The notes under the pieces were generated by a model. It was not told where the DNA came from. It did not search any database and saw only the letters and a list, made by a program, of their open reading frames with translations. Source: an uncultured Prochlorococcus sp. (GTDB lineage: Bacteria; Cyanobacteriota; Cyanobacteriia; PCC-6307; Cyanobiaceae). From it: a DNA stretch of 64,000 bases. The stretch lies in NCBI GenBank assembly GCA_902624085.1, contig CACNWD010000003.1, positions 23,045 through 87,044 of the forward strand, in the 5' to 3' direction. Made by a program: the position numbers and the translations under genes. Positions 1 to 64,000 of the stretch are shown here, one piece after another. Within the stretch, counting starts at the first letter, position 1. Each line of letters starts with the position of its first letter.

Positions 1-1
1 A

Positions 2-193
2 AGTCAGTCAAAAGTAACAGGAATATTAGTTAAAGAAGCAATAAATGCTAGGAACTTAAAAAAACCTCTGCAAAATCCTAATGATGTAAGTGGGAATTCT
101 AATGATAATGAATTTAATTTAGTTAAGGAATTTCTTGAATATAAAAGATTCAAAATAATGCTTAAGAAGGCAATTTCCGAAGAAATTATATAG
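2..193 (+). CDS. C-terminal fragment of an unidentified protein (5' end outside window)
   Basis: Frame 2 is open from the window edge to TAG at 191-193: ...SQSKVTGILVKEAINARNLKKPLQNPNDVSGNSNDNEFNLVKEFLEYKRFKIMLKKAISEEII*. Confidence 0.6.
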   Translation, partial: SQSKVTGILVKEAINARNLKKPLQNPNDVSGNSNDNEFNLVKEFLEYKRFKIMLKKAISEEII

Positions 194-451
194 TGTCACA
201 GATATATAAATATATATAAATAAGTGTGACTCTCCTAGATCTTATTTATTCCCCTCTTTAAATTAGTTATTTGTAAATGAGAATAATAATTAATTTCTTA
301 TGTAACTTAGTAATATCAAAACAAATTTAGAATTGAGGTAGATAAATGTATAAAATTGACGTATTCTTATATACTTGATTGTATTTTCTTAAGATAAAAG
401 GCTGGAAATATTATAAAAATATATTTATATAAAAATAGTTGATTTTTTATT

Positions 452-562
452 ATGAAATCTTACTTAAATAGATTCCTGTGTTGGTTATTGATACGTTCTG
501 TAGAATTATATTATGGAGACTCTTTGAAAGATTTAGTTATAACCGATAAATTTAACGGGTAA
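452..562 (+). CDS. candidate small protein, 36 aa (not in supplied ORF track)
   Basis: ATG..TAA reading MKSYLNRFLCWLLIRSVELYYGDSLKDLVITDKFNG; protein-like composition inside an otherwise very AT-rich spacer. Confidence 0.5.
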   Translation: MKSYLNRFLCWLLIRSVELYYGDSLKDLVITDKFNG

Positions 563-604
563 TGAATTAATTCTAAAAATAAATAATTTTATTATTTATT
601 TAAA

Positions 605-678
<74 letters not shown>

Positions 679-706
679 ATGTTAATAATATAAATCATCG
701 ACAGTA

Positions 707-1189
707 TCATTTATGAGATATTTTATTTATTTGTTTATGTGCCTCATATAATGCTATGCCACATGCTACTGATAGATTTAAACTTCTTACACCAATATTG
801 TTATTTAAATCTGAGGCTTTATTAGGCATATATATAGATACTAATGCTTCGCTTTTCTCAATTATATTATCAGGAAGTCCATTATCCTCTCTCCCAAACA
901 AGAGAACATCGTTCTTTTCAAATTTAAAATCACGGAGGTAATTACCATTTTTCTTACTAAATGATATCAACCTATTATTTCTTTTAGCTTTTTTAAATAC
1001 ATCAAAATCTGGATAATTAACAATATTCATTAAATGCCAATAATCCAAACCTGCTCTTTTTAGATATTTATCGTCTAACTTAAAACCCAATGGCTCTATT
1101 AAATTAAGGGTTATATTAAATGCTGCACATGTTCTAGCTATACTTCCAGTGTTTTGAGGTATACGTGGTTCAAATAAAGATATTTCCAA
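707..1189 (-). CDS. trmL: tRNA (cytidine(34)-2'-O)-methyltransferase, SpoU/TrmL family
   Basis: MEISLFEPRIPQNTGSIARTCAA..., LLFGREDNGLP and NLSVACGIALYE motifs. Confidence 0.9.
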   Translation of the reverse strand: MEISLFEPRIPQNTGSIARTCAAFNITLNLIEPLGFKLDDKYLKRAGLDYWHLMNIVNYPDFDVFKKAKRNNRLISFSKKNGNYLRDFKFEKNDVLLFGREDNGLPDNIIEKSEALVSIYMPNKASDLNNNIGVRSLNLSVACGIALYEAHKQINKISHK

Positions 1190-1191
1190 TA

Positions 1192-1719
1192 TTATTTAGG
1201 TATCTCAAAAAACATATTATCTAATTTTATTGCTTTACCATTGATTGTTATCCAATTTTCTTTGGAAATCTTTGTAATTTCCTTCAGACAAACTCCTAAT
1301 CGATCAGTATAAAGATTTCCAATCTCATGTTCAGACATTAATCCCCAGCCAGTTTGTTCTCCAACTATTATTATTTTGCTTTTATAAGATCCTAAATAAT
1401 ATAAAAGATTATTTAAACAATTTTTCCACTCAACCTCTTTTATTTTTAAGCTATTAACAACAAATCCGCCCAAGGAATCGATAAGTAAAATTCCCTTATC
1501 AGCTTTAATAATTGGGATTAAGTTTTCTGTTTCTATTAATTTCCAGCATTTGGGCCTTCTCAATTGATGAATTTTAATTTTCTCTTTCCATAATAAATCT
1601 TCGGGGCGATTCTCAGATAAAGCAATATATGTTACATTTTTTTCTTTACTTGCTAAATATTCTGCAAATTCACTCTTACCACTTTTGACACCACCACTTA
1701 CTAAGATTATATGACTCAT
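1192..1719 (-). CDS. cobU: adenosylcobinamide kinase / adenosylcobinamide-phosphate guanylyltransferase
   Basis: P-loop VSGGVKSGKSEFAE and CobU-type sequence (WKLIET, DSLGGFV, VGEQTGWGLMSEHEIGNLYTDRLG). Confidence 0.9.
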   Translation of the reverse strand: MSHIILVSGGVKSGKSEFAEYLASKEKNVTYIALSENRPEDLLWKEKIKIHQLRRPKCWKLIETENLIPIIKADKGILLIDSLGGFVVNSLKIKEVEWKNCLNNLLYYLGSYKSKIIIVGEQTGWGLMSEHEIGNLYTDRLGVCLKEITKISKENWITINGKAIKLDNMFFEIPK

Positions 1720-1734
1720 TAAAATAATTTTTCA

Positions 1735-2070
1735 TTAATTTGTACTTGATCTTGAAAAATACCAAGTAGCTAAAGGAACAATTGAAGCAATGATTAATAG
1801 GGCAATAACGATATAAGTTGCTGTTGAAGAAGATTCCATATCAGTGGTTCTCATCACATTAAAATTTGGATCTACAACAGGATTATCAATCGCTGATGGT
1901 TGACTTTTTTCGTAATTAATTGTTTTTTGTTGTGATACTAAAAAATTATCAAAAAGTGATGAAGAACTTAAAGCATAACTTTGTAAAGGAGCCAAAGTTA
2001 AAAGAATTATTATTGAAAAAATGGAGAATGTTTTATTAAAGAACTTTTTCATTTCATAAATTAAAACCAA
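1735..2070 (-). CDS. conserved hypothetical with signal/TM segments; true start may be the internal MKKFF (about 2052)
   Basis: ORF with N-terminal hydrophobic segment and C-terminal TM helix ATYIVIALLIIASIVPLATWYF. Confidence 0.6.
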   Translation of the reverse strand: MVLIYEMKKFFNKTFSIFSIIILLTLAPLQSYALSSSSLFDNFLVSQQKTINYEKSQPSAIDNPVVDPNFNVMRTTDMESSSTATYIVIALLIIASIVPLATWYFSRSSTN

Positions 2071-2161
2071 GTATATATTAAAACTATTATTGTAAGTTTT
2101 GTGGCATTTAAATTAAATAAAATGAATTTAATAGTATTAAAACTTTTAATTAAATAATTTT

Positions 2162-2788
2162 ATGAACTTCAATGGTAAAAATTTAATATTTATTGGATCA
2201 ATTCTATTCTTTCTTCAATTAATAAATTTTGTTTCTATTAATCAAATAAATCCTGAGGTTGAAAGAGCTCAAGTATTAGCGGCAATATCTTCTATAATAA
2301 TAATGTTAACTGGTTTTTTGTTTCAAAGAATATCTCCTGTTTCTGGAAAGAAAGTTTCATTAAAAGGAGAAAATACTTTTATCTATGATCCATCTATCCC
2401 TCAAGATTTACTTAATGAATTAGCTTGGGGTTCCGATGCAGTTCTAACATCTACTGCTGCAGCAACAATCCTAATAAGTAATAAAGGAAAAAATATTCTC
2501 AAGAGAGGTATTGTTTCTAAAAAAGATTTTGCTCCTAAAGATATATGTTTAAGATGTTTGAAGGAAAATAAGTTTATCTCACTTGTTAATACTAAGTTCT
2601 ATCCAGGGAGTGAGGAATTTGATGATTTTTGTAAAGATATTCCATCAGTATTAGTTATACCTGTAAACAAACAATGTTTTATTTTAATTGGGGGTTGGTC
2701 TTCAAGATGTTTTACAAAATCAGATGAAAAATGGATTATAAATTGGTCAAGAAAACTTCAAGTACTATTTAATGAAAATAATTTCTAA
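2162..2788 (+). CDS. cofactor assembly of complex C subunit B (CCB2/CCB4-like) protein
   Basis: Two N-terminal TM helices followed by soluble domain typical of cyanobacterial CCB-like proteins; family call from pattern recognition. Confidence 0.6.
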   Translation: MNFNGKNLIFIGSILFFLQLINFVSINQINPEVERAQVLAAISSIIIMLTGFLFQRISPVSGKKVSLKGENTFIYDPSIPQDLLNELAWGSDAVLTSTAAATILISNKGKNILKRGIVSKKDFAPKDICLRCLKENKFISLVNTKFYPGSEEFDDFCKDIPSVLVIPVNKQCFILIGGWSSRCFTKSDEKWIINWSRKLQVLFNENNF

Positions 2789-3411
2789 AAAGTTAACTTT
2801 GATTTAACTTTATCATTTTTTGATTTAAAGATAACATCCTTAGTCGAAATATTATAATATGCATTTTCTGAACTTATATTATATTTTCTTATACCTTCTT
2901 CATCTTTATAATTATATTTAATTGGATTATAAAATAATATAATATCATCTTTTTTATCAAACAAAGCTTTACTAGAATTTAAATTAATAATATTATTTAC
3001 TAGTGATACATCACCTTCTAATATAAATTCAGATTTATCAATATCCCAAAATAAGTTATTGGATTTTATTATAGTTTTATTATTATTAAAATCATAAATC
3101 TCTACATTTCCTTTTAACTCTAGAATTTTGTTATTAAGTAACTTTGCACTATCAGAATTTACATTATATTTAACATTCTCCTTATCAAAAAATTTAATAT
3201 TAGTTTTATTTAGTAAATAAGATTGATCTGTTTGATTAAATACTGAATAGGGAGTGTCTAACATATATAATTTATTTCCATTTTTAGAATAATGATTTAA
3301 ATTAAAATCCTCAATTATTAAAACTGATTTATTTGGTTTTTTTGTACTTACATTACAACTAGATATAAAAAGGGAAAATATAATAAAAATTAAATAAAGG
3401 ATTTTATTCAT
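2785..3411 (-). CDS. LptC-like LPS export periplasmic lipoprotein
   Basis: Lipoprotein signal (LFISSCNVS) and LptC-like beta-rich repeats (LKGNVEIYDFNN..., LEGDVSLVNN). Confidence 0.65.
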   Translation of the reverse strand: MNKILYLIFIIFSLFISSCNVSTKKPNKSVLIIEDFNLNHYSKNGNKLYMLDTPYSVFNQTDQSYLLNKTNIKFFDKENVKYNVNSDSAKLLNNKILELKGNVEIYDFNNNKTIIKSNNLFWDIDKSEFILEGDVSLVNNIINLNSSKALFDKKDDIILFYNPIKYNYKDEEGIRKYNISSENAYYNISTKDVIFKSKNDKVKSKLTF

Positions 3412-4936
3412 AATCTAATTTATTAATAATAGGGATGGGTTTTTGCAATTTATTTGATTCTGGTAATAATCCCCACTTTAAACTTTCTTCCCAATTTTTA
3501 TTCGCAATATCATTTTCTCCTAATTGAGCCAAAATTTTATTAGAAAATTCAGGCAATATAGGTTTTATGAGTATACCAATAATTCTTGTAGCTTCAAGAA
3601 CATTATAAATAATTAACTTAACATCATTAATATTATTATCGTCTTTAATTAATGACCAAGGTTCTTTTTTATTAAGATATAGGTTCACATTAATAGCAAA
3701 GTTTAATATTTCATTAGTAGCTTTATCAATTTTATAATTGTCAAAATAGTTTAAATAATTTTTTATAGAATTATTAGCTAATGTAATGATTTCATTATTA
3801 TTTTTCTCACTAATAGACGGTGTTTGATTGTTAAACCACTTGCATGACATTGAAATAGTTCTATTTAATAAATTTCCAATTGTATTTGCTAAATCATTAT
3901 TAATGATGTCTACAAATCTCCTATCTTGAAAGTCTCCATCACTTCCTAAAGATATATCTTTAAGTAAATACCACCTTACTGATTCCTGACCATATTTATT
4001 AAGTAAGATTTCAGGATCTAATATATTTCCCAAACTTTTACCCATTTTTTGACCTTCTCTTGTTAGGAATCCATGCCCAAATATTTTTTTAGGAGGTTTC
4101 ATTCCAGCTGAAATAAGCATTGCTGGCCAATAGATTGCATGAAATCTAAGAATATCCTTACCAATGATATGAAGACTTGCTGGCCATCCAGATTTTATTG
4201 ATAAATCTAAGGAATAGTTACTATCCCCTGATGAAATTGCACTAACGTATCCAAGGAGTGCATCGAACCATACATAAAATGTATGATTTAGGTGATCAGG
4301 CACTCTAATTCCCCAATCTAAATTAGTTCTAGAAATTGAGAAATCTTTTAAACCTTTGGAAACAAAATTAATAATTTCATTTCTTCTCTCTTTAGGCTCA
4401 ATAAATTCCTGGTCTTGAATCAGCTCCTCGATAGCCGCCTGATATTTGGACAGCCGGAAAAATAAATTAGTCTCATTTTTCCACTCTAGATTCTTTTTAT
4501 GAATAGGACACTTATAAGATGGTGAATTATCTGGATTATCTTTAAACTCTTCACAACCAACACAGTACCAACCTTTCTGCTCCCCCATATAAATATCATT
4601 TGATGCTTTTACTTTTTCGTAAAATTCATGTACTACTTTTTCATGTTCTTGTGATGTAGTTCTAATAAATTTATTAAATGAGATATTCCACTCAAGCCAA
4701 TTGTTTTTAAAAATATCAGAAATCGTATCACAGTGTTCCTTCGGAGAGACACCATTATTAAGAGCAGTTCTTTGAATTTTTAAACCATGTTCGTCAACTC
4801 CTGTTATAAAAATAACTTTTTCTCCTCTTAATCTTTTATATCGTGCTATTGAGTCACAAATAATTGTTGTATAAACACTACCCAAATGAGGTTTATCATT
4901 TACATAATATAAAGGAGTAGTTATGATGAAAGTCAT
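3404..4936 (-). CDS. metG: methionyl-tRNA synthetase
   Basis: TTPLYYVNDKPHLGS, GVDEHGLKIQ, KMGKSLGN. Confidence 0.97.
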   Translation of the reverse strand: MTFIITTPLYYVNDKPHLGSVYTTIICDSIARYKRLRGEKVIFITGVDEHGLKIQRTALNNGVSPKEHCDTISDIFKNNWLEWNISFNKFIRTTSQEHEKVVHEFYEKVKASNDIYMGEQKGWYCVGCEEFKDNPDNSPSYKCPIHKKNLEWKNETNLFFRLSKYQAAIEELIQDQEFIEPKERRNEIINFVSKGLKDFSISRTNLDWGIRVPDHLNHTFYVWFDALLGYVSAISSGDSNYSLDLSIKSGWPASLHIIGKDILRFHAIYWPAMLISAGMKPPKKIFGHGFLTREGQKMGKSLGNILDPEILLNKYGQESVRWYLLKDISLGSDGDFQDRRFVDIINNDLANTIGNLLNRTISMSCKWFNNQTPSISEKNNNEIITLANNSIKNYLNYFDNYKIDKATNEILNFAINVNLYLNKKEPWSLIKDDNNINDVKLIIYNVLEATRIIGILIKPILPEFSNKILAQLGENDIANKNWEESLKWGLLPESNKLQKPIPIINKLDYE

Positions 4937-4987
4937 CTATTTATTTTTATTCATTTTAACAAATTATTAATTCAAAATAATCCTAAA

Positions 4988-6172
4988 CTAATTAATAAAT
5001 TCCAAAAGATTAGAATTTTGATTAAAATTATATTTAATTTTATAAATTTTATTAGGAAATGTATCTACAGAAATATACAACTTTATAAGCAATTCTAAAT
5101 TATAGGTAGTGAAGAATACTAATGCAATATTTTTTTTATAATTAATCCATCTAATAAATATTATTTTATATAAAATATTCTTTTTACTCTTAAAATATAA
5201 TTTAAGATAAAAAAGTTTATCTTCTTTTATTATATTATTATTTTCTTTTTGTTTTATATTACTTAACTCTATTTCATTATTTATAATTTCCTCGCTTAAA
5301 GTTGTTTTATTATTTATGTATAAATATATTTGCCTTTGAACAAGTAGATCAAGATATCTTCTTAAAGGAGAAGTACTTTGAACATATGAATCCAATCCAA
5401 GAGTTTCATGTATATCAGATTTTATTGATATAAAACTTTTTCCTATAAATTGTTTAAGAATAATATATTTAACAGGACTGTTAATATATCTTTCTAATAT
5501 ATTTTTTGAATCACAATTTATTTTTTGGGATCTAAAAGGTGCAGCTATATTATTTTTTCTAAGAAAGTCACTAGTAATATTTCCCATTAAGATCATAGCT
5601 TCAGAAACTAACTTATGAGCTTGAGTTATTTCAATCGTTTCAAATGATATAGAATTATTATTATTTAAAATCTTTGAATATGAAGTGTTAAATGTTAAAG
5701 AGCCTTTTTCTTTTCTATAATTATAACTTTTCCTTAGTAACTTATTTAATAATATTAATTCATATTCTTCTTTGGGTTCTAATTCTAAAATCTCATTAGT
5801 GTCTTCATATGTAAATTCATAGTTTGGTTTAATGAGTGTCTCTAAAATTTTATATTTTTTAATAGAACCATTTTCGTTTAGCTCTATACAACCACTTAAT
5901 GTTTCAGATACTTTGTTTTTCTTTAAATTAGATTGTTCAATTATATTTTCTGGAAGCATTGATATGCATTTATCTATAAGATATAAACTTGATGATCTTT
6001 TTTTAGCATTAATATCTATTTCTGAATTAAACTCAAATAGTTTTGAGGGATAACTAACATGTATCCATATTTTTTGAATATTATTATTAATCTCTAAAGA
6101 AATAGCGTCATCTATTTCAATGGGATTTTTAGAATCAATTATAAAAGTCTTTAAATTAGTTAGATCTTTCAA
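4988..6172 (-). CDS. RNase II/R family (RNB domain) exoribonuclease
   Basis: IEIDDAISLE catalytic region, YVQSTSPLRRYLDLLVQRQI. Confidence 0.85.
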   Translation of the reverse strand: MKDLTNLKTFIIDSKNPIEIDDAISLEINNNIQKIWIHVSYPSKLFEFNSEIDINAKKRSSSLYLIDKCISMLPENIIEQSNLKKNKVSETLSGCIELNENGSIKKYKILETLIKPNYEFTYEDTNEILELEPKEEYELILLNKLLRKSYNYRKEKGSLTFNTSYSKILNNNNSISFETIEITQAHKLVSEAMILMGNITSDFLRKNNIAAPFRSQKINCDSKNILERYINSPVKYIILKQFIGKSFISIKSDIHETLGLDSYVQSTSPLRRYLDLLVQRQIYLYINNKTTLSEEIINNEIELSNIKQKENNNIIKEDKLFYLKLYFKSKKNILYKIIFIRWINYKKNIALVFFTTYNLELLIKLYISVDTFPNKIYKIKYNFNQNSNLLEFIN

Positions 6173-6186
6173 AATAACTAGTGCTA

Positions 6187-6408
6187 TTAACCTTCAGGAT
6201 TTACAAATGGTAGTAAAGCAACTATTCTCGCTCTTTTGACAGCCAATGTTAGATCCCTTTGTTGTTTAGCTGTAAGTCCAGTCATTCTCCTAGGTAGTAT
6301 TTTACCCCTTTCAGTTATAAACTTTTTTAACAGCTCAACGTCTTTATAGTCAATAGGATCTCCAGGCTTTATGGGAGAAAGTTGTTTCTTAAAAATTGAA
6401 TTAGTCAT
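6187..6408 (-). CDS. rpsR: 30S ribosomal protein S18
   Basis: [50 protein letters not shown]. Confidence 0.97.
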
Positions 6409-6418
6409 GATTTTAACT

Positions 6419-6616
6419 TTACTTAATTTCTTTATGTATGGTCATTTTGTTTAGCTGAGGACAGAATTTTTTTAATTCTAGTCTTTCAGTAGTATTTCTT
6501 CTGTTTTTCTCAGTCGTATATCTAGATACCCCTGGTTTACGCATCTTAGATGCTGGTGTACTACGACACTCCGTGCATTCTAGTGTAACAACTATTCTTG
6601 TACCCTTTTTCGCCAT
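6419..6616 (-). CDS. rpmG: 50S ribosomal protein L33
   Basis: [18 protein letters not shown]...[21 protein letters not shown]. Confidence 0.97.
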
Positions 6617-6716
6617 TTTTTAATAATACTTTTAATGTATAATTTTCTATTGTACAGGTTAATCAAACTATTTTGAAAGTACCTATTCAATCTTTTAGAA
6701 TAAATTAAAAATAAAT

Positions 6717-9173
6717 ATGAAAGTTTCTCAAAATTGGTTAAAAGAGCTAGTCGATATAAATACTACGCCTGAACAACTATCCGAAAAACTATCAATTGGT
6801 GGGTTTGAAGTCGAATCATTAGTTGATACTTCATCTAAATTTAAAGGTATAGTATTAGGAAAAGTATTATCAGCAGAAAAACATAGTAATTCAGATAAAT
6901 TATCTATTTGTAAGGTAGATATTGGAACTGAGCAATTACAAATAATTTGCGGGGCAAATAACGTAAAGTCAGATATATTTGTGTATGTTGCCACGATTGG
7001 AGCATATCTAGAGAAAATTGATTTAACAATAAAATCAACTGAAATTAGGGGAGTATATAGCGAAGGTATGATTTGTTCTCTTGAAGAACTTGGATTTGAA
7101 AAAAAAAGTGATGGTATAGCAATAGTGGAGAAATCAGTTTATCAAAAATTTGAATTAGGTACACCAATTTCTGAATTATTAGAACTTAACGATTTTATAT
7201 ATGAATTAGCAATTACTGCTAATAGACCTGATGGAATGTCAATGATTGGAATTGCACGGGAAGTATCTGCATTATTACAAACTAAACTTACTGATCTGGA
7301 AATTACTGAAAATATATCAATAAATGAATTTCATCCACAGATAAAAGATACTAACTCAATCAATCATGATTCAATTTATTCAATAACAACTATTAGTAAT
7401 ATTAACGGAAAAAAAATATCACCAAAATGGTTGAAAGACAGACTAGAGAAATCAGATATTAAATCTATTAATTTAATTGTTGATATCACTAATTATATTC
7501 TTTTAGAACAGGGTCAACCATTACATGCATTTGATAAAGATAAATTATCAAAGTTAATAGGTAAAACTGCATCACAAAATGATTTTGGTATTAGAGATGC
7601 TAATGAGGGAGAAACTCTTCAGGGATTGGATGGCAATATTTATAATCTGAATAATAATATAACTGTTATTACATGTGCAGATATTCCTGTAGCAATAGCA
7701 GGAGTAATTGGAGGCCTTGAAACATCAGTTACTGATACAACAACATCAATATTTTTGGAAGCAGCTGTATTTAATCCTAGCTCTATTAGAAAATCATCTA
7801 AAGAAATTGGTTTAAGAACAGAATCTAGTAGTCGTTTTGAAAAGGGCATATCAAATAAAAATACAGTTCTTTCCATAAAAAGAGCTATTAAATTGTTTAA
7901 TGAATTTTTTAATATCTCAAACCAAAAGCTTTTTATATCAAAGAACGTTAGCGACAATTTAAAATTAATAAAATTACGAAGAGATAGAATTCACAAAATA
8001 TTAGGGCCAATAAAAATTAATAGTACAGAAAACAAAACTAATATAATTAAAAGAAATTTAAATGATAAAGAGATAACGGATAAACTAGAATTAATTGGTT
8101 GTACTTTAATAAATAAAAATTACGGATGGGATGTTGAAGTTGTACCTAATAGATCTCAAGACCTCTTCAGAGAAATCGATTTAATTGAAGAAATAGCAAG
8201 ATTAATAGGCTATGATTTATTTGATGAAAATATACCGAATCCTCTTTTTCCGGGAAAATTAACAAATTCTCAGAATTCAATTAGAAAAATTAGACAAGGA
8301 TTTATAAATTCAGGTTTTAACGAGGTATTAACTTATTCATTGGTACCTAACAGCAAAGATAATAGGATTAGGATTACAAATCCTCTATTGAAAGAGACAA
8401 GTTGTCTAAGAAATAATTTATGGGAAGATCATATAAAAATTGTAAATCAAAATATTAACTCAGGAAGTAGTAATTGTTGGATCTTTGAAATAGGTAAAAT
8501 TTTTACAGTCATAAATAATAATTTTATTGAAGAAGAAATTATTAATGGTGTAATTTGTGGGGAAAATAAATTTGAATCATGGGACAATTCTGGAAAAGAA
8601 AAGGAACTAGATTACTTTGAAGCAAGAGGAAAGCTAAGAGAAGCATTAGATTCACTAAAGATCACTATATTCGATAAAACTACTGAAAAAATACATTTTT
8701 TACACCCAGGAAGAACTGCATTACTATTTATTGAGGGTAAAGAATCAGGTTATTTTGGTCAAATTCACCCCAAATATAAGATGGAAAAAAATATCTCTAA
8801 AAATATATATCTCTTTAATATAAAACTTACTAATATTACAGAGGCATGTACAAGAAAAAACAAGTGGAATCCTGTTTTTAAAAATTACCCAACCGTACCG
8901 AAAATTGAGCGTGATATAAATTTTATATTTAATAAAAAATACTTTATTAATGAAATACTTACATTTATAAGGAAATCAGGCAAGAATTTATTGGAAGATG
9001 TAAATCTTGTAGATATATACACAGATGAATCATTAGGTAATGATAATGTTAGTTACACTTTTAGACTTACATATAGGGGACAAAATAAAACACTAAAAGA
9101 TTCTGACATTACTGAACTAAATAATAGTATTATTTCTAATATAGAAAATAAATACTCAGCGAAAATTAGATAA
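6717..9173 (+). CDS. pheT: phenylalanyl-tRNA synthetase beta subunit
   Basis: Full-length PheT (818 aa): tRNA-binding domain, B3/B4, B5 and C-terminal anticodon-binding domain. Confidence 0.96.
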   Translation: MKVSQNWLKELVDINTTPEQLSEKLSIGGFEVESLVDTSSKFKGIVLGKVLSAEKHSNSDKLSICKVDIGTEQLQIICGANNVKSDIFVYVATIGAYLEKIDLTIKSTEIRGVYSEGMICSLEELGFEKKSDGIAIVEKSVYQKFELGTPISELLELNDFIYELAITANRPDGMSMIGIAREVSALLQTKLTDLEITENISINEFHPQIKDTNSINHDSIYSITTISNINGKKISPKWLKDRLEKSDIKSINLIVDITNYILLEQGQPLHAFDKDKLSKLIGKTASQNDFGIRDANEGETLQGLDGNIYNLNNNITVITCADIPVAIAGVIGGLETSVTDTTTSIFLEAAVFNPSSIRKSSKEIGLRTESSSRFEKGISNKNTVLSIKRAIKLFNEFFNISNQKLFISKNVSDNLKLIKLRRDRIHKILGPIKINSTENKTNIIKRNLNDKEITDKLELIGCTLINKNYGWDVEVVPNRSQDLFREIDLIEEIARLIGYDLFDENIPNPLFPGKLTNSQNSIRKIRQGFINSGFNEVLTYSLVPNSKDNRIRITNPLLKETSCLRNNLWEDHIKIVNQNINSGSSNCWIFEIGKIFTVINNNFIEEEIINGVICGENKFESWDNSGKEKELDYFEARGKLREALDSLKITIFDKTTEKIHFLHPGRTALLFIEGKESGYFGQIHPKYKMEKNISKNIYLFNIKLTNITEACTRKNKWNPVFKNYPTVPKIERDINFIFNKKYFINEILTFIRKSGKNLLEDVNLVDIYTDESLGNDNVSYTFRLTYRGQNKTLKDSDITELNNSIISNIENKYSAKIR

Positions 9174-9413
9174 ACATAGAATCTACAAAGTATTACATGA
9201 GACTCGTGAATAGTCCAGTTATAAGTCTTAAACAAGATAAATGATTTACCTGTGATTCTTTTTTCTCATACAAGCAATTTGCTTAATTAAAAAGAAAATG
9301 GTAGCAAAGAAAAATATAAAATAATTAGCAAATATCGATTAAATAGTGGAGTACTGCCTATGAGACAGCTCATTATTCCATAAACATGTTTAATGTCAAT
9401 GATTCTCAGGTGT

Positions 9414-9419
9414 TATAAT
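9414..9419 (+). promoter_or_regulatory. candidate -10 box (TATAAT) within long spacer
   Basis: Exact TATAAT in AGGTGTTATAATATAATTGG; no convincing -35 identified. Confidence 0.3.
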
Positions 9420-9504
9420 ATAATTGGACAATAATAGGACAGGATCAAGGTAGAATTAATAACAAGAAAATTAATCTTATAATTCTCCTTTAAGACTTCT
9501 CAGT

Positions 9505-9521
9505 AGACTAGTTTCTAGTCT
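9505..9521. repeat. perfect hairpin AGACTAG-TTT-CTAGTCT
   Basis: 7-bp perfect inverted repeat, 3-nt loop. Confidence 0.9.
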
Positions 9522-9661
9522 TATATGCGACTAATTATACATTTTTTCTATAAATTCTTTTATTGAAATGCTCCTTGATATATGTCAGTAATATGCATTA
9601 TAAAATTGAATACTTTTATATCAATTTTTAAATTATATTAATGATAAAAATATAGCCTCAT

Positions 9662-9679
9662 TAGTCTAATATTAGACTA
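9662..9679. repeat. perfect 18-bp palindrome TAGTCTAATATTAGACTA
   Basis: Sequence equals its own reverse complement. Confidence 0.92.
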
Positions 9680-9685
9680 TCATCT

Positions 9686-9702
9686 AGACTAAGAATTAGT
9701 CT
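9686..9702. repeat. perfect hairpin AGACTAA-GAA-TTAGTCT
   Basis: 7-bp perfect inverted repeat, 3-nt loop, same AGACTA core as the two preceding elements. Confidence 0.9.
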
Positions 9703-9849
9703 TGTATAAGAATAATAAGACTACTATCTTACTTTTTAAAATTTTATTTTTTCCACTTTTATTATTTTTATTAATTATCATGAAGTGACAATACTATTTA
9801 AAAAGTGTCATTCTGTTCATCAAAAGAATCTAAAAGTTTTTTTCAAAAA

Positions 9850-9963
9850 ATGAAATTAGAAATGCTAAATAATATAAAAGATTCGTTAGAACGCAAAACT
9901 GCCTCAGTATTAGCTTCAATAGAAGTTCTTGAACGTCAAATTGAAAGAGACAATGAAAATTAG
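9850..9963 (+). CDS. candidate small protein, 37 aa (not in supplied ORF track)
   Basis: ATG..TAG: MKLEMLNNIKDSLERKTASVLASIEVLERQIERDNEN; amphipathic/coiled-coil-like, converges on the next gene. Confidence 0.5.
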   Translation: MKLEMLNNIKDSLERKTASVLASIEVLERQIERDNEN

Positions 9964-9967
9964 ACAT

Positions 9968-10798
9968 TTATAAATAATTCTCTAATAACCTCTCAGGTCC
10001 AAATTTTTTTAAATAATTTATATCTGATTTTTCTGTAACTAATATATAGCCAGCAAATCCAAGAGCATTAACACTAATCCCATATATATTATCTGTTTTT
10101 CTTTTTATTAGTAGCATCCATTGATTTGTAAAAATCAAATTATATGGATATCTTGGCTTTTTATCTATTTCGGGCTTTCCTAAACCTATTTTATATGATA
10201 AATCTTTGTAAATTTCGTAAATATTTTCTTTATTTAAAGTTTTTGAAAATTTTTTTAAAATTATACTTTTGTAGAATCTCTGATTTTTATAGTTTATATC
10301 ATCAAAGTCTAGAATCCATTTTTCTCTAGGACAAGATAACTGTGATGGATCTCTCCTTAACAATTGAATATGACGATGAGGTTGACTTGCACCTGCCAAA
10401 GGGCCGCTATTAAAAAACCACAAACCAGTTGTATCTTTATTAACTTCTTTTATAGCTTCCCAATCTTTGACATCAATCCATCCATTTTGTTCTTTCCATT
10501 CATTGGTAATTAAGAGTATATGTCCTAGTTGAACTGGATATTTATTTAAAATGAGTTGGTGGTTTTTTCCAATAGAATCAATTTCCAGAATATTATCCCA
10601 TGGTCTGAATGGATTAATTTTGGGTCCTATTAAAGTACTTTTTTTAAATTTAGTAATATCTAATTCACGAATAACAAAATCATTACCTTTATATAGTTTT
10701 TTTGTAATATCAGTTGTATGTAATGGAAATAAACTTTTAGAATTTATAGAGATCTTTGTTTTTTGCAAAGCCTTTTCCCAATATATTTCTTTCCTCAT
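9968..10798 (-). CDS. ATP adenylyltransferase (Ap4A phosphorylase family)
   Basis: NKYPVQLGHILLITNEW..., FFNSGPLAGASQPHRHIQLL histidine-triad-like motif. Confidence 0.88.
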   Translation of the reverse strand: MRKEIYWEKALQKTKISINSKSLFPLHTTDITKKLYKGNDFVIRELDITKFKKSTLIGPKINPFRPWDNILEIDSIGKNHQLILNKYPVQLGHILLITNEWKEQNGWIDVKDWEAIKEVNKDTTGLWFFNSGPLAGASQPHRHIQLLRRDPSQLSCPREKWILDFDDINYKNQRFYKSIILKKFSKTLNKENIYEIYKDLSYKIGLGKPEIDKKPRYPYNLIFTNQWMLLIKRKTDNIYGISVNALGFAGYILVTEKSDINYLKKFGPERLLENYL

Positions 10799-10861
10799 TT
10801 AGAAATTATCAAGAAATTATTTATAATATCTCATATTGTAGAAAATAAGGATAAATAATTT

Positions 10862-11230
10862 TTATTTATTAGTAATATATTGATATTTTTTTAACTCATT
10901 TAGTTTTAATGAATTTAAGACAATAATATTTGTAGCCTCTAAAATAACTAATGGTGCTAATCCATCATCTCTAGCTTCTTTCCATCGCTCTAGACATATG
11001 CACCAATGATCTCCATTTTTTAAACCAGGAAATGAATATTCTGGTACTGGAGTTGTTAAATCATTTCCTTGAGATTTACTATAATTTAAAAAATTATCAT
11101 TCATTACACAACATATTGAATGTTTTCCACTATCAGATAAATCGTATCTACAAAATCCGTCCCTGAACCAACCTGTTAAAGGTTTGCAGCTACAGATTTC
11201 GAGCTTTTCTCCAAAAACATTTTTTTCCAT
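10862..11230 (-). CDS. DUF2237 family protein
   Basis: NVFGEKLEICSCKPLTGWFRDGFCRY..., GDHWCICLERWKEA..APLVILEATN. Confidence 0.85.
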   Translation of the reverse strand: MEKNVFGEKLEICSCKPLTGWFRDGFCRYDLSDSGKHSICCVMNDNFLNYSKSQGNDLTTPVPEYSFPGLKNGDHWCICLERWKEARDDGLAPLVILEATNIIVLNSLKLNELKKYQYITNK

Positions 11231-11362
11231 TCTTTAATAAGTAGATATATCAATTATAAAAAAAAGTAAATAAATAATAAATACTACGACATTCTTATGA
11301 AATAAGGTTGACGAGTATGGGGGGTAAAGAGGTAAAAATTCTATAGAAGCATTCTAAAATTT

Positions 11363-11581
11363 ATGGATTGGGAATTCACCGAAGATAGTGCTTTTAAGGC
11401 GTTATATGAAGCATTTAAAGAAAATGAAGAAGAATCTGCAATGGAATTTCTTGTTAGTAATGGCGCTGACTTTTATCTCGAATTAATTCAAAATGCTGCT
11501 GGTGAGGGAATTGATTTAAGCGATAATGAAGTAATGGAAGAATTTCAACAAGAGGTTATAGAATCATTAGAGGCGAATTAA
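11363..11581 (+). CDS. conserved small acidic hypothetical protein
   Basis: 72-aa acidic ORF with distinct start/stop in its own intergenic slot. Confidence 0.65.
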   Translation: MDWEFTEDSAFKALYEAFKENEEESAMEFLVSNGADFYLELIQNAAGEGIDLSDNEVMEEFQQEVIESLEAN

Positions 11582-11596
11582 TTTAAGAAAGATTAA

Positions 11597-14500
11597 TTAA
11601 GTACTAAAATATTTCGCTTTTGAATGAAGAGAAACAATTGCGGTGGTACTCTGTTCTGGGTGTAATTGCTCAGATTCATCCATAGTAAGATTTATGCGAT
11701 CAGCATCTAGTAATAGTAGTTGAGCTTTTGAATCAGATACCTTAGGGCAAGCAGGATAGCCAAATGAGTATCTTGAACCTCTATACTTTTGGGAAAGTAT
11801 TTCTTTATTAGATATATTTTTGAAATCAGAATAACCACATTCATATCTAATTTTTGCATGTATAAATTCAGCTAACGCTTCGGCTAGTTGAACTGCTAAA
11901 CCATGAAAAATTAAGTAATCACTGTATTTATCGCTATTAAATAATTCTTGGGCAAATTCGCTGGCTATCTCTCCCATTGTTACAGCTTGCATTGGAAAAC
12001 AATCTATAGGCTTTCCTTCAACAAGATCACAATAAAAATCTGCTATGCACAGTTTGCTTCCAGAAACTTGTCTTGGAAATTCAAATTTCGCTAATTGTTC
12101 GATCTCATTCTCCTTAAACAAAACAATACTATTTTTATTTCTACCGCATTTAAAATAGCCATATACTGCTTGAGGTTTAATCAAATTTTTATCATTAATA
12201 ATATTGATCCATTTATTTAGTAATGATTCTGCATAAGATTCTAAGTATTCGTTATATTCTTCAACCGTTTGATCTTTATTCTTTTTAATTTGCCATTGTC
12301 CACTGAAAAGAGCCTTTTTATCAAGATAAAATAAAAGATCCTCGATTTCAATTTCTTCACGAGTTAATATTTTTGATCCCCAAAATGGAGGTTTTACTGG
12401 CTTTTCTTCAATTGCATATGAAGATCTATCTGTAGTTATAATTTTTTTTGATATTTTTCTATTAGTTGGAATTTTATTTGGTTTTTCCGAATTATATTTA
12501 TTAGTTTTTGTATCTGCTAAGTTTATACTAATATCTTCTTTATTTATAAAACCTTTATCATCAGACCAATTGCCTGTTTTTTTACTTTTCATATATTCAT
12601 TCATAAATTTAAGATCAGTGAAAGCATCCTTGCCATAGAGAATTTTTCCTTCATAAATTTGACTACAATCTTCATTAACAAATTTTGGTGTAAGTGCAGC
12701 TCCTCCTAGTATTACTGGTACTTTTATATTTGCCTCGTTAAATGCTGCAAGATTATCCTTCATAAATGCAGTTGATTTTACTAATAATCCGCTCATCGCA
12801 ATACAATCTGCTTCATGTAATTTTTGTGCTTCAATTATTGAATGAACATCTTGCTTAATTCCAAGGTTAATTACATCATAACCATTGTTAGTAAGGATAA
12901 TATCAACTAAGTTTTTTCCAATATCATGAACATCACCTTTTACTGTTGCTATTAAGAATTTACCTTTTGAGGAAGTATTTTCAGAAGTTTCCATGAATGG
13001 TTCTAATACTGATACTGCAAACTTCATAGTTTCAGCAGACTGTAATACAAAAGGTAATTGCATTTGACCAGAGCCAAATAAATCTCCTACAACTTTCATT
13101 CCATCAAGAAGAAAGGTATTTATAATTTCTAGAGGTTTATACTTTTTTAGTGATTTATTTAATAATTCCTCTAATCCTATTTTCTCTCCATCAATAATAT
13201 GGTTTTTTAATTTTTCTTCGAGGGTTAAATTATCTTTATTTTCTCCAATTTTATTTATATCCTTAATAGATAAATCTTGAAATACTTTTGTTAATTCTAC
13301 TAATGGGTCATATATGCATATTTGATCTTTAAAAATTCTTTTATCATAAATAAGATCTAGACATATTTTCTTTGTTTCATCACTAATTTTTGATAAGGGT
13401 AATATTTTATTTGGAGCAAGAATTGCAGAATCAAGTCCAGCTTTAATACACTCATCTAAAAATATCGAATTTAAATTTATCCTTGCCAGAGGTGATAAAC
13501 CAAAACTGATATTTGATATTCCTAGAATTATATGACAATTTTTAATTTTATTCCTAATACTTTTTATAGCCAAAATTGTTTCTTTGGCATTTAATCTATC
13601 TTCCTCAATTCCTGTTGAAATTGGTAAGGCTAAAGGATCAAAGAATATTTCATGATCAGAGATACCATTAATTCTTGTTTTATTTATAGCTCTTTCAGCA
13701 ATATTAAATTTTTTTTCTGAAGTTCTAGCCATTCCATCTTCATCTATAGTGCCAATTACTAAACCTGCTCCGTAGTTAATTGCTAAATTCATAACAGTAT
13801 TAAATCTTTCTTCACCATCTTCATAATTAGTTGAATTTATAATACATTTTCCGCCGGCAGTTTTTAAACCACTTTCCATTTTTTCGTGTTCGGTGGAATC
13901 AATCATTAAAGGTAAATTAATATTAGTTACTAATCTTGATGTGATTTCTTTCATATCTTTCACACCATCACGGCCAACATAATCAACGTTCACGTCTAAA
14001 ACATGTGCATTTTCCTTCTGTTGTTGTTTAGCTATAGAAATAAGACCATCCCAATCATCCTTATTTAACAAATCCCTTACTTTTTTTGAACCACTTGCAT
14101 TCAGTCTTTCACCAACAAGTAATATTGAATTATCCTGTTTATAAGGAACCGAATTATAAATAGAAGAGGATGATGGTATAAACACATTTTCTCTAACTTT
14201 ATTCTTTATTAAATAATTATCTTTTTTAAGTTCAGAAATAATTGAAGATAAATACCTTATATGCTCAGGAGTTGTCCCACAACATCCGCCAATTATCTGG
14301 ACATCATAATCATATATGAAGTTTAGCAATTGAACTTTTAACTCTAATGGAGTTAATTTATAGTGTGCTATTCCTCCAACATTTTCTGGTAAACCTGCAT
14401 TAGGTATACAACTAATAGCGAAAGGAGAATTCTCAGAAAGATACTTAATATGTTCTTTCATTTCTGAAGGACCAGTTGCACAATTAAGACCTAATATATC

Positions 14501-15160
14501 TATATTAAAAGGCTCTAAAATTGTAAGTGCGGTAGCAATATCTGAACCAACTAACATTGTTCCTGTCGTCTCAACGGTAATTGAAACCATTATTGGAATA
14601 TCTATTGATCTCTCATTAATAATTTCATTCGCGGCTAAAAGTGCTGATTTAATTTGAAGAATATCCTGACATGTTTCGATTAATAAAAGGTCTACACCTC
14701 CATCAATTAGACCGTGAATTTGATCTTTATAAGATTCTTTAAGAACATCAAAGCTTATATGTCCAAGAGTAGGTAATTTGGTTGTTGGCCCAATTGAGCC
14801 GGCAACAAATTTAGGATTACTAGCAGTAGTGTGTTTTCCCGCACATTTTTTAGCTAAAAGTGCCGCATTTTTATTTATTTCGTAAGCCTTATGCCCTAAA
14901 TCATATTCATCTAAAACAATTGAAGTCGCTCCAAATGTATTTGTTTCTACAATATCGCAACCAGAAACAAGAAAGTCATTATGAACCTTTTCAACTGCTT
15001 TTGGTAAAGTCAAAACAAGATTTTCGTTACAACCCTCAAATTTATCTCCACCAAAATCCTCAGCACTTAAATTCATATTTTGAAAAGAAGTACCAGTACC
15101 TCCATCAAAAATAATAATTGGTTTATCATCTCTATTTAAATGCTCTCTAAAAAGTGACAT
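11597..15160 (-). CDS. metH: cobalamin-dependent methionine synthase
   Basis: Homocysteine-binding GGCCGTTPEHI, pterin-binding domain, cobalamin motif DVHDIGKNLV, activation domain. Confidence 0.97.
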   Translation of the reverse strand: MSLFREHLNRDDKPIIIFDGGTGTSFQNMNLSAEDFGGDKFEGCNENLVLTLPKAVEKVHNDFLVSGCDIVETNTFGATSIVLDEYDLGHKAYEINKNAALLAKKCAGKHTTASNPKFVAGSIGPTTKLPTLGHISFDVLKESYKDQIHGLIDGGVDLLLIETCQDILQIKSALLAANEIINERSIDIPIMVSITVETTGTMLVGSDIATALTILEPFNIDILGLNCATGPSEMKEHIKYLSENSPFAISCIPNAGLPENVGGIAHYKLTPLELKVQLLNFIYDYDVQIIGGCCGTTPEHIRYLSSIISELKKDNYLIKNKVRENVFIPSSSSIYNSVPYKQDNSILLVGERLNASGSKKVRDLLNKDDWDGLISIAKQQQKENAHVLDVNVDYVGRDGVKDMKEITSRLVTNINLPLMIDSTEHEKMESGLKTAGGKCIINSTNYEDGEERFNTVMNLAINYGAGLVIGTIDEDGMARTSEKKFNIAERAINKTRINGISDHEIFFDPLALPISTGIEEDRLNAKETILAIKSIRNKIKNCHIILGISNISFGLSPLARINLNSIFLDECIKAGLDSAILAPNKILPLSKISDETKKICLDLIYDKRIFKDQICIYDPLVELTKVFQDLSIKDINKIGENKDNLTLEEKLKNHIIDGEKIGLEELLNKSLKKYKPLEIINTFLLDGMKVVGDLFGSGQMQLPFVLQSAETMKFAVSVLEPFMETSENTSSKGKFLIATVKGDVHDIGKNLVDIILTNNGYDVINLGIKQDVHSIIEAQKLHEADCIAMSGLLVKSTAFMKDNLAAFNEANIKVPVILGGAALTPKFVNEDCSQIYEGKILYGKDAFTDLKFMNEYMKSKKTGNWSDDKGFINKEDISINLADTKTNKYNSEKPNKIPTNRKISKKIITTDRSSYAIEEKPVKPPFWGSKILTREEIEIEDLLFYLDKKALFSGQWQIKKNKDQTVEEYNEYLESYAESLLNKWINIINDKNLIKPQAVYGYFKCGRNKNSIVLFKENEIEQLAKFEFPRQVSGSKLCIADFYCDLVEGKPIDCFPMQAVTMGEIASEFAQELFNSDKYSDYLIFHGLAVQLAEALAEFIHAKIRYECGYSDFKNISNKEILSQKYRGSRYSFGYPACPKVSDSKAQLLLLDADRINLTMDESEQLHPEQSTTAIVSLHSKAKYFST

Positions 15161-15168
15161 TTAGAAAC

Positions 15169-16083
15169 TTAGTTAATTTTGATTCGTGTAACCCAACTAT
15201 CATAGTCTTTTGAACGTCCTTCCGTTATTGCTATTAACTTAGATTTTAATTTTTCCATTATTGGTCTATCTCCTACTAATTCGGTTGACTCTATTTGTTT
15301 TATTGGAGTTATCTTTGCAGCAGTACCTGTTAAGAAAACTTCATCAGCAATAAATAATTCTGTTTTATCTACGGGTCTTTCAATTACATTTAATCCCATA
15401 GATTTTGCTAATTCTATAACGCTAGCTCTAGTTATCCCTTCAAGAATATCCTGATCAACTCCAGGCGTTATTAAATCTCCATCTCTAACTATAAATAAAT
15501 TCATACCACTAGCTTCACTAACTTTACCACTAGAATTTAATAGCAATGCCTCATCAAAACCAGAAAGACTTGCTTCTGTTTTTGCTAATGAACTTGTTAT
15601 ATATGCACCACTAATCTTACCTCTTAAAGGAAGAGATCTATCTTCCTGTCTTGACCAACTACTCATACGACAAGTAACACCCTCAGGAGAAAGATAATCG
15701 CCAAGTTCTATACAATAAATAAAAAAATTTGTCTCAATATTATGTAACCTTGGAGCAATACCTAAATCACTTGTGTAAACAAATGGCCTTATATAAATTG
15801 GTTTATCAGGTTTGTTTATTTTAATAATCTTTTCCAAGGCACTAAAAACATAATCATCTTTTAATTCAGTCAAAAGAAATTTTGCGCTTTGAGTAAGTCT
15901 TTTAATATGCCTGTCTGTTCTAAATAAAAGAAATTCATTCTTATCAGATGGATTAGGTATTGCCCTCATGCCACCAAAAGCAGCTGTTCCATAATGTAGA
16001 GCATGAGTCGCTATTGATATTTTGGCTTCAGCGAATGGAATACATTCTCCGTTAAACCATGCATATGGAAGGAATTGATGCAT
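15169..16083 (-). CDS. ilvE: branched-chain amino acid aminotransferase
   Basis: Class IV PLP aminotransferase: SGKVSEASGMNLFIVRDG, ILEGITRASVIELA. Confidence 0.94.
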   Translation of the reverse strand: MHQFLPYAWFNGECIPFAEAKISIATHALHYGTAAFGGMRAIPNPSDKNEFLLFRTDRHIKRLTQSAKFLLTELKDDYVFSALEKIIKINKPDKPIYIRPFVYTSDLGIAPRLHNIETNFFIYCIELGDYLSPEGVTCRMSSWSRQEDRSLPLRGKISGAYITSSLAKTEASLSGFDEALLLNSSGKVSEASGMNLFIVRDGDLITPGVDQDILEGITRASVIELAKSMGLNVIERPVDKTELFIADEVFLTGTAAKITPIKQIESTELVGDRPIMEKLKSKLIAITEGRSKDYDSWVTRIKIN

Positions 16084-16154
16084 TTGTAGTAATAAAAATG
16101 AGTTAAGATTTAATTTGTATACTTAACTATTGTAAACCCAATTCATATTTGTAA

Positions 16155-19100
16155 ATGCATAGGATATTAAATATTGCGAGAAATGAAAATAATGTAGAGG
16201 ATTTTATTGAACAACCTATTGCTGATTGTATTTTTTTGACAAGTGTAAAGGCAGATTTAAATCTCTTAGCGAAATTAGAAAATGAAGAGATAGGAACTAT
16301 AAAAAATAATATCAGGGCTTTGGATATTAATTATTTACGAACTCCTTCTCAAATAGATCACTATATCAGCAAGACTATTTCAAAATCTAAAATTGTAATT
16401 CTTAGATTATTTGGTGATAAAGGCACTTGGAGTTATGGATTAGAGCAAATAAGAATATGGAGTAAATTAAATTCTAATAATAAATTAATAATTCTTTCAG
16501 GTACTAAGGAACAAGATTTAGAGCTAAATGAACTAAGTACTATAGATTTAAATATATCAATAAAATTATCAATTCTACTGAGAGAGGGTGGAAAAGATAA
16601 TTATTTAAAGTTTCTAAAGTGTATAAATTTAATTGTTAATAATTTTAATGAAATTCCAGAAAAATATTTAACAAAAACTTCTTATCCTGATCCATATTAT
16701 TATGACTGGAAAAATGATAGTGGATCAAAAGTTGGAATTATTTCTTACAAATCCCTATTTTTGGCTAATGAATCAGATTTTTCTGATCATTTAAATAAAA
16801 GTCTAAGAAAAATTGGTTTAAGCCCAAAAACAGCATTAATTTCAACATTAAAAAACGCAAATATTCAAAGAAATTTAGTAGAAAAATTTAAGAAAGAAAA
16901 CATTGAGATTTTAATAACTACAACTTCCTTTGATTCATCTTTAAAGAAAACATCAAATAATGAACTAAACAAATTTAATTTATTTGAAGAATTAAACCTT
17001 CCAGTACTTCAAATTCTCACTTCGAATAGAAATAAAAAAGAATGGAATAAATCACCTATTGGAATGAATTCATTAGATTTATTAATGCAAATTATAATTC
17101 CAGAATTTGATGGAAGAATAATTACTATACCTTGTGCATTTAAAGAAACTATTTCTATTAATAAAAATATATGCTGTGAAATATCAAATTATAAATTTGA
17201 TCAAAAAGGTATTAATTGGCTTGTTCAATTAGTAAGTAATTATATAAAACTAAAAAAGTTAAAAAATAAAGATAAAAAAATTGCTATTGTAATTTCTAAT
17301 TATCCCGTAAAAAATTCAAAAATTGGTAATGGTGTTGGACTAAATACTCCTAAATCAATTATTAATATACTTAATTGGTTTGAAGATGAAGGTTATCAAA
17401 TTTCAGATGAAGATTTGCCAAAAAGTTCAAGAGAACTTATGTCCATGCTTATAAAAACTAGAACAAATGATCCTTTATCTATGAATAATAAACCTTTAGA
17501 TTATCTATCATTAAATGATTACGAACTTTATTGGAATAAGATTCCAAAATTATCTAAAAAGAAAATAATTAAACGATGGGACGTCCCATCAAATTCAATT
17601 GATCTGGAAAAAAAAGGTTTTGCAATTAGCGGACTAAAATTTGGCAATATTTGCCTATTAATTCAACCTCAAAGAGGTTATGATTCGCAAAGTTTAAAAG
17701 ATATACATTCACCAGATTTACCACCTCCCCATAGATATTTAGCACAATATTTTTGGACTTATAATATATTTAAATCTGATGCTATTTGTCATATTGGTAA
17801 ACATGGAACAATTGAATGGCTTCCTGGAAAATCAGTTGGATTAAGCGATAAATGCTTCCCACAAATAATATGTCCACCAATACCAATCATTTATCCATTT
17901 ATTGTAAATGATCCCGGTGAGGGATCTCAGTCAAAAAGGAGAACTCATGCCACAATTATTGATCATTTAACTCCTCCTTTAGATAGATCAGAACTATATG
18001 GCAATTTAGCCAATTTAGAAAAATTAATAGATGAGTATTATGAGGCAGTTCAATTAAATTCAAAAAGAATCATTAATATTAAAAATTCAATTACTAAATT
18101 TGTTACAAATGAATTTAAAGATATCTTTGATATTAAGGATGTAGATTTTATCGAAAAAATAGATTCTTATCTTTGTGAAATTAAAGAAAATCAAATAAGA
18201 GTTGGACTACATACATTTGGTTCAAGAAATTCAATAAAAAATGAAATAGATTTGATTTTATGTTTATGTAGAGTTCCTACAAGAGATAGAGTGGGAATTC
18301 TTCAATTCTTATCAAAAAAAATTAAATTAGATTTAGATCCTTGGACAAATGAATATTCAAAGTTAATATCAGATAATGATTCAAAAATTCTATATTACTA
18401 TTCTAAGAAAAAAATTAAGACATTTTCTGGTGCTATTGACTTTTTAGAGATTCAATCTAAATACCTAATTTATCATTACTTTTATAAAAAAGATTGTATT
18501 ATTGAGGATATTGAAGTTCTTAAAAATAAAAAGTTTTTTAATAATGTAATAATTAAATTAAATCAATCTTCCTATATGAAAAAAATAAATAAAGAAATAT
18601 ATTTACCAGTTATTTATTCATCTTTATTAGAAAAAAAATCATTACTTAATTCACTTTCTGGTGAATTCATTAAAAGTGGTCCATCAGGCGCACCTACAAG
18701 AGGGAAACTTGAGGTTTTACCAACTGGTAAAAATTTCTTTTCAATTGATACTAGGGGTTTACCTACAGAAGCAGCATGGGATGTAGGGATAAAATCAGCA
18801 ACTCAAATATTAGATCTATACATCTTAGAATATGGTGAAGATCTTAGGAAATTAGCAATATCTCTTTGGGCTACATCTACTATGAGAAATGGTGGAGAAG
18901 ACATTTGTCAAATTTTATTTTTAATGGGTATTAAGCCAGTATGGGATTTTGCAACAAGAAGATTAATTGATCTTGAAATTATTCCTTTAAATGTTCTTTC
19001 AAGACCAAGAGTTGATGTAACAATAAGAATTTCAGGTATGTTTAGAGATTCATTCCCACAGTTAATTGAAATATTATCAAAGGCTATTAATTTAATTTCA

Positions 19101-19889
19101 AATTTAGATGAAAGTATTGATAAAAACCCTTTAGCTCACGATTTTAAAAATAATAAATCAATTTATCGAATATTTGGATCAGCACCAGAATCATATGGGG
19201 CCGGTCTGCAGGAATTAATATCTAATTCAAGCTGGACTAGTAATGATGATCTTGCTAATGCTTATTTGTCTTGGAGTAGTTGGATTTATGATAGTAATCT
19301 TGATGGTTTATATGGAAGAAATGAACTTGAAAAATCTTTAAATAATATTCAAGTTGTAATTCATAACCAAGATAACAAAGAGCATGATATTTTAGATTCT
19401 GATGATTATTACCAATTTCAAGGAGGACTATCAGCTGCTATTAAGAAAATATCTGGTAAGTATCCTGAATTATTTCATGGCGATCTTTCTAAATATGGAT
19501 ATTCAAAAATAACTAAACTTAATAAAGAAATTGAAAAGGTTGTTCTGTCGAGAGTATTAAATCCAAAATGGACCAAGGGCATGATGCAAAATGGATATAA
19601 AGGTGCTTTTGAATTTTCTGCTACATTAGATTATCTTTATGCTTATGACGCTACAACTAAATTAGTTTCAAATTGGTGCTATGAATCAATATATAAAAAT
19701 TGGCTATGTAATAAGGATATTAAAAATTTTCTAGAAAATAATAATCCATGGGCACTAAGAGATATCGCAGAAAGATTTATAGAAGTTATAAATAGAAAGA
19801 TGTGGGATACTGAAAATAAAGAGATTTTGGAAAACCTAAAAATAATAGTTAATAATACTGAATCTAAAATTGAAAAGAATAAATTCTAA
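16155..19889 (+). CDS. cobN: cobaltochelatase subunit CobN
   Basis: 1244 aa CobN/BchH family; HIGKHGTIEWLPGKSVGLS, PAPTRGKLEVLPTG-like region; CobN assigned by synteny with B12 genes and family resemblance. Confidence 0.9.
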   Translation: MHRILNIARNENNVEDFIEQPIADCIFLTSVKADLNLLAKLENEEIGTIKNNIRALDINYLRTPSQIDHYISKTISKSKIVILRLFGDKGTWSYGLEQIRIWSKLNSNNKLIILSGTKEQDLELNELSTIDLNISIKLSILLREGGKDNYLKFLKCINLIVNNFNEIPEKYLTKTSYPDPYYYDWKNDSGSKVGIISYKSLFLANESDFSDHLNKSLRKIGLSPKTALISTLKNANIQRNLVEKFKKENIEILITTTSFDSSLKKTSNNELNKFNLFEELNLPVLQILTSNRNKKEWNKSPIGMNSLDLLMQIIIPEFDGRIITIPCAFKETISINKNICCEISNYKFDQKGINWLVQLVSNYIKLKKLKNKDKKIAIVISNYPVKNSKIGNGVGLNTPKSIINILNWFEDEGYQISDEDLPKSSRELMSMLIKTRTNDPLSMNNKPLDYLSLNDYELYWNKIPKLSKKKIIKRWDVPSNSIDLEKKGFAISGLKFGNICLLIQPQRGYDSQSLKDIHSPDLPPPHRYLAQYFWTYNIFKSDAICHIGKHGTIEWLPGKSVGLSDKCFPQIICPPIPIIYPFIVNDPGEGSQSKRRTHATIIDHLTPPLDRSELYGNLANLEKLIDEYYEAVQLNSKRIINIKNSITKFVTNEFKDIFDIKDVDFIEKIDSYLCEIKENQIRVGLHTFGSRNSIKNEIDLILCLCRVPTRDRVGILQFLSKKIKLDLDPWTNEYSKLISDNDSKILYYYSKKKIKTFSGAIDFLEIQSKYLIYHYFYKKDCIIEDIEVLKNKKFFNNVIIKLNQSSYMKKINKEIYLPVIYSSLLEKKSLLNSLSGEFIKSGPSGAPTRGKLEVLPTGKNFFSIDTRGLPTEAAWDVGIKSATQILDLYILEYGEDLRKLAISLWATSTMRNGGEDICQILFLMGIKPVWDFATRRLIDLEIIPLNVLSRPRVDVTIRISGMFRDSFPQLIEILSKAINLISNLDESIDKNPLAHDFKNNKSIYRIFGSAPESYGAGLQELISNSSWTSNDDLANAYLSWSSWIYDSNLDGLYGRNELEKSLNNIQVVIHNQDNKEHDILDSDDYYQFQGGLSAAIKKISGKYPELFHGDLSKYGYSKITKLNKEIEKVVLSRVLNPKWTKGMMQNGYKGAFEFSATLDYLYAYDATTKLVSNWCYESIYKNWLCNKDIKNFLENNNPWALRDIAERFIEVINRKMWDTENKEILENLKIIVNNTESKIEKNKF

Positions 19890-19890
19890 A

Positions 19891-20541
19891 TTATCTTCCA
19901 AAAAGAGAAAAACCATGACTATCAGTTCCACAAGACTTTAACATCCCTAAATTATTTGTTAACTTTTCAATCTCATCACATATAAATGGACTTGGAATCC
20001 ATTTCTCACCAAGGCTATAGTCATACCATACTTCAATTCCATCAATTTGATTATCAAAAGCTTCAGGGATCAAAACATTGAATGGAATTCGATACCTTGC
20101 AGGATGAGCTAAAAACGAAATGCCTCCTGACTTTCGTATAGCATTTGAGACAGACCTTATATGAAGATGATTTCCAATTGGAGATTGTGATTGGGTGTAT
20201 GGATATAAATATGAACTATCAATATCTATACCTAAGCCTAATACATGAACAAGACATCCTTTTAATAGACAATTTATTTCAATACCTGAGATTAAATTAA
20301 AAGCTTTTGAAGTATATTTATTTAAAAGTTTATTTGATGATATATATTTATGAGCTTTCACAGTGTGATGATCAGTTATTGAAAAATACTGAATATTATT
20401 TCTATAAGCTTCATCTAGTAATTCTTCAGGAGTTAAACTCCCATCACTATATGTACTATGGCAATGAAAATTAACGATATTAGGGCAGCTATTATTATTT
20501 ATTTTCGATGTAAGTTTTATTAATTCTTCTTTATCCATCAA
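19891..20541 (-). CDS. PHP-domain metal-dependent phosphoesterase
   Basis: NFHCHSTYSDGSLTPEELLDEA, SITDHHTV, GISFLAHPARY. Confidence 0.9.
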   Translation of the reverse strand: MMDKEELIKLTSKINNNSCPNIVNFHCHSTYSDGSLTPEELLDEAYRNNIQYFSITDHHTVKAHKYISSNKLLNKYTSKAFNLISGIEINCLLKGCLVHVLGLGIDIDSSYLYPYTQSQSPIGNHLHIRSVSNAIRKSGGISFLAHPARYRIPFNVLIPEAFDNQIDGIEVWYDYSLGEKWIPSPFICDEIEKLTNNLGMLKSCGTDSHGFSLFGR

Positions 20542-20544
20542 AAT

Positions 20545-21084
20545 TTATTTAAATTTCTCAATTTTCTTTATTAAATTATCAACTCTTTTCCAATCAGTTA
20601 GTTCATATGTTTTTGAAGTATCCTTTGGACCATTAGTTATTATCATAATAAAAAGAATAGCTAATTTATTTAAAGTATCTAAATTTGGATAATCTAGCCT
20701 TCCAGCGAAAACGTCTTTAATTGTTGGTTCCCAGTTTATTTTCTTCAAAAACTTGTACACATATGGGTTAGTATCTGCAGTATTCTTTTCTGATTTTCTT
20801 GCTGTTAAATTTAGTGAAAAGAAAACAGTTTTTTTATTGTTTAGTGTTGATTTATTTTTTCTTACGAATTCATAAACATTTTTTCTGTGATAACCATATC
20901 TAACACTTGCACCAATTACAATCTCATCAAACTGCTCTAAATTGAATTTTACTGCATCCTCCAATGAAGTAATGCTTATAATCTTTTTATTTTTTAATTT
21001 TTTATTTATATATTCACAAATATTTTTAGTATGTCCATCCACCGTAGAATATATAATTAGGAGTTTTGATTTTTTCCAGAACAC
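20545..21084 (-). CDS. hemG: flavodoxin-like (menaquinone-dependent type) protoporphyrinogen oxidase
   Basis: YSTVDGHTKNICEYI, VIGASVRYGYH, FFSLNLTARKSEKNTADTNPYVYKFL, GRLDYP, TDW: collinear with E. coli HemG as I recall it. Confidence 0.88.
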   Translation of the reverse strand: MFWKKSKLLIIYSTVDGHTKNICEYINKKLKNKKIISITSLEDAVKFNLEQFDEIVIGASVRYGYHRKNVYEFVRKNKSTLNNKKTVFFSLNLTARKSEKNTADTNPYVYKFLKKINWEPTIKDVFAGRLDYPNLDTLNKLAILFIMIITNGPKDTSKTYELTDWKRVDNLIKKIEKFK

Positions 21085-21192
21085 TTTTTATTTAATTAAC
21101 TAAATTAATATTAGTAATAAAATTAATTTACAAACAATATATCAATTTCTATGAAGAAGATGATTCAATATATTTTTATTTCAAAAAAATAT

Positions 21193-23124
21193 TTAAATTT
21201 CATGAAAATACTTAAAAATTTCTTCAGCAGTATTTTTTCCTAAGCCTTTAACATTTGATAGTTCTTTAATACTAGCAATTCTTATTGCATCTATAGACTT
21301 AAAGTGTTCTAATAAATCTTTAATCCTTGTCGAACCCACACCTGGAATCTCTGAAAGTTGCGATCTTTTCATATTTTTAGATCTTTTATTTCTGTGAAAA
21401 GATAAAGCGAACCTATGAGCTTCATCTCTAACTCTTCTAAGCAACAATACCCCTTTTTGATTTATATCGCTTTCTAAAGGTTTTTTAAGACCTGGTAAAT
21501 AAATTTCTTCGTTTTTCTTAGCTAATGAACAAATGGTTATTTCTTGATCTAAATTTAGATCTATTAAAGCCTTTAAAGCTGCATTCAATTGACCTTTACC
21601 TCCATCTATCATTACCAAGTCAGGCCAATCTGAAAGCAATTCATTATCAAGACTACTATTTTTTTTATCAAATAAAAGTGAAAAATCACCACCCTCTTTT
21701 TTAAACCTTGACCATTTTCTAAATCTCCTATTAATAACTTCTTCTATGGAAGCGTAATCATCACTATGACCTGAATAGACATTATTATCTTTTATTTTAT
21801 ATTTTCTATAATTTTGCTTTGAAGGAATACCATCAATAAAAACGACTTGAGATGCTACAGGATCTGATCCCTGTATATGGCTAATATCATAACCTTCTAT
21901 CCTTTTTGGCAAATGATTTATTTCTAGAATTTGAGATAAATCTTCCATAGCATATACATTATCTTCTATACCATTAGAAATTCTCTCTAACTCTAACTTC
22001 GCATTTTTAATAACTAATTCAACTGTTTCTAATTTCTTATTTCTTTTTGGAACAACTATTTTAACCTTTCTTTTCTTTAACTCCGATAACCATTCCTCAA
22101 GTAGAATTTTTCTTGGTATTTCATATTGAACATGAATTTCTGAAGGTATTTCTACATTATCAACATTTGAATAATGTTCTTCAAATATTCTTTGTAATGT
22201 AATTATTTCATCAGAGTCTATTAACTTTTGACTATATGCAATTCTACCGACAAGCTTTCCAGATCTCATTTGAAATATTTGAATACTACATATTTTTGTA
22301 TTTGAATAGATACCAAAAATATCTCTATTAATTGATGAATCAGGTATTGATATTTTTTGCGATTCAGTAAGTAACTTAATAGAAACAATTTGATCTCTAA
22401 CTTTTGCAGCACTTTCATATTGCATTTCACTCGAGTAACAATTCATTTTTTTCTCAAGAATTTGCACTAAATCCTCATTTCTTCCTTGAAAAATCATAGA
22501 AACTTGTTTTATTATTTTCTTATAATCTTCAGAGGATATTTCTTCAAGATCAACACCTGTAATTTCACGATAAAAAGATTTTGATAATTTACTTTGCCTC
22601 AAAGGAAATATTTTTTTTAATATGAATAATGTTTTCCTTAAGAGACCTACATCTGCATAGGGACCATAATATCTATCTAAATTATTTCTATTTCTTCTTC
22701 TTCTTGTTATATATATTCTAGGATATTTTTCACTCCAGGTAATGCAAACATATGGATACTTTTTATCATCGGTTAATAATATATTAAAATATGGTTTATT
22801 AGTTTTTATTAGATTTGATTCTAAATTTAAGGCTTCAGATTCGTTGTCAGTTAGGATTATTTCTATTTCTGTTATCTGCCTTACCATTAGACTTAATCTT
22901 GGAGATAATTCTCTGAAATTAGAAAAATAACTATTTACTCTATTTCTTAAAGTTTTTGATTTACCTATATATAAAATTTCGCCATTTTCATCTTTAAATA
23001 AATAACATCCAGATGTTTTTGGTATTTCTAATAATCTACTTTTCAAAAGGTTATTATTTTTGATTAAATGATTATCAGATTGTAAATTTATCTTATTTTC
23101 CTTCTTATTAAATAATTCATTCAT
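21193..23124 (-). CDS. uvrC: excinuclease ABC subunit C
   Basis: GIY-YIG domain (GCYLFKDENGEILYIGKSK), RNase H-like EGYDISHIQGSDPVAS, C-terminal HhH. Confidence 0.97.
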   Translation of the reverse strand: MNELFNKKENKINLQSDNHLIKNNNLLKSRLLEIPKTSGCYLFKDENGEILYIGKSKTLRNRVNSYFSNFRELSPRLSLMVRQITEIEIILTDNESEALNLESNLIKTNKPYFNILLTDDKKYPYVCITWSEKYPRIYITRRRRNRNNLDRYYGPYADVGLLRKTLFILKKIFPLRQSKLSKSFYREITGVDLEEISSEDYKKIIKQVSMIFQGRNEDLVQILEKKMNCYSSEMQYESAAKVRDQIVSIKLLTESQKISIPDSSINRDIFGIYSNTKICSIQIFQMRSGKLVGRIAYSQKLIDSDEIITLQRIFEEHYSNVDNVEIPSEIHVQYEIPRKILLEEWLSELKKRKVKIVVPKRNKKLETVELVIKNAKLELERISNGIEDNVYAMEDLSQILEINHLPKRIEGYDISHIQGSDPVASQVVFIDGIPSKQNYRKYKIKDNNVYSGHSDDYASIEEVINRRFRKWSRFKKEGGDFSLLFDKKNSSLDNELLSDWPDLVMIDGGKGQLNAALKALIDLNLDQEITICSLAKKNEEIYLPGLKKPLESDINQKGVLLLRRVRDEAHRFALSFHRNKRSKNMKRSQLSEIPGVGSTRIKDLLEHFKSIDAIRIASIKELSNVKGLGKNTAEEIFKYFHEI

Positions 23125-23132
23125 ATATTAAA

Positions 23133-23618
23133 TTAACCTCCATAATTCCAACCAGTAGAATTTAAATTTAGAGCGTCAACATCATTATTTAAATAAGCTG
23201 TTTTTACTTCTCCAACAAAAACTGTATGGTCTCCATGTGATACATCTCCTATAACGAGACATTCAACTCCTCCTACGCTATCTTTTAATATTGGTAATCC
23301 AAGATCCCCGAGAACAAATTCTACTGTTTCAAATCTACTACCCAATGCAACTTGAGGTTTGAAAAACACAGCAGCCAAATCCTTTTGATCACTTTTTAAA
23401 ACATTTAATGAAAATTTATTTGTATTTTTAATTATTGCGTGACTGGAACCTTCTGCTCTAACAGCCATAACAACTAAAGGAGGATTAAATGAACCTTGAG
23501 TAACCCAACTTGCTGTAAATCCATTAACCTCATTTTTTTCATCTTTAACACCACAAATGAAAAGACCATGAGGAATTTTTCTTAATAAGATTTTTTTAGC
23601 TTCTAGATTTAATGTCAT
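23133..23618 (-). CDS. flavin reductase domain protein
   Basis: [36 protein letters not shown]. Confidence 0.88.
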
Positions 23619-23676
23619 AATAAATTTTAGTGATATTTTTATTTTAACTAGTTTTGCTTTTTTATTTAAACAATTT

Positions 23677-24150
23677 ATGAAAATACTTTATCCTGGAACT
23701 TTTGATCCTCTTACAAATGGACATTTAGATCTAATAGAAAGAGCAGAAATGATCTTTGGTGAAGTCATAGTTGGTGTATTAGAAAATACTTCTAAAAAAC
23801 CTACTTTTACCCTTGAGAAGAGGATTAATCAAATTGAGAATTCTGTTTTTAAACTAAGAAATGTAGAAGTTGTATCATTTCATGGTCTTACTGTTGATTG
23901 CGCAAAAAAATTAAATGCGAAACTTATCCTTAGAGGCTTGAGAGCAATGAGTGATTTTGAGTATGAACTACAAATATCTCATACAAATAGATCACTTAAT
24001 AGAGATATTGAAACAATATTCTTGTCAACAGACACAAATTTTAGTTTTCTGAGTAGTTCATTGGTTAAGGAAGTAGCAAAGTTTAATGGGGAAATAAAAC
24101 ATATGGTGCCTCCTATAGTTGAGAAAGATCTAAAGAACTTTTATAAATAA
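23677..24150 (+). CDS. coaD: phosphopantetheine adenylyltransferase
   Basis: [37 protein letters not shown]. Confidence 0.97.
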
Positions 24151-24153
24151 AAT

Positions 24154-25377
24154 TTATTTGCATTCATCTATTTCATACAATTCATTTAAAAATTTAAAAA
24201 TTTTAAGTTTATCAATAAAACTTGAATTTTGAATAATACTTATTGAATAAATCTTATTATTTTTATGAAAATAACCGGACAAAGCATATACATTTGATAA
24301 TGTCCCTGTCTTACCAAAAAATTTCCCATTAAGGTTATTATTTACTTCTGCATTAGCCAATGTCCCTCTCATTCCCATAATTGATAAAGTCGAAGCATAA
24401 AATTCATAATTATTATTAAATCGCATTTTATGCAAAAAGGATGCAATTAAATTTGTAGTTACTCTATTATTTCTAGATAAACCACTAGCATCAGCTATAT
24501 ACAAATCGTTAATAGGTAATCCTTTATTTTTTAACCAAAAATAAAGTTTTTTATATGAATTTTTATTCCATGTATCAGATGCATTTTTAAAAAGAGACTC
24601 TGAAGTGAAATTATGGCTTTCAGCATTTGCTAAGGTTAGTAGCGATAAAATTGAATTTGAATAAATACTATCTATTAAAATTGTTTTTCTCTTTAAATCA
24701 TTGGATGTTTCTCTAATTTGTACACTAACTTCAGAGTTAGGAAACTTTGCTGAAAGATAGTCGTAAATATAATTTTTTAATTCAAATATATTAATATAAT
24801 TTGATGCATTACTATTGATTGCCAATTTTGTAATTGGAGATCCATATTTATACAATTTATCTTGACTTGTCCATCCTTCAGGCCAGTATATATTTTTTTT
24901 TACCTCATATAAAGTAATATTAATGCTTTTACTATATTTAATATTATTGATTAATGTTTTAATATCATTGAGATTTAAATCAGGATCACCACTACCATCT
25001 ATATAATAATTATTTTTATTGTCCCTAGAAAGTTTTGTATTTAAAGAATAAAAATTATTATATTTATTAATAACATAACCTGTAGATAATAACTTTTGAT
25101 TAGATGCAGGTATCCTTGCAATTTTTGAATTATATTCACTAATTATATTTCCTTTATTATCAATTAATGAAAAGCTAATTGTTTTATCAAGATATTTATT
25201 AATTAATAGATCATAATTTATACATAATTTTCTCTTTGAATAAAATATTGGTAGATTAAAATATAAATTTTTTATAAATCTATTCTTCTCATAATTTTTA
25301 TTATACTTTAAAAAAAAAGGAACGAAAACTAAACATAAAAAAATAAAAACAATTAATTTATGTTTTCTTAAATACAT
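24154..25377 (-). CDS. D-alanyl-D-alanine carboxypeptidase/endopeptidase (PBP4, S13 family)
   Basis: IPASNQKLLSTG (SxxK), DASGLSRNNRV (SxN), GKFFGKTGTLSN (KTG). Confidence 0.9.
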   Translation of the reverse strand: MYLRKHKLIVFIFLCLVFVPFFLKYNKNYEKNRFIKNLYFNLPIFYSKRKLCINYDLLINKYLDKTISFSLIDNKGNIISEYNSKIARIPASNQKLLSTGYVINKYNNFYSLNTKLSRDNKNNYYIDGSGDPDLNLNDIKTLINNIKYSKSINITLYEVKKNIYWPEGWTSQDKLYKYGSPITKLAINSNASNYINIFELKNYIYDYLSAKFPNSEVSVQIRETSNDLKRKTILIDSIYSNSILSLLTLANAESHNFTSESLFKNASDTWNKNSYKKLYFWLKNKGLPINDLYIADASGLSRNNRVTTNLIASFLHKMRFNNNYEFYASTLSIMGMRGTLANAEVNNNLNGKFFGKTGTLSNVYALSGYFHKNNKIYSISIIQNSSFIDKLKIFKFLNELYEIDECK

Positions 25378-25380
25378 TAA

Positions 25381-26004
25381 CTATAGGTTTATAAAAATAG
25401 TTTCATTATCCGGTTTCGAATCAAAATCTTTAACAAAATAATATTTATTATCTTTTTCTTTAAAAAGAGCCCAATTATTAGGAGCAATATGCATTAGAGC
25501 TCCATTATTTAGGGGTTGAATAAAATAAATATTTGTCCATGTTTTTACAAAGTTTTTTCTTCTTTCTCTAATAACAGTTCCTATTCCAATATTAGCATCT
25601 TCAAATTTAGGATTTATCGAAATATGTTTACCAAGAAAGTTTTCACACATTGGTTCAAATGAATCAAAATCATAAGGTTGTGGGAGCATTGAAATTAAAA
25701 TTGAATTACTTTCTGAAATATGTGAGGAGTTTGTAAATGACTTAAAAGTAAATATCTTATCTTTAATTTCCTGATAGTCTCTTTGGGCTAAAGCCACAGC
25801 TCCTGGATCAGAATACGTAAGGTATACACTATTATTATTTTTTTCTAATAAATTAAATAAATTAAAACATATTCTATTAAATTTGATTCCTTCAAATTTA
25901 AATTCAACAATTAATCTTGAATCTTCAGTATCTAAACTATTTAATACAGAATTCTCCATATCTTCAATAGCTTTATTTAGATCTTTAGGTAAAACAAACA
26001 TCAA
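25381..26004 (-). CDS. DUF1995 family protein
   Basis: LPKDLNKAIEDM..., RLIVEFKFEG, typical chloroplast/cyanobacterial DUF1995 pattern. Confidence 0.75.
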   Translation of the reverse strand: MMFVLPKDLNKAIEDMENSVLNSLDTEDSRLIVEFKFEGIKFNRICFNLFNLLEKNNNSVYLTYSDPGAVALAQRDYQEIKDKIFTFKSFTNSSHISESNSILISMLPQPYDFDSFEPMCENFLGKHISINPKFEDANIGIGTVIRERRKNFVKTWTNIYFIQPLNNGALMHIAPNNWALFKEKDNKYYFVKDFDSKPDNETIFINL

Positions 26005-27177
26005 TTAAAATTTCTCAATACACTGTAAAAGTAAAGTATGAAATTTGTCTAGCTGATCTATTGAATTTTGTTCACCAAAACTTAATCTAATATTTGAAAA
26101 AAGTTTATTGTTGTCTAAACGTAATTTAGTTAAAACTTTACTAGGGTTCTTGTTAGAACTTGAACATGAACTACCACTACTTATTGAGATATTATTATCA
26201 GACATAAAATTTATTATTTTGTAAGCCTTAATCGGTAAAAAATTTTTATTCAATAAAATGAATGATAAATGATTTGGTAAACGATTTTCTATACTGCCAG
26301 TAATTTCTACATATTTATTATCTTTAAGTAAATTTATAAGATAATCTCTTAGAAAAATAATTTTATTATTTTTGAATACAGTATTATAATTTGAAAAAGT
26401 TATTAATCCACTTATATTTTTTAAAGCTTGATGCATCCCACATATTAAAGGTAGAGATTGTGTCCCTTGTCTAATTGAATATTCATGTGTCAATGCTATA
26501 TCAGAATTTCTTAGAATTGAGCGAGATTTTTCATTGGTTAAAAGTATTCCTATACCTTTAGGACCTCCAAACTTATGAGCTGATAGGCTAAGTAAATCAC
26601 AATTTAAATCATTCCATTTAAAAATGCCATTACTAATTATTTGAGTCGCATCTACATGAAATAGTATATTATTTTCCTTACATTTTTTACCTATCAATTG
26701 AATTGGTTGCAATGATCCTATTTCACTTTGCCCCCATATTATTGAAATCAATTTTGTTTTAGGAATAAAATAATTTTCTAATTTATCTAGATTTACAATT
26801 CCTTTATTATCAACTTCCCATTCAATTATTTTCCATCCCCTTTTTTTTAAAATATTTGATGAAATTATAGTGGCTTGATGTTCTACTTCAGAGATAACAA
26901 TATTTTCAGGTTTAAAATTATCTGATAATTTATTAAAAACAATTGAAATAGATTCAGAAGAGCCTGAAGTAAAAATAATATCCTCTGAATTTGAATTGAA
27001 AATTAAGGCGATATTATTTCTAACCGACTCCAATTCTATAGAACATTTAATACCAAATTTATAAGTAGCTGAAACATTACCCCAATAATTTAAATTAGAA
27101 GAATTTATTATCTCTAAAACTTCTAAAGATAAAGGAGAGGTAGAGGCATGATCAAAATAAATAAATTCGTCCTTCAT
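26005..27177 (-). CDS. cysteine desulfurase (NifS/IscS-like)
   Basis: FDHASTSPLS, SAHKFGGPKGIGILL, SSGSSCSS. Confidence 0.92.
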   Translation of the reverse strand: MKDEFIYFDHASTSPLSLEVLEIINSSNLNYWGNVSATYKFGIKCSIELESVRNNIALIFNSNSEDIIFTSGSSESISIVFNKLSDNFKPENIVISEVEHQATIISSNILKKRGWKIIEWEVDNKGIVNLDKLENYFIPKTKLISIIWGQSEIGSLQPIQLIGKKCKENNILFHVDATQIISNGIFKWNDLNCDLLSLSAHKFGGPKGIGILLTNEKSRSILRNSDIALTHEYSIRQGTQSLPLICGMHQALKNISGLITFSNYNTVFKNNKIIFLRDYLINLLKDNKYVEITGSIENRLPNHLSFILLNKNFLPIKAYKIINFMSDNNISISSGSSCSSSNKNPSKVLTKLRLDNNKLFSNIRLSFGEQNSIDQLDKFHTLLLQCIEKF

Positions 27178-27181
27178 ATAA

Positions 27182-28042
27182 TTACGTTAGGGTAAAAGAG
27201 CCTTTAAAAACTTCATTAGCAATACCAGTCATCAAGACCTCATCATTTATATTATTCCACTCAATAAAAAGTTCTCCTCCTGGAAGAATGATAGATGTTT
27301 TTGCTTCACATCTAGAAAGTTTTCTTGCCGCAACATGGATAGCACAAGCTCCTGTTCCACATGCAAGAGTAGATCCTGCACCTCTTTCCCAAACCTTAAC
27401 AATAATCTTTTTACTATTAATAATCTGACAAAAGTGAACATTAGTTTTTTCAGGAAATAAATTATTATTTTCAAATACTGGACCAAGTTCTTCATGCGAA
27501 ATCAAGTTAAGATCCTCTACAAAGAAAATTAAATGTGGGTTACCCATACCAACCGCATATCCTTGAATATTAAAGTTTTCATGATTAAATTCATCTGTAA
27601 GTAATTCATTAATATTTTTATTCATAATTGTTGGAATTAATTTATTTTCAAAGATAGGTTTTCCCATTCTTACAGTAATTTTGCCTGAATTATATTTTGC
27701 TACTTTCAAACCAGCTTTAGTTTCAATACTATATTCAGATTTATTTATTTGTAAATCTTCTTGATTATTCAAATATTCAATCATGCATCGAATTCCATTT
27801 CCGCACATTTCAGCTTCAGACCCGTCCGAATTAAAAATAATCATCCTTGAATCATTATCATTATCCGGATTTAATATAAAAATTATTCCATCAGCACCAA
27901 TTCCAAAATTTCTGTCACACAATTTTTTAATATTGAAACTTTTTATTGATAGCAAACTACTGAATAAATTATTATTTCTGGAGTCAATAATTATAAAGTC
28001 ATTTCCATTCCCTTGATATTTATAAAAATCAAACTTATTCAT
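27182..28042 (-). CDS. dapF: diaminopimelate epimerase
   Basis: KYQGNGNDFIIID, EMCGNGIRC, ERGAGSTLACGTGACA. Confidence 0.96.
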   Translation of the reverse strand: MNKFDFYKYQGNGNDFIIIDSRNNNLFSSLLSIKSFNIKKLCDRNFGIGADGIIFILNPDNDNDSRMIIFNSDGSEAEMCGNGIRCMIEYLNNQEDLQINKSEYSIETKAGLKVAKYNSGKITVRMGKPIFENKLIPTIMNKNINELLTDEFNHENFNIQGYAVGMGNPHLIFFVEDLNLISHEELGPVFENNNLFPEKTNVHFCQIINSKKIIVKVWERGAGSTLACGTGACAIHVAARKLSRCEAKTSIILPGGELFIEWNNINDEVLMTGIANEVFKGSFTLT

Positions 28043-28140
28043 AATTAAATTATTATTAACCCAATTTTAATAAAAAAAAATGTATTTACAATTTAATCTC
28101 TTATGTAGAATGATAACTGAATTACTTTATAGATAAACAA

Positions 28141-30711
28141 GTGGATAAATCTAATAAGACTAATTTAAATTTTAAAAATTTGTATGAGCCTAATCTCATA
28201 GAAAAAAAATGGCAAACTAAATGGATAAAAGATAACTTGTATAAAACCCAAGATAATGAAAAGAATGAAAAGTTTTACGCTTTATCCATGTTCCCATATC
28301 CATCTGGAAATTTACATATGGGTCATGTTAGGAATTATGTAATAACAGATGTAATTGCTCGATATCAAAAACTAAAGGGAAAGGATGTATTACATCCAAT
28401 GGGTTGGGATGCTTTTGGACTTCCCGCAGAAAACGCCGCGATTGAGAGAGGAATTAATCCTGAAATATGGACTAAAGATAATATTTCTCACATGAAATCT
28501 CAACTTAGTGTTTTAGGGCTATCAGTTGATTGGGAAAAAGAATTTGCGACATGCAACGAAAATTATTATAAATGGACTCAATTTTTATTTCTAGAATTAT
28601 TTAAATCAGGTTTAGTTTATAAAAAAAAATCTGAGGTAAATTGGGATCCTATAGATAAAACTGTTTTAGCAAACGAACAAGTTGACTCTGAAGGTAAATC
28701 TTGGCGATCTGGAGCCATTGTTGAAAAAAAACTTTTAAATCAATGGTATTTAAAAATAACTAATTACGCAGAAGATCTTTTGGATGATCTTAGAACTCTT
28801 CATGGATGGCCGGAGAGAGTAAGAACCATGCAAGAAAATTGGATAGGAAGGTCCAATGGAGCAATTATTAAATTTAATCTTGAAGATAATGAAGGAATAA
28901 ACTTAAAAGTCTTTACAACTAGAATAGACACATTATTTGGTGTTACTTATATAGCCGTTTCACCAAATCATGAAGTTACTAGTATTATCAAAGATAAAGA
29001 ATTAAAAGATAAAATTAGCAATTTAAAAGAAATATTTAAGAACTTAGATCTTGAAAAAGAGAAAATAGGTTTTAATACTGGATTAAAAGCTATAAATCCT
29101 ATTAATAATAACGAAATCCCAATATGGGTAGCAAGTTATGTTTTAGACGATTACGGAACAGGAGCTGTAATGGGAGTCCCTGCTCATGATCAAAGAGATT
29201 ATGAGTTCGCTGAAAAATATAAAATAATTATAAAAAAAGTTATCTCAAAAGATATTAAAGAATCAAATGAAAAAAATAAAAGTGCTTTTGAAGAAAATGG
29301 ATTTTTAATAAATTCAGATAATTATGATGGGATTTCAAATTCTGAAGCAAAAATAAAATTCTTAGATATAGCTAAAAACAAAGGATGGGGAGAAGAAAAA
29401 ATACAATATAAATTAAGAGATTGGTTAATTTCTAGACAAAGATATTGGGGATGTCCCATACCTATTATTAATTGCTCAAAATGTGGTCCTATTCCAGTAG
29501 AACCAAAGGATCTTCCAGTTAAGTTACCAAAGGAAGTAAATATAGATTCAAATAAAATAAATTTTCTAAATCAATCAAATGAATGGCAAAATGTAAAATG
29601 CCCAAGGTGTGGGAGTAAATCAAAAAGAGAATCAGATACAATGGATACATTCATGTGCTCATCATGGTATTTCTTGAGATATCCATGTGCAGATCTAAAT
29701 GATAAACCATTTATAAAAGAGAAAATAAATAAGTGGCTTCCAGTTGACCAATATGTAGGAGGAGTTGAACATGCTATTTTGCACTTATTGTATGCTCGCT
29801 TTTTAACTAAAGCATTAAAAGATAACAATTTATTTGATATTAATGAACCTTTTAAAAAACTCTTAACACAAGGCATGGTGCAATCTGCTGCTTATAAAAA
29901 TAAAAATACTGGAAGGTATATTCCAATAAATAAAATAAAAGATATAAATAATCCTATTGATCCAGATGACAATTCAAAATTAGAAATATTATTTGAAAAA
30001 ATGTCAAAATCTAAATATAATGGTATCGATCCTGAGAGTGTTATTAAGAAATATGGTGCAGACACTGCCAGGATGTTTATTCTATTCAAAGCTCCACCTG
30101 AAAAGGACTTAGAATGGGGAGATTCTGATGTAGAAGGACAGTTTAGATTTCTTTCGAGGGTCTGGAAATTATACTATGAATATCTAAATGAATTAAGTTT
30201 AGAAAAGGTAAATATGAAACAAGAAACTCATGAAAAAAATATCTTAAGGTCAATGAATTTAGCTATTAAAGAAATTTCAAACGATATTGAGAATAATCAA
30301 TTTAATACAGCTATTTCAGAATTAATGAAATATTGCAATGCAATATCTCAAGATTTTAAATATATAAGTTCAAATTTAAAGAAAATTATACTGCAAAATT
30401 TATGCATTTTACTTGCTCCCTTTTCTCCTCATATTTCTGAAGAGCTATGGCATTTATTAGGCTCTAATGAGTCAGTTCACTTACAAAACTGGCCTGAATA
30501 TGATCCAAAAGCAATAATCCTGAATAATTATGAATTAGTAATTCAAATAAATGGAAAAGTAAGAGATAAAATAAATTTATCTACAAATGCTTCAGAAGAT
30601 ATAATCAAGCAAAAAAGCTTGGAAAGTCCTATTGTAAAGAAATGGATTGATAATAAAGAAATTAGAAAAATTATTATCGTAAAAGGGAAAATTATAAATA
30701 TAGTTGTTTAA
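28141..30711 (+). CDS. leuS: leucyl-tRNA synthetase (GTG start)
   Basis: FPYPSGNLHMGHVRNYVITD, KMSKSKYNG. Confidence 0.97.
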   Translation: MDKSNKTNLNFKNLYEPNLIEKKWQTKWIKDNLYKTQDNEKNEKFYALSMFPYPSGNLHMGHVRNYVITDVIARYQKLKGKDVLHPMGWDAFGLPAENAAIERGINPEIWTKDNISHMKSQLSVLGLSVDWEKEFATCNENYYKWTQFLFLELFKSGLVYKKKSEVNWDPIDKTVLANEQVDSEGKSWRSGAIVEKKLLNQWYLKITNYAEDLLDDLRTLHGWPERVRTMQENWIGRSNGAIIKFNLEDNEGINLKVFTTRIDTLFGVTYIAVSPNHEVTSIIKDKELKDKISNLKEIFKNLDLEKEKIGFNTGLKAINPINNNEIPIWVASYVLDDYGTGAVMGVPAHDQRDYEFAEKYKIIIKKVISKDIKESNEKNKSAFEENGFLINSDNYDGISNSEAKIKFLDIAKNKGWGEEKIQYKLRDWLISRQRYWGCPIPIINCSKCGPIPVEPKDLPVKLPKEVNIDSNKINFLNQSNEWQNVKCPRCGSKSKRESDTMDTFMCSSWYFLRYPCADLNDKPFIKEKINKWLPVDQYVGGVEHAILHLLYARFLTKALKDNNLFDINEPFKKLLTQGMVQSAAYKNKNTGRYIPINKIKDINNPIDPDDNSKLEILFEKMSKSKYNGIDPESVIKKYGADTARMFILFKAPPEKDLEWGDSDVEGQFRFLSRVWKLYYEYLNELSLEKVNMKQETHEKNILRSMNLAIKEISNDIENNQFNTAISELMKYCNAISQDFKYISSNLKKIILQNLCILLAPFSPHISEELWHLLGSNESVHLQNWPEYDPKAIILNNYELVIQINGKVRDKINLSTNASEDIIKQKSLESPIVKKWIDNKEIRKIIIVKGKIINIVV

Positions 30712-32292
30712 TTATAATTTTCTAATATTTAATGATTCTGGAATTGACCAGTCTCCTTCAATATTAAAATTCTTATTATTAAAACACATCTGTCTTAGTA
30801 TTAAAAAAATACTTTCTGGATCAGAATTTTCTAAGCTTTTTTTAATTTTTTCAATAGTTAAAAAGTCATTTTTTTCAAATAGAAATTTAATTTTTTGTTG
30901 GATCGAAATTATATCTGCAGCAGCCTTTTTGCCAGCCTCCACACCCGGTTGATCATATGCATTGATATCCACCAACTCTGCATAAAAAGAAACTGCCCTC
31001 TCAAATAATGCAATTATTGCTCCTAATGTAAAGCTATTTAATTTACTTATTGTTATGGTTACACTTTGTCTTCCTTCTTTTGATAAAGCAGATCTTGTAC
31101 CTTGTAAGAAACCCGATAGATATGACTTTGGGTCTTCTAAATCAAAGTATTTAAGGTCATCTGGCATATCTAATGATTCAATAAATGTACAGAAGAAATT
31201 ATCCAACCCATCTCTTAATTGTTGAACATATGCATGTTGATCTGTCGAACCTTTATTTCCAAAAACTGAAATACCTTGATGAACTATATTACCTGATCTA
31301 TCCAATTTCTTTCCAAGTGATTCCATAACTAATTGTTGAAGATATTTACTAAATACTTGAAGCCTGTCTCGATATGGAAGAACTACCATATCCCTTTTTC
31401 CAAATCCTTCTCCACTGAAATACCAAGATGCTGCTAATAAAGCTGCGGGATTATTTTTTACTTGTTTTGATCTAGAAATCTCATCCATTTTTGATGCACC
31501 CTGTAAAAAATTTTCAATATTTTCATTTATAAAAACCAAGGGTAGAAGTCCCACCGAACTTGTAATGCTAGTTCTACCACCAACCCAATCAGGAAGATCA
31601 AAAATTCTTAACCAATCCTCTTCAGATGCTTTTTGATGTAGTTTACTTCCTGACATAGTGATTGCAATAGCTTGAGAAGACCAGTTTATACCTATCTCCT
31701 CAACATTTTTCCTAATAATTTCCATTGCTATTCTCGGCTCTGGTGTACCACCTGATTTACTAACAATTACAAATAAAGTACTAGATAGTTTATCCTTTAG
31801 TTCTTTTAATTTTTCATTAATTAAAAATGGATCAATATTGTCAATAAAGGAAAAGTTCAATCCTACAGAATTCCTCTTCAACGAATCAATAATTAGTAAT
31901 GGACCTAAACCACTACCACCAATACCTATCCATAATACATCTGTATATTTTTGGTCTTTACTGTTTAATATATTTCCTTCCAATATTTCTTTACCAAATT
32001 CTTTAATAATAGATATTTCGTAATCAATTTTACTTCTTAGAATATGATTTGGTGCTATGGATGAATTTCTTAACCAGTAATGACCAACCTGTCTGTTTTC
32101 ATCAATATTAGCTATCGCACCATTTTCAAGTTCATCTATGGCGTTGAAAACATTTACAAATTTTTGATTGATAGCTTCAAAATCCTCATCATTAAAATTA
32201 ATTTTGCTTATATCTATCCAAATATTTAATTCCTCATTAAACCAAAGGTAGTTAGAAAATTTATTCCAATTATTTAAATTATGTTTATTCAA
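30712..32292 (-). CDS. pgi: glucose-6-phosphate isomerase
   Basis: [46 protein letters not shown]. Confidence 0.95.
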
Positions 32293-32472
32293 ATTTTTGA
32301 TGGACTACACTTATATTTATTCTTATTATTATACCTTCTTAATCATATTTAAAAATAGTATTTTTTAATTTAGTATTAATATTAAATAAACTTGACGTAG
32401 TATTCGCATATCTAAAAAAATAATTTTTTTATTGATTTATGATTTAGTATTTTATTAATAAAAAAAAATAAA

Positions 32473-33132
32473 TTGGATAGTATCGAACATTATTTAATTT
32501 CGCCAGATTTAAAAAAATTTAATAAATTTGAACCAAAATTAAATATTGCAGTTCTAGCATCTGGTGAAGGAACAAATTTTCAAGTTCTGATTGATTTATA
32601 CAAAAATAAAAAATTGGATATTGACATAAAATTATTAATTTCAAATAAAGAGAATGCTGGTTGCATGAAGAGGGCAATAAAATCTAATATTCCAAATTTT
32701 CTTATTTTAGAAAAGAATTACAAAAATAAAGAAGAATTCGAAGCTGAAATAATAAAAATTCTAAAGGATTCTAATGTTGAACTAATTGTAATGGCAGGAT
32801 GGATGAAAATAGCTTCAGAAAATTTTGTAAATTCATTTAAAGATAGAATTATTAATATACATCCTTCACTTTTACCATCATTTAAAGGTAAAACTCCAAT
32901 TAATGATGCATTAAAAAGGAAGGCACTCATAACAGGTTGTTCAGTACATTTCGTTGATAAAGAAGTTGATAATGGAAAATTAATTATTCAAGCTGCAATA
33001 CCAATTGAGAAAGATGATAATTTAAGTAGTCTTACAAAAAAAATCCACGATATTGAACATAAGATTCTCCCAATTGCTATTTCTCAAGCAGGATTGACAA
33101 TAAGAAATAAATTAAGGATAAAAAGTAGGTAA
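32473..33132 (+). CDS. purN: phosphoribosylglycinamide formyltransferase (TTG start)
   Basis: IAVLASGEGTNFQVLID, MAGWMKI..INIHPSLLPSFKG. Confidence 0.94.
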   Translation: MDSIEHYLISPDLKKFNKFEPKLNIAVLASGEGTNFQVLIDLYKNKKLDIDIKLLISNKENAGCMKRAIKSNIPNFLILEKNYKNKEEFEAEIIKILKDSNVELIVMAGWMKIASENFVNSFKDRIINIHPSLLPSFKGKTPINDALKRKALITGCSVHFVDKEVDNGKLIIQAAIPIEKDDNLSSLTKKIHDIEHKILPIAISQAGLTIRNKLRIKSR

Positions 33133-34167
33133 ATTTAAACCCTCATTATGTTTATAACCTGAAATTAAATTTAGATTTTGAATAGCTTGACCAGCTTGAC
33201 CTTTTAAAAGATTATCGATCGTAGAAAGTAATATAATTTTTCCACTTCTACTATCAACATTTACTGATATGTATATATCATTTGAATTTTTTACCCATTT
33301 ACTGGAGGGATATGTTCCAACTGGTAATACTTTAACGTTCGTATAATTCCTGTAGAAATTTTCTAGTAAAATTTTACAATCATCAGATGTTAATCCTGGG
33401 TCTTTTAGCCTTCCGTATATTGTTGAAAACATTCCTCTAACGATAGGAATTAAATGTGGAGTAAAGATTAACTGAATATTTAGACCTGAGACATGACTCA
33501 AAATTTGTTCAATTTCTGATGTATGTCTATGATTCAATAAACCATATGCAGAAATACCTTCACCTGCTTCAGAATATAGTAAATGTTCTTTAGGGGTTCT
33601 ACCTCCTCCAGATATTCCACTCTTTGAATCAATAATAATTCCGTCACTCTCAATAATTCCTTGAAGCATGAATGGAATAAGAGGTATTAGTGCCGAAGTT
33701 GGATAACATCCAGGGCAAGCAATTATTCTTGATTTTTTAATTTCTTTTTGATTAAATTCTGGTATTCCATATACTGACTCTAAACATAATTCATAATCAT
33801 TTCTATTATATATTTCTGCTTCTTTATAATAAATTTCTTTCCATTTATCTAATGATTTGTATCTATAGTCAGCAGAAAGATCAATAACTTTTATACCTTT
33901 ATCAACTAATTCAGGAGTAATTGTCGATGACAAACCATTCGGAAGAGATAATAATGCTATTTCAGAACTTTCGAGAATCCTTTGTAGTGAATATTTTTCA
34001 ATAGTAAGATCATTCTCAATATTAATAAAAGGAAACAGATCATTCCATTTTGAACCTGCAGATTTGTTTCCACCTAAAAATGACAATTTAAAATTTCTAT
34101 TTCTTCTTAATAGATTTACTAACTGTATGCCTCCGTAACCTGTAGCACCAACTATTGCAACATTCAT
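33112..34167 (-). CDS. argC: N-acetyl-gamma-glutamyl-phosphate reductase
   Basis: VAIVGATGYGGIQLVNLL, IACPGCYPTSALIPL, FTPHLIPIVRGMF. Confidence 0.96.
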   Translation of the reverse strand: MNVAIVGATGYGGIQLVNLLRRNRNFKLSFLGGNKSAGSKWNDLFPFINIENDLTIEKYSLQRILESSEIALLSLPNGLSSTITPELVDKGIKVIDLSADYRYKSLDKWKEIYYKEAEIYNRNDYELCLESVYGIPEFNQKEIKKSRIIACPGCYPTSALIPLIPFMLQGIIESDGIIIDSKSGISGGGRTPKEHLLYSEAGEGISAYGLLNHRHTSEIEQILSHVSGLNIQLIFTPHLIPIVRGMFSTIYGRLKDPGLTSDDCKILLENFYRNYTNVKVLPVGTYPSSKWVKNSNDIYISVNVDSRSGKIILLSTIDNLLKGQAGQAIQNLNLISGYKHNEGLNLPTFYP

Positions 34168-34253
34168 TTCTCTTAACTGGCAAGTGTGATATAGGATTAT
34201 ATAGTATTGAAATTGTTTATTACAATTGCAATTGCTTTATTATGTAATTTATA

Positions 34254-35987
34254 ATGGAAGAAACAAGTACAAGATCTAATAATCAAGAAATTTCTGATAA
34301 GAAAGAACTACTTGATATAAAGTTTGATCCTATAAGTGATGCTTTAGCTGCAATAAGAAACGGTGAATGCATAATTGTTGTAGATGATGAAGGGAGAGAA
34401 AATGAAGGTGATTTGATATGTGCAGCCCAATTTGCCACACCTCAACAGATAAATTTCATGGCTGTAGAGGGGAGAGGTTTAATTTGTTTGGCAATGCAAG
34501 GAGATAAATTAGATGCTTTAGATTTACCATTAATGGTTGATAGGAATACTGATTCAAACCAGACAGCGTTTACAGTTTCTATTGATGCAGGACCAGAATT
34601 TAATGTATCTACTGGAATTTCTGCTGAGGATAGAGCAAAAACAATTCAAGTTGCAATAAATCCTAATACAGTTCCTGAAGACCTAAGGAGACCAGGGCAT
34701 ATATTTCCATTAAGAGCAAAAAAAGGTGGTGTTTTAAAAAGAGCCGGACATACAGAAGCAGCCGTTGATTTAGCTTTACTTTCAGGTTTATATCCAGCAG
34801 GTGTCATTTGTGAGATTCAAAATCAAGACGGATCAATGTCTAGATTACCGGAACTTAGTAAATACGCTAAGCAATGGGGCATGAAATTAATTTCAATTGC
34901 TGACCTTATAAGATATAGATCTGAGAACGAAAGATTCGTATTTAGAAAATCTGCTACTGAACTGCCTAGTATATTTGGAACTTTTAAAGCTTATGGATAC
35001 ATTAACGAGCTTGATGGATCTGAACATGTTGCTCTTGTTAAAAAAAAATCTAAGACTATTAATGAACCGGTTCTAGTAAGGATGCATTCTGAATGCCTTA
35101 CTGGAGATGCTTTTGGATCATTAAGATGTGACTGTAGACCACAGCTTGAGGCTGCATTATCGAGAATTGAGGAGGAAGGGGAAGGTGTCGTTGTTTATCT
35201 CAGACAAGAGGGGAGAGGTATAGGATTAATTAATAAGTTAAAGGCTTACAGCTTACAAGATGGTGGATTAGACACTGTTGAAGCAAACGAAAAACTTGGA
35301 TTCCCAGCAGATCTTAGAAATTATGGTGTAGGTGCACAAATACTTACAGACCTTGGAATAAAGAAGCTAAAGCTTCTTACAAATAATCCAAGAAAAATTG
35401 CTGGTTTAGGTGGTTATGGTATTGAAGTAGTTTCTCGAGTACCACTAGTAATTTGTCCAGGAGATTATAATGCTAAATATTTAAATGTTAAAAGAACTAA
35501 ATTAGGACATTTACTTGATAATGAACAAAATAAATTTTCAAATATAGATCCGTTCATAGCAATATTTTTGGATGGAAAATATACTTCAGACGAATTGGTT
35601 ACTATTAAGAATCAAATAAATAAATTTTGTCAATTAAAGGATATAGAAGTGAAATTAGAAAGTAGCCCTAGATTACTTGCTATATGGAATCGACCAAAAC
35701 TAGTATGGAGAATTATTCACAAAAAAGATAGAAAAAATATAGTTATAAATAATAACGAAATAAAGAAAATAGAGGAATTTATCTACAAACTCTCAAACAT
35801 TAAGAAAAGTTCAAAAGTTGGCTTAATAGTTGCTAAAAATATTGATCAAGCCCTCCATCCCACAAATAATATTAAAATTGAGAATACATTAATAACTGAT
35901 CAAAATGAGAAACTTTACGCTTCTACAAGAAAATTTAATTTAGATAAAGTACCTTTTACTATAATTTTAGAAAAAACAAGGAATTAA
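34254..35987 (+). CDS. ribBA: bifunctional DHBP synthase / GTP cyclohydrolase II with C-terminal extension
   Basis: [50 protein letters not shown]; ~150 aa after the RibA domain unassigned. Confidence 0.95.
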
Positions 35988-36421
35988 CCTAAATACGCTT
36001 TTATAATTTTTGAGCCATTTTTTAGCTTTAAAACAACATCCATATTATTTGTTTTTCCAAATACAGTATGTACTCCATCTAAATGTGGCTGAGGTTCATA
36101 AACTATAAAAAATTGACTACCTCCAGTGTTTTTGCCGGCATGTGCCATCGATAAGGAGCCAGTAATATGTTTATTAGAATTTATTTCACATTTTATTTTG
36201 TAACCAGGACCTCCTGTACCAGGCATTCCTGAAGATCCTTCTCTTGTATTTGGACATCCACCCTGTGCCATAAAACCAGGAATGACTCTATGAAATGATA
36301 AACCATTATAAAATCCTTCATTTACAAGTTTTGTAAAATTATCGACCGTATTAGGAGCATCTTTAGAAAATAGATCGAACTCAATATTACCTGAGTCAGT
36401 TTCAAAAATAACTTTTGACAT
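35984..36421 (-). CDS. cyclophilin-type peptidyl-prolyl isomerase
   Basis: [31 protein letters not shown]. Confidence 0.94.
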
Positions 36422-36463
36422 GTTTAAAAACCATTTACTGCAGTATATTACATGAATAAAATT

Positions 36464-36838
36464 TTAGAGAAGTTTTTCCAGGTTTTCTCTTATGTCATCT
36501 AAATTATCACCATTGTTTTTTTTGTCTTCCCATTTATCTACTTCTAAGTTTTTTTGAGGAGGGGTTAATAATAATCTATCTTCAAGAGTCTTCGGTATGA
36601 AATCTTTAGTCACTAGCCTAGTTTCATAATCACATTTATTGCAAAATTCTTTAATTTCTTCTAAATTAACCTTTTCTATCGAAGGAATAGGAAAGTTTTG
36701 TGCTTCTAAAAGACCAACATACCTTTCAGCATCATCCATTTCTTCAAACATTAATACAATTGTTCTACCTCTAAGTTCTATGGAATGAATACCTTCATTA
36801 TCAGTATTAGGGTTATAAAGTAGAACAAATATTTTCAT
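36464..36838 (-). CDS. DUF3110 family protein
   Basis: VLLYNPNTDNEGIHSIELRGRTIVLMFEEMDDAERYVGLLEAQ. Confidence 0.85.
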   Translation of the reverse strand: MKIFVLLYNPNTDNEGIHSIELRGRTIVLMFEEMDDAERYVGLLEAQNFPIPSIEKVNLEEIKEFCNKCDYETRLVTKDFIPKTLEDRLLLTPPQKNLEVDKWEDKKNNGDNLDDIRENLEKLL

Positions 36839-36853
36839 GATAAATTTTTAAAA

Positions 36854-37759
36854 TTACGCTTCAGAAAGGGATAGTTCCTGCAATCTTGAATATAGAGCAA
36901 TTTCCTCATCGTTCATATTAGCAGGGATAACCACAACTATCTCTACATATTGATCACCTATATTATTACCGTGAACCATACCTCTTCCTTTAAGCCTAAG
37001 TAATCTTCCCGTTGATGATTTAGGTGGAACCTGAAGAGTAACATAACCTTCAAGAGTAGGTACATCAACAGCACAACCTAAAAGTGCATCAGGTGGAAAT
37101 AATTCAAGCTTGTAAAGGACTCGTAATCCATCAATTCTCAATCCATCAGAAGTCTGAACTTTTAATTGTAGATAATGATCTTTTCCTCCTCTAGCAATAT
37201 TTTCTAACCTAAGCCTCCACCCGTCCCCCGCGAAAGGTGGTGTATCAACTTCGACGATAGTTTTATCTTCAAGTTCAATTAATATAGTTGATCCCATAAG
37301 AGCCTCATCTGGCGATAATTCTATAATTGTTTCAACGTCTTGAAAGGACTTTACAGGTGGAGGCGAGTTAGTTGATTTAGCAGGATAATCAAAATTATCA
37401 AATTCTTCTTCAGATATATCCCCGTCTTGAAAATCATCTTCTGATTCACTTTCAGTATATTTGTTAAAGCCAAAGAGCATATCTAAATATTCTTCAAATT
37501 CAGGAAATCCTGTTGCTAAATTATTTTTTTTATTGGCAGATTCTTTCCCATCGAGAGAAGCTCTTAGCTTTGGGTCACGTAAAAATTCATAAGCTTCATT
37601 TATTAATTTAAAACGCTCTTCTGCATTAATATCATTTTTATTTAAATCTGGATGCCATTTTCTAGCTTCTCTTCGAAAAGCCTTTTTTAGTTCAAAATCA
37701 TCAAAGTTCTTTGATAATCCTAGAATTGATAAATAATCAGTTTTAGAGGAAGTAGTCAT
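36854..37759 (-). CDS. dnaJ: DnaJ-type chaperone, J domain plus C-terminal domain, no zinc finger
   Basis: DYLSILGLSKNFDDFELKKAFRREARKWHPDLN; start placed at internal MTTSSKTDY because the listed start (37792) overlaps dnaK by 50 nt. Confidence 0.88.
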   Translation of the reverse strand: MTTSSKTDYLSILGLSKNFDDFELKKAFRREARKWHPDLNKNDINAEERFKLINEAYEFLRDPKLRASLDGKESANKKNNLATGFPEFEEYLDMLFGFNKYTESESEDDFQDGDISEEEFDNFDYPAKSTNSPPPVKSFQDVETIIELSPDEALMGSTILIELEDKTIVEVDTPPFAGDGWRLRLENIARGGKDHYLQLKVQTSDGLRIDGLRVLYKLELFPPDALLGCAVDVPTLEGYVTLQVPPKSSTGRLLRLKGRGMVHGNNIGDQYVEIVVVIPANMNDEEIALYSRLQELSLSEA

Positions 37760-39740
37760 TGTCCCATGGATCATCGTCCCTAGAGTTACCATACCTCGGA
37801 TTTCTATAATTTCTATCTATTTGGTTATCCCAAGGATCATCATCCCAGTAATCATCAGAAAATAATTCATCTTTTATAGACCCAAAAGTATTTTTGATAC
37901 CTTGAAGAGGATTATTTTCAATTTTCTTTTCAGAAGCAAATTTTCTATTTAATCCGAATAAGGCTTCCTGTAAGGCACTACATGAAATTTCCAATTCTTG
38001 AGGATCTTCATCCTCTAAAAATTCTTCGACATCTTGTATAGCGATCTCAACTGCTCTTTGTTGTCTTTCAGCTCCATATGGCCCAAACTCTAAAGAAGCA
38101 TCTCTAAGTCTTCTCTCTGCTTGAGCTATCAGAGTGAGAGCATTATTCTTCCTATCTATAACGGATCTCTTTTTCTTATCTTCACTCGCTTTTGATTTTG
38201 CTTCATCAATAATTTTATTAATTTCATCTTCATTTAAATTAGATCCTCCAGTTATACTTACAGACTGATTCCTTCCTGTTGTTCTATCTGTCGCACTGAC
38301 TTCAAGTAATCCATTAGCATCTATATCAAATGCAACCTGCACTTGTGGTATTCCTCTTGGAGCTGGAGGAATACCTGATAATCGAAATTTACCCAATGAT
38401 TTATTTTCTCCAGCGAGTGGTCTCTCTCCTTGACAAATTTTTATAAAAACAGAAGATTGATTCGCTTCAGAAGTACTAAAAACATCTGATTGTCTTACTG
38501 GTATTGGAGTATTTCTTGGAATTAATACTTTCATTAATCCACCAATAGTTTCAAGACCTAAAGAAAGTGGCGTTACATCATTTAAAAGCAAATCTCGTAG
38601 TTCTCCGCTTAAAATTCCTGATTGAATTGCGGCACCAATTGCTACGACTTCATCTGGATTAACTGTTTGACATGGATCATTAGGGACTAATGTTTTAACT
38701 AATTGTTGAACCATCGGTATTCTTGTTGAGCCGCCTACGAGAACGACTTCATCAACTTCATCTGGATTCCATCCAGAATCATCTAATGCAATTTGTACTG
38801 GTTCTAATAATCTATCAAGTAAATCTTGGGATAAGGATTCAAAAAGTTTTCTATCCAAAGTCTCATCTATATGAAGAGGACCTTGTTCATTTGTAGTAAT
38901 AAAAGGAAGAGATATTTTTGTTTTATTTAGTCCTGATAACTCACATTTTGCCTTTTCAGCTGCTTCTGTTAATCTTTGGAGTGCTTGTCTATCTCTACGT
39001 AAATCAATTTTATACTTAGTTAAGAAGTTTTCTGCTAACCAATCAACTATTTTTGAATCAAAATTATTGCCTCCGAGTTGAGTATCTCCACAGGTTGCTT
39101 TTACATCAAAAACACCATTAGATATTCTTAATAAAGAGACATCAAATGTACCTCCCCCTAAGTCAAAAACTAAAACGTTATTAGCAGAACTTTTTTCAAA
39201 GCCATATGCTAAGGCGGCGGCTGTTGGTTCATTAAGAATTCTTTCAACTTTAATACCTGCTAAAAGGGCGGCATCTTTAGTGGCTTGTCTTTGAGATTCA
39301 TTGAAATAAGCAGGAACAGTGATAACAGCAGAATCAATTGTATCTCCAAGAAATGTTTCTGAATCATCTATTAATTTCCGAATAATTGAACTTACCAACT
39401 CTTCAGGTGCATATTCTCTTTCGGTAAAAGGACTTAATACTCTTACATTACCATTATCGTTTGACTTGATATTATATGGCACTGACATGCTAGTTTCATC
39501 TAATTCATCCCACTCGCGACCTACAAATCTTTTTAAATTAAAAAACGTATTTTTAGGATTTAAGACAAGTTGTCTTCTGGCTTGATCACCAATAACAATT
39601 TCAGACTCTTTAGTGAATCCAACAATTGAAGGTGTTGTTCTAGTACCTTCAGAACTAGCAATTATTACTGGGCGACCGGCTTCAATTACTCCAACCACGG
39701 AGTTAGTAGTGCCTAAATCAATTCCAACAATTTTCCCCAT
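37743..39740 (-). CDS. dnaK: molecular chaperone DnaK (DnaK2-like)
   Basis: GIDLGTTNSVVGV, VFDLGGGTFDVSLL, VGGSTRIPMVQ; acidic DDDPWDN repeats at the C-terminus. Confidence 0.97.
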   Translation of the reverse strand: MGKIVGIDLGTTNSVVGVIEAGRPVIIASSEGTRTTPSIVGFTKESEIVIGDQARRQLVLNPKNTFFNLKRFVGREWDELDETSMSVPYNIKSNDNGNVRVLSPFTEREYAPEELVSSIIRKLIDDSETFLGDTIDSAVITVPAYFNESQRQATKDAALLAGIKVERILNEPTAAALAYGFEKSSANNVLVFDLGGGTFDVSLLRISNGVFDVKATCGDTQLGGNNFDSKIVDWLAENFLTKYKIDLRRDRQALQRLTEAAEKAKCELSGLNKTKISLPFITTNEQGPLHIDETLDRKLFESLSQDLLDRLLEPVQIALDDSGWNPDEVDEVVLVGGSTRIPMVQQLVKTLVPNDPCQTVNPDEVVAIGAAIQSGILSGELRDLLLNDVTPLSLGLETIGGLMKVLIPRNTPIPVRQSDVFSTSEANQSSVFIKICQGERPLAGENKSLGKFRLSGIPPAPRGIPQVQVAFDIDANGLLEVSATDRTTGRNQSVSITGGSNLNEDEINKIIDEAKSKASEDKKKRSVIDRKNNALTLIAQAERRLRDASLEFGPYGAERQQRAVEIAIQDVEEFLEDEDPQELEISCSALQEALFGLNRKFASEKKIENNPLQGIKNTFGSIKDELFSDDYWDDDPWDNQIDRNYRNPRYGNSRDDDPWDNDYFL

Positions 39741-39837
39741 AATTTATTATGGATAACTAAAACTTAACTTAAAATTTAATTAAAACAAATAATTAATAAT
39801 TTTGTTTTCATATTAGTAAAAATATCTCTTTTGTTAA

Positions 39838-39872
39838 GTTCAATTATTATTAATTTTTATATATTATTGAAC
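39838..39872. repeat. inverted repeat GTTCAAT...ATTGAAC upstream of dnaK
   Basis: 7-bp perfect arms separated by 21 nt of A/T. Confidence 0.5.
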
Positions 39873-39977
39873 ATTAAATTTATTTATAAAATTAATTATT
39901 TTAGTGAATTTAATAAATAGAACTTAAATTTTGTTGTAATTAACTTTATTTATGTTCTTCATTGCTTTATATTTATA

Positions 39978-40064
39978 CGGAGAGAGAGGGATTCGAACCC
40001 TCGATAGAGTTGCCTCTATACAGCATTTCCAGTGCTGCGCCTTCAACCACTCGGCCACCTCTCC
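39978..40064 (-). tRNA. tRNA-Ser (GGA anticodon)
   Basis: Class II tRNA with long variable arm; anticodon stem-loop CAGCACTGGAAATGCTG, T arm GAGGGTTCGAATCCCTC. Confidence 0.95.
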
Positions 40065-40112
40065 AATAGATTTATTTTAACCTTTTAGCATCCCTTATTT
40101 GAGGAAAGATAC

Positions 40113-40487
40113 TTGAAAAAGAAGTTTAGAGTCACTATAAGGAATAAAGTAACTGGAAAAGTTTATCAAGAAGATGTTAGTAGTGATGAATATATATTAA
40201 AGGAATTTGAAAAAAAGGGTTTAAGGCTGCCATTCTCATGTAGGAATGGATGTTGCACTGAATGTGCTGTAAAAATTATTTCGGGTAAACTTGAACAAAG
40301 ACATGCAATGGGAGTATCGCAAGCTTTAAAGGATGAAGGATATGCTTTGCTCTGCGTGGGTAAAGCCCTAGAGGATGTTGAAGTTGAAACTACATACTAC
40401 GATGAGGTTTATGAATTGCAATTCGGGCAATTCTTTGGACAAGGCACTACAAGAGTAGCACCACCATGGGAATTTGAAGAAGATTAG
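40113..40487 (+). CDS. 2Fe-2S ferredoxin (TTG start)
   Basis: PFSCRNGCCTECAVKII...LLCVGKAL Cys motif. Confidence 0.93.
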   Translation: MKKKFRVTIRNKVTGKVYQEDVSSDEYILKEFEKKGLRLPFSCRNGCCTECAVKIISGKLEQRHAMGVSQALKDEGYALLCVGKALEDVEVETTYYDEVYELQFGQFFGQGTTRVAPPWEFEED

Positions 40488-40491
40488 ATAA

Positions 40492-41340
40492 ATGAATATA
40501 ACTGAAAAATTTAAAAATTTAAAAATCAATATAAATCTAGATAACCTTACAGAAATAGCTAAAAACGCAGCAACAATAGGTTCTGAAATAATTAACTCAA
40601 ACTATAACAAGATTCAAAGAATTTCATCTAAAGGTAGAGAAGGTGATCTAGTTACAAATGTTGATCTTGAGGTTGAGAGAAAAATTAAATATTATCTATT
40701 AGATAAAACTCCAAAAATTACAATACTTGCTGAGGAATCCGGCAAATCCAACAAATCATCTGATTTGATGTGGTGCATAGATCCATTGGATGGAACAACA
40801 AACTATTCCCACGGATATCCATTCTTTGGCACCTCAATTGGGCTTGTATATAAGGGTATACCAATTTTAGGTGCAATATCTATACCTTATTTAAATGAAC
40901 TTTATTGGGGTTGTATAAACAAAGGGGCTTATTGCAATAATGAGATAATCAAAGTTTCAAACCCAATTAATTTAGCTGAAAGTTTATTAGTAACAGGTTT
41001 CGCTTATGACAGGTTTGAAACTGAAAATAATAATTATGCAGAGTTTTGCTGGCTTACTCATAAAACAAGAGGTGTAAGAAGGGGTGGAGCAGCGGCAGTA
41101 GATCTCGCATTTGTTGCTAGTGGCAAGGTTGATGGATTTTGGGAAAGAGGACTACAGATATGGGATATTGCCGCTGGTGCTATTATTGTTCATGAAGCAG
41201 GTGGATTTATTTCTAATTATCCAAATGGAGAACTAGATCTATATTCCGGGAGAATTTTAGCTTGTAGTCCTAAGATTAATATTGAACTTATAGATCAGCT
41301 ATCAAAAGTTACTCCTTTTAAAAATAATTTGTATACCTAA
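40492..41340 (+). CDS. inositol monophosphatase family protein
   Basis: EESG..., DPLDGTTNYSHGYPFFGTSIG, WDIAAGAIIVHEAGG. Confidence 0.93.
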   Translation: MNITEKFKNLKININLDNLTEIAKNAATIGSEIINSNYNKIQRISSKGREGDLVTNVDLEVERKIKYYLLDKTPKITILAEESGKSNKSSDLMWCIDPLDGTTNYSHGYPFFGTSIGLVYKGIPILGAISIPYLNELYWGCINKGAYCNNEIIKVSNPINLAESLLVTGFAYDRFETENNNYAEFCWLTHKTRGVRRGGAAAVDLAFVASGKVDGFWERGLQIWDIAAGAIIVHEAGGFISNYPNGELDLYSGRILACSPKINIELIDQLSKVTPFKNNLYT

Positions 41341-41352
41341 ATCAATAATAAA

Positions 41353-42504
41353 ATGAACGATATCAAGGAATTTAATTTACTAGATGTAAGAAAGAATTCA
41401 CAAATAGTTAATACATTAAATAAAGTTTATAAATTATGGGGTTATGAGAAAATCGCTCCTTCAATGATAAATAATATTGATATTTTAAAAACAAGTGGAG
41501 TTATTAATCAGGATGAATTAGTTACTTTGGTTAGTAATAAGTCATTATGTCTTAGACCTGAAATGACAACCTCTATAGTAAAACTAATATCTACAAGATT
41601 AATAAATAAAAAAAGACCTATTAGACTATGGAATAATGGAATAATATTTGAGAAAAAGGATGGTGTTAAAAATTCTCAAAGGTTTAATGAGAGGATACAA
41701 AGTGGAATTGAACTAATTGGATATGATACTGAATTTCCTGAAATAGAAGTTATTAATATACTTTTTGATTCAATTAATAAACTAAAATTAAAAGAAAATT
41801 GCAATCTAATTTTTCTTGTAAGTAGTACTACAATAATGGATTTAATACTTAATAAATATAAAAATAATAATTACGAAGAAATAAAGAAAAGCATGATTAA
41901 TTTAGATCAAGATAACTTAAATAAACTTCATATTACACAGCAAGATAAAGATCTTCTCAATGATCTTCTTTATACAAGAGGTGATCCAAATAATGTAATA
42001 GATAAATTATCAAATTTATTTGGAAATAGTAAAGTATTAGATGATTTGCGATATCTATTTAATACTATTCAACCAATTGCAAATAAATACCAAATTAGGA
42101 TTCAATTAGATCCTACTTTTCAACCACATTTAAATTTATATGAAGGAATAGTTTTTCAAATGATAAGTGTAAGAAATGGTGAAAAATCTATCATTGCAAA
42201 AGGAGGAAGATATGATGAGTTAGTTAGATTCTTCAATTCAAAAGAAAATGTGCCAAATGGTTTAGGATTTAGTATTTCTATAGATAATTTAAGAAAAATT
42301 ATTAAAGAGGAAAATAATACTAATGAAAAAATATTATTACTTTATCAAAAAAAAGAAGATTTACCACTAGCAATCGAGGAACAAAAAAAATTACATGAAA
42401 AAGGTATCATTACAATTTTAGAGATAAACCCTTGTAAAGATATTTCACTATCAAAGAACCTTATGAAGGAAAATAATTGCTCTGAAATTAAATGGATTAA
42501 ATAA
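41353..42504 (+). CDS. hisZ: ATP phosphoribosyltransferase regulatory subunit (HisS-like paralog)
   Basis: Class II aaRS-like fold lacking the anticodon-binding domain; ALCLRPEMT-type motif, GGRYDELVRFF. Confidence 0.85.
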   Translation: MNDIKEFNLLDVRKNSQIVNTLNKVYKLWGYEKIAPSMINNIDILKTSGVINQDELVTLVSNKSLCLRPEMTTSIVKLISTRLINKKRPIRLWNNGIIFEKKDGVKNSQRFNERIQSGIELIGYDTEFPEIEVINILFDSINKLKLKENCNLIFLVSSTTIMDLILNKYKNNNYEEIKKSMINLDQDNLNKLHITQQDKDLLNDLLYTRGDPNNVIDKLSNLFGNSKVLDDLRYLFNTIQPIANKYQIRIQLDPTFQPHLNLYEGIVFQMISVRNGEKSIIAKGGRYDELVRFFNSKENVPNGLGFSISIDNLRKIIKEENNTNEKILLLYQKKEDLPLAIEEQKKLHEKGIITILEINPCKDISLSKNLMKENNCSEIKWIK

Positions 42505-42705
42505 TATTAAAAAACTTTAGATATAAAATATTATTAATACTTATTACATATAAATAATTTCTCAAAAATAATATTTTTTGTTTTTTAAATAATTATTAAT
42601 AAACATATTTATTGTTATTTATGTTGTACGGACAATACTCCTAACAAAACTTGAATAAGAGGTTTTAAAGAAATAAAATGAAATTGCTTTTCTATTCCAA
42701 AATAA

Positions 42706-44607
42706 ATGCAAAAAGGTAAGATTCGAATAAATACTGAAAATATTTTTCCAATTATCAAAAAAGCTGTTTATTCCGATCATGAAATATTCCTAAGAGAACT
42801 TGTTAGTAATTCAATTGATGCCATAAGCAAAAGGAGAATGGCCTCCTTTGCTGGAGACTGTGATAATTGTGAATCACCTCAAGTCAAAATTACATTAGAT
42901 AGAGAAAAAAATACTCTTACTATTTCAGATAATGGAATTGGTATGAATGATGAGGAGATTAAAAAATATATTAATCAAGTTGCTTTCTCAAGTGCAGAAG
43001 AGTTTCTTGAAAAATATAAAAAAGATAATGATGAATTTATAGGCCATTTTGGCTTAGGTTTTTACTCCAGTTTTATGGTTTCTGAAAAAGTTGAAATCAT
43101 TACCAAATCAGCAATAGGAGTTAGTAAAGCATTTAAATGGTCATGCGACGGTTCACCAAGTTTTGTACTAGAAGATAGTGAAAGGGATGAAATAGGTACT
43201 GATGTAATATTACATTTATTAGAAGAAGAGAAAGAATTTATTGAACCAGCTCGAATTAAATCTCTAATAAAAAAATATTGTGACTTTATGCCAATAGATG
43301 TTTTATTAGAGGGTGAATGCATTAACAAAAAAAATCCACTATGGAGAAAGAATCCAAGTGAGATTAAGGATGAAGACTATATTGAACTATATAAATATTT
43401 ATATCCTTACCAAGGAGAACCATTACTTTGGATTCATCTAAATACTGATTTTCCATATAATATCCAAGGTATACTATATTTTCCAAAACTTTCTGGGAGG
43501 GCAGATTGGGAGAAGGGAGAAATAAAGTTGTATTGTAATCAAGTTTTCGTAAGTGATTCGATTAAAGAAATTGTTCCTAGATACCTATTACCTTTAAGAG
43601 GTGTAATTGACTCAACTGATATCCCACTAAACGTTAGTAGAAGCGCACTTCAAACAGATAGAAAAGTAAGATCAATTTCTTCTTTTATTTCTAAAAAGAT
43701 TGCTAATAAATTGAAAGATTTATTGAAAAATAATCCTGAATTTTATGCAGAAATTTGGGATTCAATTTCTGCATTTGTAAAAATTGGTGTAATGGAAGAT
43801 GAAAAGTTTTCTGAACTTGCTCAAAACAGCATAATTTTTGAGACAAAATTAGGTTTAGATTTATTGAAAGAAAAAGAATTAGAAAACAAATTTTTAATAA
43901 AGTTCAATGATAAATTCTTTACAACATTAGAAAATTATTCCAATAGAAATAATACAAATGACGATAATAAAATTATTTATTGCACAGATGAAATTTCTCA
44001 ATCGAATGCTTTAAATTTGTGGCTATCTAACAACAGAGAGGTTATTAAAGCTGACCCCTTAATAGATGCACAATTTATTCCTTGGTTAGAGAGTCAAAAT
44101 GAAAAATATAAATTTCAAAGAGTTGATTCAGAAATAAACGATGATTTAGAGAAAGATTCACCTGAAATTGTTGATAAAGACGGAAAATCAAATACGGAGA
44201 ATATAAAAGAGATTATTACGAAAGCACTGGATAATGAAAAGGTTACAGTCAAGGTTCAATCACTTAAGAATAATGATGCTCCGCCCGCATTAATTTTACT
44301 CCCAGAACAAATGAGAAGAATAAATGATATGGGAGCATATATGGAACAAAAGATTCCTGGTTTGCCTGAATATCATGTCCTTTTAGTCAATAAAGACCAT
44401 CCTTTAATAAATGGCTTAATTAAATTTTCAGATAAAAAAATAATCTTAAATGAAAAAGTTTCTGAGGAAAGTTCTCTAACAGGAAGGATAGCAAATCATA
44501 TTTATTCGATGGCAAAGCTAACTGTAGGAGGGTTAGATCAAAAGCAAATCATAGATTTACAACTAAATAATGCCAAATTATTAACAGAGTTATTAAATTC
44601 AAATTAA
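42706..44607 (+). CDS. htpG: HSP90 family chaperone HtpG
   Basis: ELVSNSIDAISKRR, DNGIGM, GHFGLGFYSSFMV. Confidence 0.97.
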   Translation: MQKGKIRINTENIFPIIKKAVYSDHEIFLRELVSNSIDAISKRRMASFAGDCDNCESPQVKITLDREKNTLTISDNGIGMNDEEIKKYINQVAFSSAEEFLEKYKKDNDEFIGHFGLGFYSSFMVSEKVEIITKSAIGVSKAFKWSCDGSPSFVLEDSERDEIGTDVILHLLEEEKEFIEPARIKSLIKKYCDFMPIDVLLEGECINKKNPLWRKNPSEIKDEDYIELYKYLYPYQGEPLLWIHLNTDFPYNIQGILYFPKLSGRADWEKGEIKLYCNQVFVSDSIKEIVPRYLLPLRGVIDSTDIPLNVSRSALQTDRKVRSISSFISKKIANKLKDLLKNNPEFYAEIWDSISAFVKIGVMEDEKFSELAQNSIIFETKLGLDLLKEKELENKFLIKFNDKFFTTLENYSNRNNTNDDNKIIYCTDEISQSNALNLWLSNNREVIKADPLIDAQFIPWLESQNEKYKFQRVDSEINDDLEKDSPEIVDKDGKSNTENIKEIITKALDNEKVTVKVQSLKNNDAPPALILLPEQMRRINDMGAYMEQKIPGLPEYHVLLVNKDHPLINGLIKFSDKKIILNEKVSEESSLTGRIANHIYSMAKLTVGGLDQKQIIDLQLNNAKLLTELLNSN

Positions 44608-44648
44608 AACTCAATATGATAGGATTTAATTAATTATTTAGTAGAAAT

Positions 44649-44885
44649 ATGTCTAGAGTTTGCGAACTTACTGGTGCAAAAGCCAATAATGGTATGGCTG
44701 TTAGTCATTCTCATATTAGGACAAAGAAATTACAACATGTTAATTTACAAAAAAGAAGATTATGGTGGCAAGAAGGAAATAAATGGGTGACGCTAAGAAT
44801 CAGTACAAAGGCACTAAAATCCATTCAAAAAGTTGGATTAAACAAATTCGCTAAATCACATGGTGTGGATCTAAGCAGATTCTAA
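44649..44885 (+). CDS. rpmB: 50S ribosomal protein L28
   Basis: [37 protein letters not shown]. Confidence 0.97.
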
Positions 44886-44891
44886 ATAAAC

Positions 44892-45425
44892 ATGAGAAAG
44901 TTTTTTTTAAGTTTAATATTACTTTTCTCAATTTTTATTTATCATCAAAAATCATACGCATTTGATTTTGCTCCAGAGATTGGAGATTTAGCTCCAGATT
45001 TTTCTCTTAATGGTGTTAATACTAAATTAAAAAATAAAACCAAATGGGATTTAATAGATTTTAGAGATAAATGGCTAGTATTATACTTTTATCCTAAAGA
45101 TTTCACAACAGCTTGTACTATTGAAGCAAAAGGCTTTACGGATCTTAAGAATAAATTTTCCAAATACAATGCAGATATTGTGGGTATAAGCGCTGATAAT
45201 GAAGAATCTCATGATAGTTTTTGTAATTCAAAGGCTATAAATTACACTTTATTATCTGATTCTAATGGAATAATAAGTGAAAAATATGGATCTTGGATAC
45301 CACCTTATTCAGATAGGAATACTTTTTTAATTTCACCAGAAGGAAGAATTATCTATAGATGGATAAGTGTTACTCCTATTAATCACGCCAAAGAAGTACT
45401 AAAAGTTTTAGAAAAGAATTTATAA
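44892..45425 (+). CDS. peroxiredoxin (PrxQ/BCP-like) with N-terminal signal
   Basis: GDLAPDFSLNGV, LYFYPKDFTTACTIEAKGF. Confidence 0.92.
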   Translation: MRKFFLSLILLFSIFIYHQKSYAFDFAPEIGDLAPDFSLNGVNTKLKNKTKWDLIDFRDKWLVLYFYPKDFTTACTIEAKGFTDLKNKFSKYNADIVGISADNEESHDSFCNSKAINYTLLSDSNGIISEKYGSWIPPYSDRNTFLISPEGRIIYRWISVTPINHAKEVLKVLEKNL

Positions 45426-45429
45426 AATT

Positions 45430-45732
45430 TTGCACGAATTATCTTTTACTACTTGGGTTATTCATATATCAAGTGTCATAGAATGGATAGTTGCAATATT
45501 TATTATTAATAAAATTAGTTCCTACAAAAATTACACTTATTTTTTTTGGCTTGGGTTAGCAATGATTCCTAATCTTATAGGAGCAATGTGCGCTATAACT
45601 TGGCATATATATGATAATCCAATGCAATTATATGGTTTAGTTTCATTACAAGGGATTTTCACCACAATAGGAAATTCAACATTAGCGATAGCTTCATTTT
45701 ATTTATATAAGAATTCAAGTTATTATGAGTAA
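45430..45732 (+). CDS. DUF2499 membrane protein (TTG start)
   Basis: LSFTTWVIHISSVIEWIVAI, MIPNLIGAMCAITWHIYDN. Confidence 0.85.
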   Translation: MHELSFTTWVIHISSVIEWIVAIFIINKISSYKNYTYFFWLGLAMIPNLIGAMCAITWHIYDNPMQLYGLVSLQGIFTTIGNSTLAIASFYLYKNSSYYE

Positions 45733-46060
45733 ATATTTAAAAGAAATATTTGATAATTTATCAGTAATTGATAATAATTATATATTTATAATCTCGATTA
45801 TCCCTTACTCAATTTTTCTATTTTATCTTTATAAAAATCCTAATATAAGTAAAACAATAAAAATAGGCTTTACATTAACATTACTATTTGTCCTTATAAC
45901 AATTATATTTTCAGTGATTTCCCTAACTATATATAATAAAACTCTTGTTGAAATTGATTCATTTCATGGATTTGCAGAATCGTTTTTAACAATAACAGAT
46001 TTTATAATATTGTTAGGATTTATAAATCTCCTTAAAAAAATTGAAGTAAAAAACTCTTAA
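45725..46060 (+). CDS. DUF3593 membrane protein
   Basis: Adjacent and overlapping DUF2499 gene; LFYLYKNP..IGF, DSFHGFAESFLTITDFIILLGFI. Confidence 0.8.
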   Translation: MSKYLKEIFDNLSVIDNNYIFIISIIPYSIFLFYLYKNPNISKTIKIGFTLTLLFVLITIIFSVISLTIYNKTLVEIDSFHGFAESFLTITDFIILLGFINLLKKIEVKNS

Positions 46061-46125
46061 GAAATATACAAATTCTTCGTAATTAAACACAAAATGATGC
46101 AGAATGGTGTTATTGAAAATTTATC

Positions 46126-46389
46126 ATGATTAATACTTTATTTGCAGCTGCATCTGCACCAGCAACATTTGAATGGTCCCCAAAATGTGCTCTTGTAATG
46201 ATTACTTGCAATATACTTGCTTATGCAATTGCAAGAGCAACAATTAGGAAACCAAATGAAGGCTTTGCCATGCCAAATGCAAAATTTTTTGGAGGGTTAA
46301 GTCATGGTGCTTTCGTTGGGGCTAATTGCTTAGGGCATCTTTTAGGAATAGGTTCAATTTTAGGGTTAGCAGCTAGAGGCGTTCTTTAA
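46126..46389 (+). CDS. psaK: photosystem I reaction centre subunit PsaK
   Basis: W SPKCALVMITCNILAYAIARATI...GGLSHGAFVGANCLGHLLGIGSILGLAARG. Confidence 0.94.
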   Translation: MINTLFAAASAPATFEWSPKCALVMITCNILAYAIARATIRKPNEGFAMPNAKFFGGLSHGAFVGANCLGHLLGIGSILGLAARGVL

Positions 46390-46413
46390 TTATTTTTTAG
46401 AAATGTATTAATA

Positions 46414-48297
46414 TTACCTTTTAAATTTATTTAATATTTTTTCTGACATTTGTTCAGAAGTCAAACCTAATTTTCTTTTACTTTGATCTGGAGATGCATG
46501 GTCTACTAAAACGTCTGGTATACCCAACCTTAAAACAGGTATATGGATATCATTATCATTTAATAATTCTACGATAGCCGAACCAAAACCACCAATGATG
46601 GTACCTTCTTCCATAGTTACAACTTTCTTTATTTTTTTTGCCAAAGGCAAAATGAGCTCACTATCTAATGGCCTCACAAATCTAGCATTTATAACACATG
46701 GGTTTACATCATTTTCTTTTAGTAATTCTGATGTCTCAAGTGCTGAAGCAACCATTGAGCCATAAGCAAGAATTAAAATATCATCTCCCTCTTTAATGAC
46801 TTCACCTTTACCAATTCCAATTGGCTCCCAACCTTCATCCATAGTAGCTACTCCTAATCCTGATCCACGAGGTATTCTTAATGCTGTTGGCCCTTTATGA
46901 TTAATAGATGTGATTAACATCCTTTGAAGTTCTGCTTCATCTTTTGGAGCCATCAAAACAAAATTTGGTATAGCCCTCATATAACTAATGTCATATTGAC
47001 CTTGATGTGTAGGGCCGTCAGCGCCAACTATGCCAGCTCTATCTAAAACAAAAGAGACAGGTAATTTTTGAATACCTACATCATGGATAAGTTGATCAAA
47101 AGCTCTTTGTAGGAAAGTACTATAAATAGCTACTACAGGTTTTAAGCCATCACAGGACATACCAGCAGCAAGAGTAACAGCATGTTGTTCCGCAATGCCG
47201 ACATCAATATATTGTTCTGGAATATTTTTCTGTAAGATATCAAGACCAGTACCAGTTGCCATAGCTGCTGTTATTCCAATAACTTTACTATCCTGTTCAC
47301 ATATTTTTAATAATGTTTGACCAAAAATTTTACTATAACTACTTGGTTTAGGTTTACTAGATGGAATAGATTTACCAGTTGTTAGATCAAATGAAGATTG
47401 GGCATGATAACCTACCTGATCAGCCTCAGCGTAAGTATATCCTTTACCTTTAGTAGTGACTACATGTACTAAAACTGGTTTTTTTAATCTATGAGCGGCA
47501 TTGAAAGTGTTTATAAGATTAGATATATCATGTCCATCAATTGGCCCCATATATGTGAATCCTAATTCCTCAAATACAGCCCCTACTTTTGGCACTGCCA
47601 ATCTCCTAACACTACCTTGAATTGTTTTAAGTTCTTCTGGAATATCTTTTCCAATAATTGGTATATTCTTAACACTTTCTTGTACGCTATTCGATAAGAA
47701 TTGAAGAGGGGGACTTAACCTTACCTTATTTAAATAAGTTGACAAAGCACCTACTGGAGGTGAGATTGACATGTCATTATCATTAAGTACAACTAAAAAT
47801 GGAGTATTAGGAAGAGTCCCTGCATGATTGATAGCTTCTAAGGCCATTCCGCCAGTGAGAGCACCATCCCCAATAACTGCTACACATTTATAATCACTTC
47901 CATTTTTATCTCTAGCTAGTGCCATCCCCAAGGCAGCAGAGATAGATGTACTAGCATGACCTGCTCCAAAATGATCAAATACGCTTTCGCTTCTTTTTAG
48001 ATAGCCTGCGATTCCTTTTTCCTGTCTTAATGAATCAAAATCATTGAAACGTCCAGTTATTAATTTATGAGGGTATGCTTGATGGCCAACATCCCAAACG
48101 ACCTTATCAATATCAAGATCTAGTGTTTGATATAAAGCTAATGTCAGTTCGACGACTCCTAATCCTGGTCCAAGATGTCCACCACTTGTAGAAACTACTT
48201 GCAAATGTCTTTCTCTTATTTGACAAGCAATTTCTTCAAGTTGTGATACTGTTAAGCCATGAAGCTGATTAGGGTGACTTAACTCACTTAAAAGCAT
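46414..48297 (-). CDS. dxs: 1-deoxy-D-xylulose-5-phosphate synthase
   Basis: [35 protein letters not shown]. Confidence 0.97.
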
Positions 48298-48411
48298 TAT
48301 TTAAAATAGTCTATATATAATTTAAAACGCGAAGGGCCATTTTGAGTGTTTTTTATAAAATAGATTATGTAATGTTTTATTAGATTAATATTTAATGCTA
48401 AAAATAATTAT

Positions 48412-49953
48412 ATGAAAGAAAATTTACAGAAAATTCTCCAGGCTAAAGTCTATGAGGTAGCTAAAGAAACTCCTCTAGAAAAAGCAAATAATTTAAGTAA
48501 AAGATTTAATAATAATATTTTCCTAAAAAGAGAGGATTTGCAGGATGTTTTCTCATTTAAGATAAGAGGAGCATTTAATAAGATGAGAAATCTTAGTAGA
48601 GATAAATTGAAAAAAGGCGTAATCACCTCAAGTGCTGGAAATCATGCTCAAGGAGTTGCACTTAGCGCAATCAAATTAAAATCTAAAGCAACTATCTTAA
48701 TGCCAATAACAACACCCTTAGTAAAAATTAAAGCCGTTAAAGAACTTCAAGCCGAGGTCATATTATTTGGAGAAAATTACGATGAATCATACTTAGAAGC
48801 TCTACGCCTTAGCAAAGAGAGAGATCTTACGTTTATTCATCCTTTTGATGATATAGAAGTTATTGCTGGGCAAGGTACAATCGCAGTTGAAATAATTAGT
48901 CAGTTAGAAGATCCTCCTGATTGTATTTATGTAGCTGTAGGTGGAGGTGGATTGATAGCTGGAATATTAACTTACATAAAAAATTTATGGCCTAAAACAA
49001 AAATTATAGGCGTAGAGCCCGAAGATGCTGATGCTATGTCAAAATCATTGAAAGAAAATAAAGTAATTGAACTAGATAATGTAGGTTTATTTGCCGATGG
49101 AGTAGCTGTAAAAAAAGTTGGTAAGTTAACATTTGAAATTACTAAAAAATATGTGGATAAAATAATTACGGTTAATAACGATGAAATCTGTGCCGCAATC
49201 AAGGATGTGTTTGAAGAGACGAGATCAATACTTGAGCCAGCTGGAGCTTTATCAATAGCTGGAATGAAAAAGGACATAATTGAAGAAAAATATATTGAAC
49301 TAAATCTTGTTGCAATAGCATGTGGTGCGAATATGAACTTTGAAAGGCTCAGATTCGTTGCGGAAAGAGCGGAATTAGGAGAATATAAAGAGGCAATGCT
49401 AGCCGTAGAGATCCCAGAGAAAGCAGGAAGTTTAATAGATCTATGTAAATTACTTAAAAAAAGAAATTTAACTGAATTTAGTTATAGAATGTCCAATTCT
49501 CAAAATGCTCAAATTTTCATAGGATTGCAAGTCAATGGATTAGAAGACAAGGAATTGTTAATTGAAGAATTCAATAAATCAAAATATAAATATATAGATA
49601 TTAGTAATGATGAATTATCAAAAAATCACTTAAGACATATGGTAGGAGGAAGATTACCCTCAGGATTTACAAATTCAAACAAAAATAATTTAATTGAAAT
49701 ATTGTACAGATTTGAATTCCCGGAAAGACCTGGTGCCTTAATGAAATTTTTAAAAAGTATGAAACCAGATTGGAGTATAAGTGTTTTTCACTATAGAAAT
49801 CATGGTGCGGACGTTGGCCGAATTGTAATTGGAGTCTTAATTAATCAAAACCATATTGAAGATTGGTATAAATTTGTTAATGATTTAGGATATAAGTACT
49901 GGGACGAATCAAATAATAAAACATATAAATTATTTTTAGGTGCATCAAATTAG
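48412..49953 (+). CDS. ilvA: threonine dehydratase (biosynthetic, ACT domains)
   Basis: FSFKIRGAFNKM, SSAGNHAQGVALSA, two C-terminal ACT-like regions. Confidence 0.96.
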   Translation: MKENLQKILQAKVYEVAKETPLEKANNLSKRFNNNIFLKREDLQDVFSFKIRGAFNKMRNLSRDKLKKGVITSSAGNHAQGVALSAIKLKSKATILMPITTPLVKIKAVKELQAEVILFGENYDESYLEALRLSKERDLTFIHPFDDIEVIAGQGTIAVEIISQLEDPPDCIYVAVGGGGLIAGILTYIKNLWPKTKIIGVEPEDADAMSKSLKENKVIELDNVGLFADGVAVKKVGKLTFEITKKYVDKIITVNNDEICAAIKDVFEETRSILEPAGALSIAGMKKDIIEEKYIELNLVAIACGANMNFERLRFVAERAELGEYKEAMLAVEIPEKAGSLIDLCKLLKKRNLTEFSYRMSNSQNAQIFIGLQVNGLEDKELLIEEFNKSKYKYIDISNDELSKNHLRHMVGGRLPSGFTNSNKNNLIEILYRFEFPERPGALMKFLKSMKPDWSISVFHYRNHGADVGRIVIGVLINQNHIEDWYKFVNDLGYKYWDESNNKTYKLFLGASN

Positions 49954-50034
49954 ATAAGACGTTATCTTAGTTTAGATTTTAAAATAAATATCGATCAAAA
50001 AATTCCTGATAAGAATAATGAAAGATGTCATAAA

Positions 50035-50517
50035 TTGGTGACTAAAATTGAAGCTGTTTTATATTTAAAAGGTAAACCAATGTCAAAGAAAACAATATCT
50101 GAACTTACAAACTCTGATATAAATTCTGTAAGTGAAGCGATTATTCAACTCTCTGTTAAGTATTCTCATCCTTCTTCAGCTTTAGAAATTATTAATAATA
50201 ATTCTTTAATTTCATTGGAACTTAAACATTCTTTAAATGAATATGTAGAGGATTTATTACCTGCAGAATTAAAAACAGCAGTTCTAAGAACTTTAGCTGT
50301 TATTGCGATCAAGAAAAAAATACTTCAATCTGATTTAATTATACTTAGAGGTTCAAGTGCATATGATCATATTAAAGAACTTATAGAAAAAAAATTTATT
50401 AACAAAAGAAAGCAAAAAGATGGAAGGTCCTATTGGTTATCGTTATCAGATAAGTTTTTTCAAACATTTGCTGTAAGTAATGAATTTATCTCAAAAATAG
50501 GCGAGTCAAAAAAGTAA
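50035..50517 (+). CDS. scpB: ScpB-like chromosome segregation/condensation protein (GTG start)
   Basis: IEAVLYLKGKPMS, LPAELKTAVLRTLAVIAIKK..RGSSAYDHIKELIEKKFI. Confidence 0.82.
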   Translation: MVTKIEAVLYLKGKPMSKKTISELTNSDINSVSEAIIQLSVKYSHPSSALEIINNNSLISLELKHSLNEYVEDLLPAELKTAVLRTLAVIAIKKKILQSDLIILRGSSAYDHIKELIEKKFINKRKQKDGRSYWLSLSDKFFQTFAVSNEFISKIGESKK

Positions 50518-50547
50518 ATGTTAATATAGTTGATATAGATTACTAAC

Positions 50548-50829
50548 ATGATCACAGAAATCTTTGCGGTATTAGGTCAAACGTTACAAATATACTCTTT
50601 CATTCTTATTGTAAGAGTTTTACTTACTTGGTTCCCTAGTATAGATTGGAGTAATGGAATTCTTGCTGCTATATGCTCAATTACAGATCCTTACCTGAAT
50701 CTATTTAGAGGGATCATTCCTCCCATAGGAGGTTTTGATATTTCATCAATTTTAGCTTTTTTACTCTTAAATGTTGTTGAGAATTTCATAACTGGTCTAG
50801 CATACTCTCCCTTATTCGTAAGTTATTAA
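50548..50829 (+). CDS. YggT family membrane protein
   Basis: ILIVRVLLTWFPSIDW, DPYLNLFRGIIPPIGGFDISSILAFLLL. Confidence 0.92.
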   Translation: MITEIFAVLGQTLQIYSFILIVRVLLTWFPSIDWSNGILAAICSITDPYLNLFRGIIPPIGGFDISSILAFLLLNVVENFITGLAYSPLFVSY

Positions 50830-50830
50830 A

Positions 50831-51160
50831 TTATCTATCATCTCCAGAACCAGAAATTTTACCTCTAGATAATCTTTTTTTTAATTTCTCTAAATTATCT
50901 TTAGCTACATCACTGAGAGAAAAATTTAATTCGTCACATAAATTTGATATATACCAAAGAACGTCTCCAAGTTCCTTCTTTAAAGCTAATTTGGATTCAT
51001 TATCAAATATTCCATTTTTATCCCTCAAAATTTTTTTTACCTTTTCAGCTACTTCACCACTTTCACCGACTAAACCTAGCGTTGGGTATATAAAATTTTT
51101 ATCTTTATTAGGGTAAATAGCAGTTTTTCTTGCTTCTTTTTGATAATTATCAAAATCCAT
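50831..51160 (-). CDS. MazG-like nucleotide pyrophosphohydrolase
   Basis: LGLVGESGEVAEKVKK, KKELGDVLWYISNLCDEL. Confidence 0.92.
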   Translation of the reverse strand: MDFDNYQKEARKTAIYPNKDKNFIYPTLGLVGESGEVAEKVKKILRDKNGIFDNESKLALKKELGDVLWYISNLCDELNFSLSDVAKDNLEKLKKRLSRGKISGSGDDR

Positions 51161-51216
51161 AGCTTATTAATTAAGTTTTTAATATGATAAATTTAACTTA
51201 TTCTTGAAAAATTTAT

Positions 51217-53007
51217 ATGCCAAATGTTGATTTAAAAAGAAGAACAAAGATAGTTGCAACTATAGGTCCTGCAACTCAGTCGGAATATGTCATAACTGAA
51301 CTTATTAAAGCTGGAGTTACGACTTTTAGATTGAATTTTTCTCATGGAGATCATGAAGATCATGCCGAAAGGATTAAAACCATCAGAAAAGTTTCTACGG
51401 AACTAGATTTACACATTGGAATATTACAGGATTTACAAGGACCAAAGATTCGTTTAGGGAGATTTAAAGATGGCCCTGTAAAAGTAAAAAAAGGTGATAT
51501 ATTTTCCTTAACTTCAAAAAATGTTGAATGTAATAATAAAATTGCAAATGTTACTTATGAAAAATTAACCAAAGAAGTTTCTGTAGGAAAAAGAATATTG
51601 CTTGATGACGGAAGAGTTGAAATGATTGTAGAGAAAATTGATAACAAAGAAAATCTACTTATTTGTAAAGTCACAGTCGGTGGAGTGCTTTCAAATAATA
51701 AAGGTGTAAACTTTCCAGATGTGCAATTATCTGTAAAAGCTCTTACAGACAAAGATAAAAAAGATTTAGAGTTTGGATTAAAATCAGGAGTTGATTGGAT
51801 TGCATTAAGCTTTGTAAGAAATCCATCTGATATAAATGAAATTAAAGATTTAATAAATGAGCACGGTTATTCAACTCCAGTGGTAGCAAAAATTGAAAAA
51901 TTTGAGGCAATTGATCAGATAGACTCTGTTTTACCTTTATGTGATGGAGTAATGGTTGCAAGAGGTGATTTAGGAGTTGAAATGCCACCAGAAGAAGTGC
52001 CATTATTACAAAAAGAGTTAATTAAAAAAGCTAATACACTTGGTATACCAATAATTACCGCAACACAAATGTTGGACTCTATGGCATCAAGCCCTAGACC
52101 GACAAGGGCAGAAGTTAGCGATGTCGCTAATGCAATACTTGATGGAACTGATGCAGTTATGCTTTCAAATGAAACAGCTGTGGGTGATTATCCAATAGAA
52201 GCTGTTAAAACCATGGCAACCATAGCTAGAAGGATTGAAAGAGATTATCCACAAAAAGCTATTGAGAGTCACCTCCCAAGTACAATCCCTAATGCTATTA
52301 GTGCAGCAGTAAGTAGTATATCAAGGCAACTAGATGCTGCTGCCATAATACCTCTTACAAAATCTGGAGCTACAGCTCATAATGTCAGTAAATTTAGACC
52401 TCCTACTCCCATACTCGCTACTACGAGTGAAAAGTCAGTTGCAAGAAGATTGCAACTTGCATGGGGAGTGACACCAATATTAATAGAGAGTCAAGAAAGA
52501 GCAGCAAAAATTTTTAGTATAGCTATGCAGATAGCTCAAGAAATGAATATTCTTAAGCAGGGAGATTTAGTCGTACAGACAGCAGGAACATTAACTGGTG
52601 TTAGCGGTTCGACAGATTTAATTAAAGTTGGCCTAGTTAGAGAGGTAATCGCTCGCGGGATATCTATTGGCGAAACAGCTGTTACTGGAAAAGCGAGAGT
52701 AATTAATAATGAAAAAGATTTATCTCTAGTATCACCTGGAGAAATAATTATAGTTGAAAAAAGTTTATTAGAGCTCTTACCATTTTCAAAACAAATTACA
52801 GGAATAATAACTGATGAATCCTTTGAAAAATGTTTAGAAGTTTACAAAAAGATAGATTCTAATATTTCTACAATTTGTCAGCTTGATTCAGTTATTAAGA
52901 ATATAAAAGATGAAGATTTGATAACTTTACAATTAAATGAAGGTGTGATTTATAAAGGTCAAATCGAAGGATCTCACGATTTAGAAGAAAAATATAAATA
53001 TGTCTAG
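51217..53007 (+). CDS. pyk: pyruvate kinase
   Basis: RRTKIVATIGPATQS, VMVARGDLGVEMP, ITATQMLDSM. Confidence 0.97.
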   Translation: MPNVDLKRRTKIVATIGPATQSEYVITELIKAGVTTFRLNFSHGDHEDHAERIKTIRKVSTELDLHIGILQDLQGPKIRLGRFKDGPVKVKKGDIFSLTSKNVECNNKIANVTYEKLTKEVSVGKRILLDDGRVEMIVEKIDNKENLLICKVTVGGVLSNNKGVNFPDVQLSVKALTDKDKKDLEFGLKSGVDWIALSFVRNPSDINEIKDLINEHGYSTPVVAKIEKFEAIDQIDSVLPLCDGVMVARGDLGVEMPPEEVPLLQKELIKKANTLGIPIITATQMLDSMASSPRPTRAEVSDVANAILDGTDAVMLSNETAVGDYPIEAVKTMATIARRIERDYPQKAIESHLPSTIPNAISAAVSSISRQLDAAAIIPLTKSGATAHNVSKFRPPTPILATTSEKSVARRLQLAWGVTPILIESQERAAKIFSIAMQIAQEMNILKQGDLVVQTAGTLTGVSGSTDLIKVGLVREVIARGISIGETAVTGKARVINNEKDLSLVSPGEIIIVEKSLLELLPFSKQITGIITDESFEKCLEVYKKIDSNISTICQLDSVIKNIKDEDLITLQLNEGVIYKGQIEGSHDLEEKYKYV

Positions 53008-54229
53008 AAATATCTCACTTAAAGAAGCCTTTAAAATGGCTGCAAAAACTTTAGTTTCTAATAAATTAAGAAGTTCCTTAACAATGTTGGGGATAATTAT
53101 TGGAAATGCATCAGTAATAACGCTAGTAGGACTAGGGAGAGGTGCTCAAACATTAGCTAAAAATCAATTAAGTAACTTGGGTGCCAATGTTTTATTTATT
53201 GTTCCAGGCAATAATGATACTAGAAGAAGAGGTATAGCATTTCCAAAAAACTTGGTATTAGATGATGCTTATGCTATAGAAGAACAAGTTCCAAGCGTAA
53301 AAAAAGTTGCACCACAAATTTCTGCGAATGAGATTGTCCAATCAAATTCAAAAAGTTTAAGCATTTCAATTGCAGGAGTTACACCAGAATTTTTAAAAGT
53401 CAGAAGTTTTGAAGTAGATGAAGGAAGATTTATATCTCAAAATGATGTAAAGGGTTCTAGAAGTGTTGCAGTTATAGGACCTGATTTGAAAAACGAATTT
53501 TTCAATGGTGATATAGCTTTAGGAAAAAATATTAGAATAAAAGATCATTCATACGAGATAATTGGAATACTTGAACCTAAAGGTGCTGTATTTGGGAGTA
53601 ATCAAGACAAAAATGCCTATATTCCTTTAACTACAATGGTAAATAGGATTACTGGCAAAGATCCCACCTTTGGAATTAGTTTAAGCTTTATAAGTGTTGA
53701 AGCAATAAGTAAAAACAAAACAAGTGCGGCAAAATTTCAGATAACAAATTTACTAAGACAAAGACATAAAATACTTAGAGATGATGATTTTGCAGTGAGA
53801 TCTCAAGAAGATGCATTAAATATAGTAACCAACATTACAAGTGGTCTAACTTTCTTATTAGCAGGAATTGGTGCTGTTTCATTAATTGTAGGTGGTATAG
53901 GGATAATGAATATAATGCTTGTCTCAGTAAGTGAAAGGACTGAAGAGATAGGGCTCAGAAAAGCCATTGGAGCGAAACAGTCCGATGTATTAATTCAATT
54001 TCTTTTTGAGGCTTTAATACTTTCGGTTATAGGAGGGATTATCGGTACTGTTACAGGATTATCAGGTGTCTACATAATAGGAATTATTACACCACTGCCA
54101 GCTTCGGTGGGGATACCAACAACATTATCCACAATGGTAATTTCAGGTTCTATTGGTCTTATCTTTGGTGTTTTGCCAGCGAAAAGAGCTTCTAAACTAG
54201 ACCCAATAGTAGCATTAAGAAGTTTATAG
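53000..54229 (+). CDS. MacB/FtsX-type ABC transporter permease
   Basis: LRSSLTMLGIIIGNASVITLVGLGRGA, SERTEEIGLRKAIGAKQSDVLIQFLFEALILS. Confidence 0.92.
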   Translation: MSRNISLKEAFKMAAKTLVSNKLRSSLTMLGIIIGNASVITLVGLGRGAQTLAKNQLSNLGANVLFIVPGNNDTRRRGIAFPKNLVLDDAYAIEEQVPSVKKVAPQISANEIVQSNSKSLSISIAGVTPEFLKVRSFEVDEGRFISQNDVKGSRSVAVIGPDLKNEFFNGDIALGKNIRIKDHSYEIIGILEPKGAVFGSNQDKNAYIPLTTMVNRITGKDPTFGISLSFISVEAISKNKTSAAKFQITNLLRQRHKILRDDDFAVRSQEDALNIVTNITSGLTFLLAGIGAVSLIVGGIGIMNIMLVSVSERTEEIGLRKAIGAKQSDVLIQFLFEALILSVIGGIIGTVTGLSGVYIIGIITPLPASVGIPTTLSTMVISGSIGLIFGVLPAKRASKLDPIVALRSL

Positions 54230-54251
54230 ACATATAAAGTATTTAATATTT

Positions 54252-54833
54252 ATGATCAATAAAAAGAATATTTATAAATTTATAGTTTCTTTTCAGAGCA
54301 TTCTAATTTCAACGATGATTCCCATAAATATACCCATACCTTCTATTGAAAATATTTATAGAATTGTAGAAATTCCAACCAATTATCAAATTCCTACAAT
54401 TATTTTTTTAACTCTTATTTTTTCAGGAGAATTTATAAAAAAAGTTTACGCTATTTATATATTAATTGGTTTATTTTTTTTACCAGTATTTTTTGATGGA
54501 GGATCATTCGGATATTTAATGACACCTAATTTTGGATATTTATTAGGAATATTTCCATTAATAAGTGTCATCAATATATTAAATAAAAAAAATAATTTAT
54601 CATTGATTAAATATATAAAATATTCATTAGTAGGTTTAATGATTATGCATTTTACTGGTATTTCTTATTTAACTTTTCAATTATTAATTTTTAATAAACC
54701 AGACTTAATTCCGTACAATATTGGTTTATTTTCATTGAATAAAATACCATTTCAAATAATAAGTTTAATTCCAGTATATTTAATCATTAATCTAATAAAT
54801 AAGTTAAAACTTAAAAATGAAAGAATATTTTAA
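54252..54833 (+). CDS. bioY: BioY family biotin transporter component
   Basis: FFDGGSFGYLMTPNFGYLLGIF BioY motif, multiple TM helices. Confidence 0.82.
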   Translation: MINKKNIYKFIVSFQSILISTMIPINIPIPSIENIYRIVEIPTNYQIPTIIFLTLIFSGEFIKKVYAIYILIGLFFLPVFFDGGSFGYLMTPNFGYLLGIFPLISVINILNKKNNLSLIKYIKYSLVGLMIMHFTGISYLTFQLLIFNKPDLIPYNIGLFSLNKIPFQIISLIPVYLIINLINKLKLKNERIF

Positions 54834-55284
54834 CAACAAAATTTATTATCTTGCTATAATTATTATTTTTTGCTCTTTAGACCAATTTAGTAAAATTTAC
54901 ATAAATTTAAATTTAAATAAATTATTAGAAAAGGATTTATTAATATTTACAATAGAGTTTTTACGTAATTATGGGGCAGCATTTAATATTTTCTCTGGTA
55001 ACAGATTATTCTTATCATTTATAAGTGTTATATCAACAATTATATTATCTTATTTTATTTTCATAAGAGAGAATAAACGTATTAATAAATATGGTTTGTC
55101 ATTCATACTTGCTGGTAGTATTGGTAATGGCATTGACAGAATTATTAATGGTTATGTTATAGATTTTATAAAAATTAAATATATAGATTTTCCAGTATTT
55201 AATATTGCAGATATAGTTATTAATATAGGAGTTATTATTTTAACGATAAGTTATTTTAGTTATAAAAATAAATATGATGAATAA
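54817..55284 (+). CDS. lspA: lipoprotein signal peptidase II
   Basis: LDQFSKIYI, RNYGAAFNIF, AGSIGNGIDRIINGYVIDFI, FNIADI. Confidence 0.94.
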   Translation: MKEYFNNKIYYLAIIIIFCSLDQFSKIYINLNLNKLLEKDLLIFTIEFLRNYGAAFNIFSGNRLFLSFISVISTIILSYFIFIRENKRINKYGLSFILAGSIGNGIDRIINGYVIDFIKIKYIDFPVFNIADIVINIGVIILTISYFSYKNKYDE

Positions 55285-56776
55285 TTTTCTTAAAAACTAT
55301 AATAAATATATAATACCCTTATTAATTATCTACTTGATAACTAATATTATAAAAAGTGTATTTAATATTTATTTCTTATTAATTTTACTTGGAATTACAT
55401 TATTCCTTTATAAAACTAATAAGAGACTTTTCAAAAAGATACTATATAAAACTATTTTCAAGAAAAAATCATACAACGTAAATAGTAAAGTAATAGCAGC
55501 AAAGAAAACTCTTAAGGGAATTAATGAGATTATTTATCGAATAGAAAATAAGGTAAATGTTGAGATGATTAATTATGAGAAATTTAAAATTGAGAAACAA
55601 CTTAATACTGCTGACTATAATGTAATTCTATTTGGAGCTGGATCCTGCGGTAAAACATCATTAGCAAGAGGGTTAATTAAAAGTATTGTAGGTGAAATTT
55701 CTCCTATTATTGGAACAACAAAAAATTCAAATATATATAAAGTTAATATTCCTTTTCTAAAAAGAAATATTAATATTATTGATACACCTGGACTTTTTGA
55801 AGCATCAATTGAAGGAGAAAGAAGAGAAGTAAAAACTATTAAAAAAGCTTCAAAATCAGATTTAATAATCTTTGTTATTGATCAAGATTTAAATAAATAT
55901 GAACTCTATTTAATAAAGCAATTATCTAAGATAGGCAAATCAATCATTATTGCGTTAAATAAGTGTGATTTGCGTACAAGTAACCAAAATGAAAGTATAA
56001 AGAGAAATATCTATAAATTAATTAATGAATTTGCTAGAGATACAAAAATAATATTTACAGTTGCATCACCTCAGACAATTGCCAGTATCGGAAGCAAACC
56101 TATAAAGAAAGAAGTACTTGTAGATAATTTGTTTAATGAAATAATCGATATTCTAGATAGAAATGGTGAGGAATTATTAGCAGACAATATACTTTTTCAG
56201 TGTAATAAATTAGGTTTAATAAGCAAAGATATAATTAATAAACAAAGAAATACATCATCAAAAAAAATAATTAATCGATATGCATGGATAACAAGTGGAG
56301 TAATATTTATAACTCCGTTACCTGGTATAGACTTATTGGCAACAAGTGTAATAAATATTCAAATGGTAATAGATATTTCAAAAATATATGGAGCAAATAT
56401 AACAAAAGAAAGAGCCATTGAACTTACAAAATCCATAGTAAAGGTTATAGCAACACTAGGAGTTGTGAGAGGTGGAATGAATATCATTACTAATTTATTA
56501 TCAACAAATTTCACCACAAGATTTATAACAAAATCAGTGCAATCAATCACAGCTGCATGGATAATCAGACTTGTAGGCCTTGCATTTATACAATATTTTG
56601 AAAAAAATCAAAGTTGGGGGGATGGTGGTATTCAAGAAATAGTTCAAAATCTTTATGAAATAAATAAAAGAGAAGACATACTAAAAGATTTCCTAAAAGA
56701 AGCTTTGCAAAAGATCAATTTAAAGGAAAATTCCTTAAACAAGAAACAATTACCCCCATATTCTCACTTTGATTGA
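55274..56776 (+). CDS. membrane-associated small GTP-binding protein with DUF697 domain
   Basis: P-loop GAGSCGKTSLARG, DTPGLFE, NKCD; C-terminal DUF697-like region. Confidence 0.88.
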   Translation: MMNNFLKNYNKYIIPLLIIYLITNIIKSVFNIYFLLILLGITLFLYKTNKRLFKKILYKTIFKKKSYNVNSKVIAAKKTLKGINEIIYRIENKVNVEMINYEKFKIEKQLNTADYNVILFGAGSCGKTSLARGLIKSIVGEISPIIGTTKNSNIYKVNIPFLKRNINIIDTPGLFEASIEGERREVKTIKKASKSDLIIFVIDQDLNKYELYLIKQLSKIGKSIIIALNKCDLRTSNQNESIKRNIYKLINEFARDTKIIFTVASPQTIASIGSKPIKKEVLVDNLFNEIIDILDRNGEELLADNILFQCNKLGLISKDIINKQRNTSSKKIINRYAWITSGVIFITPLPGIDLLATSVINIQMVIDISKIYGANITKERAIELTKSIVKVIATLGVVRGGMNIITNLLSTNFTTRFITKSVQSITAAWIIRLVGLAFIQYFEKNQSWGDGGIQEIVQNLYEINKREDILKDFLKEALQKINLKENSLNKKQLPPYSHFD

Positions 56777-56894
56777 TTAAATAATTATTTAAATTGGTGC
56801 GAAAATCAAAAACGCTAATAAAAAGCAAATAAATTATACAAATAACTATTGAAATAAAACCTGTTATTTTGGCTATTAATTTCGGTCTATTCAT
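56715..56894 (-). CDS. candidate small membrane protein, 59 aa (not in supplied ORF track)
   Basis: Minus-strand ATG overlaps the upstream stop as ATGA; MNRPKLIAKITGFISIVICIIYLLFISVFDFRTNLNNYLINQSENMGVIVSCLRNFPLN, one strong TM helix. Confidence 0.65.
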   Translation of the reverse strand: MNRPKLIAKITGFISIVICIIYLLFISVFDFRTNLNNYLINQSENMGVIVSCLRNFPLN

Positions 56895-58291
56895 ATATTA
56901 AAGTTATTTATTAGATTAGTTAGTTCTTTGATATGTAGAGTTGTAGTATTAAAGTTTCCAAAAACAACTCTAAGATAATATTTACCTTTATAAAACGGTC
57001 TAGAAATCATATAATTTTTCTCATTCAATAAATTTTTTGCCTTCAGGGTCCAATTATTTGACTCTTCAACATCCATTCTCTTTGGTAAAAAAGATACTAT
57101 ATGCAATGGTCCACTATAAATTTCAAATTTATTTTCATCTAATTTTTCAATAAACATTGATTTTTTTAAAAGAGACTCTTTTAATATCTTTTCAATTCCT
57201 TGTATACCTAAAAATCTTAAACCAAGCCAAAGTTTAATTATTTCGGCTGGTCTAGAGCCTTGAACACCAAGTTCTCCTCTATTAATTACATCATCGGAGG
57301 AATCAATATAAGGGAGGCCAGTCTGAAATGTATTTTTTAAAGTATCAAAATCTGATACTAGTAATAATGAAGAAGTCTTTGCTATACCAATCAATTTCTG
57401 CGGATTAATAGTTATAGAATTAGCATTGCTTACTGTAAGACTTTTAATAATATCAAATTTATTGTTTGCTAGTAAAAAAACCCCTCCGATAGAAGCATCA
57501 ATATGAAACCAGATTTTTTTTTCCTTACATATATTTCCTATCTCATTTATTGGGTCTAAGGCCCCTCGAATAGTTGTACCAAAAGTTGCCACTACTGCAA
57601 AGATTTTTCTTCCACTGTCAATTAAGGAATTAAGTAATTTCATAAAAGATGGAATATGCATGCATCCATTTTTATCTGTATGAACAATAAATATATTTTT
57701 ATCTTCAACACCTAAGATTTTTGCACATTTTTTAATAGAGACATGAGCATCTTCACTTGTAATTATTACAGCTTCATTATTAAATGTTAAACCAGAAGAA
57801 TATTTAGCTGTTACGAGAGCATTTAGGTTATTTAAAGTACCTCCACTAGCCGCAATACCGCCTGAATCTTCGTCAAATCCAATCTTTTTAGATAACCATT
57901 TACATATATCATTCTCAAGTTTTGAAATACTTGGAGATAATTCTTCTGCTAATAAATTATTATTTAAGCCAGAGGCTATTAGATCTCCAATAATAGATAT
58001 TGTTAAAGGAGGTGGATCTAAATGAGCGAGAGAACCTGGGTGTGAAGGACAAAAAGATGAATATATTAATTTTTCAATTTCACTTAAAAGATCATTTACA
58101 TCAGAACCGTTTTTTAGAGGATAGGTAACTTTAAATTCATTATTTATTGGAAGAGGAGATCGCTTATTTGTATCTGAATACCATTTACATAATAATTCCG
58201 AGGTTTTTCTCAAAAGATAAAGTAATTCATCATTATTTCCACTAATAGAAGGAAAATAATTTATTTCATCGTTGGTAATTTTCTCAGTCAT
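56891..58291 (-). CDS. pyridoxal-dependent decarboxylase (group II)
   Basis: HPGSLAHLDPPPL, SGGTLNNLNALVTA, FHIDASIGGVFLL, NPQKL. Confidence 0.92.
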   Translation of the reverse strand: MTEKITNDEINYFPSISGNNDELLYLLRKTSELLCKWYSDTNKRSPLPINNEFKVTYPLKNGSDVNDLLSEIEKLIYSSFCPSHPGSLAHLDPPPLTISIIGDLIASGLNNNLLAEELSPSISKLENDICKWLSKKIGFDEDSGGIAASGGTLNNLNALVTAKYSSGLTFNNEAVIITSEDAHVSIKKCAKILGVEDKNIFIVHTDKNGCMHIPSFMKLLNSLIDSGRKIFAVVATFGTTIRGALDPINEIGNICKEKKIWFHIDASIGGVFLLANNKFDIIKSLTVSNANSITINPQKLIGIAKTSSLLLVSDFDTLKNTFQTGLPYIDSSDDVINRGELGVQGSRPAEIIKLWLGLRFLGIQGIEKILKESLLKKSMFIEKLDENKFEIYSGPLHIVSFLPKRMDVEESNNWTLKAKNLLNEKNYMISRPFYKGKYYLRVVFGNFNTTTLHIKELTNLINNFNI

Positions 58292-58323
58292 TTATGTAAT
58301 TTTTAACAGATAAGTTTTAAAAT

Positions 58324-58842
58324 ATGAACATGAAAGAACTAGTAAAAGATTTAAAAGATCCAATTACAAAAGAGAAAAACACATATTTAAAATATAGTAA
58401 ATGGATGAAAGTAGTGCTTAGGAGAGCTCAAGTTGTTGGCGAAAGAGAACTTCCAATCTCAGCATTAATAATAGACCAAAATGGAAGGTGTATTGGAAGG
58501 GGAAGTAACAAAAGAGAAATAAATAAAGATCCATTAGGTCATGCAGAATTAATTGCTTTACGCCAAGCAGCCTGGATAAAAAACGACTGGAGATTTAATG
58601 ATTGTGTGATGATAGTAAATTTAGAGCCATGTCAGATGTGTGCCGGAGCAATAATACAATCTAGAATGGGTAAAGTAATTTTCTCAGCTAATGATTTTAA
58701 AAGAGGTGGATTAGGTGGAACTATAGATTTATCAAAACACAAGAGTGCTCATCATAAGATGGAAGTTATAAACGGATTATTGGAACATGAGTCTAGTCTG
58801 TTAATTAAAAATTGGTTTAAAAAGCTGCGGAACGAAAAATAG
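58324..58842 (+). CDS. tadA: tRNA(adenine34) deaminase
   Basis: LGHAELIALRQA, NLEPCQMCAGAIIQSR. Confidence 0.93.
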   Translation: MNMKELVKDLKDPITKEKNTYLKYSKWMKVVLRRAQVVGERELPISALIIDQNGRCIGRGSNKREINKDPLGHAELIALRQAAWIKNDWRFNDCVMIVNLEPCQMCAGAIIQSRMGKVIFSANDFKRGGLGGTIDLSKHKSAHHKMEVINGLLEHESSLLIKNWFKKLRNEK

Positions 58843-60001
58843 AAAATTTTTTTAATTCTGTATCAAACAAATTTAGTAACTTATCAACATTTTTGTCGGT
58901 TGAATTATATCCCATGAGACCAATTCTCCATATTTTCCCTGAAAGAGAACCTAACCCATTTCCAATTTCAATCCCATATTCACTTAGTAAATGATTTCTA
59001 AATAAATCACCATCCACTCCTGGAGGTATTTTAACTGTTGTAAGTGTCGGTAATCTAAATTCTTCAGATACGTGCAATTCTAAGCCTAATTTAATTAATC
59101 CATCACAAAGTTTTTCTGAATTTCTTAAATGCCTTTCCCAAATATTTTCTAAACCTTCATTAGCAATCAATCTTAAACCCTCTCTAATTGCATAATTCAT
59201 ATTAACTGGTGCTGTATGATGGTAAACACGATCAGAACCCCAATATTTATTTAATAATGAAAGATCTAAATACCAATTAGGAACTTTAGATTTTCTCTTT
59301 TTTAATTTTTCTTCAGCTCTATTATTCATAGTAAATGGACTTAAACCTGGCGGACAACTTAATCCTTTTTGGCTACAACTATACGCAAGATCAATTTTCC
59401 AATCATCAACCAAAAGTTTTACAGCTCCAAGTGAAGTGACTGCATCTACTAAAAACAAGCAATTATTCTTTCTACAAATCTCGCCAATACCATCTAGTGG
59501 TTGAAGAACACCTGTTGAAGTTTCTGCATGAACTATTGCAAAAATAGAAGGTTTATTTTTTTCAATTTCAAGTCTTATTTCATCTAATGAAAAAGCCTCT
59601 CCCCATTCTTTTTCTATCACTACTACGTTTGCTTTATAACGTGAAGCCATATCGACAAGTCTGTCTCCAAAATATCCTTTTTTTGCTATTAAAATCGTTT
59701 CCCCCTCCTCTATAAAATTAGCAATAGAGGCTTCCATAGCTGCACTTCCAGTACCGCTCATTGGGAGTGATACCCTGTTATTGCATTGCCAAGCATATCT
59801 AAGTAATTCTTGTACATCAGACATTAATTCAAGGTATGCATCATCTAAATGACCAATAGGGTTAAGAGATAGTGCTTTTAATACTTCAGGATGTGCATTT
59901 GAGGGCCCTGGTCCTAGTAATAATCTAGAAGGGACATATGTTTTTGAATAATTATTAAGATTCTCTTTCCTTAAAGAGTAGATAATCTTTGATTCTGTCA
60001 A
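58817..60001 (-). CDS. alanine--glyoxylate / serine--glyoxylate class V aminotransferase
   Basis: LLLGPGPSNAHPEVL, DAVTSLG, SCSQKGLSCPPGLSP. Confidence 0.93.
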   Translation of the reverse strand: MTESKIIYSLRKENLNNYSKTYVPSRLLLGPGPSNAHPEVLKALSLNPIGHLDDAYLELMSDVQELLRYAWQCNNRVSLPMSGTGSAAMEASIANFIEEGETILIAKKGYFGDRLVDMASRYKANVVVIEKEWGEAFSLDEIRLEIEKNKPSIFAIVHAETSTGVLQPLDGIGEICRKNNCLFLVDAVTSLGAVKLLVDDWKIDLAYSCSQKGLSCPPGLSPFTMNNRAEEKLKKRKSKVPNWYLDLSLLNKYWGSDRVYHHTAPVNMNYAIREGLRLIANEGLENIWERHLRNSEKLCDGLIKLGLELHVSEEFRLPTLTTVKIPPGVDGDLFRNHLLSEYGIEIGNGLGSLSGKIWRIGLMGYNSTDKNVDKLLNLFDTELKKFSIFRSAAF

Positions 60002-60011
60002 AACTCATTAA

Positions 60012-60051
60012 TTAAGTATTAACTTAAAGCTAAACCAAGATAGATACTTAA
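60012..60051. repeat. inverted repeat TTAAGTAT...ATACTTAA
   Basis: 8-bp perfect arms, 24-nt spacer, just upstream of the class V aminotransferase start. Confidence 0.5.
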
Positions 60052-60156
60052 GCGATGTTTATTAAAAAAAATGCATTGAATTTAAATAATTAAAACAAAT
60101 ATTAATTTAATAAATAATCTTGAAATACTAAAACAAAGCCTCAAGTGTTTAAAAAA

Positions 60157-60170
60157 GTTACGGTTGATAC
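60157..60170 (+). promoter_or_regulatory. candidate NtcA site GTTACGGTTGATAC (GT-N10-AC) for glnA
   Basis: Matches GTN10AC core (consensus GTAN8TAC, one mismatch); TAATTT -10-like box begins 22 nt downstream at 60193-60198. Confidence 0.6.
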
Positions 60171-60221
60171 AAAATTTGATTCTCTAACTAACTAATTTCA
60201 ATAAAGATAAAAAAAACTTTA

Positions 60222-61643
60222 ATGTCTAAATCTGCACAAGATGTACTAAGTCAAATAAAAGATGAAGGAATCGAACTCATCGATTTAAAATTCACAGACA
60301 TTCATGGAAAATGGCAGCATCTTACTGTTACTTCAGACATGATAGAAGAAGATTCCTTTTCTGAAGGTCTTGCATTTGATGGTTCATCTATCAGAGGGTG
60401 GAAGGCTATTAATGCCTCAGATATGTCGATGGTTCCAGATGCTACAACAGCGTGGATTGATCCATTTTATAAGCATAAAACCCTTAGTATGATTTGCTCT
60501 ATTCAAGAGCCAAGAAGTGGAGAACCTTATGATAGATGTCCAAGATCGCTTGCTCAAAAAGCACTTTCATATCTAGATTCAACATCTATTGCAGACTCTG
60601 CATATTTTGGACCTGAGCCAGAGTTTTTCCTGTTTGATGATGTTAGATATGATTCGAAAGAAGGTAGTTGTTTCTATAGTGTTGATACTATCGAAGCACC
60701 ATGGAATACTGGAAGAACTGAAGAAGGAGGCAATTTAGGATATAAAATTCAATATAAAGAAGGATATTTTCCTGTATCACCAAATGATACTGCTCAAGAT
60801 ATAAGATCAGAAATGTTACTCCTTATGGGTCAATTAGGTATACCTATTGAAAAACATCATCATGAAGTTGCGGGGGCAGGTCAGCATGAATTAGGCATGA
60901 AATTTTCTTCATTGATTAATGCAGCTGATAATGTCATGACTTATAAATATGTTGTAAGGAATGTTGCTAAAAAATATGGAAAAACTGCCACATTTATGCC
61001 AAAACCTGTATTTAACGATAACGGAACAGGTATGCATGTTCATCAGAGTTTATGGAAAAATAATCAACCTTTATTTTTTGGTGAAGGCACATATGCAAAT
61101 CTTTCTCAAACAGCAAGATGGTACATTGGTGGCATTCTAAAACATGCTCCATCATTTCTAGCCTTTACAAACCCAACAACAAATAGTTATAAAAGATTAG
61201 TTCCAGGGTTCGAAGCCCCAGTTAATCTTGTTTATTCTGAGGGTAATAGATCTGCTGCAGTGAGGATTCCTCTAACTGGTCCTAGTCCAAAAGCAAAAAG
61301 ATTAGAATTTAGATCTGGTGATGCCATGGCAAATCCTTACTTATCATTTACTGTTATGCTTTTAGCTGGTATTGACGGAATTAAGAATCAAATTGATCCT
61401 GGAGATGGAGTAGACGTTGATCTTTTTGAATTAAATCAAGAAGAACTTTCAAAAATAAATACTGTCCCTTCTTCCCTAAATGATGCGCTCAATGCTTTGA
61501 AAGCAGATAAAGATTATTTATTAGCTGGTGATGTCTTTACAAATGACTTTATCGATAACTTTATTGATATGAAATATGAAGAAGTTCAGCAACTTAGACA
61601 AAGACCACATCCTCATGAATTTTTTATGTATTATGATGCTTAA
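60222..61643 (+). CDS. glnA: glutamine synthetase type I
   Basis: [43 protein letters not shown]-type motifs. Confidence 0.97.
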
Positions 61644-61682
61644 TTTCTTTTAAAATATTTAATTAAACTTATAAAATTTTAT

Positions 61683-61731
61683 AAATCTTTTTGAGAAATT
61701 CTTAAATCCTTCTCAAAAAGATTTTTTTTTT
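61683..61731 (+). terminator. strong intrinsic terminator of glnA
   Basis: AAATCTTTTTGAGAA-(12 nt)-TTCTCAAAAAGATTT, 15-bp perfect stem followed by T run. Confidence 0.85.
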
Positions 61732-61753
61732 GTTGAAATATAGTAAGTAGAGT

Positions 61754-62815
61754 ATGAAAATGGCTACAGATCCACTTATAAAAATTGCTTACAAAACACT
61801 TCAACAAGGAAAGAGTATTGCAGGTTTAGCTCACAAGGAGATTAGCAGTAGAATAATGAATTTTATGTCTCCAGATAAAGACCTTAAAAGCTTCGATATA
61901 GACAAAAATTTATTAATTGATATTCAAAAATCAATGGATGAATTGAGGGAAGAAGATTGGAAGGATTATGAAGAGAACATTTATCCTCAAAAGCTTTTAT
62001 TTGATGAACCTTGGCTAAGATATTTAATTCAATATCCTAAAGTCTGGTTAGATATGCCAAATACTTGGGAGAGAAGAAAAAATCAGAAAGTTAATGATTT
62101 ACCAAAATCAATTGATAAAGATAATTATCCAACATATTATTTAAGAAATTTCCATCATCAAACTGATGGTTATTTATCTGACTTTTCAGCAAGTATTTAC
62201 GATTTACAGGTAGATATTCTTTTTAATGGCTCTGCTAACTCCATGAGAAGGAGAATTTTGAAACCACTTAAAGAGGGCTTACTTAATTTTTGTGATAGGA
62301 AAAATAGTTCCATCAAAATTCTTGATGTGGCTACTGGCTCTGGAAGAACACTTAAGCAATTAAGAGGAGCATTTCCAAAAGAAAAGATAATAGGTATTGA
62401 TTTATCTGATTCTTATCTAAAGGAAGCTAGTAGACATATTTCAGATTTAGATGGAGATTTAATTGAGCTAATTAAAGGTAATGCAGAAAATTTACCCTTT
62501 CAAGACAATTCCTTCCAAGGTGTTTCATGCGTTTATTTATTTCATGAACTCCCAAGAACTGTTAGGGAAAAAGTTTTAAAAGAATTTTTTAGGGTTCTTG
62601 AACCCGGAGGAATACTCGTGCTTGCAGATTCAATACAGATAATTGATTCTCCCAATTTCATAAGTATTATGGAAGGTTTTTATAAAAATTTTCATGAACC
62701 TTTTTATTGTGACTATATTAAGGACAATATAGATTCAAAGATGGAAGATGTAGGTTTTATCAACATTCATTCTAAATCTTTTTTCATGACAAAGGTTTGG
62801 TCTGCGATAAAATAA
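61754..62815 (+). CDS. SAM-dependent methyltransferase (class I)
   Basis: KILDVATGSGRTLKQLRGAFP, FHELPRTVREKVLKEFFRVLEPGGILVLADS. Confidence 0.92.
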   Translation: MKMATDPLIKIAYKTLQQGKSIAGLAHKEISSRIMNFMSPDKDLKSFDIDKNLLIDIQKSMDELREEDWKDYEENIYPQKLLFDEPWLRYLIQYPKVWLDMPNTWERRKNQKVNDLPKSIDKDNYPTYYLRNFHHQTDGYLSDFSASIYDLQVDILFNGSANSMRRRILKPLKEGLLNFCDRKNSSIKILDVATGSGRTLKQLRGAFPKEKIIGIDLSDSYLKEASRHISDLDGDLIELIKGNAENLPFQDNSFQGVSCVYLFHELPRTVREKVLKEFFRVLEPGGILVLADSIQIIDSPNFISIMEGFYKNFHEPFYCDYIKDNIDSKMEDVGFINIHSKSFFMTKVWSAIK

Positions 62816-63084
62816 AAAAAAATATTTCTATGAAAAACTGGCCAGAGGATATAAATGAAACTGTAAAGAATTTAAATGAAAGATTAAAAATAGATCATAA
62901 TGATTGGCATAAATTTAAAGGTAATAAAAATAAAAGAGCTGCTGAATTAATTGCATCTGCGCTTTGCCAATTAATTATTGGAAACAATGAAAAAGACTCA
63001 ATAGCTTATTTAGAGGAGAGTTTAAAGTGGTTAAAAGGAATTAACGTTGATGCTCCTTGCCCTCATAAAAAATCATCTTTTTAA
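62797..63084 (+). CDS. conserved cyanobacterial hypothetical; true start may be MKNWPED (about 62830)
   Basis: MKNWPEDINETVKNLNERL..KRAAELIASALCQLIIGN...SLKWLKGINVDAPCPHK. Confidence 0.75.
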   Translation: MVCDKIKKNISMKNWPEDINETVKNLNERLKIDHNDWHKFKGNKNKRAAELIASALCQLIIGNNEKDSIAYLEESLKWLKGINVDAPCPHKKSSF

Positions 63085-63465
63085 AGCTAATTGTAATTTA
63101 TTACCTTTAGGACTCCATCTAACGTCATCAAAGCATTCGTTTATTATAAATAATCCTCTTCCACTTATAGAATCTGCACTCTTTGGTAAAGTGAATTTTC
63201 TTTTCTCATTTACCATACCTTGACCTTGATCCTGGATTATCCAAACCCACCAATGCGGGGTTATAATTCGCTTTACTTTGATAATTTTTGAAGAATCAAA
63301 CTTATTTCCATGCTTTACAGCATTTACTAAAGCTTCATGTAAACCCAATCTTATTAAATATAAATGTTGATATTTATATAAAGGTTCCAGTAAAATTTCA
63401 ACAAAATCTGATAGCTGAAGAGATGACTCAAATTCAAAAGTCGAAGTGTCCTTAGTAGAGGACAT
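63073..63465 (-). CDS. anti-sigma regulatory factor-like serine/threonine kinase (HATPase_c, RsbW type)
   Basis: IRLGLHEALVNAVKHGNKFD N-box, DQGQGM, SGRGLFIIN G-box. Confidence 0.88.
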   Translation of the reverse strand: MSSTKDTSTFEFESSLQLSDFVEILLEPLYKYQHLYLIRLGLHEALVNAVKHGNKFDSSKIIKVKRIITPHWWVWIIQDQGQGMVNEKRKFTLPKSADSISGRGLFIINECFDDVRWSPKGNKLQLALKR

Positions 63466-63510
63466 AACAATACACTTTTTTATTATTTTAACTTATTTAA
63501 GTATTACTAA

Positions 63511-64000
63511 TCAAAGGCAATTATCATGTCTATTTGCTATAGATGGATGCCTAAGAATGGAGTCCATTAGACGAACACCTCTTAATTGATTTACAAGTGG
63601 CATATGTCCATCAGGTGCTTTTAAAGACCAACAAAAAGATGTTGGATACCTAGTCCAAATACCATCTTTCTTCCAACCTATTTTTGGCCAAAGTAAATCA
63701 TATCTCTTTCCTACAGACTTCAGTAATTTAGCTTGGTTAGAAAATCCAAATTTACCTTGAGAATAAATGTTCCATAATCTGTCTATTGTAACTAAATCTT
63801 CACCAGGAATATCTTTGACTTCGCTATAGAAAACATAACCTCTATTTTCTGCAACTTTACCAGCTAACTTTCTTAGGTAAGAACTTGTTAATCTATCAGC
63901 CTCTTCAAAATTTTGGTTTAATAAATTTAATTGCAAATTATCATAATTTAGATTTATTCCTGAATTAGTATAGTACCACTTATTATATATATCATTATCA
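63511..64000 (-). CDS. GUN4 domain protein (5' end outside window)
   Basis: EDLVTIDRLWNIYSQGKFGFSNQAKLLKSVGKRYDLLWPKIGWK, GHMP; frame stays open upstream of the listed TTG start to the window edge. Confidence 0.85.
   Translation of the reverse strand, partial: DNDIYNKWYYTNSGINLNYDNLQLNLLNQNFEEADRLTSSYLRKLAGKVAENRGYVFYSEVKDIPGEDLVTIDRLWNIYSQGKFGFSNQAKLLKSVGKRYDLLWPKIGWKKDGIWTRYPTSFCWSLKAPDGHMPLVNQLRGVRLMDSILRHPSIANRHDNCL

Follow-up and report, generated by a model that had tools for sequence, protein, structure and literature searches.

What are the palindromes that crowd the spacer behind pheT in this uncultured Prochlorococcus? The window, i.e. the whole stretch of 64,000 nucleotides that we analysed, had been described beforehand from its letters alone as holding three perfect dyads with the shared core AGACTA/TAGTCT (9505–9521, 9662–9679 and 9686–9702) and an extra half-site AGACTA (9718–9723), and we confirmed all four elements. 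Their perfection as such did not stand out, since DNA this rich in AT has many perfect dyads (21 in the window versus 13 in dinucleotide shuffles); what sets these apart is that they have a half-site in common and repeat it at regular distances. Of the 21 AGACTA/TAGTCT hexamers in the window, seven fall within 219 bp (Poisson probability ~1e-13, post hoc). The count against shuffled sequence, which the preliminary description had proposed, bore this out: the density of the cluster exceeded all 300 dinucleotide shuffles, none of which contained a cluster of seven and the largest of which reached five. Paired AGACTA/TAGTCT dyads numbered three, all at this locus, against 0.04–0.05 expected per window. 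The pattern AGACTA-N0–12-TAGTCT was found three times in the organism's own genome (incomplete, 1.06 Mb), and two of these were at the locus.

The half-sites AGACT/AGTCT and their near variants form three ladders with 11–12 bp steps in the spacer behind pheT, in both orientations. Further half-sites, at 9200, 9212 and 9224 and at 9493 and 9528, are in register with the elements described earlier. Between the first two ladders, H1 and H2, lies a core that the preliminary description did not include (9348–9441), formed by an inverted repeat, P, and a direct repeat, D. The features of the locus are as follows.

6717–9173, + strand: pheT, an open reading frame; its stop codon is followed immediately by the site, and the synteny is kept in the picocyanobacterial loci that have the site.
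9200–9228, no strand: array H1, with AGACT at 9200, AGTCC at 9212 and AGTCT at 9224, in 12-bp steps and aligned with the H1 of relatives.
9348–9374, + strand: P, the putative recombination core, GGAGTACTG-cctatgaga-CAGCTCATT, conserved across the family.
9425–9441, + strand: D, a direct repeat of the form TGGACA-N6-GGACA that follows P at exactly 50 bp, a spacing fixed in most relatives.
9493–9532, no strand: array H2, with AGACT at 9493, AGACT at 9505, AGTCT at 9517 and CGACT at 9528.
9663–9722, no strand: array H3, with AGTCT at 9663, AGACT at 9674, AGACT at 9686, AGTCT at 9698 and AGACT at 9718.
9850–9963, + strand: a conserved 37-aa open reading frame of unknown function, a marker for the far-side boundary of the locus.
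9968–10798, − strand: an Ap4A phosphorylase-type gene (Pfam PF19327 and PF09830), a conserved neighbour and marker.

The palindromes that raised the question are therefore portions of H2, which includes the dyad at 9505–9521, and of H3, which includes the 18-bp palindrome and the dyad at 9686–9702, and they belong to a larger conserved site at the replication terminus.

We searched 266 genomes of the genus, to which the genome that we take to be MED4 also belongs, for the arrays and found them in the spacer behind pheT. In the consensus of 48 high-light-type (HL) spacers, H1 is located ~20 bp past the pheT stop codon, H2 ~520 bp further, and H3 ~180 bp beyond H2. All Prochlorococcus genera examined had arrays in the same spacer, which in the other Prochlorococcus genera is closed by a convergent gene, RHH-J. 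The arrays are confined to this one locus, and elsewhere we observed isolated matches with one mismatch. Across 29 low-GC spacers there were 319 AGACT/AGTCT half-sites versus 126 in shuffles, and the distances between them peaked at 12 bp (66 versus 0.1) and at 11, 23–24, 32, 35, 44 and 55 bp. In the majority of 200 genomes of the genus, the 37-aa open reading frame retained ~78% DNA identity over ~125 bp, and it gave tblastn matches in Prochlorococcus genera. P was present in 32 of the 41 sampled genomes of the family outside the genus, compared with 1 of ~328 other genomes in a sample of the phylum, normally once per genome; it is essentially single-copy in Prochlorococcus, Synechococcus and Cyanobium. 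The open-access literature that we searched contained no description of the site.

P is a 27-bp inverted repeat composed of two 9-bp arms and a 9-nt asymmetric centre, with the inner arms CTG/CAG in the window. In low-light Prochlorococcus, Synechococcus and freshwater relatives it reads GCGTA[A/C]CTG-N9-CAG[T/G]TACGC, and in HL strains GTAGTACTG-TCTTTAAGG-CAGTACGGG; an example with 9-bp arms and a 9-nt centre is GCGTACCTG-tgtctacag-CAGGTACGC. Its orientation relative to pheT is constant. The P-D pattern occurs once in the window and in 0 of 100 shuffles. P-D is present in Prochlorococcus and in most Synechococcus loci. The gap is 50 bp, rarely 51–52 bp, over unconserved intervening sequence in most HL, low-light and window-clade spacers, and 50–52 bp in the Synechococcus loci that retain D; in some Synechococcus, e.g. 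WH7803, no D was recognisable. A second P-like match in one genome (G328) lacked D and is probably due to chance. In some low-light strains, the P arms are lengthened to a perfect inverted repeat of 25–27 bp whose outer parts are unrelated in sequence, a pattern that would be expected if palindrome correction or selection for a hairpin operated there. Two such cases, with coordinates in the pheT-to-RHH-J spacer, are the following.

1972–2030 of the L246 spacer, pheT orientation: extended P arms.
1778–1832 of the L272 spacer, pheT orientation: extended P arms.

In ten closed genomes representing six genera, the locus is found at 47.9–52.4% of the chromosome from dnaN. In one HL genome (G050), the T-A skew at fourfold sites was positive between 680 and 860 kb and turned negative past 860 kb, with the site at ~882 kb, that is, ~20–25 kb from the flip; the GC skew of a second genome (G204) was unreadable in a scaffold assembly with runs of N and mixed polarity. 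The distance from dnaN, supported in part by skew, therefore puts the site at the replication terminus. In G015, which we take to be MED4 (NC_005072), P occupies 829,201–829,227 of 1,657,990, within 0.3 kb of the midpoint at 828,995. An independent re-analysis of published MED4 vesicle DNA counted 92,377 and 186,179 reads in the 826–832 kb interval, against a median of 0 elsewhere, and the highest peak was reported to lie "directly at the dif site" (PMC10913375). The text of that report, as we consulted it, gives no dif sequence, and its 826–832 kb interval is centred on the midpoint. The MED4 copy of P falls inside this interval, and would offer a molecular anchor for the as yet unexplained abundance of terminus DNA in Prochlorococcus vesicles. 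Overall, we are highly confident that the locus is conserved, that it marks the terminus and that it functions at the DNA level.

The large dif survey by Kono et al. predicted no dif in any of its five cyanobacteria (PMC3025954). P, like dif, is present in one copy per chromosome at the terminus, and has the layout of the ~28-bp dif core, with inverted arms and a short asymmetric centre. The closest parallel is with single-recombinase systems (XerS-difSL, XerH-difH, XerL-dif of Legionella, archaeal XerA). In these, a single tyrosine recombinase serves one inverted-repeat core near the terminus, ~28 bp long and asymmetric at its centre; here, the core is of that kind and a lone recombinase is the candidate enzyme. 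The Legionella XerL-dif is mimicked by the mobile element LME-1 (PMC9765430; the single-recombinase systems are reviewed in PMC5357621). The picocyanobacterial core nevertheless differs from these in its unrelated sequence, and comparison by eye with the dif sequences listed in PMC2410131 revealed no arm in common. It also differs in the extra D at 50 bp and in three further arrays, whose 12 or more half-sites exceed the requirements of any described dif. Unlike for XerS and XerH, the recombinase gene is not beside the site, and the candidate enzyme has an extra N-terminal region. In the XerCD plasmid sites cer and psi, accessory DNA that binds proteins flanks the recombination core on one side. 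The present site resembles them in combining a core with accessory DNA, although its arrays are larger, chromosomal and built on another half-site. A site that works like a single-recombinase dif would be the best account of the locus. We consider it probable that the locus serves picocyanobacteria as a dif-like site for chromosome-dimer resolution, with the build of a phage att site, at which recombination would take place.

The candidate enzyme is a lone tyrosine recombinase of 387–389 aa, present once in each of the ten genomes of the genus that we checked, with weak Phage_integrase and XerA-like scores. The catalytic R-K-H-R-H-Y motifs were identified by eye in an alignment (A2). Window-clade and HL versions of the protein share 69% identity; the figure for the C-terminal 250 residues of PheT is 55–62%. 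Its N-terminus gave no match to a Pfam arm-binding domain. The AlphaFold model (mean pLDDT 46, too low for a fold search or for testing the domain assignment) has three N-terminal strands and a helix at low confidence, an arrangement that hints weakly at an arm-binding domain. Among phages, we found a distant relative of the recombinase in PSS2 only. The closest plasmid-borne relative, with 29–33% identity over the full length including the N-terminus, is encoded on a 13-kb Picosynechococcus plasmid (L447). There, next to its gene, GGACT at 12957, 12964, 13084, 13094 and 13104 and GGACA at 13113 flank a putative tRNA 3′ fragment in an attP-like arrangement, and such a six-repeat GGACT/A cluster arose in 2 of 500 shuffles. 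The homologue on a Microcystis plasmid had no clear repeat cluster. Because D is built on the half-site GGAC(T/A), which is close to the (A)GACT of the H arrays, D, and probably H as well, may be read as arm-type sites of this recombinase family. The link between enzyme and site is indirect, through a common half-site and their joint presence in about 12 genomes. The Picosynechococcus plasmid, with its integrase and the attP-like region (L447:12950–13153), may be an integrative phage or satellite.

A phage attP with arm-type sites, of the lambda Int or Tn916 Int kind, likewise combines a core with short direct repeats at helically phased distances, and the GGACT repeats on both sides of the attP-like fragment of the plasmid extend the likeness. 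Here, the P-D distances are 50–52 bp in hosts and ~42, 52 and 64 bp in phages. In contrast to a phage attP, the host site is chromosomal, single-copy, at the terminus and vertically conserved, with neither a prophage nor an adjacent integrase.

Phages carry host-matched copies of P-D. Exact P was found in 83 stretches of viral contigs, and a D-like repeat lay within 30–72 bp of 20 of the viral-contig P sites, compared with a background of 0.7%. The distances group at 42–44, 51–55 and 63–65 bp, or about 4, 5 and 6 helical turns. The contigs include ones with T7-like RNA polymerase or terminase genes. The MED4 phages P-SCSP1a, which has no annotated integrase, and P-SCSP1u have a P of the HL type, followed by D at a distance of 53 bp; in a viral contig (L389) whose terminase is 80% identical to theirs, P is of the Synechococcus type and D is 42 bp away. 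Exact HL-type P was absent from the viral contigs, the two isolates having a variant, and the match between the P centres of phages and hosts was inexact. In P-SCSP1a, the P-D unit and GGACT/AGTCC half-sites are intergenic and adjoin the terminase genes (L435:36500–37000). P-D was absent from seven other T7-like cyanophages: the four integrase-bearing isolates P-SSP7, Syn5, S-SRP01 and P-SCSP2, and also P60, P-RSP2 and R27W. Integrase-bearing T7-like cyanophages integrate at tRNA-Leu (PMC8776855). In the host genomes, we saw no integrated phage copy, recombination event, duplicated P or insert at P. We infer that phages use P-D for integration, and the site would then be the predicted point of entry into the host chromosome for cyanophages that lack an integrase.

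In the mechanism that we propose, the catalytic part of the lone recombinase would bind both arms of P, and the RGAC(T/A) repeats, those in D and probably those in the H arrays, would be bound by its N-terminal domain, possibly with a helper protein. The looped complex would swap strands between two sister copies of P, so that, as replication ends, a dimeric chromosome is resolved into monomers. The P-D mimic of integrase-less T7-like cyanophages would presumably exploit the host enzyme. The complete scenario, in which a domesticated phage-type integrase resolves dimers at an att-like terminus site (P with the arm-type arrays D and H1–H3) and integrase-less T7-like cyanophages enter the host terminus by a host-matched copy, is put forward tentatively, at somewhat short of even chances. 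For phototrophs that rank among Earth's most abundant, the analysis supplies the exact sequence of a site, together with a candidate enzyme and an architecture open to testing.

Among the alternatives, a site for terminus organisation, segregation or fork arrest (like MatP/matS, a centromere or Tus/ter), at which a structural protein binds the arrays and no strand exchange takes place, survives best, yet we judge it unlikely. The terminus location and the many helically phased half-sites agree with such a role. RHH-J, a protein of 337 aa that starts with a ribbon-helix-helix region and ends in a J domain (L064:3091–4104, − strand; loci L218–L225 and L234–L313), is an alternative candidate for the array binder, and its gene borders the arrays in nearly all picocyanobacterial genera. 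However, the gene is missing from the whole window clade, which keeps H2, H3, P and D. The likeness to MatP/matS, which lies in terminus-specific palindromic sites and, in most genomes, a nearby ribbon-helix-helix gene, also has its bounds: the array matches are at one locus, where MatP/matS has many sites across the terminus, and the gene is dispensable in the window clade. Moreover, the arm-centre-arm layout of P is that of a recombinase core, and phages mimic it.

RNA-level hairpins behind pheT, acting as terminators or as processing or stability elements, are considerably less probable. They would account for the perfect dyads, for P arms reaching perfect inverted repeats of 27 bp in some strains, and for the fact that, in HL strains, H1 and H3 directly adjoin two convergent genes at their 3′ ends. 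The alignment of relatives' spacers, suggested in the preliminary description, showed that the arrays are conserved, but in 45–48 HL sequences the paired positions had no compensatory change beyond independence. Near-invariant half-sites amid variable surroundings, with no such compensation, indicate protein-binding DNA and not an RNA stem. The arrays folded weakly better than shuffled sequence (z of −1.9 and −0.5), the terminator and promoter scan found nothing above chance and no terminator-like site, and Rfam and tRNA scans of the window returned two tRNAs only. The P stem of the window clade has a conserved C-A mismatch, which an RNA hairpin should not keep. The P-D distance is held constant over unconserved sequence in hosts and grouped by helical turns in phages, and the site occurs once per genome, at the terminus. 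The RNA processing or stability array proposed earlier is accordingly disfavoured.

The proposal of a multi-site operator for a dimeric regulator fared better in one respect. A dimeric DNA-binding protein with multiple sites fits best of the three roles first suggested, because the half-sites are invariant, 11–12 bp apart, in both orientations and uncompensated. A promoter operator is unlikely, because the spacer lies behind pheT, mostly with a converging gene, at the terminus and with a P-D core. The box of MetJ, a ribbon-helix-helix protein, is AGACGTCT. The half-site AGAC/GTCT resembles it, and a ribbon-helix-helix gene is adjacent in most genomes, so that an array regulating a neighbour (RHH-J autoregulation, or pheT) could be envisaged. 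We give this slightly less credence than RNA hairpins: the arrays are behind the stop codons of both genes, away from promoters, and an RHH-J operator was rejected because the window clade keeps the arrays without the gene. A small interspersed palindrome family, the remaining suggestion, is excluded by the restriction to one locus, where REP-like elements would have many genome copies; a former mobile or repeated palindromic element left by chance behind pheT, which the repeated perfect dyads and the related DNA in phages might recall, is extremely improbable for a single locus with synteny conserved across many genera and no dispersed copies.

Two further conserved elements accompany the putative dif-like site. 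In HL strains only, an 82-aa conserved open reading frame with no family matches lies between H1 and P, and its stop codon overlaps P (L064:2422–2670, + strand). In the window clade, a strongly conserved stretch, TTTCCACTTTTA...ATTAATTAT (~9750–9782), precedes the 37-aa open reading frame.
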